A stretch of DNA of 64,000 bases from contig JAFGBM010000009.1 of the NCBI GenBank assembly GCA_016933155.1, positions 1 to 64,000 on the forward strand, read 5' to 3'. The first letter of the stretch is position 1. The number at the start of each line of letters is the position of its first letter. Below, one piece after another: positions 1 through 64,000 of the stretch. The notes under the pieces were generated by a model, which worked only from the letters and a program-made list of their open reading frames with translations, had not been told where the DNA came from and searched no databases. The position numbers were made by a program, and so were the translations under genes. This DNA comes from Demequinaceae bacterium (GTDB lineage Bacteria > Actinomycetota > Actinomycetes > Actinomycetales > Demequinaceae).

Positions 1-3000
1 CGAGACCCATCAGGGAACACCACCTCCACCAAGCGGCCCCGCTCATCAAACCTACGGACCGTCACGAAACCCAACCGATCCGTCACCGTCTCCGTCTTGA
101 GATCCGGATCCGACGAAATCTCCACCCGGTTCCCCGCCGCATCCACCACCGCGATGAGCCGCCCCGCCGCGTCATACTCATTCCTGGCCGGCACCCGACC
201 CAACGCATCCACAATCCCCGTCAAATAGTGACCAGTCCCGTAGACGAACGACGTGACATTCCCTTCCGGATCCGTCACCGCAATGAGGTTCCCGGCGTCG
301 TCATAGGTGTAAGAAGTGACCAGCCCACCCGGCGTCGTCACCGACGTGATCCTGCCCTCCACGTCCCGCTCAAACACCACCGACGCCCCACTCGACGACG
401 TGATCCCGTTCGACGTAATGGTGACCGTGTTCCCATTCGCATCCGTCGCCTCCGTCAACCCCTCAGCAAGCGAGAACGTGAACACCCGACCATCCGGCAT
501 CGTGAGCACATACGCCTCGGGCTCATACGTCTCCACCGTGTCCAGCGACAACAACCCGTCGTCGGCCTGAACCAACTCGACCGTGCCCACCGGGGCCAGC
601 GTCGCACCCGTTTGCGTCCGCTCCGTCCACGCCGCCGTCGCATACCGGCCATCCATGATCGGATCATTGAACGTCGGCGTGAAGTCGAACACGATCGACT
701 CCGACGCCCCATCGACCACCGTCACCGTGTGCGACCGGGTCGGAATCAACACCCAATTCGGCAGGATCGTCCCGTGGTTCTCCCGCACCCACCCGTCCCC
801 CGGCGCGTTATCCGTCTCCAACCGCAACGTCCGCAAACTGAGCGTCCACCCGAAACCGAAATCCCCATTATGGGAGCGAGTGCCCGAGTTGTACGTCCGC
901 TGCACCGTGATCGGCATCCCCGCCACCGGAACCACCGCATCCGTGAACGTCAGGGAGAACAGGCCATACTTCGCCTCATTCACCGACGAGACGACATAAC
1001 CGACAGTCGAGACGCGTCCACCCTCATCGACGGCCTCCAGCCGGATGTACCACTCACCCCCAGCCAGCACGGTCGGGTCGATGATCCCGAGCACGCCATC
1101 CACCACCGACTCCGTGCCCTCACCGAGGACGATCGGCTCGGACGAAATAGGCAAGACCGGCGTCGCCGTCACCGACCACCGAAGCAGGTTCTCATCCGAC
1201 GCCGTCCCGACGATCGGAGTGGCCACTCGAAGCTCCGCACCCTCGGCCGGTGAACCGAAACCCGCCGTCGGGTCGACGCCGTCGTCCGCCCCAATCACCT
1301 GGAGCCAGGCTGAGACCGTGGTGCCGTTTCCGTGGACGTCGATGGCCGTCGCCACGATCGGGAACACTCCCGTCTCCACAGTGGGCACGCTGACGAAACC
1401 TCCGGGATCGATCGGATACTCGACCCCATCGACGGTCACCGTGAGCGACGCGACACCCGACGCATCCGACGCGGACACAGGGATGACCGCCGTGTCCCCC
1501 ACCCCCACGGTCACGTTGTGAAGGGAAACCGCCGGAGGGGTGATGTCGACCGGGACGGGTGGCGGTTCGTTCCCGCCCGAGACCTGGATCACGAAGGACT
1601 GAGAGGCGAGGCCCCCGTAGGCGTCACGGGCGATGACCTCGACCAGGTAGGCACCCTCCGCGATGCCCGTCGTGTCCCAGGCGACGAGTCCCGTGTGGGC
1701 GTCCACCGTCATATCGATGGGGCCGGACCAGAGGGCGAACTCGACGGCGTCGCCATCGGGATCTGCGGCCTCCATCGCATAGGAGAACAGGGACCCGGCC
1801 TCCACCTCGGTGGGCGGTTGCGACGTGATGGCGGGTGGGTGGTTGAAGCCCGTCACCCGGACGATGAACTCCTGGATGTCGAACTGAAGGCTCTCGTCCG
1901 TCGTCCGAACCACCACGAAGTGCTCGCCAGCCTGATAGGAGTTAGGGGTCCACAGGATTTCGCCTGAAGCCTCGTCGATCGTCATCCCCATTGGCGCGAT
2001 GACAAGGGCGTACTCGATGGCGAGGCCCTGCGGGGATGACACCACCACTTGGTAGCGGTACTCCCCTCCGATCACGGCGTCCGTCTCCGGCTGGCTGACG
2101 ACGATGGGTGGATCGGTAGTGACCTCGCTCGGCGAGACCGTGACCGTGAACGTCTGCACGTCCTTGAGGCCCGCCAGGTCCTCGACGGTGATGACCACCG
2201 TGTGGGTCCCCACGCTTTCGTCTCCGGTGCGCCAGAAGACCTCCCCCGTCACGGAGTTCATCCACATACCAGTGGGGGCCTGGGTCAGCGCGAATCGAAG
2301 GCCATCCCCCGAATCGGGATCCTGGGCGATGACGGTGTACCGGAAGAGCGTGCGCGCCTCGACCTCGCCGACCGGCTCGCTGACGATCTCGGGCGCCTCC
2401 GTCGTCTCCGCCGTCAGCCGCAGGAGGTAGAGCTGGTCGTCGGTGAGGCCACCCGGGTCGGCGACGCTGACCATGACGGCCTGGGCCGCCGACCAGTCAT
2501 TGTCCGTGCCGCACTGGCTGGCTCCGGGCAGCGGCGCAATCGTGGCCTTGATGACGGCACCCTCGACCTCCTCCGCCGAGACTCCAGTCAGCTCGACCGA
2601 CAGGGTCTCGCCGCGCGCGAGGGCCGGAACCTCGACCTCGCCTATGGGCACCTCCGCCCCGCCGTCGTCCACCCTGGAGAAGGTGAGCGACGTGGGCGCC
2701 GGGTAGTCCGCGAGGCCGCGATTCTCCACCTCGACCGACAGGGAGTACTCGGGGCCGTCCCCGTGAAGCACCAGCCCACGCACCGCGAGGTCGGGAAGCC
2801 CGAAGGCCTCCCGGTCCAGGAAACTGTTGAGGCGGAACGTGTTGTGGGTGAGCCAACTCGCGACGGGGTGCGCGGGCACGCTCCCGTCGTCGTTGATGTT
2901 GCCGATGCTGTAGGCGTGCTGATTCCAGATGGAGCGGGTCGGCATCCATCCGAGGTCACCGGATTCGTAGACGGAGACCCCACCCCCGAAAGACGTCTGC

Positions 3001-5288
3001 TGGCTCGACGGCACGACGATGTTGGCGAGACCGTCGCCGGTGACGTCGACGACGAGGGGGTATTCGTAAGTGGTCTTCGAGCCCGTCTTGATGACCGACT
3101 GGGTCGCTCCCGTCGGCCCGTCGAAAACGTAGAAGTTGACCTCGTCGGTGTAGAGGACCGAGGCCCGCCCGTCCCCCTCGAAGTCGTAGACCGAGGATCC
3201 CGTCTTGTGCGAAGAATAGTCCTGGATCGTGCGCCCCCACAGGAGCCTGCCGGTCCGGCTATAGACCAGGTACTTCGAACTCGCCGCGATGGCGATTTCC
3301 GGGTAGCCGTCGCCGGTGAGGTCTGCGAGCGTGGCCGGGCCGCCGTCGCCACCGCCCGGAATGGACCGCTCACGCCAGATGACGTTGAGGTCCTTGTCGA
3401 GCAGGTACAGCTTGCCTTCGGCGACGTAGACGATCTCCGGGATCCCGTCGCCCGTGAAGTCGGCGATGGAATTGAACCCCGACTCCGGCAGATCCGTGTT
3501 GCGCGCCTGGACCTCGCCGTCGTGGGTGTAGATCACGCGGCTGGCGATGACCTCTTGGTAGCCGTCCTGGTCCAGGTCCGCGACGATCGACGCCACCCCG
3601 TAGTCCTCATAGCCGCCGGTCTCGTATTCCCCGACCCAGAGCAACTCCCCCTCGCCGTTGAAAACCCTGTTCCCGTGGACGATCTCGGGGGAGCCATCGC
3701 CGTCCAGGTCCGCGATGGATATCCAGTCGCGCGCGTTGTCACTGGTGAAATCCGTGTTCACCGGGCCGGTGGGGACGATCCACTTGATGTGGCCCTGGTC
3801 GTCGAATGCTGCCAACTCGGTCCGGTCGCCCGGGCGGACCCCGACGATGTCCAGCCGCCCGTCTCCGTCGATATCCGCCACCGCGAGGCTCCCATAGCCG
3901 GAGACGGTGGTCTCCTGCGATAGCCAGAGTTCCTCGCCGGTGGCGCCGTTAAGGGCGACGAGGTAGGCGCCCTCAGCGATCATGCTCTTGAACGCCGCGA
4001 AAACCATGGTGGGGGGGTCGCGCTCGTCGACGACCCCGTCGCCGTTGATGTCCACGATCCGTGCGACCGCCGGTGGGCCGAAGACGTCGCTGATCATGTC
4101 GGGATGTGTGTTGGTCCACTGCCACCGCAACTGCAGGTCGAACTCCGAGACGCTCCGGGAGAACGACTTGCAGAAAACATTCGACGCATCGATGCTCTCG
4201 GCGAGCGGGGCCGACACTGGCACCCCTGTGATCGCGCCCGAAACGGGATCGATGGTGAGGCCGGGTTCCTCGCTCACGAGCGAGTACGTCAACGGATCGC
4301 CGTCCGGGTCGGCGCCCTCCACGAGGTATTGGTACGGGTCCCCGACCTTCCCCAGGGTCACGGGGGCGGAGGTGATGACGGGTGGGTGGCGAGGGACGAG
4401 GACTTGGATGGTGATGGTCGCCGGTTCCGATACGGCCGACCCGTCGCGTGCCACGAAATCGAAGCTGTCGATCCCGACGAAGCCCTCGTCCGCGGTGTAC
4501 GTCACCGAGGGGGGCTCCCCGTCGAGTGTGCCGTGCTCGGGCGGGCGGGTGACGTCGAAGGTGAGGTCATCCCCGTCCGGGTCCTCCCCCGTCAGAACGA
4601 TGACGAGCGGGGTGTCGGTGTCCGTGACCCCCTCCTGTCCGACCGCCACCGGGGGCTGGTTGTAGCACTCGGTGAAGCCGACGAACTCCAGATCCATCCA
4701 ACCGTGGCCCGACAGGCGGTAGTCCGTGATCCGAACCTCGACGAACCCGGCTATCCGGTAGTCCAGGTTGCCGCCCCGGTCGCGGGTGGCCGACCATGTC
4801 GGCACCGTGATCGCCTCGCCCAGGAGCGCGTCCAGGTTGTCCCGAACCTGCTTGCTGCTCGTGACCCCCGGCGCCCCCGGAACCCAGTCGCCGACGTCGG
4901 GCCGTCCGACGCTCGCGTCGTCGGGATCGACGTAGGCCTCCTTGTTCCCGGGTGGGACGAGGCTCGCAGCCAGCGTCGGGGCGCTGGCGCTGCCCGTCCA
5001 GCTGAGCCAGGAGAAGTTGCCCGGGCCCGTGCCGAGTGGCACCTCGGCGAATTCTTCGCCGGGTTCCGCCGCCGTCATGAGATCGGCGGGCAGGGCGATC
5101 GGGTAGAGGGCGCAGGAATGCTCGGCACTCGTGGGCGATGGGGAGGGGGTCACCGTGCTGACGGCCGCCACGGAAAGGGCGTCGTCGTTGGTGGGCTTGG
5201 CCGCGCTCGCGGGCAGGGCCGTGCTGGCCGGCCCCATGAGGAGGAGGCAGGCGAAGGAGGCTGCGACGGTGAGGCGGCGTGAGTGCAC
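1..5288 (-). CDS. Secreted RHS/YD-repeat protein, partial (runs off left edge)
   Basis: At least 1762 codons are open without a stop and the frame continues beyond the window. I chose GTG at 5288 because GGGGAG lies just upstream; an in-frame ATG at 5315 has no such site. Residues 1-30 form a signal peptide ending near an Ala-Ser-Ala site. Then come two Ig/cadherin-like domains (about 212-365), an EF-hand/dockerin-like loop (VDINGDGVVDERD, about 411), FG-GAP/VCBS-like repeats rich in D-x-D-G-D-G (about 430-790), a CARDB-like segment (about 815-900), three more Ig-like domains (about 960-1237), an RHS entry region (about 1433-1490) and YD repeats such as YTYDDAGNLIAVTDPEGN near 1655. Known RHS proteins often carry a variable C-terminal toxin; here that end is outside the window, so toxin function is only inference. 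Confidence 0.85.
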   Translation of the reverse strand, partial: MHSRRLTVAASFACLLLMGPASTALPASAAKPTNDDALSVAAVSTVTPSPSPTSAEHSCALYPIALPADLMTAAEPGEEFAEVPLGTGPGNFSWLSWTGSASAPTLAASLVPPGNKEAYVDPDDASVGRPDVGDWVPGAPGVTSSKQVRDNLDALLGEAITVPTWSATRDRGGNLDYRIAGFVEVRITDYRLSGHGWMDLEFVGFTECYNQPPVAVGQEGVTDTDTPLVIVLTGEDPDGDDLTFDVTRPPEHGTLDGEPPSVTYTADEGFVGIDSFDFVARDGSAVSEPATITIQVLVPRHPPVITSAPVTLGKVGDPYQYLVEGADPDGDPLTYSLVSEEPGLTIDPVSGAITGVPVSAPLAESIDASNVFCKSFSRSVSEFDLQLRWQWTNTHPDMISDVFGPPAVARIVDINGDGVVDERDPPTMVFAAFKSMIAEGAYLVALNGATGEELWLSQETTVSGYGSLAVADIDGDGRLDIVGVRPGDRTELAAFDDQGHIKWIVPTGPVNTDFTSDNARDWISIADLDGDGSPEIVHGNRVFNGEGELLWVGEYETGGYEDYGVASIVADLDQDGYQEVIASRVIYTHDGEVQARNTDLPESGFNSIADFTGDGIPEIVYVAEGKLYLLDKDLNVIWRERSIPGGGDGGPATLADLTGDGYPEIAIAASSKYLVYSRTGRLLWGRTIQDYSSHKTGSSVYDFEGDGRASVLYTDEVNFYVFDGPTGATQSVIKTGSKTTYEYPLVVDVTGDGLANIVVPSSQQTSFGGGVSVYESGDLGWMPTRSIWNQHAYSIGNINDDGSVPAHPVASWLTHNTFRLNSFLDREAFGLPDLAVRGLVLHGDGPEYSLSVEVENRGLADYPAPTSLTFSRVDDGGAEVPIGEVEVPALARGETLSVELTGVSAEEVEGAVIKATIAPLPGASQCGTDNDWSAAQAVMVSVADPGGLTDDQLYLLRLTAETTEAPEIVSEPVGEVEARTLFRYTVIAQDPDSGDGLRFALTQAPTGMWMNSVTGEVFWRTGDESVGTHTVVITVEDLAGLKDVQTFTVTVSPSEVTTDPPIVVSQPETDAVIGGEYRYQVVVSSPQGLAIEYALVIAPMGMTIDEASGEILWTPNSYQAGEHFVVVRTTDESLQFDIQEFIVRVTGFNHPPAITSQPPTEVEAGSLFSYAMEAADPDGDAVEFALWSGPIDMTVDAHTGLVAWDTTGIAEGAYLVEVIARDAYGGLASQSFVIQVSGGNEPPPVPVDITPPAVSLHNVTVGVGDTAVIPVSASDASGVASLTVTVDGVEYPIDPGGFVSVPTVETGVFPIVATAIDVHGNGTTVSAWLQVIGADDGVDPTAGFGSPAEGAELRVATPIVGTASDENLLRWSVTATPVLPISSEPIVLGEGTESVVDGVLGIIDPTVLAGGEWYIRLEAVDEGGRVSTVGYVVSSVNEAKYGLFSLTFTDAVVPVAGMPITVQRTYNSGTRSHNGDFGFGWTLSLRTLRLETDNAPGDGWVRENHGTILPNWVLIPTRSHTVTVVDGASESIVFDFTPTFNDPIMDGRYATAAWTERTQTGATLAPVGTVELVQADDGLLSLDTVETYEPEAYVLTMPDGRVFTFSLAEGLTEATDANGNTVTITSNGITSSSGASVVFERDVEGRITSVTTPGGLVTSYTYDDAGNLIAVTDPEGNVTSFVYGTGHYLTGIVDALGRVPARNEYDAAGRLIAVVDAAGNRVEISSDPDLKTETVTDRLGFVTVRRFDERGRLVEVVFPDGS

Positions 5289-5437
5289 GGCTCTCCCCTC
5301 AGATCGTCGTGTCATAGGCACCAGAGGCACAAGGTCCCTCGAAGGGTACCTACGAGGGAGGGAGTGCGCAATCGATGAAGGGGGGATCATCACCCAACGG
5401 GCGAATAGTCCCGTATTTCAAGGGCCCCTAAGCGAGT

Positions 5438-5950
5438 TCAGGCCAGTCCGTCGGAGGACGACCCGTCCTCGGGATGAGCGGCGTAGTAGTCGTTCTCCAG
5501 GCCCAACTCGTAGGAGAACATGGACCTCGCCATCCTCCTGCGTTTGGGTGCCGTCCACTTGAGGGCGACGAATTCGATCCAGTTGAGCCTCCTGGTCTCG
5601 ACGTCCATGGTGTAGGTGAAGAGGGTGTACGGGCCCAGAGGCTCGAAATCGTGACGACCCCTGGTCCACACGTCATCGACACCCAGGACGCGACTCTCAT
5701 AGGCGTAGGCCCGGCCGGGGCTGATGAACGTCAACACCCCCTCGCTCTTGACCTCCGTTCCGTCCGGAAGGATCGCCGACTGGTGGGTAACGCAGCCTAC
5801 GGTGTTGGGAGTGCCCGACACCGTGAGAATGCTCTGAAGGTGAGGGGAGGCGGCCACCATCTCGTCGTCGTCCATCCGATGCCGCCACACGCGATCGACG
5901 GGGGCTTCGAGGACTCCCCGCGAGACCTGACGGCTCCTGTAGACGGGCAT
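5438..5950 (-). CDS. SRPBCC-like (START fold) protein
   Basis: 170 residues, no signal peptide. The layout, an N-terminal strand with S-R-x-V-x-A-P-x-x-x-V-W followed by alternating strands and a C-terminal helix, fits the SRPBCC/polyketide-cyclase-like fold, which binds hydrophobic ligands. The specific ligand is unknown. It starts 14 bases after the glyS stop on the same strand, so it is probably cotranscribed with glyS or read from a weak internal promoter (CACACT six bases before the ATG). The family call is by general pattern only. Confidence 0.55.
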   Translation of the reverse strand: MPVYRSRQVSRGVLEAPVDRVWRHRMDDDEMVAASPHLQSILTVSGTPNTVGCVTHQSAILPDGTEVKSEGVLTFISPGRAYAYESRVLGVDDVWTRGRHDFEPLGPYTLFTYTMDVETRRLNWIEFVALKWTAPKRRRMARSMFSYELGLENDYYAAHPEDGSSSDGLA

Positions 5951-5964
5951 ACCGCTAGTGTGCC

Positions 5965-7350
5965 TTACACCCCGACGAGCCGCTCGGCCAGGTAGCCCCG
6001 CACCTTGTCGAGCCCGATCCTTTCCTGGCTCATGGTGTCGCGGTCGCGCACGGTCACGGCCTGGTCCTCGAGCGTGTCGAAGTCCACGGTGACGCAGAAC
6101 GGTGTCCCGATCTCGTCTTGGCGACGGTAGCGCCGCCCGATCGCCCCGGCGTCGTCGTAGTCCACGGTCCAGTGCTTCCGGAGTTCGGCGGCGAGGTCGG
6201 CGGCCTTCGGGGTGAGCCCCTCGGAACGGGACAGCGGCAGGACGGCGGCCTTGACGGGGGCCAGGCGCGGGTCGAGCCGGAGTACCGTCCGGGTGTCGAC
6301 GCCGCCCTTGGTGTTGGGCGCCTCATCCTCCGCGTACGACTCGACGAGGAAGGCCATGAGGGACCGCGTCAGCCCGGCCGCGGGCTCGATGACGTACGGC
6401 ACCCACCGCTCGCCCTTGTCCTGGTCGAAGTAGCTGAGGTCCTTGCCGGAATGCTCGGCGTGGGTCTTGAGGTCGAAGTCCGTGCGGTTGGCGATGCCCT
6501 CCAGCTCGCCCCACTCACTTCCTTGGAACTCGAAACGGTATTCGATGTCGACAGTCCGCTTGGAGTAATGGCTGAGCTTCTCCTTGGGATGCTCGTAGTG
6601 ACGGAGGTTGTCGCGGTTGAGCCCGAGGTCCACGTACCAGTCGGTGCGGGTGTCGATCCAGTACTGGTGCCACTCCTCATCGGTGCCGGGCTCGACGAAG
6701 AACTCCATCTCCATCTGCTCGAACTCGCGCGTCCGGAAGATGAAGTTCCCTGGTGTGATCTCGTTGCGGAACGACTTTCCCGTCTGGCCGATGCCGAAGG
6801 GGGGCTTCTTGCGGGCGGCGGCCATGACGTTGGCGAAGTTGATGAAGATGCCTTGCGCGGTCTCGGGGCGCAGGTAGTGCAGCCCTGTTTCGTCCTCGAC
6901 GGAGCCGAGGTAGGTCTTGAGGAGGCCGTTGAACATGCGGGGCTCGGTGAAGTTGCCCCGCGTCCCGCAGGCTTCGCAGGCGACACCCGCGAGCCCTCCC
7001 TCGGGGGCGTGCCCCTTCTTCTCGGTGAACTCCTCGATGAGGGTGTCCTCACGGTACCGCTTGTGGCATTTCTTGCACTCGACGAGGGGGTCGACGAAGG
7101 CCTTGAGGTGCCCCGACGCCTCCCACACTTCGGGAGGCAGGATGATGCTGGAGTCGAGGCCGACGATGTCGTCACGGGACGTCACCATCGCACGCCACCA
7201 CTGGCGCTTGATGTTCTCCTTGAGTTCGACGCCGAGGGGCCCATAGTCCCAGGCGGAGCGGGTGCCCCCGTAGATCTCCCCGCAGGGGAAGACGAATCCC
7301 CGCCGCTTGGCGAGGGAGATGACGCTGTCGAGACGGCTGGCTGCGGCCAC
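5965..7350 (-). CDS. glyS: Glycyl-tRNA synthetase (alpha2, class II)
   Basis: 461 residues, the usual length of the single-chain bacterial enzyme that charges tRNA-Gly. The N-terminus reads [17 protein letters not shown] then [11 protein letters not shown], as in the family. Class II motif 2 is [19 protein letters not shown] and motif 3 is [10 protein letters not shown]. Two CxxC pairs (CKKC and CEAC) mark a zinc-binding insert. I start at GTG 7350, with AGGAG six bases upstream; the open frame extends further to 7485, but that part runs through the divergent znuA promoter and has no family similarity. The downstream SRPBCC gene is 14 bases away. Confidence 0.96.
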
Positions 7351-7396
7351 GAGATGCTCCTGACGTTCTGCGCCCCTGGCTGAAGCGCTGGCCGCC

Positions 7397-7402
7397 AGTC
7401 TA
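7397..7402 (-). promoter_or_regulatory. Candidate -10 box for glyS
   Basis: On the minus strand this reads TAGACT, a good actinobacterial -10 hexamer, about 47 bases before the glyS GTG. I see no convincing -35. The predicted start of transcription, near 7390, leaves a short 5' UTR that contains the AGGAG site. Confidence 0.45.
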
Positions 7403-7440
7403 GCGGCGCGACCAGGTCGGCTCCGCCCCGCTCCACCTTT

Positions 7441-7475
7441 TTGACAATGATTATCATTTGCTTTAAGATGAGGCC
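7441..7475 (+). promoter_or_regulatory. Zur-type operator overlapping the znuA promoter
   Basis: A -35 TTGACA (7441-7446) and -10 TAAGAT (7464-7469) are separated by exactly 17 bases. The spacer holds a near-perfect palindrome, AATGATTATCATT (7446-7458), of the Fur/Zur box type. Repressor bound there would cover the -35 and spacer. The -10 lies six bases before the znuA ATG, so the transcript should begin at or next to the start codon (leaderless). A zur gene is the fourth gene of the operon, implying autorepression when zinc is plentiful. The palindrome alone does not separate Zur from Fur; context favours Zur. Confidence 0.85.
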
Positions 7476-8369
7476 ATGTCTGCATCCTTCACCTCCCGTG
7501 CCACGCTCATTGGCGTCCTTGCCCTGGGTCTCGCGGCCTGCGCCCCGGCTGACGAACCCACCCCCTCCAGCGCCCCAGCCCTGACCGTCGCAGCCGCCTT
7601 CTACCCCCTCGAATACGTCGCCGAACGCATCGGGGGCGACGATGTTGAAGTCATCGCCCTCACGCCTCCGGGCGCCGAGCCCCACGACCTCGAACTCTCC
7701 CCCTCCGGGGTCCGCGAGGTCCGGGACGCCGACATCGTCCTCTACCTCTCGGGCTTCCAGCCGAAGGTCGACGACGCCATCTCCGCAACGGAGGCCAACG
7801 GCTTCGACGTCTCCGACGTCGTTCCCCTCATCGGCGGGGGGGAAGGCCACGTGGGCACCGATCCGCACTTCTGGCTCGACCCCGTCCTGCTCAGCCAATA
7901 CTCGGAAGCCGTGACCGACCGCTTCGTCGCGCTCGACCCAGACCACGCCGACCTCTACCGAGCCAACTCCGCCATCCTCGCCTCGGATCTCGCCGACCTC
8001 GACACCCTCTACGCCGAGTCCCTGACAGGCTGCGAGCGCGACACCATCCTCGTCAGCCACGAGGCCTTCGGCTACCTCTCCCTCCGGTACGGATTGACCC
8101 AGGTGGGGCTCTCCGGCATCAACCCCGAGGCCGAGCCCTCCCCCGCCCGCATCCGTGAAGTCCGGGACCTCGCCGAGTCCGTCGGAGCCACCACCGTCTT
8201 CGTCGAGACCCTCGTCGACCCCAGTGTGGTCGAAGCCTTCGCCTACGACGCGGGACTGGCGGTCGCCACCCTGGACCCCATCGGCGGCCTCGTCGAGGAC
8301 GGGGACGACTATCTCATCATCATGAATCGCAATCTCGCCGTCCTGATGGCAGGGTTGGGTTGTGACTAG
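7476..8369 (+). CDS. znuA: Zinc ABC transporter substrate-binding lipoprotein
   Basis: 297 residues. A lipoprotein signal ends in LAAC (Cys about residue 21), so the protein is anchored outside the membrane. It is a cluster A-I metal-binding protein: likely ligands are His in EPHDLELSP (about 69), His in DPHFWLDP (about 132), His in SHEAFGY (about 195) and an acidic residue in TLDPIGG (about 268). The His-rich loop usual in ZnuA is reduced to GGEGHVG. It is the first gene of znuA-znuC-znuB-zur. The ATG follows the -10 by six bases, and only a GAGG two bases away could serve as a ribosome site, so leaderless translation is likely. Manganese as substrate is possible but less likely given Zur. 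Confidence 0.9.
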
Positions 8370-9141
8370 CCCCACCCCGGCCGTCCGCGTCACCGACCTC
8401 CACGTGGCGCTCGGGGGCTTCCCCATCGTCCACGGAGTATCCTTCGATGTCGCCCCAGGTGAGATCCTCACGCTCATGGGGGGAAACGGCTCGGGGAAGA
8501 CGACGATGGTGCGGGCGATATTGGGGATCATCCCCATCCTCTCCGGCCGCATCGAAATCGGCGGGGTGCCTGCGGCCGATGCGCCCAGGGAGCGCCTGGG
8601 ATACGTCCCGCAGAGGGTTTCGGCGGCCGGCGGGGTCTCGGCGAGCGCCCTCGAGGTCGTCACCTCGGGTCTGCTTCACGACCGACGCCTCGTGCCGCCC
8701 CGGGGAGGCCGCGCCCGCGCCCTCGAGGCCCTCCACGCCGTCGGCCTGGCCGACCTCTCCCACCAGGACGTCTCCACTCTGAGCGGAGGCCAACAACAAC
8801 GAGTATTGATCGCCCGGGCCATGGCCCGGCGGCCTGACCTCCTCATCCTCGACGAGCCCCTAGCCGGCGTCGACCTGCCGAGCCAGGAAGTCTTCGCCCA
8901 GGTCCTCACCCACATCAAGGAACAGGGGGCGACGGTCGTCATCGTCCTCCACGAAGTCGGCCCACTCGCCAAACTCATCGACCGCGCCGTCGTCCTCGAA
9001 AGGGGAAAAGCGGTCCACGTCGGCAAACCCCCACACGCCCACGGGGAGCACGCACTCCCCGGCCACGTCCACATCCACCCCCACGACGACGACCCCACCC
9101 GCGCCGCCGACGGACAGCCGACCCTCGGACTGAAGGTCTAG
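8362..9141 (+). CDS. znuC: Zinc ABC transporter ATP-binding protein
   Basis: 259 residues. Walker A is GGNGSGKTT (about 39-47), the ABC signature is LSGGQQQR (about 140), and Walker B with the catalytic Glu is LLILDEPLAGVD. It powers uptake through ZnuB. The C-terminal 35 residues are rich in His (HAHGEH, HVHIHPHDDD), a feature of zinc transporter ATPases that may sense or buffer zinc. The GTG start overlaps the end of znuA by 8 bases, so translation is likely coupled. Confidence 0.93.
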   Translation: MTSPTPAVRVTDLHVALGGFPIVHGVSFDVAPGEILTLMGGNGSGKTTMVRAILGIIPILSGRIEIGGVPAADAPRERLGYVPQRVSAAGGVSASALEVVTSGLLHDRRLVPPRGGRARALEALHAVGLADLSHQDVSTLSGGQQQRVLIARAMARRPDLLILDEPLAGVDLPSQEVFAQVLTHIKEQGATVVIVLHEVGPLAKLIDRAVVLERGKAVHVGKPPHAHGEHALPGHVHIHPHDDDPTRAADGQPTLGLKV

Positions 9142-9143
9142 CC

Positions 9144-10010
9144 ATGGACCTCCTCTCCGATCCCCTCATGCAGCGAGCCCTCCTCGTCGCCCTCCTCGTC
9201 GGCCTAACCGCACCGGTCGTCGGCACCTACCTGGTTCAGCGTCGGATGGCACTCCTCGGCGACGGCATCGGGCACGTCGCCCTAGCCGGAGTCGCCGCCG
9301 GCTGGCTCGCCGGATCGGCCGCCAATCTCGCCCAACGCGACGCCCTCGCCCTCCCCGGCGCCGTCCTCTTCGCGATCGCCGCCGCGATCACCATCGAACG
9401 CCTGCGGGAGAAGGGCACCTCCCCCGCCGACGTCGCCATGGCCATCCTGTTCTACGGCGGAATCGCCCTCGGCGTCCTGCTCATCGGCCTCGCCGGCGGC
9501 ACGAGCTCGAACCTCCTCGGCTACCTCTTCGGCTCCATCTCAACGGTCACCTGGCCGGACGTCTGGCTCTCGGTGGGCCTCTCCTGCCTGATCCTCGCCA
9601 TCGGCCTCGGCCTTCGGCATGCGCTATTCGCCGTCACGCACGACCAGGATTTCGCCATCTCTTCCGGCCTTCCCGTCCGCATCCTCAACCTCACCGTCGC
9701 GGTGCTGGCCGCGGTCACCATCACCGTCGCCATGCGGGTCGTGGGCGTCCTCCTCGTCTCCGGCCTCATGATCCTTCCCGTCGCGATCGCCCAGCAGGTT
9801 TCCCGGTCCTTCGCCCGAACCATGGCCCTGTCGATGGGAATCGGCGCTATCCTCTGCGTCACCGGGCTGACCATCACGTACTTCCACGACCTCCAGCCTG
9901 GGGCCCTCATCATCGTCCTCGGAGTCGCGGTCTTCGCCGTGACCTCGAGCGTTCGAGGAATCCTCACCCGACGGTCCAACCGTGCTTCCCTCGAGGCCAT
10001 CCATGAGTGA
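9144..10010 (+). CDS. znuB: Zinc ABC transporter permease (ABC-3 family)
   Basis: 288 residues with eight or nine hydrophobic segments. The segment LLGDGIGHVALAGVAAG is the typical ABC-3/ZnuB loop. It forms the membrane channel of the zinc importer. The ATG is two bases after the znuC stop. The end overlaps the zur start: the zur ATG at 10003 lies inside the last codons. Confidence 0.92.
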   Translation: MDLLSDPLMQRALLVALLVGLTAPVVGTYLVQRRMALLGDGIGHVALAGVAAGWLAGSAANLAQRDALALPGAVLFAIAAAITIERLREKGTSPADVAMAILFYGGIALGVLLIGLAGGTSSNLLGYLFGSISTVTWPDVWLSVGLSCLILAIGLGLRHALFAVTHDQDFAISSGLPVRILNLTVAVLAAVTITVAMRVVGVLLVSGLMILPVAIAQQVSRSFARTMALSMGIGAILCVTGLTITYFHDLQPGALIIVLGVAVFAVTSSVRGILTRRSNRASLEAIHE

Positions 10011-10422
10011 CGCCCCTCAGCCCGCCCTCCCCCGCATGACCCGCCAGCGAGCGGCCGTCCTCGTCGCGCTCGAAAGCTCCGAAGACTTCCTGAGCGCCCA
10101 GCAGTGGCACGAAAGCCTCCGGGACCATGGCTCGGCGATCGGGCTCGCCACCGTCTACCGAACGCTTCAGGCGCTTGCCGAGACCGGTGAGGTGGACGCG
10201 GTCCGGGACGCCGCCGGGGAGGTGCTCTATCGCAGGTGCGGGAACCGCACCCGGCATCACCACCACCTCCGCTGCCGGGAGTGCGGGGCGGCCGTCGAAA
10301 TCGAGGGCCCCGGCGTCGAGGAATGGGCGTCAGGGATCGGCGAGCGATACGGGTATTCTCACGTGGAGCACATGATCGAGTTGACCGGGCTGTGCCGGAG
10401 GTGCACGACGAAGGAGGGATAG
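10003..10422 (+). CDS. zur: Fur-family regulator, probably Zur
   Basis: 139 residues from ATG 10003; an upstream GTG at 9982 would lie inside znuB and adds nothing conserved. The N-terminal winged helix begins MTRQRAAVLVAL and includes GLATVYRTLQALAETGEVD, the DNA-recognition region. The dimer domain has HHHHLRCRECG and a C-terminal CRRC, the two halves of the structural zinc site. Cotranscription with znuACB and the palindrome at 7446-7458 argue for zinc rather than iron. It likely represses its own operon. Confidence 0.9.
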   Translation: MSDAPQPALPRMTRQRAAVLVALESSEDFLSAQQWHESLRDHGSAIGLATVYRTLQALAETGEVDAVRDAAGEVLYRRCGNRTRHHHHLRCRECGAAVEIEGPGVEEWASGIGERYGYSHVEHMIELTGLCRRCTTKEG

Positions 10423-10907
10423 TGCCGGGAATCCCCCCATGGGCCCACGACCTCGGCTGGTGGGCGGTCTTCATCTTCCTGTTTGCCGTTGTCTTCCCCC
10501 GGGCACAGGCGACGTATTGGCTCGGGCGCGCCGCGGTGTCGGGAGCGTTGCAGACGCGGTGGCGCGGTCGACTCGAAGGCCCGGGCATGGTCCGGGCTCA
10601 GGCATACCTCGATCGGTGGGGCCCGTGGGGAGTCCCGGCCTCGTTCCTCACCATCGGATTCCAAACCCTGGTGCAGTTGGCCGCGGGGATGGGTCGGATG
10701 CGGTATTCGGTGTACACCCTCGCGATGATCCCGGGGTGTGTGGCCTGGGCCGGCATCTACACGGGGTTCGGGTACGCCGCCTTCCAGCTCGTTCTTCGGT
10801 TCACCTGGGTCGCCGCAATCGCCCTCGTCATCGCCTCGGCAATCGTCACCGTGATAGTCGTCAGGCGCCGCCGAAGCGTCGAGTCCGTCGTGCGTACTCC
10901 TCGATAG
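10422..10907 (+). CDS. Small VTT/DedA-like membrane protein
   Basis: 161 residues. GTG 10422 shares its G with the zur TAG stop, and AAGGAGGG (10411-10417) lies just upstream, so the gene is coupled to zur. There is a transmembrane segment near the N-terminus, then [23 protein letters not shown], which resembles the G/P-rich re-entrant motif of VTT (DedA, SNARE-associated) proteins, then two more hydrophobic segments and a basic tail. DedA proteins are linked to lipid-carrier flipping; no zinc role is known to me. Its last 47 bases overlap the 3' end of uppS on the other strand. Confidence 0.6.
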
Positions 10908-11631
10908 CCCGCCACAGGTGCCGCCGATCCACGTCCGGCCAATACTCCTCAAGGAACACCAACTCCGCATAGGCTGCCTGCCAGGGGAGGAAGTTGCTGG
11001 TGCGCATCTCCCCAGACGTGCGGATGAAGAGATCGACATCGGGCAGATCGGGTTCGTCCAAGTGGGCGGCCACGGTCTTCTCGGTGATGCGGGACGGGTC
11101 GAGGCGCCCGGCGGCCACCTCCCCGGCGATGGCGCGGGCCGCGTCGGCGATCTCCGCCCGGCCGCCGTAGTTGATGCACATGGTGAGGGTGAGGACCTTG
11201 TTGTGGGCCGTCTGCTGCTCGGACGTCTCCAACTCCTTGATCACGGACTGCCACAACTTGGGTCGGCGCCCGGCCCACCGGACCCTGACCCCCCACGAGT
11301 CGAGCAGGTCGCGCCGACTCCGGATGACGTCCCTGCTGAATCCCAACAGGAAGCGCACCTCCTCGGGGCTGCGCCGCCAGTTCTCCGTCGAGAATGCGTA
11401 GGCGGAGACGTGGGTGACGCCGGCCTCGATCGCGCCGGCCACCACCTCAATGAGGACGGCCTCGCCCCTCTCGTGCCCGGCCGTGCGGGGCAGGCCCCTC
11501 TGCTTGGCCCAGCGCCCGTTGCCGTCCATGACGATCGCGACGTGCTTGGGGACGTGCTCGGGAGGGAGGCTGGGGGGGCGCTCACCGGACGGGTGCGGGG
11601 GCGGGGGCACCGGATCGGCGATGCGGCTCAC
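10861..11631 (-). CDS. uppS: Isoprenyl transferase (undecaprenyl diphosphate synthase type)
   Basis: 256 residues. It makes the long-chain cis-prenyl diphosphate that becomes the lipid carrier for peptidoglycan. Family motifs: [17 protein letters not shown] with the catalytic Asp, [15 protein letters not shown], and [15 protein letters not shown] near the C-terminus. I start at GTG 11631, which overlaps the recO stop as GTGA and has GGAGGA just upstream inside recO. The frame is open much further upstream, but that is an alternate frame of recO. Actinobacteria usually have two such genes (short and long chain); which this is cannot be told here. Confidence 0.93.
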
Positions 11632-12386
11632 TCTTCCTCCTCTGGGTGGGATTCTGACGTTCGATCCACCATACCGAGGCTGCGGAGCTTCCGTTCGAGG
11701 TGGAACTGTGTGTATGCGGCGACAAGTCCGGCGGCCTCGCGCCGATGCCGAGGGCCGGACGCGTCGGCCGTCGCCCAGTCCCCCTCTAGTAACGCCGTCA
11801 GGAGCCGGAAGGTTTCCGGTGCCGGGGAGGCGACCCCACTGGGCCGGTCGTTCTCGCACACCGCACCCCCCGCGACCGCGCTGAACGCCCGGTGCGGGCC
11901 GGGCCTGCCGCACGTCGCACAGGCATCGAACGAGGCCGCCCACCCCGCGACGGCGAACGCCCGGAGGAGGTAGGCGTCGAGGACGAGCCCGAGGTCGTGC
12001 TCGCGGCCCGCGAGGGAATTGAGGCCGCCGCGGAGTAGCCGGTACTGCTGGAGGGCGGGTTCCTTCTCGTGGTCGACGAGCTTGTCCGCAGTCTCGACCA
12101 TGGCGGTCGCTGCGGTGAAGAGGCCATAGTCGTCGGCGATAGCCTTGGCGAAGGGCTGAATGGTCTCCACCTGGTTGACGATGTCGAGGTTCCGGCCCTC
12201 GTAGAGCTGGACGTCCACGACCATGAAGGGCTCCATGCGGGCGCCGATGCGGCTCGACGTCCGCCGGACCCCCTTCGCGACCGCCCGGACCTTGCCGTGC
12301 TTCCGGGTGAGCATGGTGACGATGCGGTCCGCCTCCCCCAACTTGTGGGTGCGGAGGACGATGGCCTCGTCGCGGTAGGTGGGCAC
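11628..12386 (-). CDS. recO: DNA repair protein RecO
   Basis: 252 residues. It acts in RecF-pathway recombination, loading RecA with RecR. The N-terminal OB fold starts [22 protein letters not shown]; the rest is helical. The usual four-Cys zinc site is incomplete: CATCG and a third Cys in GGAVCEN are present, but the expected fourth Cys is replaced by Asp. I chose GTG 12386 because family members begin at this point. No clear ribosome site precedes it; GACAAT five bases upstream could be a -10 for a leaderless transcript. The stop overlaps the uppS start by 4 bases. Confidence 0.92.
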
Positions 12387-12515
12387 GGTCCATTGTCCCG
12401 CGGCTGGGCCGCGCAGGGCCTCAGCCGGGCCGCACTCAGCCTTCGCCCAGGACCCTTCCCATACTGACCCGCTTCTCGACCTCCCCCACACACGCCTGCC
12501 CGATCTGCGACTTCG

Positions 12516-13067
12516 TCAGTCGATGTGGGTGCCGTCTTGGTCATAGGTCCACTGATCGATCGCCCCACCCAGGTCGGTGATCTGGATGTGGATCTCGACG
12601 GTCGCGGCTTGGACGTCCTGACCCGACTCCAAAAGAGCGAGTTCGGCGGTCGTGTAGGTGGGCCTCGCGACGACCGAAACGATGGTGTACGGATCGTCAG
12701 AGACGATTCCTCCGATGGCGCATTCCTCGACTATCGGGTTCTGTGACGATGGACCACAGGTCGGTTCGACGAACGCGGTGACGTCCTGGATGGGCGCGAT
12801 CGCGTCGCGAATACCGGTCACCAAACCCCCAAGATCGGTGGAAGCCCCCCGGGTCCAACACACGGACTCCACATCCCACTCGGCCGGAAGCACGTCGACG
12901 ACATAGGCGAATCCATCGATTTCCGCACACGGCACCTCGCGGGCACCGAATCGGGAGGCGGCCGGAATCGTCCCGTCGGCCCCGGCTGAGCACCCCCCGA
13001 GGACGAGAGCCGTGAGAATCGCCAAACCTGCCGAGCGCCCCCGGATCCTTCGAACCGTCGCCCGCAT
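12516..13067 (-). CDS. Putative lipoprotein, unknown function
   Basis: 183 residues. Residues 1-28 form a lipoprotein signal ending LVLGGC. The mature part has further Cys (in VPCAE, SVCW, PTCG and VEECA), suggesting two disulfides outside the cell. No domain recognised. The ATG is two bases after the leuA stop, and GAGG within the end of leuA can serve as ribosome site, so it is in the leuA operon and may share leucine control. recO starts 129 bases beyond its stop. Confidence 0.7.
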   Translation of the reverse strand: MRATVRRIRGRSAGLAILTALVLGGCSAGADGTIPAASRFGAREVPCAEIDGFAYVVDVLPAEWDVESVCWTRGASTDLGGLVTGIRDAIAPIQDVTAFVEPTCGPSSQNPIVEECAIGGIVSDDPYTIVSVVARPTYTTAELALLESGQDVQAATVEIHIQITDLGGAIDQWTYDQDGTHID

Positions 13068-13069
13068 GC

Positions 13070-14881
<1,812 letters not shown>

Positions 14882-14900
<19 letters not shown>

Positions 14901-14935
14901 CAACGAAGGAGCAGCGAACGCTGCCGTGCACGCAT
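14882..14935 (-). CDS. leuA leader peptide (17 residues)
   Basis: MRARQRSLLLRCRDEAH followed by TAG. Three successive Leu codons (CTG CTC CTT) sit just before arm A of the downstream hairpin. TATCGT (14947-14942) lies exactly six bases before the ATG, so the transcript probably begins at this start codon and the leader is the first thing translated. It ends 69 bases before leuA. Its role is to sense charged tRNA-Leu. Confidence 0.8.
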
Positions 14936-14941
14936 AGGGCC

Positions 14942-14947
14942 ACGATA
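14942..14947 (-). promoter_or_regulatory. -10 box for the leuA leader transcript
   Basis: Minus strand TATCGT with a six-base gap to the leader ATG (14935). No good -35 is visible at 17 bases; TTGGCG lies too close (13 bases). Confidence 0.55.
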
Positions 14948-14977
14948 TCCCATTCCGGGTCGCCAATCCACGCACCC

Positions 14978-14993
14978 CTGCCGTCCGCACGGA
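14978..14993. repeat. Copy of dispersed motif CTGCCGTCCGCACGGA
   Basis: This 16-base motif also occurs exactly at 26842-26857 and, inverted, at 26931-26946; a shorter version forms the five-fold tandem repeat at 26941-27035. All copies are intergenic. The core CGTCCG-CA-CGGACG is a near-palindrome. Here it lies between leuA's promoter and the end of the DUF2142 gene. Confidence 0.7.
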
Positions 14994-15011
14994 CGAGGGG
15001 ACGGGTGGGGT

Positions 15012-16601
15012 TCAGGTGACTCCGGATCGGTGGCGCGCGATCCCCTGCCTCACTCCAGCCCCGTGAACCGTGCGGACGGTTGGAGACAGGACCGCCCAAA
15101 GGACCCAGACCGCGCAGCCGAGAAACGCGACCAGGAACGCGATCACGACGGCCGACGGCACGGGCGACCACGCCAACAGGTCGGGGAAGGCCGTGACCGG
15201 GTTGGACCACCGCGCTTCCCCATAGTGGAAAGAGATCGCACGGAGGACAGAAGCTACCGTGAACGCGACGGCGAAACCTCCCACGATTGCCGGAAGCAGT
15301 TCAGACCGTCGCACGACAGTCGACAGGCCCAGCACGGCAACCACCCCGATCACAGTGATCGAGCCGTACAGGTAGCGTCCCTGGATCCCCGAGGGGATGC
15401 CGGTCCTCATGGTGAATCGCGTCGCCTCGACCACCATGATCACCAGGGAGAGGAGTGTCGGCACCAGCACCAGCGCCAGGGTCGAGGGGTTCATCCCCAC
15501 CCACCGTGATCGAACGAACGCGATCACCAGCAGGACGGCCAACACGAGGATGAGGACCGTGGGGATCCAGAGGGGGTAGGCATTCTCTCCACCCGTCTTG
15601 ATGGACAGCGTCGCCCAGAATCGAGACGGGAACGTTCCGAGGAAACGCTCCGAGACCCGCTTGACGGACTCCCCGAGGGGGAGGGGCTCAGGCAACGGAA
15701 GGCTATGCCCGGAGGGTTGGACCGAGCCATAGACCAGGAGGTTCCGGATCCACCACCATCCGCCGAGCATGGAGACCCCGCAGTAGACCGCGAGGGAGGA
15801 GGCGGCCTTCCGCCGCTCGCGTCGGCGCTCGCCCTCGACGACGTAGGCGAGGGCGACGACCGCGACCAGGGGAAGGGCCCACGCCTTGGCGAGAAGGGCG
15901 ACAGCCGAGGCCAAGCCCACCCACGCTGCGGTCCGTTTCCTGAGGTCCCCCGTCAGGATGACGACGAGCCCGAGCATCACCCAGGCCCCAGCCCCGTTGA
16001 GGAGGTTGTCGTTGTTGACCGACCCCCCGACCACGCCCAACTGCGGGACGGCGCACACCGCGAGCGCCGATGCGATGACGACGGGGCGGCTCGCCCCGAG
16101 CCGGCGGGCGATCGCGGCGGCAAGCAGCGGAAGGGGCCACACGAGGAGGACGGAGAGAAGGCGGAAGAACCACATCTCCCCGTCCCAGGGCAGACCCCCC
16201 GTTGCCGCATGCATCGAGCCGACGATCATCGAATACAGGGGCGGATGCTGCGCCGCTTTGTTGACCTGCCTCGAGTCCCCCTCGCCCAACTCGTCGAAAG
16301 GCATCGACACCCGGACCTCTGCGGCATCGGCGGCGGCAAGCGACGGACGCAACACCGGAGGATCCGTGTACCAGTGGAACCCGGACACCATGCGGGCGTT
16401 GATGACCGAGTCCAGGAGGGGCATCTCCATGTAGCCGGGCCATTCGTGCCCGTCCGCCCAGCTCAGCGCCGCAGAGACATGGTCGGCCTCGTCCGGCCCC
16501 CGGAACATGGGGATCGTCACGGTCCAGAACAACAGGCTGGCCCCGAAGAAGGCGGTGGCGGCCCACACCGTTCGGGGCAGGCCACGCAGGAGGGGGCGCA
16601 C
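15012..16601 (-). CDS. DUF2142-type multi-pass membrane protein
   Basis: 529 residues with about eleven to thirteen hydrophobic segments. After the first segment comes FRGPDEADHVSAALSWADGH, the Asp-Glu-rich outside loop of DUF2142 and related GT-C-like membrane proteins, which act on polyprenyl-linked sugars in cell-envelope glycan assembly. A second acidic/His-rich loop contains NKAAQHPPLYSMIVG. I start at GTG 16601, where the membrane protein begins; the longer open frame upstream is antisense to the helicase gene. Divergent from the DEAD-box gene, with a 184-base shared spacer. Substrate unknown. Confidence 0.75.
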   Translation of the reverse strand: MRPLLRGLPRTVWAATAFFGASLLFWTVTIPMFRGPDEADHVSAALSWADGHEWPGYMEMPLLDSVINARMVSGFHWYTDPPVLRPSLAAADAAEVRVSMPFDELGEGDSRQVNKAAQHPPLYSMIVGSMHAATGGLPWDGEMWFFRLLSVLLVWPLPLLAAAIARRLGASRPVVIASALAVCAVPQLGVVGGSVNNDNLLNGAGAWVMLGLVVILTGDLRKRTAAWVGLASAVALLAKAWALPLVAVVALAYVVEGERRRERRKAASSLAVYCGVSMLGGWWWIRNLLVYGSVQPSGHSLPLPEPLPLGESVKRVSERFLGTFPSRFWATLSIKTGGENAYPLWIPTVLILVLAVLLVIAFVRSRWVGMNPSTLALVLVPTLLSLVIMVVEATRFTMRTGIPSGIQGRYLYGSITVIGVVAVLGLSTVVRRSELLPAIVGGFAVAFTVASVLRAISFHYGEARWSNPVTAFPDLLAWSPVPSAVVIAFLVAFLGCAVWVLWAVLSPTVRTVHGAGVRQGIARHRSGVT

Positions 16602-16785
16602 GGCCCAAGGATATCCGTGATACGGTTGGCCCCCGGTGAACCTCCGGGTTCCCTGCGTCGTAGTAGAACGCTTGACTCTCCTTCGGCGAACGGATGCGGC
16701 AACTGCCGCCTTCGCCACCACAGCCGGTACATCTGCGGAGCGCCGATGCGCGCCGCCCCGGCACGATGCCTGAAAGGCACCTATC

Positions 16786-18198
16786 TTGACCTCCCAGACT
16801 TTCGGCGCGCTTGGCGTGCCCCAGCCCCTGCTCACCGTGCTCGCCGCGGACGGCAAAGAGCACCCCTTTCCCATCCAGGCCGCGGCCATGCCCGACGCCT
16901 TCAAGGGCCGGGATGTTCTCGGTCGCGCGAAGACGGGGTCCGGGAAGACCCTCGCCTTCGCCCTTCCGATGGCGGCTCGCCTCGGCAGGGGAGGACATCC
17001 CGCGACCCGTCCGGGCCAACCTCGCGGCCTCATCCTCGCCCCGACCCGCGAACTCGCGACCCAGATCCAGGCAGCCCTCGCCCCGTACGCCCGTGCCTAC
17101 GGTCTGACATCCACAACCGTCTTCGGGGGCGTGCCCCAGTCCCGCCAGGTGAACGCCCTTCGCTCCGGTGTCGACATCATCGTCGCCTGCCCCGGACGTC
17201 TCGAGGACCTCATGAAGCAACGCCATATCCGGCTCGACGCCGTCGAGGTCACCGTCATCGACGAGGCCGATCACATGGCCGACCTCGGGTTCCTCCCATG
17301 CGTCACGCGCATCCTCGCCGCGACGCCCGCCCACGGCCAGCGCCTGCTCTTCAGCGCGACGCTGGACAACGGCGTCGACTCCATCGTCCGCAGGTTCCTC
17401 ACCAACGCCGTCGTGCATTCCGCCGACGACGCCAACTCCCCCGTCGCGGACATGACCCATCACGTCTTCCACGTCGACGGCGCCGACTCGAAGCGTGAGG
17501 TGATCGCCGCCCTCGCCTCCGGCACCGAGCGACGCATCCTCTTCATGCGGACCAAGCACCATGCCAAGAAACTCGCCAAGCACCTGAGCGAACAGGGAAT
17601 CCCGGCGGTCGATCTCCATGGAAACCTCTCCCAGGGGGCCCGAGACCGCAACCTTGCGGAGTTCGGTTCCGGCCGAGTGCGTGTGCTCGTCGCGACCGAT
17701 GTCGCGGCGAGAGGTGTCCATGTCGACGACGTGGCGCTCGTGGTGCATGTCGACCCGCCGGTCGAGCACAAGTCGTACCTCCACCGCTCCGGTCGGACGG
17801 CCCGCGCCGGGAACGCCGGCGACGTCGTGACCCTCGTCCTTCCCGAGCAGCGCCGAGACACGGCCCACCTCTTGAAGAAGGCCTCCATCGCAGTCACCCC
17901 CCAGCGGGTCGACGCTCTGTCCGCGGCCGTGGGCGCCCTCGTGGGCGTCCGCGCCCCAATCGTGCCCTACACCGCGCGGCTGGTGGAGCCTCAGCGTCCC
18001 AAGGGGCGATCCAAGGGGTCGTCTCGGAACACCCAGGCTGCCCCATCTCGCGGCGTAGGGGGCGGGGGTCAGCGCGGCGGTGCGGCTGGAACCTCTCGTG
18101 GCACGACGAGCGTGGCCTCGCGTTCGGCCGCCGGCTTCGGCTCTAGATCCGGTTCGAGGCCGGGTTCGCGGGGACGTCGCCCCGGGGGCGGTCGCTAG
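16786..18198 (+). CDS. DEAD-box ATP-dependent RNA helicase
   Basis: 470 residues. Q motif (FPIQAAAMP), Walker A AKTGSGKT, PTRELATQ, DEAD in VIDEADHMADLGF, SAT (LFSATL), and motifs V-VI ATDVAARGVHVDD and HRSGRTARAG are all present. The last 80 residues are Gly/Arg/Ser-rich, typical of an RNA-binding tail in cold-shock or ribosome-assembly helicases. The start is TTG 16786: an in-frame TGA lies five codons upstream and the Q-motif region starts immediately after. AAAGG is nine bases upstream. Confidence 0.93.
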   Translation: MTSQTFGALGVPQPLLTVLAADGKEHPFPIQAAAMPDAFKGRDVLGRAKTGSGKTLAFALPMAARLGRGGHPATRPGQPRGLILAPTRELATQIQAALAPYARAYGLTSTTVFGGVPQSRQVNALRSGVDIIVACPGRLEDLMKQRHIRLDAVEVTVIDEADHMADLGFLPCVTRILAATPAHGQRLLFSATLDNGVDSIVRRFLTNAVVHSADDANSPVADMTHHVFHVDGADSKREVIAALASGTERRILFMRTKHHAKKLAKHLSEQGIPAVDLHGNLSQGARDRNLAEFGSGRVRVLVATDVAARGVHVDDVALVVHVDPPVEHKSYLHRSGRTARAGNAGDVVTLVLPEQRRDTAHLLKKASIAVTPQRVDALSAAVGALVGVRAPIVPYTARLVEPQRPKGRSKGSSRNTQAAPSRGVGGGGQRGGAAGTSRGTTSVASRSAAGFGSRSGSRPGSRGRRPGGGR

Positions 18199-18290
18199 AA
18201 GCCGGCTGATCGCTGTACCGGCGGACACCAGGGTCGGAATCAGGGTCGTCCCCCATCGACTGGAGATCGTCCCTCCCGGAGAATCGTCCC

Positions 18291-19349
18291 ATGTCCTCCA
18301 CGTCCGCCGCTCGGCGAACCCTGCTCGGCCGGGTCACGCCCGGCCTTGCCCTATTCCTGACCGCCCCCATCGTCGGCGAACTGGTGTCCGGGCACCTGCC
18401 TCCCGCGGAGTTCTTCAACCCCCTCACGTTCCTCCTCAACGCGGCGCCGTACGGGCTGGGGGCCCTCGCCTGCCGGGAGTTGATCGTGCGGTGGGGCAAG
18501 GGCTGGTGGAGCCTGATGTTCCTCGGTCTCGCCTACGGGCTGTACGAGGAGGGCGTCGTCGCGCGGTCGCTCTTCGACGCCAAGTGGTCCGAGATGGGCT
18601 CGCTTGCGGACTACAACCACGTCGCGGGTGTCAACTGGACCTACACCGAGGTGCTCCTCCACTTCCACACGACCGTCAGCATCCTGGCCTCTGTGGCCCT
18701 CGTCCAGATCCTTTTCCCCACCCGACGCCGCGAATCCTGGATCTCCACCCGGAAGTTTGCCTGGTGCGGGGTCGGCCTCCTCGCCTGGACCCCTGCCCTG
18801 ATTTCGGTCCAGATCCTCGTCGACGACCCCGAGTTCCAGGTCTACTTCCCCCCGATCGGCCTCTTCCTCCTCGTCCTCGTCGGCATCGTCGGATGCGTCC
18901 TCCTCGCCCGAGCGCTCCCGGACCCGAAACCACCGACCCGCGCCCGACCCGTGCCCCATCCCCTCGCCTTCGGCGTCCTCGGCGCGGTCAACATGCTCAT
19001 CGTGTTCGTGGCCGTCTTCGCCGTTCCTGAGTGGAACTCCCCTCCGCCCCTGGCCGCCACCTTCCTCTTCGTCCTGGTTTTCGACGTCGCCACGATCTGG
19101 CTCGTCTCCCGCTGGTCCGGCAACCTCGTGGCCTGGGACGACCGGCACATCTTCGCCCTCGTCGCGGGCCATCTCTCGTTCTTCATCGTCTTCGCCGTGC
19201 TCGCGGATCTCGACGACGGATTCACGGGGAAGACTCTCGTCGCGATCGGGACGGCCTACCTGCTGTGGAGACTCTGGCGGCTGGTCGCGTCCCGATCCAG
19301 GGCCGCGGCCCTGGCAAACACGGAACCCTGCGGCTACATAGACGACTGA
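18291..19349 (+). CDS. Multi-pass membrane protein, unknown function
   Basis: 352 residues with about eight hydrophobic segments. Conserved-looking polar spots inside the membrane part are ELVSGHLPPAEFFNP near the N-terminus, CRELIVRWGKGW, and GLYEEGVVARSLFD; the Glu-Glu resembles CPBP-type membrane proteases but the rest of that pattern is missing, so I do not name it. The ATG follows AGAATCGTCCC with no strong ribosome site. The last 16 bases overlap the 3' end of ndk on the other strand. Confidence 0.7.
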   Translation: MSSTSAARRTLLGRVTPGLALFLTAPIVGELVSGHLPPAEFFNPLTFLLNAAPYGLGALACRELIVRWGKGWWSLMFLGLAYGLYEEGVVARSLFDAKWSEMGSLADYNHVAGVNWTYTEVLLHFHTTVSILASVALVQILFPTRRRESWISTRKFAWCGVGLLAWTPALISVQILVDDPEFQVYFPPIGLFLLVLVGIVGCVLLARALPDPKPPTRARPVPHPLAFGVLGAVNMLIVFVAVFAVPEWNSPPPLAATFLFVLVFDVATIWLVSRWSGNLVAWDDRHIFALVAGHLSFFIVFAVLADLDDGFTGKTLVAIGTAYLLWRLWRLVASRSRAAALANTEPCGYIDD

Positions 19350-19765
19350 AGATCGGGGAACCAGACCCCGATCTCGTAGTGGGCCGAGAGGGGTGCATCC
19401 GAACTGTGGATGAGGGTCTGAAATACCGGGGTGTCCCACTGGCGGGCGAGGTCTCCCCGGATCGTCCCGGGGGAGGCCGTCGTCGGATCCGTGGTCCCGG
19501 CGAGAGAGCGGATGCCCTCGATGACCCGGTCGCCCTCGACGACGGCCGCGATGCTCGGGCCGGAGAGCATGAAGGCGATCAAAGCCGGGAAGTACTCCTT
19601 GCCCCGATGCGACTCGTAGTGCCTCTCCAGGGTCCCCCGGGTGGGCCGACGCATATCGAGTGCGATGATGTCGTAGCCCTTCGCTTCGATGCGCCGAAGG
19701 ATCTCGCCCGTGAGGCGTCGGCGAATGGCATCGGGCTTGATGAGTACCAGGGTCCGTTCCGTCAT
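19334..19765 (-). CDS. ndk: Nucleoside diphosphate kinase
   Basis: 143 residues. It transfers phosphate from ATP to other NDPs. The N-terminus TERTLVLIKPDAIRRR and the body GYDIIALDM, HYESHRGKEYFPALI and MLSGP fit the family. The catalytic His is in TLIHSSDAPLSAHYEIGVWF. The usual neighbour sequence NxxHGSD is altered here: Gly after His is Ser and the Asn is missing. I start at ATG 19765 with TAAGGG a few bases upstream; the longer open frame overlaps the ankyrin gene antisense. In many actinobacteria ndk follows folC closely; here two ankyrin lipoproteins and a membrane protein lie between. Confidence 0.93.
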   Translation of the reverse strand: MTERTLVLIKPDAIRRRLTGEILRRIEAKGYDIIALDMRRPTRGTLERHYESHRGKEYFPALIAFMLSGPSIAAVVEGDRVIEGIRSLAGTTDPTTASPGTIRGDLARQWDTPVFQTLIHSSDAPLSAHYEIGVWFPDLQSSM

Positions 19766-19850
19766 GACCCTTACCTTATCCAGTTCTTGACCAAAGAGAA
19801 GTGATCGGACGAACCGGTCGCTTTTCGGAAAGCACACACCGAGAAAGCCC

Positions 19851-20582
19851 CTACAGATCTCCCCCCGCATCCGCCAAGACCTCGGCCACTTCGGGGAATC
19901 CGTTCTGGGCCGCCCACCCACGGGCCGTTGCCCCGAAGAGGTCGCGGTGGCTGACGTCCGCCCCCCTCTCGATGAGGTAGATCGTGGCCTCGAGGGCCCC
20001 TCCACGCGCAGCATGGGACAACGCCGTGGAATCGAAGGCGGCCAAGACCTCGATGTCGACGCCGGCATCGAGGAGGACCTCGAGCGCCTCGACATTGTTC
20101 GAGCGCGCGGCGAAGTGGAGGGAGCAGCCCCCGAAGGCGTCGGGGTTGACGGCCAGGGGATCGGACCCGGCATCGAGGAGCGCCCGGACGATGTCAGCCT
20201 GCGAATACTGCGCCGCGAGGTCGAGCGCCGTATGCCCCGAACCGGAACGCGCCTCGACGGAGGCGCCGCGGTCGAGTAGGGCCAGGACGATGCCGAGTTG
20301 ATCGTTGATGGCGGCTATATGAAGGGGCGTGGACTGGTTCCCCAGGTCCGCATCGACGGCCAGCCCGGCGTCGAGGATGGCATCGACCAACGCCTCGTCT
20401 CCCGCGACGATGGCGTCCCGCATCTGCGTCTCGAGTGAGATATCGAAGTCGACGGCGACCGAGACAGACGGTGATTCCGAGGCGTCCGCCCCCACGTCAC
20501 TGGGTGTGCAGCCAGCAGCCAGGGCAAGGAGAAGTGTCAGGGCGAAACCTTGCCGTCTCCTCCGCGTGACGCGCGCGCTCAC
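19851..20582 (-). CDS. Ankyrin-repeat lipoprotein (second of pair)
   Basis: 243 residues. A basic stretch and hydrophobic core lead to the lipobox LAAGC (Cys about residue 25). After a short Ser/Pro linker come about six ankyrin repeats, with typical TPLHIAAIND, TALDLAAQYS, SLHFAARSNN, TALSHAARGG and ARGWAAQNG helices. Ankyrin arrays bind other proteins; the lipid anchor puts this one outside the membrane. GTG 20582 overlaps the TGA of the upstream ankyrin gene (GTGA), so the two are coupled. Partner unknown. Confidence 0.88.
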   Translation of the reverse strand: MSARVTRRRRQGFALTLLLALAAGCTPSDVGADASESPSVSVAVDFDISLETQMRDAIVAGDEALVDAILDAGLAVDADLGNQSTPLHIAAINDQLGIVLALLDRGASVEARSGSGHTALDLAAQYSQADIVRALLDAGSDPLAVNPDAFGGCSLHFAARSNNVEALEVLLDAGVDIEVLAAFDSTALSHAARGGALEATIYLIERGADVSHRDLFGATARGWAAQNGFPEVAEVLADAGGDL

Positions 20583-21289
20583 CGTTCGCCCCCGGCCGCG
20601 GCGATCGCCTCGGCGACTTCGGGAAAGCCTTCGTATTCGGCCCATCCGAGCGCGGTCGAATTGTGGTGGTCACGGAGATTGACCCCAATTCCATGGGTGA
20701 GCAGGAACTCGACCGCCTCGAGTTGTCCGTTGTGCGCGGCATAGTGAAGCGCCGTCCAGTCGACGGCGTCGACGGCGTTGATGTCCGCTCCCTCATCCAG
20801 GAGCATCTCGAGCGCGGCAACGTTCCCGTGGTGTGCCGCGTAGTGCCAGGCCGCGGCTTGCAAGGCGACCGAGTTCGCGGCGGACACGTCCGCCCCAGCA
20901 TCCAGACACTCCTGGATGACCGACGCCTCCGCGAAGGAGGAGGCGACCATCAGGGGGGTACGCCCCTGGACGTCTCGGGTCTCGATCGACGCTCCCGCGT
21001 CGATCAGGATCGATACGATCTCGGGCTGGTTCACCTGAGCCGCGAAGTGGAGAGGAGGCAGACCGACCGGCAGATCGGTGTCGAGATCGGTGAAATCGGC
21101 GACGACCACCTGCACACGATCGACGTCGCCCGCGCGGATGGCCTCCTCTAGTTGAACACCGAGCGGAAGGCTCAGATCGATGTCGGTTGGGCCAGTCGCC
21201 GGGTTGACATCATCCGAAGCCACCTCGGCGCAACCCGCGACGAGGGCGATGCCGATGACGAGAATGGCGCTAGTTGTACGCAATGACAT
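20579..21289 (-). CDS. Ankyrin-repeat lipoprotein (first of pair)
   Basis: 236 residues. Lipobox LVAGC (Cys about 20), then about six ankyrin repeats: LPPLHFAAQVN, TPLMVASSFA, ALQAAAWHYAAHHGN, TALHYAAHNGQ and TALGWAEYEGFPEVAEAIAAAGG. The last repeat is closely similar to that of the downstream gene (WAAQNGFPEVAEVLADAGG), so the pair arose by duplication. AAGGAGA lies seven bases before the ATG. Function unknown; some bacterial ankyrin proteins shield or tether enzymes, but no enzyme partner is adjacent. Confidence 0.88.
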   Translation of the reverse strand: MSLRTTSAILVIGIALVAGCAEVASDDVNPATGPTDIDLSLPLGVQLEEAIRAGDVDRVQVVVADFTDLDTDLPVGLPPLHFAAQVNQPEIVSILIDAGASIETRDVQGRTPLMVASSFAEASVIQECLDAGADVSAANSVALQAAAWHYAAHHGNVAALEMLLDEGADINAVDAVDWTALHYAAHNGQLEAVEFLLTHGIGVNLRDHHNSTALGWAEYEGFPEVAEAIAAAGGER

Positions 21290-21382
21290 TGTGGGTCTCC
21301 TTAGATACCCACCCCACGTCCACTGTGGGTCATGCCTCGCCCCCCAGGGCCCGTCGATTCGAATCGTTACCGATCCGAAACC

Positions 21383-21859
21383 CTAGCGTCGAGCCCGAGC
21401 CGGCTGATGCCGGGGGGTCCACCTCACACCCACAACAACCAGGGCCGCGATCACGATCGTCCCCAGCAATCCCTGAATCGCGATGAATCCCCAGTCCACA
21501 CTGGTGGGAACCACGTCGAGCGAACTCAAGGACGCGGAGTGGGACGCATACCCCGCAAGCCCGAACCCTCCGGCGGCCACCATGATCGCCAACAGAACCC
21601 AGACGGGGGCCTGGCGGGTCTCCGGATGGTTGCGGAGGTGCTGACCCCACACGGTCAGGGCTGAGAACACCGCGATGGTCAATATGAGAACTCCAACGAC
21701 GAGGAGGACGAAGACACTCCCCGGAACGTTCGATTCCGTCCCCCTGCGCATGGCCTCCTCGTCGAGCAGGGTCGTGCGCTCGACCCCGGCGAGAACCATC
21801 ACCAATCCTGCCGCCCCCGCGATCAGGGCCATCCCCAGCCTCTCGAGAGTTCGTTTCAC
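21383..21859 (-). CDS. Four-segment membrane protein, unknown function
   Basis: 158 residues with four hydrophobic segments (about 8-25, 48-68, 85-104, 122-143) and a basic C-terminal tail (RWTPRHQPARARR). No family recognised. It sits just downstream of folC on the same strand, the place where many actinobacteria carry a small DUF4233 membrane gene before ndk, but I cannot confirm that similarity. The first ankyrin gene starts about 94 bases downstream. Confidence 0.65.
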   Translation of the reverse strand: MKRTLERLGMALIAGAAGLVMVLAGVERTTLLDEEAMRRGTESNVPGSVFVLLVVGVLILTIAVFSALTVWGQHLRNHPETRQAPVWVLLAIMVAAGGFGLAGYASHSASLSSLDVVPTSVDWGFIAIQGLLGTIVIAALVVVGVRWTPRHQPARARR

Positions 21860-21947
21860 CGAATGCCTCCAAGTCTTTAGCGGGCCGAGGCGTCCACGCC
21901 CACGACACCATGAACATATCGCCCCATACGCACGGGCGGTAGCCGTT

Positions 21948-23330
21948 TCAGGCGTGACCCCGCTTCCGATCGACCCCGAAGAGGAGTCGGGCCTCTGCGA
22001 CCAGGGTGATCGAGCCCGTCACGACCACCCCTCCCGTGAGGTCGCTCCCGCCTTCGGCGAGGGCGACCGCTCGGTCGATGGCGTCGGGCAGGTTCGGCTC
22101 GACCTCGACCCGGTCGTCCCCGAAGACCTGCCGGGCGACGAGGGCAAGGTCGATGGCAGGCAGCGCCCTCGTGGAGAGCGACGCCGTTATGACGACCTTG
22201 TCGAGGACCGGCTCCAGGGCGGAAAGGATGCCCTCGGGGTCCTTGTCGTCGAGGATCCCGACCACTCCGACGATGGTTTCGAGGGCAAAAGATTCTTCGA
22301 GGGCATCGGCAAGGGCGGAGGCGCCGTGAGGGTTGTGGGCGGCATCCACGATCACAAGGGGAGAAGTGCGCACCGTCTCCAGGCGCCCGGGGGACGTCGT
22401 CTCCGCGAACCCCTGCTCGACGAGTTCGGCCCCCAGGGGGAAGCCATCGCCCAACAGGGCCTCCACCGCCGCCAGGGCGAGGAGGGCGTTGTGGGCCTGG
22501 TACTCGCCCAAGAGCGGGATGAACACGCCCTCGTAGGAAGCCGCTCGGGTCCGGAGGTTCGCCACCTGGCCGCCCACCGCCGGGGTCCTGTCCTCGATTT
22601 CGATGTCCTCGCCCTCCCACACCGCGTCCGCATCGTGCGCCTTGATCGCGTCCCTGATCACGGGCCGGACGACGTCAGGCTGCTCGGCCACGACGACCCT
22701 CGCGTCGTCCTTGATGATGCCAGCCTTCTCGCGAGCGATCCCCGCGAGGTCGGTCCCCAGGTAGCGGGCGTGATCGAGGGCGACGGGGGCGACAACGGCG
22801 ACCTCTGCCTCGACGACGTTGGTCGCGTCCCATCGACCGCCGAGTCCGACCTCGATCACGGCGACGTCGACGGGGGCGTCGGCAAAGGCTGCGAATCCCA
22901 GCACGGTCAGGACCTCGAAGAAACTCAGGCGCGGGCCGCCCCGGTCGGCCGAATGTGCGTCGGCCAGGTGGACGATGGGGGCAACCTCCATCCACAGCCG
23001 GATGAAGTCGACCTGTGAGATCGGTCTGCCGTCGATGCGGATCCTCTCCCGCACGGTGGTGAGATGGGGCGAGGTGAAGAGGCCGGTGCGGAGACCATGG
23101 GCACGGAGCAAGGACTCGACCATGCGAGCGGTCGAGGTCTTCCCGTTGGTGCCGGCGATATGGACGACCCGGAACGCCCGCTCGGGATGGCCGAGGAGGT
23201 CGACGATCTCGATCATCCTGTCGAGCGTGGGCTCGAAGTCGTTCTCCGGATTGCGGGAGAGGATGTGCGCATAGATCTCGCGCTCGGCCTCTTCCGCGCT
23301 GATTCCAGTCCCGTTGTCGTCGACGGTCAC
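21948..23330 (-). CDS. folC: Dihydrofolate/folylpolyglutamate synthase
   Basis: 460 residues. It adds Glu to dihydropteroate and folates. Mur-ligase-type ATP site HIAGTNGKTSTARMVESLL (near 57), then FTSPHLTTVRERI, EVGLGGRWDATNVV and, in the C-terminal domain, VDAAHNPHGASAL. The start is GTG 23330, six bases after TAGCAT, so probably leaderless. Typical neighbours (valS upstream, ndk downstream) are displaced: valS is 24 kb away. Confidence 0.94.
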   Translation of the reverse strand: MTVDDNGTGISAEEAEREIYAHILSRNPENDFEPTLDRMIEIVDLLGHPERAFRVVHIAGTNGKTSTARMVESLLRAHGLRTGLFTSPHLTTVRERIRIDGRPISQVDFIRLWMEVAPIVHLADAHSADRGGPRLSFFEVLTVLGFAAFADAPVDVAVIEVGLGGRWDATNVVEAEVAVVAPVALDHARYLGTDLAGIAREKAGIIKDDARVVVAEQPDVVRPVIRDAIKAHDADAVWEGEDIEIEDRTPAVGGQVANLRTRAASYEGVFIPLLGEYQAHNALLALAAVEALLGDGFPLGAELVEQGFAETTSPGRLETVRTSPLVIVDAAHNPHGASALADALEESFALETIVGVVGILDDKDPEGILSALEPVLDKVVITASLSTRALPAIDLALVARQVFGDDRVEVEPNLPDAIDRAVALAEGGSDLTGGVVVTGSITLVAEARLLFGVDRKRGHA

Positions 23331-23336
23331 ATGATC

Positions 23337-23342
23337 ATGCTA
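23337..23342 (-). promoter_or_regulatory. -10 box for leaderless folC
   Basis: Minus strand TAGCAT followed by six bases and the GTG start. No Shine-Dalgarno sequence is present. No -35 recognised. Confidence 0.5.
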
Positions 23343-23397
23343 TCGATGCCCAGGCTCGGGGCCACCATGGGAACTCCCGAAAGACGTGTCAGCTGAC

Positions 23398-24144
23398 CTA
23401 TCCGAGGTGCTCGATGAACTGGCCGATGAGCTCGGCAGCGTCGTCGTCTGTCACCGTGCCTCCATCGAAGGCGTACGACGCGATGAATACGAGGTTGCCC
23501 CGTGCGACGGCGTAGTGGGTGTAGTGGTCGAAGACCCCGGAAGACTCGGGGTCGTCGATGATCTCGTAGGCCCAGTTCCGTTCATCAAGTTTGAGGACGC
23601 CGTCGGCCTTGGGGAGGTCGGCAGTCGAGATGGAGATCGAGTCGGAAGTCAACGAGTAGCCCACGGATTCGTATGTATAGGAGTACCCGTCGACGCAGGG
23701 GGTGGCGCTCTCCCGCAGGTCGGCCAGGAACTGGTCGGCGGAGGCAGGGGAGTCCATCCGCCTGATCCTCACGTAGACGGCTGCGAAGCCCTCGTCGCCC
23801 AAGACCGCTTCGGCGATTGCCCCGCGAAAGAAGGAGATCTCATCGGACGCCGTCTCCGATTCGTCGGACTCCAGGACCGACTCCACCGAGGCGATGTAGA
23901 CGACGCACTCGACCGGTTCGACCACCTCGTCCGCGGGATCGGGCCAGCCCGCCGCCCAGGCATCACCTGCGGAGGCGTTCCAGAGGTCGTAGTAGAAGAA
24001 CCTGTCGGCATCCGGCAGGAAGCCCTCGATGTCCTCGAAGGCGAAGGTGCGATCGTCTTTCGCACCCCCTCCGTCGGAACAGGAGACAAGTGCGGCGGCG
24101 AGACCGAGGACTGCCGCGACGGTGATGGTTGTCCGTGCCTTCAT
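23398..24144 (-). CDS. Putative lipoprotein, unknown function
   Basis: 248 residues from ATG 24144, five bases after AAGGGGAG; the open frame reaches 24171 but lacks a better site. Lipobox LVSC (Cys about 22). The mature part is acidic, has two further Cys (VECVVYI and ATPCVDG, possibly paired), and is predicted mixed alpha/beta. No family recognised. It stands alone between folC and the divergent acyltransferase-like gene. Confidence 0.75.
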   Translation of the reverse strand: MKARTTITVAAVLGLAAALVSCSDGGGAKDDRTFAFEDIEGFLPDADRFFYYDLWNASAGDAWAAGWPDPADEVVEPVECVVYIASVESVLESDESETASDEISFFRGAIAEAVLGDEGFAAVYVRIRRMDSPASADQFLADLRESATPCVDGYSYTYESVGYSLTSDSISISTADLPKADGVLKLDERNWAYEIIDDPESSGVFDHYTHYAVARGNLVFIASYAFDGGTVTDDDAAELIGQFIEHLG

Positions 24145-24224
24145 GTCGACTCCCCTTCTTCCCGGCCCCACGCCTTCGCGGGGCTTCTTCGAAGGTACCA
24201 GGGGCGCCGCGAGTCCGCTTGGGT

Positions 24225-24236
24225 TAGCGTTGCGCC
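24225..24236 (+). promoter_or_regulatory. -10 box TAGCGT for a leaderless gene
   Basis: TAGCGT (24225-24230) precedes the ATG at 24237 by six bases; no ribosome site is present. Confidence 0.5.
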
Positions 24237-25352
24237 ATGGGAATCAAGGACCGCATCGTCGGGATCGACGCCGTCCGGGGCATCGCCATTCTCGGGATGT
24301 TCGCCGCGCACGTCCGCCCCCGCACCCCCGCGGGTGAGAGCGAGTGGGGCTGGACCTGGGTCTTCGACGGAAGATCCGCCGCGACCTTCGCCGTCCTCGT
24401 CGGGGTGTCCATGACCCTCCTCGCGCGAGGCCATTCCCCCGCCCATTCTCACGCGCGTATCGCGACCCGAGCCGTCCTCCTCATCGTGCTCGGACTGTCG
24501 CTCCAGCAGCTCCAGACCCCGATCGTCTGCATCCTCGTCAACACCGGTCTCATGATGCTCGTCGGGATGTGGGCGCTCCGGACCGGCACGCGGGTGTTGG
24601 TGGGAATGGCGGCGGCCTTCGCCGTCGTCGGCCCATTTGTCCGAGTGTGGCTCGTGAAGGTGATGTCCCACGAGGAACTGATCTGTCCCGAAGGCTTCGC
24701 CTGCCACAAGGATGAGGGAGGCTGGTTCGGATACGAGTGGATGGGACCCCGGCCCTATCCGACGATCGTCAGCGCCCTGTGGGGCTTCTACCCGCTCGTG
24801 GTCTGGATGGCGTACGTATTCGTCGGTATCCTCATAGGCCGGATGGCGCTCCGATCGTTCAGAGCCTTGGCAGTGTTGGGGGCTTTCGGGGTGGCGCTCG
24901 CCGTCGCCGGGTATGGGGGATCGGCACTCGTCGGCGGCGAGCAGCGCGGTTTCCTCGACGCCGAGTCGGGCTGGTGGAGGTCGGCCTCCCCCCACACGTA
25001 TACGCCGTTCGAAGTAACGGGCAACATGGGAGTGACCCTCGTCCTAATCGCCCTGTGCTGCGCGATCGCGGTCGCGGCTCGGTGGGTCCTCGTCCCGCTC
25101 GCCGCCGTCGGCGCCATGGCGCTGACGGCATACGCCGGACACATCGTCGCGGTGTGGTGGCTCCGGAACGAGCCGGTGTTCTCCGCCCATGTCGCGACCC
25201 TTGTCTGGTTCTGGGTGGTCGCCATCGTCGTCTGCACTGCCTGGAAGTACGCGCTGGGTCGGGGCCCGCTGGAGTTTCTGCTCCACTGGACGTCCATGCG
25301 GGCCGCCGGACCCGACGGCGAGCGCACCGCACCATCGACGACTACGACGTAG
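24237..25352 (+). CDS. Acyltransferase-like membrane protein (DUF1624/DUF418 type)
   Basis: 371 residues with about nine or ten hydrophobic segments. The start RIVGIDAVRGIAILGMFAAH is the family signature of heparan-alpha-glucosaminide acetyltransferase-like and YeiB-like proteins; the end KYALGRGPLEFLLHWTS is the usual C-terminal DUF418 motif. Such proteins are thought to move acyl groups across the membrane, but bacterial substrates are unknown. It faces the heliorhodopsin gene tail to tail, overlapping it by 11 bases. Confidence 0.85.
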   Translation: MGIKDRIVGIDAVRGIAILGMFAAHVRPRTPAGESEWGWTWVFDGRSAATFAVLVGVSMTLLARGHSPAHSHARIATRAVLLIVLGLSLQQLQTPIVCILVNTGLMMLVGMWALRTGTRVLVGMAAAFAVVGPFVRVWLVKVMSHEELICPEGFACHKDEGGWFGYEWMGPRPYPTIVSALWGFYPLVVWMAYVFVGILIGRMALRSFRALAVLGAFGVALAVAGYGGSALVGGEQRGFLDAESGWWRSASPHTYTPFEVTGNMGVTLVLIALCCAIAVAARWVLVPLAAVGAMALTAYAGHIVAVWWLRNEPVFSAHVATLVWFWVVAIVVCTAWKYALGRGPLEFLLHWTSMRAAGPDGERTAPSTTTT

Positions 25353-26130
25353 GCGCGAGCGTCCCGGCGAACACCTGCCAGGCGAGGAGGGACTTCGCCA
25401 CGAGGCTGAGGAGAACGTAGGTCGACTCCCCGTACACGTAGTCCTTCCACTTGCCGATCTTCTTGTACTGGAGGTACATGACGATGGCGAAGCAGTTGAA
25501 GAAGACGAACAGCGAGAAGAAGATCCCGTAGACGAATGCGGGTGGCTCGGCCGCAATACCGGGCGACACAAGGTAGATCACGATGGCGATCCAGGGAATG
25601 GCCCCCGCAATGCACCCGAACCAGTACGACAGCAGGCCGACCCCCTTGCCGGGAGTCTCATACTTCTCTTGGAGCAGGCCGAACAGGATCATCGAGGCGT
25701 TGACACCGGCGAGCGCGAGGAGCGCCGCGATGTCCGCGATGCCGACGAGCATGGCGATAAGGATGATCATGATCGAGGAGGAGACGGAGTACTCGACCCA
25801 CCGGGCGTAGTTGCGTCCCCGTTCGAGGCCCGCGATGTAGCGGGGGAAGTACTGAGGCGACGCGATGACGAAGTGCGCGATGGCCGAAACGAAGAGGAAC
25901 GCGGCGACGCCGTAGGCGTATCTGAAGTCGAAGAGCTCGTGGACGGCTGGCGGCTCGAGGCCGGGGGCGTTCGTCATGAACGTCGAGACCACGGGCAGGG
26001 TGAACTCATTCGCGAGGACGAGGATCGCGACACCCTGGGCCAGGTGCAGGAGCCCCATCAGGACGTTATAGCGGCGCAGCTTGCGGGCGGTGCCGACGGC
26101 GATTGCCCCGGCTACCTTGGTTGGTGCCAC
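25342..26130 (-). CDS. Heliorhodopsin
   Basis: 262 residues, seven hydrophobic segments. The last segment has YVLLSLVAKSLLAWQVF, with Lys 246 as the retinal Schiff-base lysine; RWVEYSVSSSIMI in the third segment supplies the counterion Glu 113. His 29 and His 86 fall where heliorhodopsin 48C12 has His 23 and His 80. The N-terminus faces the cytoplasm in this family, opposite to other rhodopsins, and no ion pumping is usual. AAGGAGG precedes the GTG start by five bases. No carotenoid cleavage enzyme, photolyase or glutamine synthetase is nearby. Function here is unknown; light sensing or protein partnering is inference. Confidence 0.95.
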   Translation of the reverse strand: MAPTKVAGAIAVGTARKLRRYNVLMGLLHLAQGVAILVLANEFTLPVVSTFMTNAPGLEPPAVHELFDFRYAYGVAAFLFVSAIAHFVIASPQYFPRYIAGLERGRNYARWVEYSVSSSIMIILIAMLVGIADIAALLALAGVNASMILFGLLQEKYETPGKGVGLLSYWFGCIAGAIPWIAIVIYLVSPGIAAEPPAFVYGIFFSLFVFFNCFAIVMYLQYKKIGKWKDYVYGESTYVLLSLVAKSLLAWQVFAGTLAPTS

Positions 26131-26151
26131 GGTTTCCTCCTTAAGTGAACG

Positions 26152-26180
26152 AGCGTCTTGAGACTGCCAACCCCAGTCAA
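26152..26180 (-). promoter_or_regulatory. Weak candidate promoter for heliorhodopsin
   Basis: Minus strand TTGACT (26180-26175) is a good -35; the hexamer 17 bases on, GACGCT, is a poor -10. I see no obvious palindrome for a light-responsive regulator. Confidence 0.3.
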
Positions 26181-26306
26181 GCCGAAATCATTCCCCTGCG
26201 CCACCACGCCGACTCATGCCTCGTCGTCCCGGGGCCTTTTCGCGTTACAGTGGAAGTGATTTGCCGACAGAAGAGCGGCCGCTCCCTAGGGCAACTGAGG
26301 TTCTCT

Positions 26307-26765
26307 ATGGTTCAGCGATTCCGAAGACGTAGACGCGACCGCAAGGCCAGCCTCCTGGGTGCGCTCACGCTCGCGATATGGGCGACGGTCGGGGTAGCGG
26401 CCGCATCCCAGTTGAGTGTGAATAGCACAGATGTCTCGGAGTTCTTCGATAGCCCCTGCTCGACCAGCACCCTTTCTGTTCGGGTTTCTCCGGCGGGATT
26501 CGGCGCTTCGCGGTCGGCCGTCTCGATATCCAGTTTCCCTGCCGCATGCTATGGGAGCACGGTCCAAGTCGGGGTGTCCAATTCCGCGGGGACGCTTCTC
26601 GCGAGTGGCTCCGCCACCTGTAGCGCCGCAACCTGCACGGTCTCAATCGGGACGTACAACGCGCCCTCCGTGACGGACTCGCACGTCCTCGTCGATACCT
26701 GGGGAATACCCTCAACGTGGGACACTACCTGTCGCTACATCATCTTCTTCTGGTACTGCGCCTGA
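26307..26765 (+). CDS. Small secreted protein, unknown function
   Basis: 152 residues from ATG 26307, with GAGG eight bases upstream; the longer open frame to 26145 covers the promoter of the divergent heliorhodopsin. A very basic start (RFRRRRRDRK) precedes a hydrophobic segment (SLLGALTLAIWATVGVAAAS), a signal peptide or anchor. The rest is Ser/Thr/Ala-rich beta-type sequence with six Cys, which could form three disulfides. TACAGT (26246-26251) may be its -10. No family recognised. Confidence 0.65.
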   Translation: MVQRFRRRRRDRKASLLGALTLAIWATVGVAAASQLSVNSTDVSEFFDSPCSTSTLSVRVSPAGFGASRSAVSISSFPAACYGSTVQVGVSNSAGTLLASGSATCSAATCTVSIGTYNAPSVTDSHVLVDTWGIPSTWDTTCRYIIFFWYCA

Positions 26766-26841
26766 CCGACCACCAGGTCCTTCCCCCAGCCGCCTATCCC
26801 TGCCGTCCACCCCCCTGCCGTCCGCCCCCTCCCGTCCCCCT

Positions 26842-26946
26842 CTGCCGTCCGCACGGAGGAGGTGACTGGTGGGACATCTGAGTCTCGGGTCGGGCTGATG
26901 CGCGCCTCACGGATCACCTGTGCACCGAGCTCCGTGCGGACGGCAG
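26842..26946. repeat. 17-bp inverted repeat flanking a 71-bp loop
   Basis: CTGCCGTCCGCACGGAG (26842-26858) is the exact reverse complement of 26930-26946. The right arm runs into the 19-bp tandem array. To the left (26790-26841) are further CTGCCGTCC-like pieces in a pyrimidine-rich strand. The stretch 26766-27059 holds no gene I can support. Confidence 0.85.
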
Positions 26947-27035
26947 TGATGGTTGCGGACGGCAGTGATGGTTGCGGACGGCAGTGATGGTTGCGGACGG
27001 CAGTGATGGTTGCGGACGGCAGTGATGGTTGCGGA
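26941..27035 (+). repeat. Five perfect tandem copies of a 19-bp unit
   Basis: CGGCAGTGATGGTTGCGGA is repeated without a mismatch at 26941, 26960, 26979, 26998 and 27017. Each copy contains TGCGGACGGCAG across the junctions, the core of the dispersed motif. Nineteen bases shifts the reading frame each time, so this is not a coding repeat. It sits 25 bases upstream of the -10 for the DUF2510 gene. Confidence 0.95.
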
Positions 27036-27059
27036 CGGCGGGGAAGGGCGGATGCTCGC

Positions 27060-27072
27060 TATCGTTATTGGG
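27060..27072 (+). promoter_or_regulatory. -10 box TATCGT before leaderless GTG
   Basis: TATCGT (27060-27065) precedes GTG 27073 by seven bases. The tandem array ends 24 bases upstream, in the -35 and upstream-element zone. Confidence 0.45.
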
Positions 27073-27669
27073 GTGAGCTCGAGTGAGGAAGATGCGGTTG
27101 TGACAGAGCCTGAGACGGGACAGCAACCGGCACAGCCGCCCGGGTGGTACCCGGATCCCTACAATCCCCTGAACCAACGGTACTGGGACGGATCGGCGTG
27201 GACTGCGGCCTCCATTCCGAACCGGCCAAGCTCGTCATCGTCAAGCGGTGAGGCCCGTCATCGGAGACGGACGACAACGCTCGTGATCCTTGCCGTCGTC
27301 GGCGTCCTCCTGGCCGTGCTGTCGATCGTGTCTCTCCAGATGGTGGCGGCACCCATCCTCCGGGACGAAAACGCCAACGCGGCCGACACCCAGGCGAAAT
27401 CGGACGTCTCCACACTCGGGAGGGACCTCGCCGTCTATTTCGTCAACCACGCGGGGGCAGTTCCCGAGATCACCGTCGTCGACGGCGAGTACCGCATCGC
27501 CGGCGCCTCCCCTCCATACGACATCGAGACCATCGGGCCGGGGGTCGAGTTCGGCGGCGTGACCGGCACCAACTCGACCAACTGGTGCGTCTGGGTCACC
27601 CACCCCGACGGGAAGGAGAAGGACTTCCGCTACTCGGCCCTCATCGGGCTCGAACAGGGCCGCTGCTGA
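27073..27669 (+). CDS. DUF2510 single-pass membrane protein
   Basis: 198 residues from GTG 27073 (leaderless); GTG 27100 is an alternative, with GAGGAAG nine bases upstream. The N-terminal DUF2510 motif reads PGWYPDP...RYWDGSAWT. After a Ser-rich linker and RHRRR comes one transmembrane segment (about residues 74-96). The outside part of about 100 residues contains one Cys in NWCVWVTHPDGK near the end and resembles the extracellular part of pilin-like proteins, though without a cleavage site. Function unknown; such proteins are common in actinobacteria. Confidence 0.8.
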   Translation: MSSSEEDAVVTEPETGQQPAQPPGWYPDPYNPLNQRYWDGSAWTAASIPNRPSSSSSSGEARHRRRTTTLVILAVVGVLLAVLSIVSLQMVAAPILRDENANAADTQAKSDVSTLGRDLAVYFVNHAGAVPEITVVDGEYRIAGASPPYDIETIGPGVEFGGVTGTNSTNWCVWVTHPDGKEKDFRYSALIGLEQGRC

Positions 27670-27694
27670 CGGATCGTGTGACGACGACAGTCGA

Positions 27695-30600
27695 CTAGCG
27701 CTTGACGACCGTGGCCGTCAGTTCCGGGCCAGCGGCTGCGTCGATGAGCACCTCGCCCGAGGCCGGGTCGTAGGCCAGCGTCTCCCGTGAGATGAGATCC
27801 CGATGCTCCTCGACTGCGGCCAACCGCTCGGCGGGCACCGTCAGCGCGAGCCTAATCCGGTCGCTCACGTTCAGCCCGGCGTTCCGGCGCTCCTCCTGGA
27901 CGGCCCGAATGACGTCGCGGGCGAAGCCCTCCGCCTCGAGCTCGGGGGTGAGCCGGGTGTCGAGCACGACGTATCCACCCGTCGACAGCATCCCGCAAAC
28001 GTACCGATCCCCGGCGTCCTCGAGGCCGCCGACCTGTTGGGTAAGTTCGTACTCCCCCGGCTCAAGCAGCACCCCACCGACGACGAGACCCTGGGCTGTC
28101 TGCTCCCACTCCCCCGCCTTGCCTGCGGCGATGACCGCCTGTATGGCCTTGCCCAGCCGCGGCCCCGCGATCCGCGCGTTCACGGTCAGGGACTCGGTGA
28201 TCCCGAACTGGGGGATGTCGAAGAGCTGCTCGGCCGATGCGAGGTGGCTGTCCTTGGTCGTCCATGAGAGTTGGAGGTTCTTGACATTGAGTTCGGTGCG
28301 CACGATGTCGGCGTAGGGCAAGAGCGCCTCGGGGTCGAGGGACGCGAGCCGCATGGCGTGGATCGGCTGGCGCACCCGGATCTGCCGAGCCTTGCGGAGG
28401 CCGTGCGCCACCGAGCACGCCTCCCGTACCTCGTCCATGACAGCGCCGAGCGATTCATCCCGCCATGCATCGGGCACCGTCGGCCAATCCGTCAGGTGCA
28501 CGGAGCGATCTCCCGTCAGCCCCCTCCATACTTCTTCCGTGATGAGCGGCGCGAGCGGCGCCGCGACTCTGCACAGGGTCTCGAGGACGGTGTAGAGGGT
28601 ATTGAACGCGGCCTCTTCCTCGTTCCAGAAGCGGTCGCGTTGGGTCCGGACGTACCAGTTCGTGAGCAGGTCGAGGAAGGCCTCGACGGCGTGGCAGGCG
28701 TCGGGCACGTCGAACGTGTCCATGAGGGACGTGACCTCGTCGACGAGCGAAGCTGTCCTGGCGAGCACATACCGGTCCATCTCGGCGAGGCCCTTGACCT
28801 CGGAATCCTCCACCCGTCGCGCGAGATACCCCGCGCCGCCCGGACCTCCGACCGCCCCTGCGTACATCGAGAAGAAGTAGTACGTCGACCAGAGGGGCAG
28901 GAGGACTCCGCGCACCGATTCGCGGATCCCTTCCTCCGTGACGATGAGGTTGCCCCCGCGCAGGATGGGCGACGACATGAGGAACCACCGCATGGCGTCG
29001 GCGCCGTCGCGGTCGAAGACCTCGTTGACGTCCGGGTAGTTCCGAAGCGACTTGGACATCTTGCGACCGTCGGAACCGAGGACGATGCCGTGGCAGACGC
29101 AGTTCTTGAAGGCGGGCTTGTCGAAGATCGCGGTGGCCAGTACGTGGAGGGTGTAGAACCAGCCCCGCACCTGCCCGATGTATTCGACGATGAAATCCCC
29201 GGGGTAGTGGTCCTCGAACCACTCCTGGCTCTCCGCCGGGTAGTGCACCTGGGCGAAGGGCATCGAACCCGAGTCGAACCACACGTCGAGGACGTCGGGG
29301 ATACGACGCATGGTCGATGTGCCCGTGGGGTCGTCGGGGTTCGGCCGGGTGAGTTCGTCGATGTAGGGGCGGTGAAGATCCGTGACGGGCACGCTGAAGT
29401 CGCGCTCCAGGTCCGCGATGGACCCGTACACGTCGATGCGCGGGTGGGCGGGGTCGTCGCTCACCCACACGGGGATGGGGGTGCCGAAGTATCGGTTGCG
29501 GCTGATGGACCAGTCCCGGGCGCCCTCGAGCCACAGGCCGAACTGGCCGTCCTTGAGATGCTCGGGCACCCAAGTGATCTCCTGGTTGAGTTCGACCATG
29601 CGGTCGCGGAGGTCCGTCACCCGGATGAACCAGGAGCCCATCGCCCGGTAGATGAGGGGGTTGCGGCAACGCCAGCAATGGGGATACGGGTGCTCGTAGG
29701 TTTCGTGGCGGACGACGACGCCCGCCTCCTTGAGCGCGACGATGACCTTCGGATTCGCGTCGAAAACCAGTTCACCCTCCCAATCGGGCACCTCAGAGGT
29801 GAATCGACCCCGCGAGTCGAGGGGCACGACGGTCTCGATCCCGGCGGCCTTGCAGGCCTCAAGGTCGTCCTCACCGAATCCGGGGGCGAGGTGGACGATG
29901 CCGGTGCCGTCCTCGGTGGTGACGAAGTCGGCGGTGAGGACGCGGAACGCGTCGTCGTGGTCGGCGAAGAACGGGAAGAGCGGCGCGTACCGGAAACCCT
30001 CGAAATGCGAACCCGGAGCGGAGGCCACCACGTGGTAGCCCTCGCCGAATTCGCGCGAGTAGGCCTCGACGCGTCCCTCTGCGAGGACCAGCCTCTGCCC
30101 GGCAAAGGCGGAATCGGGGCCGGGCTCGACCACCGCGTAGGAGATCTCCGGCCCCATCGCGACGGCGAGGTTCGACGGCAAGGTCCAGGGCGTCGTCGTC
30201 CAGATCAGGATCGAGACGGGCTTTCCCTCCTTGACGAGCGGCTCCCCCGCATCGTCCAGCAACCGGAGGGCAACCGTGATGGCCGGGTCCTGCCGCGACT
30301 GGTAGACGTCGTCGTCCATACGGAGCTCGTGATTGCTGAGCGGCGTCTCGTCCTTCCAGCAGTAGGGGAGCACGCGGTAGCCCTCGTAGGCGAGCCCCTT
30401 GTCGTAGAGTTGCTTGAAGCCCCAGATGACGGACTCCATATACCCGAGGTCAAGGGTCTTGTAGTCGTTCTCGAAGTCCACCCATCGGGCCTGGCGCGTA
30501 ACGTACTCCTCCCACTCCTTCGTGTACTTGAGCACCGACTCCCGGCAGGCATCATTGAAGGCCCCGATGCCCATCGCCTCGATCTCGGACTTGTCCGTGA

Positions 30601-30937
30601 TCCCGAGCACCCGCTCGGCCTCGAGCTCGGCGGGCAGCCCGTGGGTGTCCCACCCGAATCGTCGTTCCACCCTCTTGCCCCGCATCGTCTGATACCGGGG
30701 CACGACGTCCTTGGCGTATCCGGTCAGGAGGTGGCCATAGTGCGGGAGACCGTTGGCGAAGGGAGGCCCGTCATAGAAGACGAACTCGTCGGCCGCTGTC
30801 TCGGCCGGACGGTTGTCGATCGACGCCTGGAAGGTGCCGTCGTCCTTCCAATAGGCCAGCACGTCCCGTTCGATCGACGGGAAACGGGGGGAGGCGACGA
30901 CGTCTCCCTCGCGGTGGAGGGGGTACTTCTGGGGCAT
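27695..30937 (-). CDS. ileS: Isoleucyl-tRNA synthetase, type 2
   Basis: 1080 residues. Class I motifs: [13 protein letters not shown] (HIGH equivalent, about residue 64) and [12 protein letters not shown]. The sequence [12 protein letters not shown] and [20 protein letters not shown] are hallmarks of the eukaryote-like IleS2 form, which in other bacteria resists mupirocin. Editing domain lies between ([12 protein letters not shown]). AAGGA precedes the ATG by seven bases, and this ribosome site lies at the end of the T-box leader. Confidence 0.97.
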
Positions 30938-31175
30938 CTCGTGGTCCTTGGCGTCGGGTGGTCTCTCGGTCCTGCTGCGAGGACGCCGACCCCGGTTGTC
31001 CGGACCGCCGACGCGGTACCACCCCGCTTGCCACCGGCTCCCGCCGGTGACCGCTCATCCCTCCCTGGAGAGGGTCGGCTGTGACGGGCCACCCGTCCGG
31101 TTCTACTGGGCGCCGCCTGTTCGGATGGCGCCGTTCTTCCGGAGGCTCGCCGGTGATGACCGGGTCAACGCTGGT
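30938..31175 (-). promoter_or_regulatory. T-box riboswitch controlling ileS (translational type)
   Basis: The T-box core GGGTGGTACCGCG lies at 31024-31012, matching the tRNA-acceptor-binding bulge sequence. Near the 5' end CCGGT-CATC-ACCGG (31163-31150) forms a small hairpin whose loop holds AUC, an Ile codon; this matches the ultrashort stem I described for mycobacterial ileS T-boxes. Stem II/III follow. Downstream GGTCC and GGCGTC can pair with GGACC and GACGCC around the AAGGA, hiding the ribosome site when tRNA-Ile is charged. No U-run terminator is present, so control is probably translational. Confidence 0.9.
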
Positions 31176-31181
31176 GTGGAC

Positions 31182-31187
31182 AGTGTA
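31182..31187 (-). promoter_or_regulatory. Candidate -10 box for the ileS leader
   Basis: Minus strand TACACT; a start near 31175 would begin the transcript about a dozen bases before the specifier hairpin. No strong -35. Confidence 0.45.
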
Positions 31188-31231
31188 TCCGGTGTGAGGA
31201 GTGGCCACCGCGATCGTGGCAGGATGACACG

Positions 31232-31987
31232 ATGACCGAAGACGACCACGCCGACCGGAACCGCGATCGCTGGGACTCCATCGCGGATGACTGGATGGCC
31301 CGTGGAGAGGCTGCCTGGGTGGAAGAGCCTCACTGGGGTGAGTGGAGGATCCCCGAATCCGACCTCAACCTGCTGCCCTCGGACATGGCCGGCAGGGATG
31401 CCATCGAGATCGGGTGCGGGACCGGGTACGTGAGCGCGTGGATGGAACGGCGTGGGGCGAGAGTCCGGGCGATCGACATTTCAGAAAACCAACTCGAGAC
31501 CGCCCTTCGACTGCAGTCCGAGCACGGGACCGACATCGAGTTCGTGTGCGGCGACGCGGAACACCTGCCGTGGGACGACGAATCGGCGGACTACGCCATC
31601 AGCGAGTATGGGGCGTCAATCTGGTGTGAGCCCTCGGCCTGGTTGAGGGAGGCCCATCGGGTCCTGCGCCCGGGAGGGAGCCTTGTCTTCCTCGGGAGCC
31701 ACCCGCTCTGCAACATCTGCGAGCCCCTCAACGGGGACCTCCCCGTGGTCGAGACCCTGCAAGCGAGCTATTTCGATCTCCATCACCAGGACTGGGGCGA
31801 GGAGGGCGTGTGCTACAACCTCCCGCTGTCGAGGTGGTTCGAGGTGTTCAGGGACATCGGATTCGTCGTCGAAGACTATCGTGAACCTCGGCCCACGTCC
31901 GCATCCCCCGAACGATGTGAGCAGGCCACCCGGGAATGGGCGGTCAAGTGGCCGACGGAGCAGGTCTTCAAGCTCCGGAAACCCTAG
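31232..31987 (+). CDS. Class I SAM-dependent methyltransferase
   Basis: 251 residues. The SAM-binding motif I is IEIGCGTGYVSAWM (about 58-71), motif II is RAIDISENQ with the acidic ribose-binding residue, then FVCGDAEHLPWDDESAD and RVLRPGGSLVFLG. This is the Methyltransf_11 type; the substrate is not evident. CAGGAT lies six bases before the ATG, so it may be leaderless. Divergent from the ileS T-box. Confidence 0.88.
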   Translation: MTEDDHADRNRDRWDSIADDWMARGEAAWVEEPHWGEWRIPESDLNLLPSDMAGRDAIEIGCGTGYVSAWMERRGARVRAIDISENQLETALRLQSEHGTDIEFVCGDAEHLPWDDESADYAISEYGASIWCEPSAWLREAHRVLRPGGSLVFLGSHPLCNICEPLNGDLPVVETLQASYFDLHHQDWGEEGVCYNLPLSRWFEVFRDIGFVVEDYREPRPTSASPERCEQATREWAVKWPTEQVFKLRKP

Positions 31988-32073
31988 CCAGGGTGGGGCC
32001 GCCCCGGGAATACTGACACCAGGAGTCGCGTTCCCGGTTCAATAGCATTCTTCCCGATCCCTCGAAGGGCATC

Positions 32074-33285
32074 ATGAAGCGAACCTTGTCTGGTCCGATT
32101 GCCACCGGAATCCTCCTCTTCTCCCTCTCCCTCGCCGCTTGCTCGGTCGAGCCCACCCCGAGCCCGTCTCCCTCGCCTTCGCCGTCGGACTCCCCCAGTC
32201 CCTCGGCGAACCCTTCGCCCAGCCCCTCCCCCAGCCCCTCGGTCGTCGAACCGTCCGGTGCCGCCACCGCCTCCGTCGTCGATTCCTTGACCATTCAGGA
32301 CGGGCTCTTCCTTCCCTGGGATATCGCCTTCGCTCCGGATGGCACGATGCTTGTGACCATCAGCGACTCGGGGCAGATCCTTCGATACAAGGACGGCGAA
32401 TACGACTATCTTGTCGGGGAAGGGGCCGACTGGCTCAGAGGCCAAACCAATCCCGCCGGCGAGGGCGGCTTGCTCGGGATCGCCATCCTCCCCTCCAATC
32501 CGAACGTCCTGTACGTCTATGTGACCGGACCAAGCGACAACTCGGTCGTCAGAATGCAGCGCTTCGGTCAATACCTAGACGAACCGACGGTCATCTTGAG
32601 CGGCATCCCCCGGGCCAACTACCACGACGGGGGGCGGATCCGCTTCGGCCCCGATGGCTACCTCTATATCGCGACAGGCGATGCGGGGATCAAACCGTAC
32701 TCCCAGGACCTCACCTCCCTGGCAGGCAAGATCCTCCGCGTCGTCGCCGACAACTCCGACGAGGACGGCCAAGCCGCACCGGGAAATCCGTTCGGGACAC
32801 GTGTCTGGTCGTACGGCCACCGAAACGTCCAAGGACTCGGCTGGACCTCCGACGGCCGGATGTATGCGAGTGAACTGGGCTGGAACACCCAGGACGAACT
32901 CAACCTCATCGAGCCCGGGAACAACTATGGCTGGCCGAACAAAGAGGGGATGGTGGGGGCGCCTGCTGGAACGGCAAAGGGTCAGACGGTCGGCGGATAC
33001 ACCTACCCGGTCGCGACATGGGCAACCTCCGAAGCCTCTCCGTCCGGTATCGGGATCACGGACGAGGGCATATACATTGGGGCCCTCCGTGGTCAACGGA
33101 TCTGGCGGGTCCCGCTCACTGCGGACGGGATCGGGACCCCCCATGTGCTCCTGAGCGACCTCGGCCGGATCCGGCTCGTCACCTCCGGCCCCAATGGGAA
33201 CCTCTACGCCCTCACGAGCAACTCCTCAGGGGCCAACGGCGCCGTCGACAAGATCGTCAGAATAGTGGTGATCGAGAACGACTAG
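32074..33285 (+). CDS. PQQ-type sugar dehydrogenase-like lipoprotein
   Basis: 403 residues. Lipobox LAAC (Cys about 23), then a Ser/Pro spacer of about 35 residues. The beta-propeller of the glucose/sorbosone dehydrogenase family follows: LPWDIAFAPDGTMLVT, GGLLGIAILPS, NYHDGGRIRFGPDGYLYIATGD (with the family His), SYGHRNVQGLGW, and ELNLIEPGNNYGWP. Known members oxidise aldoses with PQQ, but many actinobacterial ones have unknown substrates. AAGGG is four bases before the ATG; TAGCAT at about 32043 may be the -10. Confidence 0.88.
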   Translation: MKRTLSGPIATGILLFSLSLAACSVEPTPSPSPSPSPSDSPSPSANPSPSPSPSPSVVEPSGAATASVVDSLTIQDGLFLPWDIAFAPDGTMLVTISDSGQILRYKDGEYDYLVGEGADWLRGQTNPAGEGGLLGIAILPSNPNVLYVYVTGPSDNSVVRMQRFGQYLDEPTVILSGIPRANYHDGGRIRFGPDGYLYIATGDAGIKPYSQDLTSLAGKILRVVADNSDEDGQAAPGNPFGTRVWSYGHRNVQGLGWTSDGRMYASELGWNTQDELNLIEPGNNYGWPNKEGMVGAPAGTAKGQTVGGYTYPVATWATSEASPSGIGITDEGIYIGALRGQRIWRVPLTADGIGTPHVLLSDLGRIRLVTSGPNGNLYALTSNSSGANGAVDKIVRIVVIEND

Positions 33286-33294
33286 CCCATCCGC

Positions 33295-34056
33295 CTAGTC
33301 CCCACCCGTCATGTAGCGGACGGTCTTGGTCGGGCCCGCCTGTTCGCGCGGCCTGAGCACCAGGAGGTCGACGTTGACGTGGTGGGGCCGGTGGATGGCC
33401 CAGGCGATCGCGTCGGCGACATCCTCGGCCGACAGCGGGTCGATCCCCTTGTACACCTCGTCCGCACGACCCTTGTCGCCCCGGAACCGGTTGACGCTGA
33501 ACTCCTCCGTGTGAACCATCCCGGGGGCGATCTCGATGACCCTGACCCCACTGCCGGTGAGTTCGAGTCGGAGGGTGCGGGCGAGGGCCGCCTCAGCTGA
33601 CTTGGCCGCGACGTATCCCGCGCCCCCCTCGTACGGCTCGTGTGCCGCTGTCGACGTGATGAGGACGACATCGCCCCGGCCCGATTCCTTGAGGGCCGGG
33701 AGGAGTGCCTGGGTGACCCTGACCGTTCCAACGACGTTGAGTTCGTATTGGGATGACCACTCCGAGAGGGGGGAGTCCGCCACGGGATCGAGGCCGAGCG
33801 CACCACCGGCGCAATTGACCAAAGCGTGCACCGGCCCCGCCTTGGTGACGGCCTTGACGAGGGCCGCCACATCCTTATCGCTCGTGATGTCGGCGACCAC
33901 GGTCGCGCAACCCGTCTCGTCCGAGAGGGCTTTGAGCCGTTCCGCCCGTCGTGCGGTCGCGGTGACCCGCACCCCTTCGGTCGTCAGCGCCCTAACGGTT
34001 GCCGCGCCGATCCCGGAGGACGCTCCCGTGACGACGACGTGAAGGGGTTCGGTCAT
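33295..34056 (-). CDS. Short-chain dehydrogenase/reductase
   Basis: 253 residues, full classical SDR length. Cofactor motif TGASSGIGAATVRAL, NCAGG, catalytic Ser (ITSTAAHE) and Tyr-Lys (YVAAK). Arg residues after the second strand (TARRAERL) favour NADP(H). Substrate unknown. TACTCT lies six bases before the ATG, so the transcript is probably leaderless. It converges with the sugar-dehydrogenase gene, 9 bases apart. Confidence 0.92.
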   Translation of the reverse strand: MTEPLHVVVTGASSGIGAATVRALTTEGVRVTATARRAERLKALSDETGCATVVADITSDKDVAALVKAVTKAGPVHALVNCAGGALGLDPVADSPLSEWSSQYELNVVGTVRVTQALLPALKESGRGDVVLITSTAAHEPYEGGAGYVAAKSAEAALARTLRLELTGSGVRVIEIAPGMVHTEEFSVNRFRGDKGRADEVYKGIDPLSAEDVADAIAWAIHRPHHVNVDLLVLRPREQAGPTKTVRYMTGGD

Positions 34057-34129
34057 GCGTCAAGAGTACGTCGCCGACGGGATGGTGGGGATGGGGCTCA
34101 CCGAATTGAAGTCAGGCGGAAGGGGATGG

Positions 34130-34510
34130 CTAATCCCCCTTTCTCTCTCCCAGGCCGAGTTCCATGGCCCGCTGGTACCACTTTCGCTTCGCCCGGGGAA
34201 GCGGGACCGGATCGTAGCTCCGATTGGTGTCGTGCAGGATGAGATCGGGGCGTTCGTCGAGCCCGGCGTCGGGGTCCCGCAGGGCTATGGCGGGGGGATC
34301 GGTCAGCGGGGCGAGGCGGTACTCGTCGATGACCTTCAGAGCCACGTAATGCGCCTGCGCTCGGATGCTGCCTGACGCGAGCACCGGTACGGTTGTCTGC
34401 ACCCGCCAACTCTCCCTGCCCTTGAAGACGGCATACCCGTCGGCCTTGAGCCGTCCGACCGTCTCAGGGAGAATCGGCCCCACCTCGATCGTCACCTCGA
34501 AGCACTTCAC
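34130..34510 (-). CDS. Hypothetical protein, 126 residues
   Basis: Begins KCFEVTIEVGPILPETVGRLKADGYAVFKGRESWRVQTT and ends with the basic stretch RAKRKWYQRAMELGLGERK. Soluble, no signal peptide. GTG 34510 is preceded by GGAGG only one base away, so the start is uncertain; a TTG at 34570 would add 20 residues. Coding is supported by codon pattern and protein-like composition. No family recognised. Confidence 0.6.
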   Translation of the reverse strand: MKCFEVTIEVGPILPETVGRLKADGYAVFKGRESWRVQTTVPVLASGSIRAQAHYVALKVIDEYRLAPLTDPPAIALRDPDAGLDERPDLILHDTNRSYDPVPLPRAKRKWYQRAMELGLGERKGD

Positions 34511-34650
34511 GCCTCCATGATCGCGCGGATCGGGCCCTTCGTCACCGTTTGCCGGATATCGGGCTGGCAAACAGACCCGGGCCCCTCACGTGGGATAGCC
34601 TGCGGATAGCCCGATCAGAGACGTCGGGCCATCGACCCCGGGGGGTTGCC

Positions 34651-35424
34651 ATGCCGTTCACACCCGATCATGTTCACCTCGAGCACTCGACCGGACGGAC
34701 GTTCCGCCTGACGGAAGACCTGGTCTATCGGGCCAACGGCGGGCACCGCTACATCGCCCGCGCGGGCCTCACCACTGACATGGCGAGCATTCCTCCCGCC
34801 CTGTGGTCCGTCATTGCACCTTTCGGGCAGCAGTCCCTGCCCGCGATCCTCCACGACCAGGAGTGCGAGAACCTCCGCTCCCTCGATCCCCGAAGGTCGA
34901 AGAATCGGCGGCACCAGCGTCGGTTCGTCGACGCCCGTTTCCACGAGGCCCTTCTGGAGCGAGGTGTGCCGCGTTTCAGGGCGACGATGATGTGGGCGGG
35001 GGCCTGCCTCGGCCGGTACTGGGATCACGGCGGGCACGCCCAAAGGCTGTGGCTTTTCGTGCAATTGGCTCTCGGCTACGCGGCGATCGCCTGGGGGGTG
35101 TGCCACCCAGGCAGTTGGCTGGGGTGGGTAGCCCTCGCCTCGCCCGCCCTCGCCGCCCTAACTTGGGGACGCTCATGCCCTGCGATCCTGTTGATCCAGT
35201 ATCCGGGATCCGTCATCATCGCCATCGGCTTCGTCATCTTCCTGTTTTCCCTGCTCGACTGGATCCCCAATGTCGTCTTCGGGTCGCGGGCTTTTGAGCC
35301 GTCGCCCGAGCAGAGGGAGAGGGAGGAGGAGATCGCCGGGGGTCATCGGGGGAGGCGGCAAAAGGGAAAGCGCCCGTTTAGGGGCGTCGGGCTGCCCCCG
35401 GGCTTGCGCATCCTTCCCCGGTAG
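34651..35424 (+). CDS. DUF1353 protein with C-terminal membrane segments
   Basis: 257 residues. LTTDMASIPPALWSVIAPFGQQSLPAILHDQECEN is the DUF1353 signature (TDxASIP ... HD), a small domain first known from phages. Two or three hydrophobic segments follow (about 125-215), then an acidic and basic tail. The domain plus membrane tail is unusual; phage DUF1353 proteins are soluble. ATG 34651 has GGGGGG upstream but no strong ribosome site. Biochemical role unknown. Confidence 0.8.
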   Translation: MPFTPDHVHLEHSTGRTFRLTEDLVYRANGGHRYIARAGLTTDMASIPPALWSVIAPFGQQSLPAILHDQECENLRSLDPRRSKNRRHQRRFVDARFHEALLERGVPRFRATMMWAGACLGRYWDHGGHAQRLWLFVQLALGYAAIAWGVCHPGSWLGWVALASPALAALTWGRSCPAILLIQYPGSVIIAIGFVIFLFSLLDWIPNVVFGSRAFEPSPEQREREEEIAGGHRGRRQKGKRPFRGVGLPPGLRILPR

Positions 35425-35472
35425 ACCGAATCCGCGCACGCCCGATGAGCCTAAGACCATCCGGTCCGGGCC

Positions 35473-35607
35473 CTACCTGACTTGGGAGACCCTCGTCTGA
35501 GAAGACGATCCTGTCTCGATGGCACCGGAAACGACCTTGCTCGTCACGGCGGCGACCGTCGCGACAGCGGCGATGACCACGAGCCCGGCAACCATAATGC
35601 CCTTCAT
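35473..35607 (-). CDS. Small single-pass membrane peptide, 44 residues
   Basis: Starts MKGIMVAGLVVIAAVATVAAV, one hydrophobic segment, and ends with a polar Ser/Thr/Gln tail before TAG. GGGGAG lies five bases before the ATG. Upstream is AT-rich for this genome and carries AACGTTCT twice (28 bases apart) around TAGTAAT. Function unknown; it could be a small regulatory or toxin-like membrane peptide, but no evidence decides. Confidence 0.5.
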   Translation of the reverse strand: MKGIMVAGLVVIAAVATVAAVTSKVVSGAIETGSSSQTRVSQVR

Positions 35608-35733
35608 CTCAACTCCCCTAGAACGTTGGAAACGCCTTATTACTATGAGAACGTTTGGGGGGAGATTCCCGTTAGACCGAAATGGTCACGATGCGGCCAC
35701 AATATGGATACGACGCGGACACGCCCCGGGAGC

Positions 35734-36417
35734 CTATACCCCGACGGCTGCGGTGACCGCCAGGATGACGCTGAGATCCGCGGTGACGTGGGAGACGGCG
35801 GCGACGGCTCGTCCGTCGATTTGGCGGGCCAGCCAGGCCCATCCCACTGACACGAAGGCCAGCACCGCGACGATGAAAACAACCCAGATCACCGGAAGCA
35901 GCGTCCACAACACCACACCGTGGTAGCCGGCGAAGGCCAGGTGGGCAATGGGGGTCCGCTCCCGTAGATGGAGCCAATGACGCTGCTCAAGCCAGGGGTG
36001 AATGAGCCCCAGGTAGGGAATGAGGAGGGCGAGCGACGTGCCGCTCAGGCCATAGTCCGTGAGCCACAGCCCGAGGTCGACGCTCGTGACCCAGGGCATG
36101 AAGAGGTACAGGACAGGACCGGTGAGCGCCGGGATGAGGGTCAGCAACCACAACCAGGTGTTGGGCGGAGTGAGGAGTTCCCACAGCGCGAAACCTGGGG
36201 TGACGAGGGGCTCGTCCTCATCGTCCGTCTTCGCGGTTGTGAGGTGGAGACGGGCCGTCACCCGCCGCCTCGCCCATCTGTCCCACACGCCCCAGCCCAC
36301 GACTTGGGCGTGATAGGCGAGCAGGGCGATCCATCCATTGTGCAACCCCACCCAGAAGACGAAGGCCGCCAACCAGGGAGCCGCCATGCGAAAGGCGAGG
36401 CCGAGCCGCGAGATCAC
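35734..36417 (-). CDS. Multi-pass membrane protein, unknown function
   Basis: 227 residues, six or so hydrophobic segments rich in Trp, with one charged cytoplasmic loop (RRRVTARLHLTTAKTDDEDE). The start is GTG 36417; TACCCT lies exactly six bases before it, suggesting a leaderless transcript. No family recognised. Divergent from the lipoprotein gene at 36605. Confidence 0.7.
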   Translation of the reverse strand: MISRLGLAFRMAAPWLAAFVFWVGLHNGWIALLAYHAQVVGWGVWDRWARRRVTARLHLTTAKTDDEDEPLVTPGFALWELLTPPNTWLWLLTLIPALTGPVLYLFMPWVTSVDLGLWLTDYGLSGTSLALLIPYLGLIHPWLEQRHWLHLRERTPIAHLAFAGYHGVVLWTLLPVIWVVFIVAVLAFVSVGWAWLARQIDGRAVAAVSHVTADLSVILAVTAAVGV

Positions 36418-36604
36418 CCTTCGAGGGTACGGCTGGAACAGGCCTGGAACGGATCACGATCCGGGAGCGTTTTCGGATAGGGATATACGCCGACGCGGAT
36501 GGAGCATTCGGGTGGACACCTGGGATGGGTGCGGGACAGTCTTCACCCAACACACTTCGAGGGCCTATAGGTACGAGCACCGTCACACGTGTCACACTGG
36601 TGAC

Positions 36605-37144
36605 ATGGCTTCTCGTGTTCCGATCGGGTCGCGGTGGCGCGTTCGCGCCGTCGCGTCCGTCCTCGCCCTGGCGGTCCTGCCCCTCACCGCCTGCCTCGCC
36701 GCCGAATCGTCCGAGACCCCGACCCCCGGGCAAACCCCGAGCCCCAGCACCTCCGAAAGCGCGTCGCCCAGCCCGTCGGTCAGCGCGTCGCCCTCCCCCA
36801 GCGGAATCGAGCCCTCGGGCCCCATCACGGGCCCGCCCTCGGGCACCCCGGTGACCCCCGAGATCTTCCTGGCGACGATCGATGAGGAGGAGGGCATGCT
36901 TCGGGTCGTCGTCCTTGTCCCCGGAATCTACGAGGACGGGGGAGACTGCTCCGTCACGGTCGTCGGCGCGTCCTCCACGATCCTCAAGACGGGAACCGGA
37001 GTTGCCGATGTATCTAGTACGGCGTGTGGCCAATTCTCGTTCTCCCTCACTCAGCTCGGGAGGGGAACGGCCAGCATCACGGCCGAATACGAGTCGGTGA
37101 AGTACTCGGGGGCGTCCGAGGCGATGGAGGTCCAGATCCCGTGA
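36605..37144 (+). CDS. Putative lipoprotein with Ser/Pro linker
   Basis: 179 residues from ATG 36605. Lipobox LTAC (Cys about 28), a 55-residue Ser/Pro/Thr linker, then about 90 residues of beta-type sequence (EGMLRVVVLVPGIYEDGGDCSVTV) with two Cys, like an Ig-type fold. TATAGG (36566-36571) may be its -10, and a symmetric GTCACACGTGTCAC follows in the leader. The stop overlaps the GTG of the LysM gene, so the two are cotranscribed. Confidence 0.75.
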   Translation: MASRVPIGSRWRVRAVASVLALAVLPLTACLAAESSETPTPGQTPSPSTSESASPSPSVSASPSPSGIEPSGPITGPPSGTPVTPEIFLATIDEEEGMLRVVVLVPGIYEDGGDCSVTVVGASSTILKTGTGVADVSSTACGQFSFSLTQLGRGTASITAEYESVKYSGASEAMEVQIP

Positions 37145-38754
37145 CAACCACTTGGGTAGGAAAGGCCCGTGCGGCGGCTGCCGCCGTCGTCACCCTCGCG
37201 TTGCTCACCACGGCCATCACGGTCTCGACGGTCCTGACCTCGTCCTCGAAGGCCGAGGCCGCCCCTCCCGGATCGGCCTTCGACCCGGGCCTCATCATCA
37301 CCGACCAGAACTTCTTCAACTACGACTCCATGACGGTCCAGGAGATCCAGGCCTTCCTCGATGCGAAGGGGCCAGCGACCTGCACCAACTGCCTGCGCCA
37401 GTATCGGGCAAACACCTACACTCACGCCGCCGACCCCAAGAGGTGCGTGAACGCCATCCAGGCGAAGACCAACGTCTCGGCCGCCCAGATGATCTATGAC
37501 GTGGCCCAGGCCTGCGAGATCAATCCCCAGGTGCTGCTGGTGATGCTCCAGAAGGAGACGAGCCTCATCACATTGTCGGCCCCCGCGGACTGGCGATATC
37601 AGCGAGCCATGGGGTACGCCTGCCCGGATGGGGCTCCCTGCAACACCGCCTACTACGGGTTGTTCATCCAGTTGTATTCGGCGGCGAGCCAACTCAACTA
37701 CTACAGCACCCCGGGGAGCATTTTCACCTGGTATCCAATCGGCAAAGTCACCGCCGTCCGCTACCATCCGAACTCCGCCTGTGGGTCGAAGGCCGTCCGC
37801 ATCCAGAACCGAGCCACGGCCGCGCTGTATTACTACACCCCGTACCAGCCGAATGCCGCCGCCCTGACCAACCTCTACGGCACAGGCGATTCCTGCAGCT
37901 CGTACGGCAACCGCAACTTCTGGCGCCTGTTCCACGACTGGTTCGGGGACCCGACGGCCAGCCCCGTCGAGCCGTCGCCGTCGCCGTCGCCGTCGCCTTC
38001 GCCTTCGCCGTCGCCGTCGCCGTCGCCGTCGCCCTCGCCCTCGCCCTCACCGTCGCCTTCGCCATCTCCCCAGGCCTCTCCGACTCCGACGACGACCCCC
38101 ACGACCACCCCGACCCCCACGCCGACCACGACCCCCACGCCGACGGTCACCTACATCACCCACACCGTGGTTCGGGGGGACACCGTCTGGGCCCTCTCCC
38201 TGCGCTATCACACGACCATCACCGCCATCGTGCAAGCCAACAACCTCAAGTCGGCGAATCTCATCATCGTCGGCCAGAAACTGAAGATCCCAGTCGCGGG
38301 TGCTCCTGCACCGACGCCGACCCCGACCACGACAACAGCACCCACGCCCACCACGACGCCCACGCCCACGCCCACCACGACGCCGACCACACCGTCCACC
38401 CCTGCCCCGGCCACCATCATCACCTACAAGGTCGTCGCCGGTGATACCGTCGGCGCCCTCGCCCGGAAGTACAAGACGACGATCTCGGCCATCGTGCAGG
38501 CGAACAACCTCAAATCGGCCGATCTCATCGTCGTCGGGCAGATACTCAAGATTCCTGTCAACGGCACGTCGGCCACCACCCCCGACGCCCCTGTGTCCGG
38601 AACCGTCGTCACATACAAGGTCGTCGTGGGCGACACCGTCTGGGGGCTGGCGGTGCGCTATCACACGACCATCACCGCCATCGTCCAGGCCAACAACCTC
38701 AAGTCGGCTAATCTCATCATCGTCGGCCAGACGCTGAAGATCCCAGTTCCGTAA
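37141..38754 (+). CDS. Secreted LysM protein with lysozyme-like N-terminal part
   Basis: 537 residues. A signal peptide (about 1-40) is followed by about 235 residues containing NPQVLLVMLQKETSLIT, which resembles the catalytic-Glu helix of lytic transglycosylases, plus NTAYYGLFIQLYSAASQLNYY. Several Cys suggest disulfides. A (Ser-Pro)n stretch at about 278-318 leads to three LysM repeats of about 46 residues (about 340-385, 425-470, 490-535), which bind peptidoglycan or chitin. LysM 1 and 3 are nearly identical at DNA level, so recently duplicated. GTG 37141 overlaps the TGA of the lipoprotein gene. Muralytic activity is inferred. Confidence 0.82.
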   Translation: MTTTWVGKARAAAAAVVTLALLTTAITVSTVLTSSSKAEAAPPGSAFDPGLIITDQNFFNYDSMTVQEIQAFLDAKGPATCTNCLRQYRANTYTHAADPKRCVNAIQAKTNVSAAQMIYDVAQACEINPQVLLVMLQKETSLITLSAPADWRYQRAMGYACPDGAPCNTAYYGLFIQLYSAASQLNYYSTPGSIFTWYPIGKVTAVRYHPNSACGSKAVRIQNRATAALYYYTPYQPNAAALTNLYGTGDSCSSYGNRNFWRLFHDWFGDPTASPVEPSPSPSPSPSPSPSPSPSPSPSPSPSPSPSPSPQASPTPTTTPTTTPTPTPTTTPTPTVTYITHTVVRGDTVWALSLRYHTTITAIVQANNLKSANLIIVGQKLKIPVAGAPAPTPTPTTTTAPTPTTTPTPTPTTTPTTPSTPAPATIITYKVVAGDTVGALARKYKTTISAIVQANNLKSADLIVVGQILKIPVNGTSATTPDAPVSGTVVTYKVVVGDTVWGLAVRYHTTITAIVQANNLKSANLIIVGQTLKIPVP

Positions 38755-38840
38755 CATAGGCCCGTTTGGCCGGCATTCCGAATCGTGGAGTTTGTTACGA
38801 CGCGGTTCCGTCCGCCTCCAGCCTCCGCCACAATGGATCC

Positions 38841-39716
38841 ATGGCCGATATCAAGGTGAACCCAGAAACATCGGATCCGCCCAGCCTCCTTCTCGCGAAC
38901 TCCCCCGAGGGAGAGGAGCTCGGATACCTGGACCTCAAGACCGGCACCATCACCATCGAGGCTATCGAGCACGCCACGGAGGTCGCGTCAGCCCTCACCC
39001 GTTGGTACAAGGGAAACCGCGACGCCATCGAGCACGTCCGCGAGGCCTCCGCACGGGAACAGGCACGCAAGGACGCCGAGGTGGTCGACCTGTCGGGCAA
39101 CAGGCCCGGCCACGACACCCACCGACGCGCGGAGTCCACATGGGAACGGATCCGCAAGTACGAGCCGCGATACGCGAGGATGCCCGAGATCCTCCACCTC
39201 GACAAGGGCAAACCCTGGATCAAGAGCTCCAAGGGTGAGGAGAAGATCGCCCGAGCCCTGAAGAAGGCGGAGAAAAGAGGGCAGTGGAAGATCCTCCACT
39301 CCGTTCCCCTCCCCGGCGGCGGCGATGTGGACCACCTTCTCATCGGCCGCGACGGCGTCGTCGTCGTCAACACCCGCTACTACCCCAAGGCCTGGATGAC
39401 CGTGACCCCGTACGGCATCTACGTCAGCGGGGCGCGAACCCGTACCTACGAGCAGGTCCGCCGCCAGGCCGATCGCGTCTCGGAAATCCTCACCAAGGCC
39501 GCCCGTGTCCCCACGAAGGCCGTCCCCTGCGTCGCCCTCGTCAACGGCGGATTGTTCCGTCCCGAGGTCCGATGGGCGGGCTCACCCAAGGATGTCATCG
39601 TCGCGACGAACTGGAACATCCGTCGGGCCCTCTGCCAGGTCGATCAGGGCCTGACGGAGACTCAAGTGAAGCGGCTCTACGAGGCCGCTCGTCGCGCGAC
39701 GACCTGGGGCAAGTAG
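38841..39716 (+). CDS. NERD-domain protein
   Basis: 291 residues. The central part SSKGEEKIARALKKAEKRGQWKILHSVPLPGGGDVDHLLIGRDGVVVVNTRYY fits NERD (nuclease-related domain): the Glu-x-x, GxDVDHLL and the strand VVVVNT are where PD-(D/E)xK-type residues lie. The N-terminal 100 residues are charged and helical. CACAAT sits six bases before ATG 38841 (leaderless). NERD proteins are widespread and mostly of unknown role; nuclease activity is not shown by sequence alone. Confidence 0.82.
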   Translation: MADIKVNPETSDPPSLLLANSPEGEELGYLDLKTGTITIEAIEHATEVASALTRWYKGNRDAIEHVREASAREQARKDAEVVDLSGNRPGHDTHRRAESTWERIRKYEPRYARMPEILHLDKGKPWIKSSKGEEKIARALKKAEKRGQWKILHSVPLPGGGDVDHLLIGRDGVVVVNTRYYPKAWMTVTPYGIYVSGARTRTYEQVRRQADRVSEILTKAARVPTKAVPCVALVNGGLFRPEVRWAGSPKDVIVATNWNIRRALCQVDQGLTETQVKRLYEAARRATTWGK

Positions 39717-39782
39717 GACGAATGCGGTGTTGACGCGCGCTCTGGGGTTGGGCCGAACCCTCCACCGTGACAGACTCGTCCC

Positions 39783-40358
39783 ATGACCGACTTCAGGATG
39801 ATCGACCTCGCGGGCTTCTACACCAACACTCTGGACGACGAAATCCACCACAAGCCCGGAAATGACCTTCGGGCCGTTCCCCATGGAGTCAGCGAGTTCG
39901 CGGGCGTGCCGTTCGACGTGAACGGCATCATCCAGCTTTCGGGCCGCATCTCCAAGGAGAAGACCACCCTGGACTTCCCGCCGGCCATTCTCGGCATCCC
40001 GATTCATGCGGCAGGGAAGGCGATCCATTTCCTCCAGTGTTCGTCATGGCACGACGAGGTGGGCACCAAGGTTGGGGAATACCGCGTCCACTACGCCGAT
40101 GGGCAGACGGAGGCCATTCCGATCGTGTACGGCCGCCATGTGCTCGACTGGTGGTTCATGGAGGGTGATCCCCTTCCCGACGACGCCGAGGTCGCCTGGA
40201 CCGGCGACAACGAACGGACCCGGGACCTTGGCCACTCCATCCAGCTCTACAAGTACTCCTGGGACAACCCCCGACCTGAACTCGAGATCGAGACCCTGGA
40301 CTTCGTCTCCGACGACGAGGAGTCGGCGCCGTTTCTGGCCGCCGTCACCATCGAATAG
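39783..40358 (+). CDS. Hypothetical protein, 191 residues
   Basis: Soluble, acidic, beta-rich. Contains NDLRAVPHGVSEFAGVPFDVNGIIQL, a segment I associate with galactose-binding-like beta-sandwich proteins, and HFLQCSSWHDEVGTKVGEYRVHYADGQTEAIPIVYGRHVLDWW. No signal peptide, so cytoplasmic. CAGACT lies six bases before the ATG. Fold assignment is tentative; function unknown. Confidence 0.68.
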   Translation: MTDFRMIDLAGFYTNTLDDEIHHKPGNDLRAVPHGVSEFAGVPFDVNGIIQLSGRISKEKTTLDFPPAILGIPIHAAGKAIHFLQCSSWHDEVGTKVGEYRVHYADGQTEAIPIVYGRHVLDWWFMEGDPLPDDAEVAWTGDNERTRDLGHSIQLYKYSWDNPRPELEIETLDFVSDDEESAPFLAAVTIE

Positions 40359-40433
40359 GCCAGTTCCTCTAGGGTGGGAACCGTGGGCGCCGCCCACGGT
40401 TCCATTTGTCTCAAAGGAGAGAAAGGCTTCTCA

Positions 40434-40841
40434 ATGTCCTTCGTTGAATCGATCAAGACTTGTCTGTCGAAGTACGCGGACTTCTCGGGACGGGCGCGCC
40501 GCTCGGAGTACTGGTGGTTCTACCTGGCGGTCATGCTCACGAACTGGATCCTCTTCTATGCGTTCGTCGGTACCTCCTACTTCACAGAACTGTCGGCGAC
40601 GAACCCCGACCTGGAGAAGTACATGTTCGGGATGTCCCTCGTGTCCCTCGTCTCGGTGGCGCTGCTCCTTCCAAGCCTGGCCGCACTGGTCCGCAGGCTC
40701 CACGACACGGACAAGTCGGGCGCGTACTTCTTCATCGGGCTCATCCCCATCGCGGGTCCGATCATCCTGCTCGTCTTCCTGGCGACAGAAGGCACCCGCG
40801 GCCCGAATCAGTACGGGCCCGACCCGAAGGCCATGGCCTAG
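40434..40841 (+). CDS. DUF805 membrane protein
   Basis: 135 residues from ATG 40434. Family signature KYADFSGRARRSEYWWFYL at the N-terminus, then LVRRLHDTDKSGAYFFIGLIPIAGPIILLV and the ending GTRGPNQYGPDP, both typical. Four hydrophobic segments. Biochemical function unknown. AAAGG is about eight bases upstream. A strong hairpin follows the stop and is shared with eno. Confidence 0.92.
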   Translation: MSFVESIKTCLSKYADFSGRARRSEYWWFYLAVMLTNWILFYAFVGTSYFTELSATNPDLEKYMFGMSLVSLVSVALLLPSLAALVRRLHDTDKSGAYFFIGLIPIAGPIILLVFLATEGTRGPNQYGPDPKAMA

Positions 40842-40863
40842 TCCTCTCCCATCCTGACGAAGA

Positions 40864-40899
40864 AGCGCCGCGCGGGCCCGAGGGTCCGCGCGGCGCTTT
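40864..40899. terminator. Bidirectional terminator between DUF805 gene and eno
   Basis: AAGCGCCGCGCGG (40864-40876) pairs perfectly with CCGCGCGGCGCTT (40887-40899): 13 base pairs with a 10-base loop, ending in TTT on the plus strand and in a short T run on the other. It stands between two convergent genes. Confidence 0.85.
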
Positions 40900-40912
40900 C
40901 TGTTGGCCTTGT

Positions 40913-42178
40913 CTAGAGGCCGTACTGCAGCTTGGCGCTGGCCTCGATCTCCATGAGCCGGTTGTACTTGGCGACGCGTTCGCCGCGGGCCGGGGCCCCG
41001 GTCTTGATCTGTCCGCTGGCGGTCGCGACGGCGAGGTCGGCGATGAAGCTGTCCTCGGTCTCGCCGGACCGGTGGGACACCATCTGGGTGTAGCCCGCCT
41101 CGCGGCAGAGGCGCATCGCCTCAAGCGTCTCCGAGACAGAGCCGATCTGGTTGACCTTGATGAGCGCCGAGTTGGCGACTCCCTTCGCGATGCCCTCCTT
41201 GATGATGGCGGGGTTGGTGACGAACAGGTCGTCGCCCACGAGTTGGGTCGTGTCGCCGATCCGATCGGTTAGGACCTTCCAGCCATCCCAGTCGCCCTCG
41301 GCGAGGCCGTCCTCGATGGACCACACGTGGTAGTCCTTGACCATCGCGGCGTACCGCTCCGTCATGTCGGCGCTCGTGAGCTTTTCCCCGTTGACGTGGT
41401 AGGCGCCGTCCTTGTAGAACTCGCTCGCGGCGGGGTCGAGGGCGATGGCGACACCGTCCTTGCCGGGCTTGAAGCCCGCGCCCTCGATGGCCTGGACGAT
41501 GAGAGCGAGGACGTCCTCCGGCTTGGCGAGGTCGGGGGCGAACCCGCCCTCGTCGCCGAGACCGGTGGCGAAGCCCGCGTCCTGCAGGAGGGTGCGGAGC
41601 TTGGCGTAGACGCCCGCTCCGGCGCGGACGGCCTCCGTGATGCTCGGGGCGCCGACGGGGGCGATCATGAACTCTTGGAAGTCGAGGGAGTTCGGGGCGT
41701 GGGCGCCGCCGTTGAGAACGTTGAAGTGCGGCACGGGAAGCTTGGGGGAGACGCCCTCGGGCTGGAGGACCTCCCAAAGCTGACCGGTGCCGGCGACGGC
41801 ACGGGCAACGGCCATGGAGGTGCCGATGATGGCGTTCGCACCGAGGCGGGCCTTGTTGGGGGTTCCGTCCAGGGCGATCATCGCTGCGTCGAACTCGGCG
41901 AGAGAGGACCATTTCTTGCCTCGGGCCAGGTCCTTGAGTTCGGTGTTGACGTTTGAGACGGCCTTGAGCACGCCCTTGCCGCCGTAGCGGGCCTTGTCTC
42001 CGTCGCGGAGTTCGACGGCCTCACGGCTTCCCGTTGAAGCACCGGAGGGAACCCCGGCCCGGCCGGTCACCCCGTTGTCGAATGTGACCACGACCTGAAG
42101 GGTCGGATTCCCGCGGGAGTCGAGGATTTCCATCGCCGCGAGATCCTGGATCGCGAACGGCGTGTCCGTAATGTTCAT
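40913..42178 (-). CDS. eno: Enolase
   Basis: 421 residues. It converts 2-phosphoglycerate to phosphoenolpyruvate. Signature motifs: [13 protein letters not shown] at the N-terminus, GVPSGASTG loop, substrate Glu in [10 protein letters not shown], metal-binding [21 protein letters not shown] and [10 protein letters not shown], catalytic Lys in [10 protein letters not shown], and [17 protein letters not shown] precedes the ATG by five bases. A shared terminator lies at its 3' end. Confidence 0.98.
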
Positions 42179-42230
42179 CTACTTCCACCTTCTTGGGTTG
42201 TGGGTCGCCGAGCGACGGCCCTTCGGGCCC

Positions 42231-42236
42231 AGTCTA
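42231..42236 (-). promoter_or_regulatory. Candidate -10 box for eno
   Basis: Minus strand TAGACT, about 53 bases before the ATG. The short leader can form GGCCC/GGGCC pairing. No clear -35. Confidence 0.45.
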
Positions 42237-42296
42237 GGACCATCGCCCCGATCCCCTGGGGGGACCTAGGACCTTCGGGACCCGATGCCGACCGAG

Positions 42297-42965
42297 TTAC
42301 TGAGCGCCGTGACTTTCGCCGCCGCCCTTGCCGCGACCCCGGCCTCCGCCGCCTCCGTGGACGCTTCCGTCGCGTCCGCCGCTCCGGCCCGGGCCGTAGC
42401 CTGTTCGGAAGCCGCGTCCTCCACCGTGACCCTTGCCGCGGGAATCGGGGTCGGTCCCCAGGGCTTTGAGGTTCGCGTGAATCCGTTTGATGACGCGATC
42501 GAAGGCTTCAAGGTCGTCGGGGGTGACGCCCTCAACCAATCGGCCCTCCTCGGCCTCGGTCCGTTCCCGCTGGGCCGTCCGCAGGGCTTCGCCCTGCTCG
42601 CTGATGCTGACGATGACCCGGCGGTTGTCGGCGTCGTCGACGGCACGGGTAATGAGGCCATCAGCCTCCATCTGCTCCATCCGGCGCGTCAGGGTCGAAT
42701 CAGCGACTCCGACGCTCCTGGCGATGTCCGATTGGGCTTGGGGTCCGGCGTTGTGCAGGTGGCGGAGCACCCACCAGGTACCCATCCCGCCGGGGACATC
42801 ACCGAGGGTCGCTTCGAGGTGGCTTCGCATGACGCGGGCCGTGCGGCCGAGGAGGCGGACGAGGTTGTCCTCGCGCTCCTCGTGGTCGTGGGCGCCACTT
42901 GTTGGGGCTCCGGTGTTGTTGATGTTGTTGAGGGCTCTGCCCTCGGTCTCATGAATGTCGTTCAT
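42297..42965 (-). CDS. MarR-family regulator with Gly/Arg-rich tail
   Basis: 222 residues. The MarR winged helix spans about 35-150: QSDIARSVGVADSTLTRRMEQMEADGLITRAVDDADNRRVIVSISEQG. The last 50 residues are almost only Gly, Arg, Ser and His, an extension not usual in MarR proteins. AAGGAGG is seven bases before the ATG. It probably binds the palindrome at 42994-43017 in its own promoter and may control the divergent beta-lactamase-fold gene. Effector unknown. Confidence 0.9.
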   Translation of the reverse strand: MNDIHETEGRALNNINNTGAPTSGAHDHEEREDNLVRLLGRTARVMRSHLEATLGDVPGGMGTWWVLRHLHNAGPQAQSDIARSVGVADSTLTRRMEQMEADGLITRAVDDADNRRVIVSISEQGEALRTAQRERTEAEEGRLVEGVTPDDLEAFDRVIKRIHANLKALGTDPDSRGKGHGGGRGFRTGYGPGRSGGRDGSVHGGGGGRGRGKGGGESHGAQ

Positions 42966-42993
42966 CCTGGGACCTCCTTCTGTATCTGAGGGC

Positions 42994-43044
42994 TATTAGT
43001 TCGTTAGCCAACTAATATGTTATCACCTCGATTCCCTGGGTCAA
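42994..43044 (-). promoter_or_regulatory. MarR promoter and overlapping operator
   Basis: On the minus strand TTGACC (43044-43039) and TAACAT (43022-43017) are 16 bases apart, a good promoter. Overlapping the -10 edge and transcription start is TATTAGTT-N8-AACTAATA (42994-43017), an inverted repeat with perfect 8-base arms, typical of MarR operators. The divergent gene starts 97 bases to the right. Confidence 0.8.
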
Positions 43045-43114
43045 GATTCGATGCCTCAATCCTCCGTCCGTGGGACGATCTAGGAAGTCCCTTTATCGAT
43101 CCAGGGGAGGACCG

Positions 43115-43993
43115 ATGGCACGCACCCCCCGCCCCAAGCCGACCCGGCCGGATGCTCTGATCCACGTCGGCGGCCCAACCGTCATCCTCGACTACGCGGG
43201 CCTCAGATTCGTCTCCGACCCCACCTTCGACCCACCTGGAAGCACCTACCGCCTCGGGCGGCTTCGCTTGAAGAAACTCGCCAAACCGGCCGTCAGCCTC
43301 TCCAAGGTCGGCTGGGTCGACGCTGTGCTCCTGTCCCACGACACCCACCCCGACAACTTCGACGATGCCGGTCGTGAGCTCGCCGCCAAGGCCGGAAAGA
43401 CCATCACGACGCCCGCCGCGACGAAGCACCTTTCCCGGGCAATCGGGCTCCACCCCTGGCACACGGAGACCTTCGAGGGTCGGGACAGGGTGGTCGTCAC
43501 CGTCACGGCGGTTCCCGCCCGCCACGCGATGTGGGGAGCCCACTGGCTCGCCGGACCGGTGACGGGTTTCCTCGTCTCCGCCCCCGGCCGCTCGATCGTG
43601 TACTTCACCGGGGACAACGTGTCCAGGAAGGCGATCCGTCAAGTGGCACATGCCGCCGTCGTCGACGTCGCCGTCCTCCATGCTGGGGCCCCCCGATTCC
43701 GCCGCACCGGACCGATTCGCTACTGCCTGACGGCCAAGCAGGCCGCCCGCGCGGCGAAACGACTCCGGGCGCGTCGGGTGCTCATCGTCCACAGTGAGGG
43801 CTGGGAACACTTCAGCGAGACGATGGCAGACGTGGACGCCGCCTTCTCGACCCCGGAACTGGAGGCCGTCCGGATCGTCGCCCCCATGGGCAAGCGGGTC
43901 GAGATCCAAGGGGGCCTGGACTACGGTTCCCGGCTCGACCGCGTGACGGGCGCCGGCTACGTGGGCAAGGACGTCGATCCCGACAAAGGCTGA
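43115..43993 (+). CDS. Metallo-beta-lactamase-fold protein
   Basis: 292 residues from ATG 43115 with GGGGAGG five bases upstream. Metal-binding motif SHDTHPDNFDD (HxxHxD type), then a His in PARHAMWGAHW, FTGDN and a C-terminal IVHSEGWEHF. It looks like the UlaG-like branch of the fold, whose members are hydrolases of varied substrates. Divergently arranged with the marR gene, which may regulate it. Confidence 0.85.
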   Translation: MARTPRPKPTRPDALIHVGGPTVILDYAGLRFVSDPTFDPPGSTYRLGRLRLKKLAKPAVSLSKVGWVDAVLLSHDTHPDNFDDAGRELAAKAGKTITTPAATKHLSRAIGLHPWHTETFEGRDRVVVTVTAVPARHAMWGAHWLAGPVTGFLVSAPGRSIVYFTGDNVSRKAIRQVAHAAVVDVAVLHAGAPRFRRTGPIRYCLTAKQAARAAKRLRARRVLIVHSEGWEHFSETMADVDAAFSTPELEAVRIVAPMGKRVEIQGGLDYGSRLDRVTGAGYVGKDVDPDKG

Positions 43994-44066
43994 CCCCGAC
44001 GCCGTTCCCCGACCGACCCTATACAAGCGCGACGGATCGGGCCGAGGTCCGCTAGGTTCGTCTTTC

Positions 44067-47000
44067 ATGGACGGGATGTCGTCGGAATCCGCGGGTGCGG
44101 ACGGCCCCACCCCCTTCCCCGGCATCGCCTCCTTGCGGTTCCGCTACGAGTTCCGCAAGTACCAACGGCTCATCCTCGCGAGCCTGGAGGACGACCTCGC
44201 CGCCCACGACCCCGATCGACGCTTCCACGTCGTCTCCCCTCCCGGCTCGGGCAAGACCATCCTCGGCATCGAACTCATCCGCCGATCCGAGGCGCCCGCG
44301 GTGGTGTTCACCCCGACGGTCACGATCCAACGGCAATGGCGCGACCGGGTCGGCCTCTTCCTTCCCGACTCGAGCGACCTCGATCCGTTCGTGAGTATGG
44401 ACGCCCACCGGCTCGCCCCGATCAATGTCTTCACCTACCAGCTCATCGCGGCCCCTGCGGAGGCCGACGGCATCCTCCGCGACACGGCTCGCGAGGAATG
44501 GATCGAGTCGCTCATCCTGGAAAGCCAGGCGGAGGACGAGAGCGCGGCGAGGGCCCGCGTCGACGCCATGGAGAAGAACAACCGCGAGGCCTACCGACGC
44601 GAACTCGCCCGTCGATCCCAGAACCTCAAGCGACGACTGATCCGCGAACCCAGCGTCGACATCGGGAGGTTCCTCCACCCGAACGCCCGTCGCCTCATCG
44701 ACTCCCTCGTCGAGGCCGGGGTGCGCACGGTCGTCCTCGACGAATGCCACCACCTCCTCGACTACTGGGCCGTCGTCCTCTCCTACCTGATCGCCCGCAT
44801 CGACCAACCCATCGTCGTCGGGCTCACCGCGACGCTTCCCAGCCCGGACGACGGCTTCGAGTACGAGAACTACACGGGACTGCTGGGCGAGGTCGACTAC
44901 GAGGTTCCCGTGCCCGCCGTCGTCAAGGAGGGTGACCTCGCGCCCTATCGCGACCTCGTGTACTTCGTCGAACCGAGCCCAGAGGAGCACTCCTACCTCC
45001 GCGACGCCCAGGCAGCCTTCGAGAGGGCGACGGCCGCCGTCTGCGACGATCCGCGGTGGGCGACCTGGCTTGCCGAGGTCCGGTTCAGCGTCGGCGACAC
45101 CACCGAGGAACGCTGGGTTCACGCCTTGAGCCAGGACACGATCCTCGCGGTCGCCGCCCTGCGTCACATGTTCGAGTCCGAGATCCCCGTGCCGGAGGGC
45201 CTCGACATACCCCCCGAGGCTTTCGACCCACCGGATCTCGACGACCGGCTCACCCTCCTCGAGCGGTACGGCCTCGGCGAACTCAAGCTCAGCCCAGACG
45301 AGGCCGACCACCAAAGGCTCGCCGACCTCCGGAAAGCCCTCAAACCCTTCGGAATCAGCCTGACGGAGGCGGGGATGAGGCAGGCCCTCTCGCCGGGCGA
45401 CCTCATCCTCTCCTACTCGTCGTCGAAGGCCCAGGCCGCGGCCGACATCCTCACCCGCGAGTCCGCCTCCCTCGGCCTCGACCTTCGCGCCGTGCTCGTC
45501 ACCGACTTCGAGAGAACCGGAGCGAGCGGCAAGGCCTCGGACGCGGCCTACCCCTCCGGCAGCGCCCGCCAGGTCTTCCTCGACCTCATCTCGCATGTCG
45601 ATGGGAACAGGCTCGATCCCGTCCTCGTCACGGGGAAGACCCTCTGGATCGACGCCGATCACGGCCAACCCCTCATCAACTACTTCAACGACTATCTGAA
45701 GTCCAAGAAACTGCACGCCAAATGCTCCGCCCGCCCCAATGGCCACCCCGGCGTCCTCGAGGTCGTGGGCGACGGGCAGGCTTGGGGCTCCGGCACCTAC
45801 GTCGCGATGGTGACGGCGGCATTCGAGACCGGGGTGATCCGCTGCCTCGTGGGGACGCGGGGCCTATTCGCGGAGGGCTGGGACACCCTCACCCTCAACA
45901 CCCTCATCGACCTCACGACCGCCTCGACCGCCACGACCGCCCAGCAACTTCGGGGTCGTTCGATCCGCCTCGATCCCGCCTGGCCTCGCAAGCTCGCCCA
46001 CAACTGGGACGTCATCTGCGTCGAGCCGTCGTACGCCCGCGGAGACCGCGACTTCGCCCGCCTGAGACGACGGCACGGGCGCGTCTGGGGTGTCATCCCA
46101 CCGACCACTGCTATCCCGTCCGAGCATCACGGTCGCGTAGTCAAGGGCTTGACCCATGTCGATCCAGCCCTGGTCGCAGGATCTCTAGGCAGAAGCCTCG
46201 GGCTCGATGAGTACCAGGCTTCGACCATGCGCTCGCTCGCGGCCATCGGGCACCGAGAAGCGAGTTACGCGCTCTGGGACGTCGGCGCCGAGTACGAGAA
46301 CTTCACATACTCGGTCGGCCGCCTCTCCTCGCCGGATCTCAGGATCCGCACCGTCTACACCATGACGGAGACCCTTCGGGCGATGCTCGCCAAGTTCAGA
46401 ATCACGCTCATCGTGACCTTTATTGTCCTCCTGATGAACTCCTTCAGGATGTTCGCCGCAGCGGGGTGGATGCCTGACGGTCTTCCGTCGCTCGCCGTCG
46501 TCATGGGGGCGCTTCTGGGCCTTAGCTTCGCGATCAACTCCGTTCAGGCATGGAGAATCGCACGCAAGGTGCTGCGGGAGCAGCCTGTCGACACGATCCT
46601 GCTCGACGTGGGGCGCGCGGTGCTGGGTGCCCTCAAGGAGATGGGGAAGGTGAGCCCCCGCCTGCAACCCGAGTACGTCCGGGTGGCCGAACAACTCGAC
46701 CTCAGCTACGAGGTCATGCTCGACTACGCCTCTCCGGAGGATACAGACACATTTACCCGCGCATTCCGGGAGGTCTTCGCACCCATCGGACGCCAGCGTT
46801 ACCTGGTCAGCAGGAACGAGGCGCGACTGCCTGCGCTCTGGCTGCAGCCGATGTGGATCGTTCTCCGCGTGCTCTTCCGGCCGAAGGATGGCTATCCGCC
46901 GGCGTACCACGGGGTGCCTTCGGTCTTCGCAGCGAGCAAACGGGGGGCGGAATGCTTCGCCCGGCATTGGCGGAAGCATGTCGGATCGGGCGAATTGTTG

Positions 47001-47096
47001 TTCACCCACGGGCCCGGGGGGTGGCGACTCCTCATGAAGGCGCGGGGCCAGAGCCGCCCCCGGGTCCGCGACATGGCCTTCGAGGTGTGGCGCTAG
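44067..47096 (+). CDS. Large SF2 (DEAD/DEAH-type) helicase with a membrane hairpin
   Basis: 1009 residues. Helicase core: Walker A PPGSGKT (about 58-64), DECHH as motif II (about 225), TATL (about 254), TRGLFAEGWD (about 598) and QLRGRSIRL as motif VI (about 627). A long insert (about 280-560) separates the two RecA-like lobes. Unlike usual helicases it then has two close hydrophobic segments (about 775-798 and 806-826) followed by about 180 basic residues. So the ATPase would sit on the cytoplasmic face of the membrane. No nuclease domain or partner gene recognised next door. TAGGTT precedes the ATG by eight bases. Related proteins are sometimes labelled restriction subunit R; a defence role is conjecture. 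Confidence 0.82.
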   Translation: MDGMSSESAGADGPTPFPGIASLRFRYEFRKYQRLILASLEDDLAAHDPDRRFHVVSPPGSGKTILGIELIRRSEAPAVVFTPTVTIQRQWRDRVGLFLPDSSDLDPFVSMDAHRLAPINVFTYQLIAAPAEADGILRDTAREEWIESLILESQAEDESAARARVDAMEKNNREAYRRELARRSQNLKRRLIREPSVDIGRFLHPNARRLIDSLVEAGVRTVVLDECHHLLDYWAVVLSYLIARIDQPIVVGLTATLPSPDDGFEYENYTGLLGEVDYEVPVPAVVKEGDLAPYRDLVYFVEPSPEEHSYLRDAQAAFERATAAVCDDPRWATWLAEVRFSVGDTTEERWVHALSQDTILAVAALRHMFESEIPVPEGLDIPPEAFDPPDLDDRLTLLERYGLGELKLSPDEADHQRLADLRKALKPFGISLTEAGMRQALSPGDLILSYSSSKAQAAADILTRESASLGLDLRAVLVTDFERTGASGKASDAAYPSGSARQVFLDLISHVDGNRLDPVLVTGKTLWIDADHGQPLINYFNDYLKSKKLHAKCSARPNGHPGVLEVVGDGQAWGSGTYVAMVTAAFETGVIRCLVGTRGLFAEGWDTLTLNTLIDLTTASTATTAQQLRGRSIRLDPAWPRKLAHNWDVICVEPSYARGDRDFARLRRRHGRVWGVIPPTTAIPSEHHGRVVKGLTHVDPALVAGSLGRSLGLDEYQASTMRSLAAIGHREASYALWDVGAEYENFTYSVGRLSSPDLRIRTVYTMTETLRAMLAKFRITLIVTFIVLLMNSFRMFAAAGWMPDGLPSLAVVMGALLGLSFAINSVQAWRIARKVLREQPVDTILLDVGRAVLGALKEMGKVSPRLQPEYVRVAEQLDLSYEVMLDYASPEDTDTFTRAFREVFAPIGRQRYLVSRNEARLPALWLQPMWIVLRVLFRPKDGYPPAYHGVPSVFAASKRGAECFARHWRKHVGSGELLFTHGPGGWRLLMKARGQSRPRVRDMAFEVWR

Positions 47097-47198
47097 AGCT
47101 GAGTTCGCCCGCCGCCTGCGCCCAGCCACCCCGCCCACTGCCACGCCCGCCCACCCCCGCGTCGGCCGCCCCCTCCCACTCCTGGAATAATGACCGCC

Positions 47199-49913
47199 AT
47201 GACCCGCATCCCAGAGAAGGCCACCGTCGACGGCCTCGACGACCGTTGGAACGACGCCTGGGAGGCTCAGGGCCTGTACCGCTTCGACGCCACCAAGCCG
47301 CGCGAGGCCGTCTACTCGATCGACACGCCGCCCCCCACGGTCTCCGGGTCCCTCCACGTCGGGCACGTCTTCAGCTACACCCACACGGACCTCGTCGCCC
47401 GCTACAAGCGCATGCGCGGAAGCGAGGTCTTCTACCCCATGGGCTGGGACGACAACGGGCTCCCGACCGAGCGTCGGGTCCAGAACTACTACGGCGTCCG
47501 CTGCGACCCCTCCCTCCCCTACGACCCGGACTTCACCCCACCCCACGCGGGAGACACAAAGTCCATCAAGTCCGCCGACCAACAGCCCATCTCCCGCCGC
47601 AACTTCATCGAGCTGTGCGAGACACTCACGGCCGAGGACGAGAAGCAGTTCGAGGCGCTCTGGCGACACCTGGGGCTCAGCGTCGACTGGAGCCGCACGT
47701 ACCAGACGATCGACGACTCCGCCCAGGCCGTCGCCCAGCAGGCGTTCCTCCGCAATGTCGAGCGGGGGGAGGCGTATCAGGCCGAGGCGCCGACGCTGTG
47801 GGACGTCACCTTCCACACCGCTGTCGCCCAGGCCGAGCTGGAGGAGAAGGACCTTCCCGGCGCCTACCACCGCCTCGCGTTCAAGGTTTCGGACAGCTCC
47901 GGCCCGGACGGCCTCGTCCACATCGAGACGACGCGCCCCGAACTCCTGCCTGCCTGCGTCGCCCTCGTCGCCCATCCCGACGATGAGCGGTACAAGCCTC
48001 TCGTCGGCAAGACGGTGAGGACCCCGCTGTTCGAAGTCGAGGTGCCGGTCGTGGCCCACCACCTCGCCGAACCCGACAAGGGCTCCGGCATCGCAATGAT
48101 CTGCACGTTTGGCGACATCACGGACGTAACCTGGTGGCGCGAGCTCCAGCTCGAGACCCGTCCCATGATCGGCTTCGACGGACGGGTCCTCTCGGCCCCT
48201 CCCCCCGGGATCGAGACCGACGGCGGCAAGGCCGCCTACGCCGAACTCGCCGGCAAGACCGTCCACAGCGCCCAGCAACGCGTCGTCGAGCTGCTCCGCG
48301 AGTCCGGCGATCTCGAGGGCGAGCCCGAGCCCATCACCCACCCGGTCAAGTTCTTCGAGAAGGGCGACAAACCCCTCGAGATCGTCACCACCCGCCAGTG
48401 GTACATCTCCAACGGCGGCAAGGACGAGGCCCTCCGGGATCGGCTCGTCGTCCGCGGCGAAGAACTCGACTTCATCCCCGGATTCATGGGCGTGCGCTAC
48501 GACAACTGGGTCAAGGGCCTGACGGGCGACTGGCTCATCTCGCGCCAGCGCTTCTTCGGCGTCCCCCTCCCCGTCTGGTACCCCCTGACGGACGCGGGCG
48601 ACGTCGACCACGACCACCCGATCTTCCCCGCCGAGGCGGACCTGCCCGTCGACCCGTCCTCCATGCCGGCCCCCGGATTCGAGGAGGCGCAGCGGGGCGT
48701 GCCCGGCGGCTTCGTCGGCGAGGCCGACGTCATGGACACCTGGGCGACCTCGTCCCTCACCCCGCAAATCGCGTGCCAGTGGCGCGACGACCCCGACCTG
48801 TTCGCCCGCACGTTCCCCATGGACCTGCGTCCCCAGGCCCAGGACATCATCCGCACCTGGCTGTTCTCGACCGTCGTCCGCGCCCACCTCGAGCAGGACA
48901 CGCTCCCGTGGAAGCACGCCGCCATCTCGGGATTCATCCTCGACCCCGACCGCAAGAAGATGTCGAAGTCCAAGGGCAACGTCGTCACCCCCATGGGGCT
49001 CCTTGAGGAGCACGGGCCCGACGCCGTGCGGTACTGGGCGGCGTCGGCCAGGCTGGGGGTCGACGCGGCGTTCGACACCGGGCAGATGAAGATCGGGCGA
49101 CGGCTCGCGATGAAGGTCCTGAACGCGTCGAAGTTCGCGCTCGGGGCGACGGGAATCGAGGCGGCGGCGAACGTGTCACTGGCCGACGGGTTACGGGCGG
49201 CCGCGCATGTGGTGTCCGAGCCCGTGACGGAGACACTCGACCTCGCCATGCTCGCGGCGTTGGCGGACGTCGTGGACACCGCGACCGAGGCCTTCGAGGC
49301 GTACGACCACACCCGAGCCCTCGAGGTCACCGAGACGTTCTTCTGGACCTTCTGCGACGACTACCTCGAACTGGTGAAGTCGCGGGCGTACGACGGGGTC
49401 GCGCCCGGGGAGGCCGTCGACGCGTTCGGGACGTGCTCGCCCGGGGCGGCGTCGGCGCGGACGGCGCTCGTCATGGCGCTCGACGTGTTCCTCCGGTTGT
49501 TCGCGCCCGTGCTGCCGTTCTCGACCGAGGAGGTGTGGAGCTGGTGGCGCGAGGGATCCGTGCACAAGGCCTCGTGGCCGGACTCGGCGACGCTTCGGGT
49601 GCCCGGTTCCGCCCAGAGCCCCGGCGGCTCCCCCACCGCCGACCCCGTCAACTTCCTCGCTTCGGCCGGAGCGGCCCTCGCCGCGCTCCGCAAGATCAAG
49701 TCGGAGGCGAAGGTGTCCCAGCGGACCGAGATCGCGTCCGTCGAACTGCTCGTGCCGGAGGCGTCTTTGGCGTCGGTCGAGGCCGCCCGCACGGACCTGT
49801 GCTCGGCCGGCCGAGTGCGGATGCTGTCGGTGGTGCCCGTACCGGACACGGACGCCGACGGCGAGCCCGCGACGGTCACGACCCGCGGCGCGGAGTTGGT
49901 CCCGGCCGAATAG
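47199..49913 (+). CDS. valS: Valyl-tRNA synthetase
   Basis: 904 residues from ATG 47199. Class I motifs: SGSLHVGHVFSYTHTD (HIGH) near residue 50 and DRKKMSKSKGN (KMSKS). PMGWDDNGLPTERRVQ and the editing domain (TTRPELLPACVALVAHP) follow. AATAAT lies seven bases before 47199, so a leaderless start there is preferred; ATG 47190 is in frame but overlaps that box and has no ribosome site. The usual downstream folC is not here. Confidence 0.95.
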   Translation: MTRIPEKATVDGLDDRWNDAWEAQGLYRFDATKPREAVYSIDTPPPTVSGSLHVGHVFSYTHTDLVARYKRMRGSEVFYPMGWDDNGLPTERRVQNYYGVRCDPSLPYDPDFTPPHAGDTKSIKSADQQPISRRNFIELCETLTAEDEKQFEALWRHLGLSVDWSRTYQTIDDSAQAVAQQAFLRNVERGEAYQAEAPTLWDVTFHTAVAQAELEEKDLPGAYHRLAFKVSDSSGPDGLVHIETTRPELLPACVALVAHPDDERYKPLVGKTVRTPLFEVEVPVVAHHLAEPDKGSGIAMICTFGDITDVTWWRELQLETRPMIGFDGRVLSAPPPGIETDGGKAAYAELAGKTVHSAQQRVVELLRESGDLEGEPEPITHPVKFFEKGDKPLEIVTTRQWYISNGGKDEALRDRLVVRGEELDFIPGFMGVRYDNWVKGLTGDWLISRQRFFGVPLPVWYPLTDAGDVDHDHPIFPAEADLPVDPSSMPAPGFEEAQRGVPGGFVGEADVMDTWATSSLTPQIACQWRDDPDLFARTFPMDLRPQAQDIIRTWLFSTVVRAHLEQDTLPWKHAAISGFILDPDRKKMSKSKGNVVTPMGLLEEHGPDAVRYWAASARLGVDAAFDTGQMKIGRRLAMKVLNASKFALGATGIEAAANVSLADGLRAAAHVVSEPVTETLDLAMLAALADVVDTATEAFEAYDHTRALEVTETFFWTFCDDYLELVKSRAYDGVAPGEAVDAFGTCSPGAASARTALVMALDVFLRLFAPVLPFSTEEVWSWWREGSVHKASWPDSATLRVPGSAQSPGGSPTADPVNFLASAGAALAALRKIKSEAKVSQRTEIASVELLVPEASLASVEAARTDLCSAGRVRMLSVVPVPDTDADGEPATVTTRGAELVPAE

Positions 49914-49991
49914 GCGCACTCGTGCCGCCGTTTTCCACAGGTTTCAGCGCTCGGGATGCGGGTGACGGGCGGGCTCGCTAGCGTCTGAGCC

Positions 49992-50606
49992 ATGAATCGT
50001 CACGCTTCCCGGGCCGGCCTTGGCGCCATCGCCGCCGGTGTTCTCGCTTTCGCCCTGACCTCCTGCACGGGAGGGGGCGACCCGATCGTGACGGAGACAC
50101 CGTCCCCCACGGGTGTCTCTGCATCGCCTTCGGCTTCTCCCTCGGCATCGGCGGCGCCCCTGACCGACGAGGAACTGCTCGCGTTGATGCCCGAGGACGC
50201 CGCCTATCCCGACATCCGCGGGGCGATCGCGACTGCGGTGTTCTTCGTCGAGCAGTTCTCGGTGGTCTACGAAACCGGAGATTTGCGCGTGTGGGATGCC
50301 CTGTCGATGCCCGAGTGCATCTTCTGTGAGTCTGTTCGGAGTGCCGTACTTGCAGAAAAAGCGATCGGTGACTACGAAACCGGCGGTGAGATCACAATCG
50401 ACATGGATTCGATCGTCGCGAACTACTACGACGTCGATGGCTACTGGTACGTCACGTTCGACTACTCACAGAACGCTATGGCTCTGCACCACTCTGATGG
50501 CTCCTCGGAGCCTTCCAGCGATGCGGAGTCCGGATCAGTTTCCCTGCGGATGACCCCCGTCGATGGGCTCTGGATGGTGTCCGGTGCGGAAGCTGTCGCA
50601 GACTAG
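49992..50606 (+). CDS. DUF6318-type lipoprotein
   Basis: 204 residues. Lipobox LTSC (Cys about 25), Ser/Pro linker, then the DUF6318-like region: YPDIRGAIATAVFFVEQFSVVYETGDLRVWDALSMPECIFCESV with a CxxC pair. These actinobacterial lipoproteins have no known role. TAGCGT precedes the ATG by seven bases (leaderless). The PKD-like gene starts before this one ends (23-base overlap). Confidence 0.85.
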   Translation: MNRHASRAGLGAIAAGVLAFALTSCTGGGDPIVTETPSPTGVSASPSASPSASAAPLTDEELLALMPEDAAYPDIRGAIATAVFFVEQFSVVYETGDLRVWDALSMPECIFCESVRSAVLAEKAIGDYETGGEITIDMDSIVANYYDVDGYWYVTFDYSQNAMALHHSDGSSEPSSDAESGSVSLRMTPVDGLWMVSGAEAVAD

Positions 50607-51480
50607 GTCTCTTCGCAGAGCCCTGCGAGGGAGCATCGCAACTGCGGGGGCCCTGGCGTTTGTTGCCCTTGCATCTGGCGGAATCAGTGGAACCACTGAA
50701 CAGGACTCGATCGTGGTCACAGCCACGGAAGCCGCCGAGCAGGGCGCCCCGACCGAGGGGGTCTCGCACTCCTGGCGAACCGAGGAATGGACCCGCGCCC
50801 CCGCCTGTCGGTACGGCGGCTATCGCAACGACCTCATGCCCGGCTGCTTCGCACCCCAATACGAAATCAAGGTCCAGTGCTCGGACGGATCGGACGCCCT
50901 CGAACCGTGGTGGATGCGCTACCGACGCTCGAACGGCACCTGGTCGAGTTGGTCGATGATCGGCTGGTACCAATGCCCGGCCGACCAACTCCGTGCGGCC
51001 GCCGAGAACGCCTGGGCGCGCATGCGCATCACCCCGAACACCATCCACGTCCAACCCGACACCGGTTGGGTCCTGACCACGGTCCCCACCATCGTCTTCG
51101 TCGACCGCACCCCGCGCACGATGCGCACCACCCTCCTGGGCACCCCCGTCACGATCCGCGCCACGGCGTCGGCCTACACCTGGAACTGGGGTGACGGCGT
51201 GGAATCCGTGACGACGAAGCCGGGTGCCGCTTACCCCAACCAGACCGTCTCGCACACGTACCTGCACCGGGAGGGCCCCGTCACCATCCGGCTCACGACC
51301 TCGTGGCGGGGCTCCTATTCGACCGATGGCGGCGCCACCTGGCGCTCCGCTCCGGGCACCGCCTACACGACCTCGACCCCCATCACGGTCACCGTCTACA
51401 ACCCCCACGGCCACCGCGTCGACTGCGACCTGGTGGGCAATTGCGTCAGCGGCGCCGACGGCCCCTCCGACGAGACGTGA
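50584..51480 (+). CDS. Secreted PKD-like protein
   Basis: 298 residues from GTG 50584 (an ATG at 50563 is also in frame). A basic start and hydrophobic stretch (GSIATAGALAFVALASGG) form a signal peptide. Three disulfide-type Cys follow (PACRYGG, PGCFAP, QCSDG), then a PKD-like fold marked by TWNWGDG and SHTYLHREGPVTI. Such proteins mediate surface interactions. It overlaps both neighbours, so the three genes 49992-52388 form one transcript. Role unknown. Confidence 0.78.
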   Translation: MRKLSQTRSLRRALRGSIATAGALAFVALASGGISGTTEQDSIVVTATEAAEQGAPTEGVSHSWRTEEWTRAPACRYGGYRNDLMPGCFAPQYEIKVQCSDGSDALEPWWMRYRRSNGTWSSWSMIGWYQCPADQLRAAAENAWARMRITPNTIHVQPDTGWVLTTVPTIVFVDRTPRTMRTTLLGTPVTIRATASAYTWNWGDGVESVTTKPGAAYPNQTVSHTYLHREGPVTIRLTTSWRGSYSTDGGATWRSAPGTAYTTSTPITVTVYNPHGHRVDCDLVGNCVSGADGPSDET

Positions 51481-52388
51481 CCCGGCCAGACTCCCCGGCC
51501 GAGTGGCTTGGCCATGCCCCTCGGGCGGCATCGAGAGACGCGATCCTGAAGAAGTACAGCCGTCACTCCCTGGACCGGGACCTCCACGCGGGTCGAATCT
51601 GCCGGGTCCTACCGAACACCTACCTGGCCACGCGCTATCGGTCGTCTTTCGAGGGACGGTCATCGGCCGTGCTCCTGTGGGCGGGGCCTCGCGTCGCGCT
51701 TGGCGGCACCTCTGCCGCGTATGCCCACAGACTGATCGCCCAGCCCCCGGAATACATCACCGTGTGTGCGCCCAGGAGCGCACGAGTCCGAGGCCCAGAA
51801 TGGATCCGGGTCATCCAGCCCACTACTACCTCGACACCCGTGCTGCTGCGAGGCCTCCGAACGGTTCCCATTGGAGACGCCCTGCTTCAGACCTGGACGG
51901 AGCTCGGCACAGGGCCAGGAACGGCGATCCTCATCGAGGCCGTGCGCAAGGATCGCGTCCAATCGCGTGACCTCCTCGCTCGCGTATCTCGGTATCCGCG
52001 GCTGCGCTCGCGGCGCGCATTGCTCCGCCTTCTCGACGAGATGCGCGATGGGGTCGAAAGCTACCTCGAACACCTCGCGGCCACCCGAGTGTTCAACACC
52101 GCCGAGTTCCGGGGCCTGCGGCGCCAGCACCGGATCCAGTCCTCAGGGAGGGCGTACGTTCTGGACCTGTTTGACCCGGGATCGAAGGTCGCGGTTGAAC
52201 TTGACGGACGCGCTTTCCACGGTGAGGACAGCGCCAGGAGGCGAGACCTCGAACGGGACGCCGATCTCGCCGCGCTCGGCATCGTGACGATTCGACTGAC
52301 CTTCGAGGACGTCACCCGACGGCCGGAATGGTGCCGGAACAGGGTGCGGTCGGCGATCTCGACCCGCCGACGCTCCCTGGCGGCCTGA
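51477..52388 (+). CDS. AbiEi-like / DUF559 protein
   Basis: 303 residues. GTG 51477 overlaps the TGA of the PKD-like gene. The N-terminal 60-70 residues (AILKKYSRHSLDRDLHAGRICRVLPNTYLA) resemble the winged-helix of AbiEi-type antitoxins. The C-terminal domain (about 205-303) is DUF559/Vsr-like: YVLDLFDPGSKVAVELDGRAFHG, followed by Arg/Asp-rich helices and LGIVTIRLTFEDV; Asp and Glu in these strands match a PD-(D/E)xK nuclease core. This fusion is frequent in actinobacteria and unproven in function. No AbiEii-type toxin gene is adjacent. Confidence 0.83.
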   Translation: MTRPDSPAEWLGHAPRAASRDAILKKYSRHSLDRDLHAGRICRVLPNTYLATRYRSSFEGRSSAVLLWAGPRVALGGTSAAYAHRLIAQPPEYITVCAPRSARVRGPEWIRVIQPTTTSTPVLLRGLRTVPIGDALLQTWTELGTGPGTAILIEAVRKDRVQSRDLLARVSRYPRLRSRRALLRLLDEMRDGVESYLEHLAATRVFNTAEFRGLRRQHRIQSSGRAYVLDLFDPGSKVAVELDGRAFHGEDSARRRDLERDADLAALGIVTIRLTFEDVTRRPEWCRNRVRSAISTRRRSLAA

Positions 52389-52421
52389 GGGAGAGTCGGC
52401 CACCTAGGGGGGATCCCGCGT

Positions 52422-52560
52422 CCCTGCAGACAACCAGTGCCGGGATCGCCCTCGAAACCGGCACTCACGGTCGGCAGGCACACCTCAAGTTCCCCTGCAG
52501 ACAACCAGTGCCGGGATCGCCCCCGAAACCAGCACTGACTGTCTGTAGGGATGCCCGCCG
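52422..52560. repeat. Two tandem copies of a 71-bp dyad element
   Basis: Copy 1 (52422-52492) and copy 2 (from 52493) share the first 30 bases exactly, then differ at two of 14, then diverge. Copy 1 contains AGTGCCGG-N14-CCGGCACT. In copy 2, CAGACAACCAGTGC and GCACTGACTGTCTG form a longer imperfect dyad. They lie between the convergent ends of the DUF559 gene and clpX and may act as a terminator or REP-like element. Confidence 0.75.
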
Positions 52561-52627
52561 ACGGAAGACGCAGCACCTGGGCGACGGGGGAGGCCTGAAC
52601 TCCGGTCCCGGGACTGCAGCAGCCGCC

Positions 52628-53959
52628 CTAAGCGGACTTCTCTTCGGGCTCGGGCTCGGGCTTCGGAGCCAGGGCCGCAGCAACAGGAGCGTCGGCGCCC
52701 GAGGCGCCGTCCTTCCTCTCGGCGCGCTTCGCGCGCACCACGATCGCGGGGGCGATCCGTTCCATGACGGTCGCCTTCGAGATGGTCACCGTCCCCACGT
52801 CCTCGCGCCCCGGCACCTCGAACATGGTTTCCTGGAGCACCTCCTCGAGGATCGCTCGGAGCCCCCGCGCCCCGGTCCCCCGTTCCAGCGCCTGCTCAGC
52901 GATGGCCCGGATGGCGTCCTCCTCGAACACCAACTCCACCCCGTCGAGTTCGAACATCCGCTGGTACTGCTTCACCAGGGCGTTCTTCGGCTCGGTCAGG
53001 ATCTTCACCATCGAGTCGAGGTCGAGCGGCGCCACGGTCGCGACCACCGGCATCCGCCCGATGAACTCCGGGATCAGCCCGAACTTGTGCAGGTCCGTCG
53101 GCTGGACGAGCGCGAACAGATCGGAGTTGTCCGACTCCCGGAGCATCGCCCCGAACCCGATCCCCTTCCGCCCCACCCGGTGCGAGATGATCTCGTCGAG
53201 CCCGGCGAACGCCCCGCCCAGGATGAACAGCACATTCGTGGTATCGATCTGGATGAATTCCTGGTGCGGGTGCTTGCGCCCGCCCTGCGGCGGCACCGAC
53301 GCCATCGTCCCCTCGAGGATCTTGAGGAGAGCCTGCTGCACTCCCTCGCCGGACACGTCCCGCGTGATCGACGGGTTCTCGGCCTTCCGGGCCACCTTGT
53401 CGATCTCGTCGATGTAGACGATCCCACGTTGGGCCTTGTCGACGTCGTAGTCGGCGGCCTGGAGGAGCTTCAGGAGGATGTTTTCGACGTCCTCGCCGAC
53501 GTATCCAGCCTCGGTCAGCGCGGTTGCGTCGGCGATGGCGAAGGGCACGTTGAGGACCTTGGCCAGGGTCTGGGCGAGGTAGGTCTTCCCGCACCCCGTC
53601 GGCCCGATGAACAGCACGTTCGACTTGGCGATGTCGACCGGCTCGGCGGCCGCCTTGACGTCCCGCGAGCGCACCCGCTTGTAGTGGTTGTACACGGCGA
53701 CAGAGAGCGCCCGCTTGGCCGGCTCCTGGCCGACGATGTACTCCTCGAGGAAGTCGTAGATCTCGCGGGGTTTGGGAAGCTCGGTCAGTTCCTGCTCGAC
53801 CTGCTCGTGGAACTCCTCCTCGATGATCTCGTTGCAGAGGTCGATGCACTCGTCGCAGATGTACACCCCGGGGCCCGCGATGAGTTTCTTGACCTGCTTC
53901 TGGGTCTTGCCACAGAAGGAACACTTGAGCAGGTCGCCGGAATCGGTCGGCCGAGGCAT
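52628..53959 (-). CDS. clpX: ClpX, ATPase subunit of Clp protease
   Basis: 443 residues. Four-Cys zinc finger CSFCGKTQ and CDECIDLC, Walker [12 protein letters not shown], Walker B/DEIDK ([10 protein letters not shown]), then the small AAA domain with a sensor 2 Arg in GTGARGLRA. It unfolds substrates for ClpP1P2. The C-terminus is Pro/Glu/Lys-rich ([12 protein letters not shown]). AAGGAGG lies seven bases before the ATG. Separated from clpP2 by 207 bases, so it may have its own promoter (TTACGAT, near 54057). Confidence 0.98.
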
Positions 53960-54166
53960 CGCGTCCTCCTTCCCGGCGTCTCAAGGCACGGAACACCCGG
54001 GATTCCCCGGGCTTTCAGGCTACCTACGAGGACGGGAGACGAGTAGCGACGCGCCCGGATCGTAACCGTTCTGCTATCACCCGGCCGACGGTGCATAGGG
54101 GATGATCGCGACCTCCGTGACGCCCGTTCGGAATGAATCCCGACGGGGTCCAGGCACCCGCGGGGA

Positions 54167-54817
54167 CTATGGAACCTTGGGGGCGTCGACGCTCTTCCGG
54201 CTTGCCAGCACCTGATCGACGAAACCGTACTCCAGGGCCTCCTGCGCACTCAGGAACCGGTCGCGCTCGATGTCCTCACGGACCTTCTCCGTCGTCTGGC
54301 CGGTGTGGTGGGAGAGGGTCTCCTCGAGCCACTCCCTCATCTTCACCATTTCCTCGGCGTAGATCTCGATGTCCGAGGCCTGGGCCCGCTCCCCGCCCTC
54401 GATGCGAGGCTGGTGGATCATGACCCGCGCATTCGGAAGCGCGAGCCGCTTCCCGGGGGCGCCGGCCGCAAGAAGCACGGCCGCCGCGGAGGCCGCCTGC
54501 CCCAGGCACACGGTCTGGATCTGCGGCTTGATGTACTGCATGGTGTCGTAGATCGCGGTCAGCGCGGTCTGGGAACCGCCGGGAGAGTTGATGTAGAGGG
54601 TGATGTCCCGGTCGGGGTCCTGGGATTCCAGGACGAGCAACTGGGCCATGATGTCGTCGGCGGAGGCGTCGTCGATCTGGACGCCCAGGAAGATGATGCG
54701 GTCCTCGAAGAGCTTGGCGTACGGGTCCTGACGCTTGAAGCCGTAGGCGGTGCGTTCCTCGAACTGGGGCAGGATGTAGCGGCCGCTGATCTCGCGGCCG
54801 TTGGTCTCGGGGTTCAC
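54167..54817 (-). CDS. clpP2: ClpP protease subunit 2
   Basis: 216 residues from GTG 54817, which overlaps the clpP1 stop (GTGA), with GGGAGG upstream. Catalytic Ser in [16 protein letters not shown], His in [12 protein letters not shown], Asp in [28 protein letters not shown] is the ClpP2-specific form in actinobacteria, where ClpP1 and ClpP2 make a mixed 14-mer. Confidence 0.97.
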
Positions 54818-55437
54818 GCCTTGCCTCCCGCCGCGCCGACCTTGGGTCCGGCCTCGCTCTCGTGCGTGACGACCTTGTCGATGAAGCCGTACTTCAGGGC
54901 TTCCTCGGCCGTGAACCACCGGTCGCGGTCGGAGTCCTTGGTGATCTGGTCGACGGTCTTTCCCGTCTGCGCCGCGATCAACTCGGCCAACTGCTTCTTC
55001 ATGTGGAGGATGAGCTCGGCGTGGATGCGCACGTCCGTGGTCGTCCCGCCGATGCCGCCCGAGGGCTGGTGCATCATGACCCGCGCGTGGGGTGTCGCGT
55101 ACCGCTTGCCCTTCGCCCCGGAGGACAGCAGGAACTGCCCCATCGAGGCCGCCATCCCCACGACCACGGTCGCGACGTCGGGCTTGATGTACTGCATGGT
55201 GTCGTAGATCGCCATTCCGGCCGTGACCGAGCCTCCGGGCGAGTTGATGTACAGGTAGATGTCCTTGTCCGGGTCCTCGGCGGCGAGCAGCATCATCTGC
55301 GCGCAGATCGCGTTGGCGTTCTCGTCCTGGACATCCGAGCCGAGCCAGATGATCCGCTCCCTCAGGAGCCGGTTGAAGATCGAGTCCTGCAACCCCATTC
55401 CAGCGGAATCGGGCGAGGCCATGGTCGGGTTATCCAC
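54814..55437 (-). CDS. clpP1: ClpP protease subunit 1
   Basis: 207 residues. I start at GTG 55437, five bases after AAGGAGG; a TTG at 55461 would run through that site. Catalytic Ser in [14 protein letters not shown], His in [11 protein letters not shown], Asp in [20 protein letters not shown]. Partner of ClpP2, translation coupled to it. About 130 bases after tig; I see no clear ClgR site. Confidence 0.97.
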
Positions 55438-55569
55438 GGAGCCCTCCTTGTGGTCGGCCAATACGCATGACTCGACCCTAACGCCAGGAGGGGGCGGCGG
55501 GAGGCCGGAATCGATCGGTTTCGCTACAGGGTGAAAGGGGCCGACGGCGAAGAGGGCCGACGACTCGGG

Positions 55570-57015
55570 TTACTTCTTCTTGGCGACGGGCTTCTTCGTA
55601 GCAGGCTTCTTCGCGGCGGGCTTCTTGGCCGGCGGCTTCTTGGCGGATGCCTTCTTCGCGGCGGCCTTGTTCGCAGCCGCCGCCTCCGCCCTTTCGGCCT
55701 TGAACTTCGCGGAGATCTCCGCCCGCTTGGCGTCGATCTCTTCGGAACCGACGACCTCGGTCAGGTCGATGGGCGTGCCCTTGGTGTCCTGCACCTTGAC
55801 CCGACGCAGGGCGAACGCCGCGGCCTTGGTCCGGGCGACCTCGGCGACCATCATCGGCACCCGACCCGACTGCTGGGTCCGGACGATGAACTCCTCCGGA
55901 TTGAGCCCATACGAGCGGGCGATGTTGATCATGTAGTCGAAGAGTTCTTCCTCCTCGACGACGATGTCGAGGTCGTCCGCCACCTGGTCGAGCACGATCT
56001 GCGCACGGAGGGACCTTTCGACGTCCTGGGTGACCTCCGCCCGGTGGGCGTCGTCCTCCAGCCTTCCCTCCCCGGCCAGGTGCTCATGCACCTCGGCCTC
56101 GACAACCTTGGGCGGAAGGTCGAACGCTTGAGCCGACTCGAGGCGGTCGAGCAGTAGGGCCCTCGCCTCGACGGCCTGGTTGTTCAACTGGACCCCCGCA
56201 ACCTGCTTCCTGAGGTCCGCCTTCAACTCCTCGAGGGTGTCGTATTCGGAGGCAAGCTGGGCGAATTCGTCGTCCGCCTCGGGCAACTCACGTCGCTTGA
56301 CGGCGACGACCTTGACGCGGATGAGGGCCTTCTCCCCGGCGTGCTCGCCCGCGGCCAGCGAACCCTCGTAACTCGTCTCCTCGTCGGCGCTCAAGCCGAT
56401 GATGGCTTCGTCGAGCCCCGCGAGCATCGACCCCGACCCGACCTCGTATGAGGTCCCTTGGACGGCGTCGACCTGCTCACCGTCGATGAGGGCCATGAGG
56501 TCGAGCGTGACGTAGTCCCCGGAAGCCGCCGGACGGTCGACGCCGAGGAGGGTGCCGAATCGGGCCCGCAAGGCATCGAGACGGGCATTGACATCGTCCT
56601 CGGAGACCTCTGCAGGCGTGACCTTGAGGGTGATGGATTCGAAGGCCGGAAGGGTGAGTTCCGGACGCACCTCGACGGTCGCGACGAAGGAGAAACCCTC
56701 GTCGCCCTCGACCTGGCCGGGGAGTTTGAGGACGTCGATCTCGGGCTTGCCGATCGGTCGGAGGTCGTGCTCCTCGATCGCGTCTGCGTACCACCGCGCC
56801 AAACCCTCGTTGATGGCGTGCTCCAGTGCGGCGGCCTTGCCGATGTGCTGCTCGAGGATCTTAGGAGGCACCTTCCCCTTGCGGAACCCCGGGATGCTCG
56901 CCCTCTTGCCGAGATGCTCGTAGGCGTGCGTGATACCGGGGGCGAGGTCCTTCTCGGTCAGTTCGACCGTGATCTTCACCGATGTGGCGTCGATCTTCTC
57001 GATGGCGCTCGTCAC
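55570..57015 (-). CDS. tig: Trigger factor with Lys/Ala/Pro-rich tail
   Basis: 481 residues from GTG 57015 with AAGAGGAG five bases upstream. Ribosome-binding loop IPGFRKGKVPPKI (about 43-56); PPIase-like middle domain (about 160-245); helical C-terminal domain. It is the chaperone that meets nascent chains. The last 55 residues are repeats of KKxAAKKPxAKK, histone-H1-like, which is not standard for trigger factor. The frame is open further upstream through the repeats at 57060-57390, but that part is not related to the family. Confidence 0.96.
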   Translation of the reverse strand: MTSAIEKIDATSVKITVELTEKDLAPGITHAYEHLGKRASIPGFRKGKVPPKILEQHIGKAAALEHAINEGLARWYADAIEEHDLRPIGKPEIDVLKLPGQVEGDEGFSFVATVEVRPELTLPAFESITLKVTPAEVSEDDVNARLDALRARFGTLLGVDRPAASGDYVTLDLMALIDGEQVDAVQGTSYEVGSGSMLAGLDEAIIGLSADEETSYEGSLAAGEHAGEKALIRVKVVAVKRRELPEADDEFAQLASEYDTLEELKADLRKQVAGVQLNNQAVEARALLLDRLESAQAFDLPPKVVEAEVHEHLAGEGRLEDDAHRAEVTQDVERSLRAQIVLDQVADDLDIVVEEEELFDYMINIARSYGLNPEEFIVRTQQSGRVPMMVAEVARTKAAAFALRRVKVQDTKGTPIDLTEVVGSEEIDAKRAEISAKFKAERAEAAAANKAAAKKASAKKPPAKKPAAKKPATKKPVAKKK

Positions 57016-57059
57016 TGCTGCTCCTCTTGGATCCGATGGACTGGCACCCGGTGAGTCTA

Positions 57060-57390
57060 CCGGCTCCATGCCTCCGGCCCCTCCCTCGTTCCCGCTCGTC
57101 GGGGTGTTCCGGCGCTCCGCGCCTCCAACCCCTCCTTCGTTCGCAACCGACCACCGTACGCTGGCCGTCGGGGTGTTCCGGCGCTCCGCGCCTCCAACCC
57201 CTCCCTCGTTCAACAACGTCGGGGTGTTCCGGCGCTCCGCGCCTCCAACCCCTCCCTCGTTCGCAACCGACCACCGTACGCTGGCCGTCGGGGTGTTCCG
57301 GCGCTCCGCGCCTCCAACCCCTCCCTCGTTCAACCACGTCGGGGTATTCGGCGCCTCCGGTGCCTATTACCCCTCCTTCGTTCGCTCGGG
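57060..57390. repeat. 120-bp tandem duplication plus partial copies
   Basis: A unit starting GTCGGGGTGTTCCGGCGC occurs at 57098, 57167, 57218, 57287 and, degraded, 57338, with alternating spacing 69 and 51 bases. Thus 57098-57217 and 57218-57337 are nearly identical 120-bp units. Each contains GGCGCTCCGCGCC (hairpin) and ends CCCTCCCTCGTTC or CCCTCCTTCGTTC. A degraded copy precedes them (57060-57097). The stretch lies between tig and tRNA-Pro, upstream of tig, and I see no gene in it. Confidence 0.92.
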
Positions 57391-57423
57391 AAGCAAGCGA
57401 GCTTGCTTCCCGAGCTCTCTCAG

Positions 57424-57497
57424 TCGGGGTGACAGGATTCGAACCTGCGGCCTTCCGCTCCCAAAGCGGATGCGCTACCAAACTGCGCTACACCCCG
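57424..57497 (-). tRNA. tRNA-Pro (TGG anticodon)
   Basis: Minus strand cloverleaf: acceptor CGGGGTG with CACCCCG and discriminator A, D arm GCGC/GCGC, anticodon loop TTTGGGA (anticodon TGG) on stem TCCGC/GCGGA, T arm GCAGG-TTCGAAT-CCTGT. CCA is not encoded. Confidence 0.96.
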
Positions 57498-57562
57498 TTA
57501 CCCGGGCTCCGCTACTCTAGTACGCGCCACTTAAACTGTGGCACGCGCCGTCAACCGGCCGC

Positions 57563-57633
57563 GCGGGTGTAGCTCAATGGTAGAGCCTCAGCCTTCCAAG
57601 CTGATGGTGCGGGTTCGATTCCCGTCACCCGCT
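57563..57633 (+). tRNA. tRNA-Gly (TCC anticodon)
   Basis: Acceptor GCGGGTG with CACCCGC and discriminator T, D arm GCTC/GAGC, anticodon loop CTTCCAA (anticodon TCC) on TCAGC/GCTGA, T arm with TTCGATT. CCA not encoded. Divergent from tRNA-Pro. Confidence 0.96.
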
Positions 57634-57715
57634 CTCATCTGTCTCAGGGACAACCCTGACGCGGATCCGCTCAATATCCGTCGTTTCCCCCATCGCACCC
57701 GATTCCGTTCACGGA

Positions 57716-57721
57716 TATGGT
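57716..57721 (+). promoter_or_regulatory. -10 box for leaderless ABC operon
   Basis: TATGGT with six bases to GTG 57728; no ribosome site. Confidence 0.5.
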
Positions 57722-57727
57722 AATTCC

Positions 57728-58648
57728 GTGCCCGAGATCGAAACCGAGAACCTCACCAAGACGTTCGGGCCCGTCACCGCCCTCTCCAACCTCACCGTCG
57801 AGATGCCCGACGGAATCGTCGGCCTGGTCGGCGCCAACGGAGCGGGGAAGTCCACGCTGATCAAGATCCTGCTCGGCCTCCTACCCCCGACCTCTGGAAA
57901 GGCTCGCGTCCTCGGATTCGACTGCCGCACTGATGGGCCAAGCATCCGGGAATTCGTCGGCTACTCACCCGAGAGCGAGTGCCTCCCCCGAGACGTCACC
58001 GCCACGGAGTTCATGGTCCACATGGGCCGGATGTCCGGCCTACCGACGCATGCGGCCCGCGAACGCACGGCCGACACCCTGAGGCATGTCGGTCTGTACG
58101 AGGAGCGGTACCGTCCGATCGGCACCTACTCGACCGGTATGAAGCAGCGGGTCAAGCTCGCCCAGTCCCTGCTGCACGACCCGCGGCTCATCTTCCTCGA
58201 CGAGCCGACGAACGGCCTCGACCCCGCTGGCCGCGATGACATCCTCGACCTCATCTCCCGCATCGGCCACGAGTTCGGCATCTCGATCATCGTCACCTCC
58301 CACCTGTTGGGGGAACTCGAGCGCATCGCCGACCACGTCATCCTCATCGAGGAGGGCGTCCTTCAGCGGTCGACCTCCACATCCGAGGCCACCCGGCTGG
58401 CGGGATCCGTCATCGTCGAGGTCACCGAGCGCGCCAATGAGATGGTGAAGAAGCTGAAGAAGGCGAAGGCGGAGGTGGTGGTGTCAGAGGCACCCGAAAC
58501 CTTCGCGGTCGAGGTCACCGACGAGGCGGTCCTCGACGCGATCGTCGCCACAGCCGCCAATCTCGGGGTCGGGCTCGTGCGCATGCAGCAGCGGCGCCAC
58601 CGCCTCACGGAGATGTTCGACGACCGGAAGGGGGGCGAGGATGGCTAA
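57728..58648 (+). CDS. ABC transporter ATP-binding protein (ABC-2 type, first)
   Basis: 306 residues. Walker A GANGAGKST (about 34-42), signature YSTGMKQRVKLAQ, Walker B LIFLDEPTNGLDPAG, His switch TSHLLGELE. The STGMKQR form is typical of exporters of the ABC-2/NatA kind. The C-terminal 90 residues are an accessory domain. First of four genes in ATPase-permease-ATPase-permease order, overlapping the next gene by 8 bases. Substrate unknown. Confidence 0.93.
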   Translation: MPEIETENLTKTFGPVTALSNLTVEMPDGIVGLVGANGAGKSTLIKILLGLLPPTSGKARVLGFDCRTDGPSIREFVGYSPESECLPRDVTATEFMVHMGRMSGLPTHAARERTADTLRHVGLYEERYRPIGTYSTGMKQRVKLAQSLLHDPRLIFLDEPTNGLDPAGRDDILDLISRIGHEFGISIIVTSHLLGELERIADHVILIEEGVLQRSTSTSEATRLAGSVIVEVTERANEMVKKLKKAKAEVVVSEAPETFAVEVTDEAVLDAIVATAANLGVGLVRMQQRRHRLTEMFDDRKGGEDG

Positions 58649-59531
58649 GGAGAACGGCGGTGTTATCCATGACATCGGCTTCCGCCACTACGACGGGCCC
58701 CGCATGGGCCGCCCATTCGTCGTCCGCTCCCTCGTCGCCGACACCCTCCGCGGAACCTTCGGAATAGGCAGGCCCGGACGCGAGAAGGTCACCCCGTGGA
58801 TCCTCTTCGGGATCATGATGTTCCCGGCCTTCGTCATGCTCATCATCCTCATCGTGGGCCAACAGGACGAACTCCCGACGCAGTACAACCAGTACCTCAT
58901 CGATCTGCAATTCGTCTCTGCTCTGTTCGTCGCGAGCCGAGCGCCCTATGCCCTCTCCCGCGACCTCCGCGACGGCGTCATGCCGCTCTACCTCTCGCGC
59001 CCCATGACCACCCGGGACTACGTCGCCGCCCGCTTCCTCGGCCTCACTTCGGGTACAACGATCTTCCTGGTGGCGCCGATCACTCTGCTCCTCATCGGTG
59101 CCCTGCTGGCTGAGCTTCCGGCCGGAGAGCAACTCGTCCACTTCCTCCTTGCCGTCGTCCTCGCCGTCATCCTCGCCATCCTCATCTCGGCCATCGGTCT
59201 CGCGATTGCCTGCTTCACCGAAAGACGAGGGATCGCCATGGCGGGCATCGTCGCCGCCCTCCTCCTGACCAATGGACTCTCGGGTGTCTTCGGCCAAATC
59301 CTTGACTCCAGGGGTGAAACCGACCTCGCCTCCTACATGGTGGCCTTCAACCCCTTCGGGCTCGTCGACGGCATCGGAGCGTCCCTCATGGGCCTGACGT
59401 CGGGCAACGACCCGAGACCTCCGACCACGATGATCGCCGGGGTCATCCTCGTCGCCATCTACCTTGGGATCCTGGCGGTTTGCGCACTGCTTCTCGGGCG
59501 CCGGTACCGGAAGGTAGCGGCCGGGGCATGA
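58641..59531 (+). CDS. ABC-2 type permease (first)
   Basis: 296 residues with six hydrophobic segments. Cytoplasmic N-terminus DIGFRHYDGPRMGR; then an outside loop with QDELPTQYNQY and the cytoplasmic SRDLRDGVMPLYLSRPMTTRDYVAARF, a common ABC-2 coupling segment. Overlaps the upstream ATPase by 8 bases and the next ATPase start (ATGA) by 4, so all are coupled. Likely an exporter half-channel; substrate unknown. Confidence 0.88.
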   Translation: MAKENGGVIHDIGFRHYDGPRMGRPFVVRSLVADTLRGTFGIGRPGREKVTPWILFGIMMFPAFVMLIILIVGQQDELPTQYNQYLIDLQFVSALFVASRAPYALSRDLRDGVMPLYLSRPMTTRDYVAARFLGLTSGTTIFLVAPITLLLIGALLAELPAGEQLVHFLLAVVLAVILAILISAIGLAIACFTERRGIAMAGIVAALLLTNGLSGVFGQILDSRGETDLASYMVAFNPFGLVDGIGASLMGLTSGNDPRPPTTMIAGVILVAIYLGILAVCALLLGRRYRKVAAGA

Positions 59532-60439
59532 GCGCGATCACCTTGACCAATGTCTCCCGATGGTTCGGCAACGTCGTAGCCGCCAACGACGTGACGATGG
59601 AGATCGGGCCCGGCATCACCGGCCTCCTGGGCCCGAACGGCGCTGGAAAGACGACCCTCATCTCGATGATGGGAGGGTTCCTCGCCCCATCGGCGGGAAC
59701 CGTCCTTCTCGACGGGGTCCCCACCTGGCGCAACCCCGAGATTTACCGAACCGTCGGCATCGTCCCCGAGACTGAGGCCGCGTACGACATGATGACGGGT
59801 TGGCAGTTCGTCCTCGCGAACGCCCTCCTCCACGAGCTCGAATACCCCGAGACGGCGGCGACGGCCGCGATCGAGGCGGTCGACATGGCGACGGCCCAGG
59901 GCCGGGCCATCGGCACCTACTCCAAGGGGATGAAGCAGCGGATCAAGATGGCGACCTCGCTCGTCCACCAGCCGAGCGTTCTCCTGCTCGACGAGCCGTT
60001 TAGCGGGATGGACCCCCGGCAGCGCCTCCACCTCATGGACCTGCTTCGCTCCCTCGCCGCCGACGGCAAGACAATCCTGTTCTCCAGCCACATCCTGGAG
60101 GAGGTCGAAGTCGTTGCGGACACCATCGAGGTCATGGTCGCGGGTCGGCACGCGGCGTCCGGGGACTTCCGCAAGATCCGCCGGCTCATGACCGAACGCC
60201 CCCACCGCTACACGGTCCGCTCCTCCGACAACCGCGCCCTGGCCGCGGCCATCATCGCGGAGGGATCGGCGAACGCGGTGAGCCTGGCCCCCGACCGGGT
60301 CGACGTCGAGGCGAGCGACTTCGGCTCCTTCGTCCACGCCCTCCCCCGCCTCGCCCACAAGGCCAAGATCCGTCTGCTCGATGTCACCCCCGCAGACGAG
60401 TCATTGGAAAGCGTGTTCTCCTACCTGGTGGCGCGATGA
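59528..60439 (+). CDS. ABC transporter ATP-binding protein (ABC-2 type, second)
   Basis: 303 residues from ATG 59528 (ATGA overlap with the permease stop). Walker A GPNGAGKTT, signature YSKGMKQRIKMAT, Walker B VLLLDEPFSGMDPRQR, His switch SSHILEEVE. The signature Gly is kept but Ser-Gly-Gly is replaced by Ser-Lys-Gly, as in many ABC-2 ATPases. Paired with the following permease. Confidence 0.93.
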   Translation: MSAITLTNVSRWFGNVVAANDVTMEIGPGITGLLGPNGAGKTTLISMMGGFLAPSAGTVLLDGVPTWRNPEIYRTVGIVPETEAAYDMMTGWQFVLANALLHELEYPETAATAAIEAVDMATAQGRAIGTYSKGMKQRIKMATSLVHQPSVLLLDEPFSGMDPRQRLHLMDLLRSLAADGKTILFSSHILEEVEVVADTIEVMVAGRHAASGDFRKIRRLMTERPHRYTVRSSDNRALAAAIIAEGSANAVSLAPDRVDVEASDFGSFVHALPRLAHKAKIRLLDVTPADESLESVFSYLVAR

Positions 60440-60452
60440 GGACGGAGGCGGC

Positions 60453-61181
60453 ATGAACCTGGTCATCATGAGGCTCACCGCGCGGAGCCTGCTGGGGCGC
60501 CGCCGCGTCGTCTTGCTCAGCCTGCTGCCCGGCGTTCTCTTACTCGTGGCCGCCGCCACCCGGTGGGGGTCGGATGCGGACCCATGGGCCACCGCGCACA
60601 TGCTCCACAACTTCGCGATGAGCACCATCCTGCCCCTTGTCTGCCTCATCATCGGCACGGGGGCCATCGGGCCGGAGATTGAGGACGGCTCGATCGTCTA
60701 CCTTCTCGCCAAGCCCATCAGCCGAACGACCATCGCCCTGTCCAAACTCGTCGTCGCCGTGACGACGGCCCTCGCCATGGGGGCGGTGCCGATCGCTCTC
60801 GCCGGTGCGGTCTCGGGCGACTGGCATTGGAAGCTCACCCTGGCCTACGGAGTCGCCTCGGCCCTCGGCGCGGTCGCCTACACGACCGTGTTCTTCACCC
60901 TTGCGATCCTCACCCGCAACGCCATCATCTCCGGACTCATCTACGCGCTGCTCTGGGAGGGGGTAATCGGCGGATATGTGCCCGGCGTCAGGGTCCTCAG
61001 CATCCGGCAATGGATCCTCGCTCCCGCGGAAGAAATCGCGGCGCCTCAGGCGTCCACATGGGGGGTCTCCTCCCAAGTCGGGCTCAGTACAGGCCTCCTC
61101 CTCCTCGTCGTCACGACGATCCTGGCCGCCGCATTTGCCGCGCGGCGCCTGCAGACCATCTCGGTGCGCGGCAGCGAGTAG
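60453..61181 (+). CDS. ABC-2 type permease (second)
   Basis: 242 residues, about six hydrophobic segments. The cytoplasmic EDGSIVYLLAKPISRTTIALSKLV is the same type of segment as in the first permease (DGVMPLYLSRPMTTRDYV), so both pairs form one family. GGAGG is four bases before ATG 60453. The operon probably yields one heteromeric exporter or two related ones. A GC-rich hairpin follows. Confidence 0.88.
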   Translation: MNLVIMRLTARSLLGRRRVVLLSLLPGVLLLVAAATRWGSDADPWATAHMLHNFAMSTILPLVCLIIGTGAIGPEIEDGSIVYLLAKPISRTTIALSKLVVAVTTALAMGAVPIALAGAVSGDWHWKLTLAYGVASALGAVAYTTVFFTLAILTRNAIISGLIYALLWEGVIGGYVPGVRVLSIRQWILAPAEEIAAPQASTWGVSSQVGLSTGLLLLVVTTILAAAFAARRLQTISVRGSE

Positions 61182-61240
61182 GACACCAGCGGCCCCTCGC
61201 CCTCGAATCCTGGCCCTCAGTTCACCCCGAGCACGGAACC

Positions 61241-61266
61241 GGGGCGAGGCCCGAAGGCCCCGCCCC
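61241..61266 (+). terminator. Hairpin after the ABC operon
   Basis: GGGGCGAGGCC-CGAA-GGCCCCGCCCC: 11-bp stem with one mismatch and a 4-base loop; no T run. Convergent with the SRPBCC gene, so it may serve both strands. Confidence 0.5.
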
Positions 61267-61379
61267 GTCCCGGCGACGCAAGCGCGAGGGGGTAGAAGGG
61301 GGAGCGCCCGCGTCGCACGCCTGAGATGTGATCCTCCCCGGTGCTCCATCACCCCCTGCTCTAGCCTAACCCCAGAGCC

Positions 61380-61838
61380 CTACTTGCGTAGGGCCGCGGC
61401 GATATCCTTCAGGTCCTGCTCCAGCATCTCCCGCGCGATCTTGACCGCGCGACCGCCCGAAACCGTGCTGGCGATCTTCTGACCGATCCCGGTCGATGAC
61501 GAGAGGAGGGAGAGGTTCGCCTCCAACCTGGTCCCGAGCGAACTGGGAAGCACCCGATACTGGATCTTCAGGTGCCCCCCGGCGATGTCGGCCTCGACCG
61601 TCGCCCGATGCCCAGGAACCACCTCGGTCACCGTGAACTCCTGGGTCACGTGGCTCCCCAGGGAAAGCCGCGTCTCGCTGTAGCGAGTCCCCACCTCGAA
61701 TCCCGGGGGGCCGTCGAGCCTCCTGATCGAGATGACGGCCGTCAGGACCTTAGGTGCACGGTCGATATCGGATAGCACCCCCCACACGATCTCCGGCTCG
61801 ACGGTGATTTCTCGAGCGATCGTTATCGTGCCCGCCAT
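61380..61838 (-). CDS. SRPBCC-family protein (polyketide cyclase type)
   Basis: 152 residues. AREITVEPEIVWGVLSDIDRAPKVLTAVISIRRLDGP is the classic start of the SRPBCC/Polyketide_cyc2 fold; a hydrophobic pocket with no conserved catalytic residues is expected. C-terminal helix MLEQDLKDIAAALRK. AGGAGGA precedes the ATG by five bases. Alone on its strand. Ligand unknown. Confidence 0.82.
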   Translation of the reverse strand: MAGTITIAREITVEPEIVWGVLSDIDRAPKVLTAVISIRRLDGPPGFEVGTRYSETRLSLGSHVTQEFTVTEVVPGHRATVEADIAGGHLKIQYRVLPSSLGTRLEANLSLLSSSTGIGQKIASTVSGGRAVKIAREMLEQDLKDIAAALRK

Positions 61839-61967
61839 GGTTCCTCCTCAGACGTCATTGTCCGAACACCTCCAGGATAGTCCTCCGGCTTCTCCGCCGC
61901 TAAGTAAATTCCTCACATGTGGATGAAGCCGCCGCGAAAGGCGGAGCTCCCGCTGGATCCGGAAGGC

Positions 61968-62004
61968 TTGTCGATCACCCGGCACCAGGTTAGGCTTACC
62001 TCAT
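61968..62004 (+). promoter_or_regulatory. Promoter with IdeR/DtxR-like box before the cysK leader
   Basis: TTGTCG (61968-61973) and TAGGCT (61991-61996) are 17 bases apart. Overlapping the -10 is AGGTTAGGCTTACCTCA (61988-62004), matching the iron-repressor consensus TTAGGTTAGGCTAACCTAA at 15 of 19 positions in the aligned window. An iron-dependent repressor bound there would block transcription. No DtxR/IdeR gene is in this window, so control by iron is inferred. Confidence 0.6.
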
Positions 62005-62020
62005 CAATGAGAGGCGGGAC

Positions 62021-62158
62021 ATGGGCGACCTCACGCTCCCCGGCACCACCGGTGCCGTGTGCTCGCCTGCCTTGACGCCCTCGACCGCCATCGTCCTCAT
62101 GCGCACCGAAAGCCGCCGTATGGTCATGTGCGCCGAGGGTCGTCGCTCCTGTCTCTAG
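62021..62158 (+). CDS. Possible Cys-containing leader ORF before cysK
   Basis: 45 codons from ATG 62021 with GAGAGG six bases upstream, ending RSCL and TAG at 62156-62158. It holds three Cys (14, 37, 44); the last is the penultimate residue. A shorter in-frame ATG at 62099 would give MRTESRRMVMCAEGRRSCL. The stop overlaps the base of a hairpin. Upstream ORFs ending in Cys codons are known to attenuate sulfur genes in mycobacteria and other actinobacteria; this may be one. Coding is not otherwise proven. Confidence 0.4.
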   Translation: MGDLTLPGTTGAVCSPALTPSTAIVLMRTESRRMVMCAEGRRSCL

Positions 62159-62205
62159 AGCGCTGACGGCCGTAAGGTGAGGGCCACAGGCCCGTGTCAG
62201 CGCTC
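62158..62205 (+). promoter_or_regulatory. Hairpin between leader ORF and cysK
   Basis: GAGCGCTGAC (62158-62167) and GTCAGCGCTC (62196-62205) are perfect 10-base arms; inside is GGGCC-ACA-GGCCC. The left arm starts within the leader stop codon, the layout expected of an attenuator. cysK starts 71 bases later. Confidence 0.6.
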
Positions 62206-62276
62206 GCCCCGTCGGCGACTCACCGCCGTTCCATTAGCCCCCAAAACTCCATCCACCTCAAACCAGAAGGGTCACC

Positions 62277-63212
62277 ATGGCCAAGATCTTCGATGACGCG
62301 ACCAAGCTCATCGGCAACACACCGCTCGTGCGGATCAACCGTCTCTCGCAGGGGATCGACGCGACCATCCTCGCGAAACTCGAGTTCTACAATCCGGCCC
62401 ATTCCGTCAAGGACCGCATCGGTGTCGCCATCATCGATGCCGCGGAACGCGACGGCTCCCTCAAGCCAGGCGGCACCATCGTCGAGGGCACGTCCGGCAA
62501 CACCGGCATCGCTCTCGCGTTCGCCGGAGCCGCCAGGGGCTACAAGGTCGTGCTGGCGATGCCGGAGACGATGTCCAAGGAACGCCGCGCGCTGCTCCGG
62601 GCCTTCGGCGCCGAGCTCGTCCTCACTCCGGGACCGGAGGGTATGAAGGGGGCCGTCGACGCAGCCGAGCGGATCGCGGCCGAGCGACCGGGCTCGATCA
62701 TCGCCCGCCAGTTCTCCAACCCCGCCAACCCCGAGATCCACAGGAAGACCACGGCGGAGGAGATTTGGAACGACACGGATGGCGAGGTCGACATCGTCAT
62801 CGCGGGAATCGGGACGGGTGGAACGATCACGGGAGTCGGGGAGGTGCTCAAGGCACGTAAGCCCGGGGTCCAGGTCATCGGCGTCGAACCGTCGGAATCT
62901 CCCATCCTCAATGGGGGCGACCCCGGCCCCCACAAGATCCAGGGCATCGGGGCCAACTTCGTCCCCGACATCCTCAACCGAGACATCTACGACGAGGTCC
63001 TCGACGTCGACTCCGAGACTGCGGTGGAAACCGCGCGGGCGACCGCGCGCGAGGAGGGCCTGCTGGTTGGAATCAGTTCCGGTGCCGCCCTCCACGCGGC
63101 CATCACCGTCGGCAGACGCCCCGAGAACAAGGGCAAGATGATCGTCGTCATCATCCCCTCGTTCGGGGAGAGGTACCTATCGTCGGTGTTGTACGAGGAC
63201 CTTATGGACTAG
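62277..63212 (+). CDS. cysK: Cysteine synthase (O-acetylserine sulfhydrylase)
   Basis: 311 residues. It makes cysteine from O-acetylserine and sulfide using PLP. PLP Lys in [11 protein letters not shown] (about 44), Asn loop [11 protein letters not shown], phosphate loop [12 protein letters not shown], and the Ser at [20 protein letters not shown] is the usual start. GAAGGG is five bases before the ATG. cysE follows 81 bases downstream, so the two are probably one operon. Confidence 0.97.
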
Positions 63213-63238
63213 GCCCGGGCGTTTCACCTACCGGGCCG
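63213..63238 (+). terminator. Hairpin between cysK and cysE
   Basis: GGCCCGG (63213-63219) and CCGGGCC (63232-63238) with a 12-base loop, directly after the cysK stop. No T run. It may lower read-through or protect the cysK message. Confidence 0.4.
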
Positions 63239-63293
63239 GGTTGCGCCCCGATAGATTCGAGGTGACAGTACGCAACCTCGGCAAGGAGCGACG

Positions 63294-63965
63294 ATGGCGG
63301 AGCGGATAGGGGCGGAGCGGATAGGCATCCTCAAGCGGATCCGCGAGGACCTGTGCACGGCTCGTCACCGCGACCCGGCGGCCCGATCGAGGCTCATCAT
63401 CCTCCTGTCCTATCAGGGCGTCCACGCCCTCTGGTATCACCGATACGCCCATTGGCTCTGGCGTCACCGCCTGTGGCTTTACGGTCGACTCGTGTCCCAG
63501 TACGCACGCCGGACGACCGGTATCGAAATCCACCCAGGAGCCCAGATCGGGCGACGGGTATTCATCGACCACGGCATGGGGGTCGTCATCGGGGAGACGG
63601 CGGAGATCGGCAACGACGTGCTCCTCTTCCACGGGGTGACCCTGGGAGGCACCTCGAGTTCGAAAGGCAAGCGCCACCCCACCATCGGCGACCGCGTCGT
63701 GGTGGGAGCCGGGGCGAAGATCCTCGGCGCCGTCACCATCGGGAACGACGCCCGCATCGGCGCGAACGCCGTCGTCGTGAAGGACGTGCCGGAGGGTGCG
63801 ACCGCCATCGGAGTGCCAGCCGTCGTCAGAGAGCATCCCAAGGAGGTCGAGGCCAAGACCGCCGCATCATGCGTCGACCAGGGGGACTCCCACTTCTCCG
63901 ACCCGACGGAAGCCTGGGCGGTCGAGACCAAACCGGCCTCGCCCACCAAGCCGTCCGACGGTTAG
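63294..63965 (+). CDS. cysE: Serine O-acetyltransferase
   Basis: 223 residues. It acetylates serine to give O-acetylserine, the substrate of CysK. Left-handed beta-helix hexapeptides: [56 protein letters not shown]. Catalytic Asp-His are in [11 protein letters not shown]. The C-terminal Ile that docks into CysK is not visible; the tail instead is a 30-residue Ser/Pro/Lys-rich extension. AAGGAG is five bases before the ATG. Confidence 0.95.
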
Positions 63966-64000
63966 GCCCCGGTTGCCCGCAGCATCCAGGCGGTCTTCTC
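63962..64000 (-). CDS. C-terminal end of a possible Dps/ferritin-like gene (partial)
   Basis: Only the last 12 codons are in the window: [12 protein letters not shown] then TAA. E-K-x-A-W-M-L-R-A is the usual end of Dps proteins. The stop overlaps the cysE stop. With so little sequence this is tentative. Confidence 0.45.

Follow-up and report, generated by a model that had tools for sequence, protein, structure and literature searches.

A new heliorhodopsin from a Demequinaceae actinobacterium and its gene neighbourhood

Within a contig stretch of 64,000 nucleotides from a Demequinaceae bacterium (hereafter, the window), we identified a new member of a known protein family, heliorhodopsin, a light-sensing membrane protein that occurs in many bacteria; it is ordinary in kind and leaves the known function of the family unchanged. 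Its chief oddity is that the genome seems unable to produce retinal, the vitamin-A-like pigment which it requires. The product is very probably a functional heliorhodopsin that would bind retinal, would not pump ions and would signal to a partner encoded elsewhere; its most likely role is that of a light sensor acting through protein contact with this unlinked partner. The gene adds heliorhodopsin to a small-genome genus of the Demequinaceae, a family in which two distinct lineages of heliorhodopsin have been gained or retained.

Identity, fold and retinal site

Reading the minus strand, we found an intact frame from a GTG start at 26130 to a stop at 25342, exactly the boundaries given by the original prediction, which had not specified the strand; the start is preceded by a perfect ribosome-binding site (Table 1). 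A scan for sigma-70-like promoters near the gene, of a kind that is unreliable for high-G+C actinobacteria, returned none. The protein scored 338.5 bits against Pfam PF18761 (E 2.5e-101; cut-off 26.7 bits) and 335.5 bits against the NCBI heliorhodopsin equivalog NF038020 (cut-off 100 bits), with the full domain covered in both cases, which bears out the initial assignment to this family. The type-1 rhodopsin model PF01036 gave 18.5 bits, below its cut-off of 24.6, and the top sequence relatives in the PDB were 9ljj and the 48C12 entry 6su3 (E ~1e-81). Chance is excluded as a source of the heliorhodopsin identity.

Table 1 Heliorhodopsin gene and surrounding features in the window
Feature	Position	Strand	Basis
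folC, left boundary of the conserved block	21948..23330	-	Family model; locus comparison
HGSNAT_cat/DUF418-type membrane acyltransferase, convergent neighbour; 3' ends overlap heliorhodopsin by 11 bp	24237..25352	+	Pfam
Heliorhodopsin gene, 262 aa	25342..26130	-	PF18761, NF038020, PDB 48C12, residue alignment, structure model
Ribosome-binding site AAGGAGG, a few bases 5' of the GTG start	26135..26143	-	Sequence read
Small protein, likely signal peptide, divergent neighbour	26310..26765	+	No Pfam match
DUF2510 pilin-like protein	27010..27669	+	Pfam; locus comparison
ileS, right boundary of the conserved block	27695..30937	-	Locus comparison

Residue alignment placed H29, H86, E113 and K246 at the positions of H23, H80, E107 and K241 of 48C12, as originally proposed. 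The accompanying claim that all key retinal-site residues are present was fully supported, and the other residues of the Schiff-base network that we examined are kept as well: in 48C12 numbering, H23, S76, H80, N101, R104, W105, E107, Y108, S112, N138, E149, Q216, Y226, E230, S237, K241 and W246 are all the same. The retinal lysine lies in the SxxxK motif of helix 7 (S242-L-V-A-K246), and E113 is the counterion. The AlphaFold model (pLDDT 89.6) consists of seven helices with an ECL1 beta-hairpin (strands 44-51 and 62-70), and the top ten Foldseek matches were all heliorhodopsins, with 6su3 and 6su4 aligning at TM 0.91-0.92 and an rmsd of 1.5-1.9 Å. The protein thus shares with 48C12 (PDB 6su3, 6su4, 6uh3) the fold (TM ~0.92), the Schiff-base lysine, the Glu counterion, both histidines, the hydrogen-bond network, the ECL1 beta-hairpin and the Phe/Tyr residues at dimer contact positions, whereas overall identity is ~54%, the clade is different, Gln213 of 48C12 is replaced by Met218, and ICL3 contains KKIGKWKD rather than KGKGKWSN.

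Lysines and arginines number 15 on the N-terminal-side loops versus 1 on the opposite side, a charge pattern that fits the predicted inverted topology with the N-terminus inside. ICL3 as a whole reads QYKKIGKWKD and carries a Lys223/Lys224/Lys227 patch. By homology, all-trans retinal would be bound on Lys246 and would undergo a slow heliorhodopsin photocycle that moves no ions. The slow light-driven change may be passed to the positively charged cytoplasmic face, formed by the N-terminus, loops 2 and 6 and the lysine patch, and from there to a partner, soluble or in the membrane, whose gene lies elsewhere in the genome.

Methionine at the Gln213 position occurs in 13 of 89 heliorhodopsin sequences, all in the window protein's part of the tree; the two other tuning positions, Gln148 and Ala240, are unchanged. 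Because the same Gln-to-Met change produces a 5 nm blue shift in the Ornithinimicrobium heliorhodopsin (PMC7807009), a maximum slightly below 551 nm is expected, and we infer green absorption at roughly 540-551 nm. Absorbance near 550 nm, as first suggested, is roughly right, although the methionine points slightly lower.

Phylogenetic placement and spread

The genome (1.885 Mb, 99.8% complete) carries one heliorhodopsin. Both genomes of the genus that we searched, this one and that of a sister species, hold a single intact copy, and the two copies are 83% identical, which suggests selection for retention. Across the family, heliorhodopsin was present in 11 of the 47 Demequinaceae genomes searched. 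Hundreds of relatives were found in named genomes, and most of the best 80 belong to freshwater actinobacteria, Acidimicrobiia and Chloroflexota.

Maximum-likelihood analysis of the 89 sequences placed the window protein in a clade (100/98) with those of the sister species and of a third genome, G034; this clade was joined to two Acidimicrobiia proteins (97/87) and nested among others from Acidimicrobiia and Dehalococcoidia. The placement that had been proposed as a check on the assignment thus lies inside the heliorhodopsin tree, with Acidimicrobiia and Chloroflexota. The heliorhodopsins of the Acidimicrobiia and Dehalococcoidia metagenome-assembled genomes (L029, L054, L033, L036 and others) share this clade with the window protein at 61-67% identity, and most have methionine at the colour-tuning position as it does, whereas their gene neighbourhoods are different. 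Eight Demequina-type proteins (L015-L022) belong to the same bacterial family and the same protein family, yet they are only 54-59% identical to the window protein, have glutamine at the tuning site, in some cases adjoin an ABC transporter operon, and form a separate clade (100/100) close to 48C12, in the same region of the tree. Since the two clades are separate in the tree, the Demequinaceae hold two heliorhodopsin lineages, for which transfer between lineages is the likeliest candidate cause. Seven entries (L037, L038, L040, L056, L057, L081 and L097) are titled Bifidobacterium breve, and their heliorhodopsins are of the freshwater-actinobacterial type; these labels look wrong.

Retinal supply

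Phytoene synthase was matched in 46 of the 47 Demequinaceae genomes, the window's own genome being the sole exception; here, no match was found in the 99.8%-complete assembly, in which a small gap could hide a crt cluster. The match in the sister species is partial and reaches a contig end. A targeted search of the genome found no RPE65-type oxygenase, and Blh was absent from all 47 Demequinaceae genomes, the window's included, with a model that works, as shown by its matches in 10 of 34 other heliorhodopsin-bearing genomes. No type-1 rhodopsin was found elsewhere in the genome by a search run without a positive control, which is weaker evidence. A second rhodopsin and an own route of retinal synthesis were set aside, neither having turned up in these targeted searches.

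The lack of any match to synthesis genes makes other organisms the probable source of the retinal, and actinobacteria that depend on outside retinal have been described (PMC12422013). We tentatively entertain a more specific scenario, possible but not the expected one, wherein the lineage lost carotenoid synthesis together with any retinal route of its own and keeps a heliorhodopsin that works wholly on scavenged retinal or partly as an apoprotein. If retinal is scavenged only, the protein would signal not just light but also that retinal producers are nearby. With phytoene synthase apparently lost and heliorhodopsin kept, the genome offers a clear-cut setting in which to test retinal scavenging.

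The missing phytoene synthase, set against its presence in nearly the whole family, could also indicate a relic, that is, a gene that is intact but rarely or never works now that carotenoid and retinal synthesis are lost. This is very improbable, given the open frame, the retention of all functional residues, the strong ribosome-binding site and the intact copy in the sister species; moreover, rhodopsin-bearing retinal auxotrophs are well documented (PMC12422013, PMC9296517). We favour a functional, signalling heliorhodopsin, against which it still counts that neither a linked partner nor a retinal route was found; for want of the latter, the protein might be active only now and then or serve as an apoprotein.

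Gene neighbourhood and candidate partners

The nearest genes on the same strand lie 1.2 kb downstream and 1.6 kb upstream of the heliorhodopsin gene, with opposite-strand genes between, and on this layout the gene is predicted to be monocistronic, standing alone. It falls outside the operon-linked groups of PMC11109279, in which the partner is adjacent on the same strand, as its adjacent genes are on the opposite one. Only 38.6% of the 448 heliorhodopsins surveyed in that study are co-operonic, and a lone gene is therefore the usual heliorhodopsin state. In our set, home-made gene calls put a same-strand gene within 100 bp of 39 of the 89 heliorhodopsins, a share near the published one.

The original prediction had suggested that this copy may have a different partner and had proposed a survey of synteny; the suggestion found no support. 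Comparison of 15 Demequinaceae genomes revealed no conserved partner-like neighbour: the ileS-folC-ndk block is kept in 14 of them with an interval devoid of heliorhodopsin, the exception (L118) having different downstream genes. Heliorhodopsin occupies the folC-ileS interval only in the window's genus; in the sister species it lies ~0.2 kb downstream of ileS, and the two species differ in how it is ordered with respect to the secreted-type and DUF2510 genes. Since relatives keep the block without heliorhodopsin and the gene is found there in just one sister species, no neighbour is conserved on heliorhodopsin's account. A conserved neighbour as partner was accordingly rejected, the ndk-folC-ileS block being the same in relatives that lack heliorhodopsin at this place.

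It is highly improbable that a dedicated partner is nonetheless one of the genes next to it, namely the convergent acyltransferase, the divergent secreted protein or the DUF2510 pilin-like protein. Physical adjacency speaks for this, as does the recurrence of two of the three in the folC-ileS interval of the sister species, which holds a DUF2510 gene and a homologue of the secreted protein at 42% identity. However, all three genes are encoded on the opposite strand, the sister locus lacks the acyltransferase gene, and DUF2510 homologues occupy the interval in relatives without heliorhodopsin there (e.g. L106, L115, L116, L119 and L120). Furthermore, G034 carries its heliorhodopsin, a member of the same lineage, at another site, flanked by a GGDEF gene and a gene likely to encode thymidine kinase.

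A partner encoded at a distance, as we prefer, could be of a type already known. Published partners for which charged cytoplasmic residues are implicated comprise glutamine synthetase (PMC9529153), photolyase (PMC9769723) and an ABC transporter (PMC11109279). In this narrower form, which we regard as rather unlikely, the heliorhodopsin would act in trans on, for example, a photolyase or glutamine synthetase. It would be consistent with the ICL3 lysine patch, since AbHeR needs ICL3 lysines to bind glutamine synthetase (PMC9529153), with the photolyase binding shown for TfHeR (PMC9769723), and with a photolyase/cryptochrome-type gene on another contig (C3) of the genome. Gene linkage is lacking, however, and the lysine patch is common among heliorhodopsins without a glutamine synthetase neighbour, for which reason we discarded it as a signature of such linkage. 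The partner of TfHeR, moreover, is a class 2 CPD photolyase, whereas the gene on C3 is of the PF03441 FAD-binding type.

Glucose/sorbosone dehydrogenase is a published class of heliorhodopsin co-transcript (PMC8612252); for the one at 32074-33285 we claim no link, as it is 5.9 kb distant, on the other strand and separated from heliorhodopsin by ileS. Between ndk and folC (19851-21289, minus strand), two lipoprotein-like ankyrin-repeat genes stand side by side; the relatives that we compared showed none at this place.

GGDEF genes near heliorhodopsin have been reported before as a less frequent association (PMC8612252). In G034 (L014:8920-10996), the heliorhodopsin gene is followed 89 bp downstream on the same strand by one for a membrane GGDEF protein, a possible light-to-c-di-GMP pair. 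At L015, three related genes stand in tandem ~3 kb from heliorhodopsin, one of them confirmed as GGDEF by Pfam. Finally, four genes for ABC transporter ATPases and membrane proteins form an operon at 57728-61181 (plus strand), 31.6 kb from heliorhodopsin in the window; its homologues adjoin heliorhodopsin or lie within a few kb of it in four other Demequinaceae genomes (L015, L017, L019 and L021).
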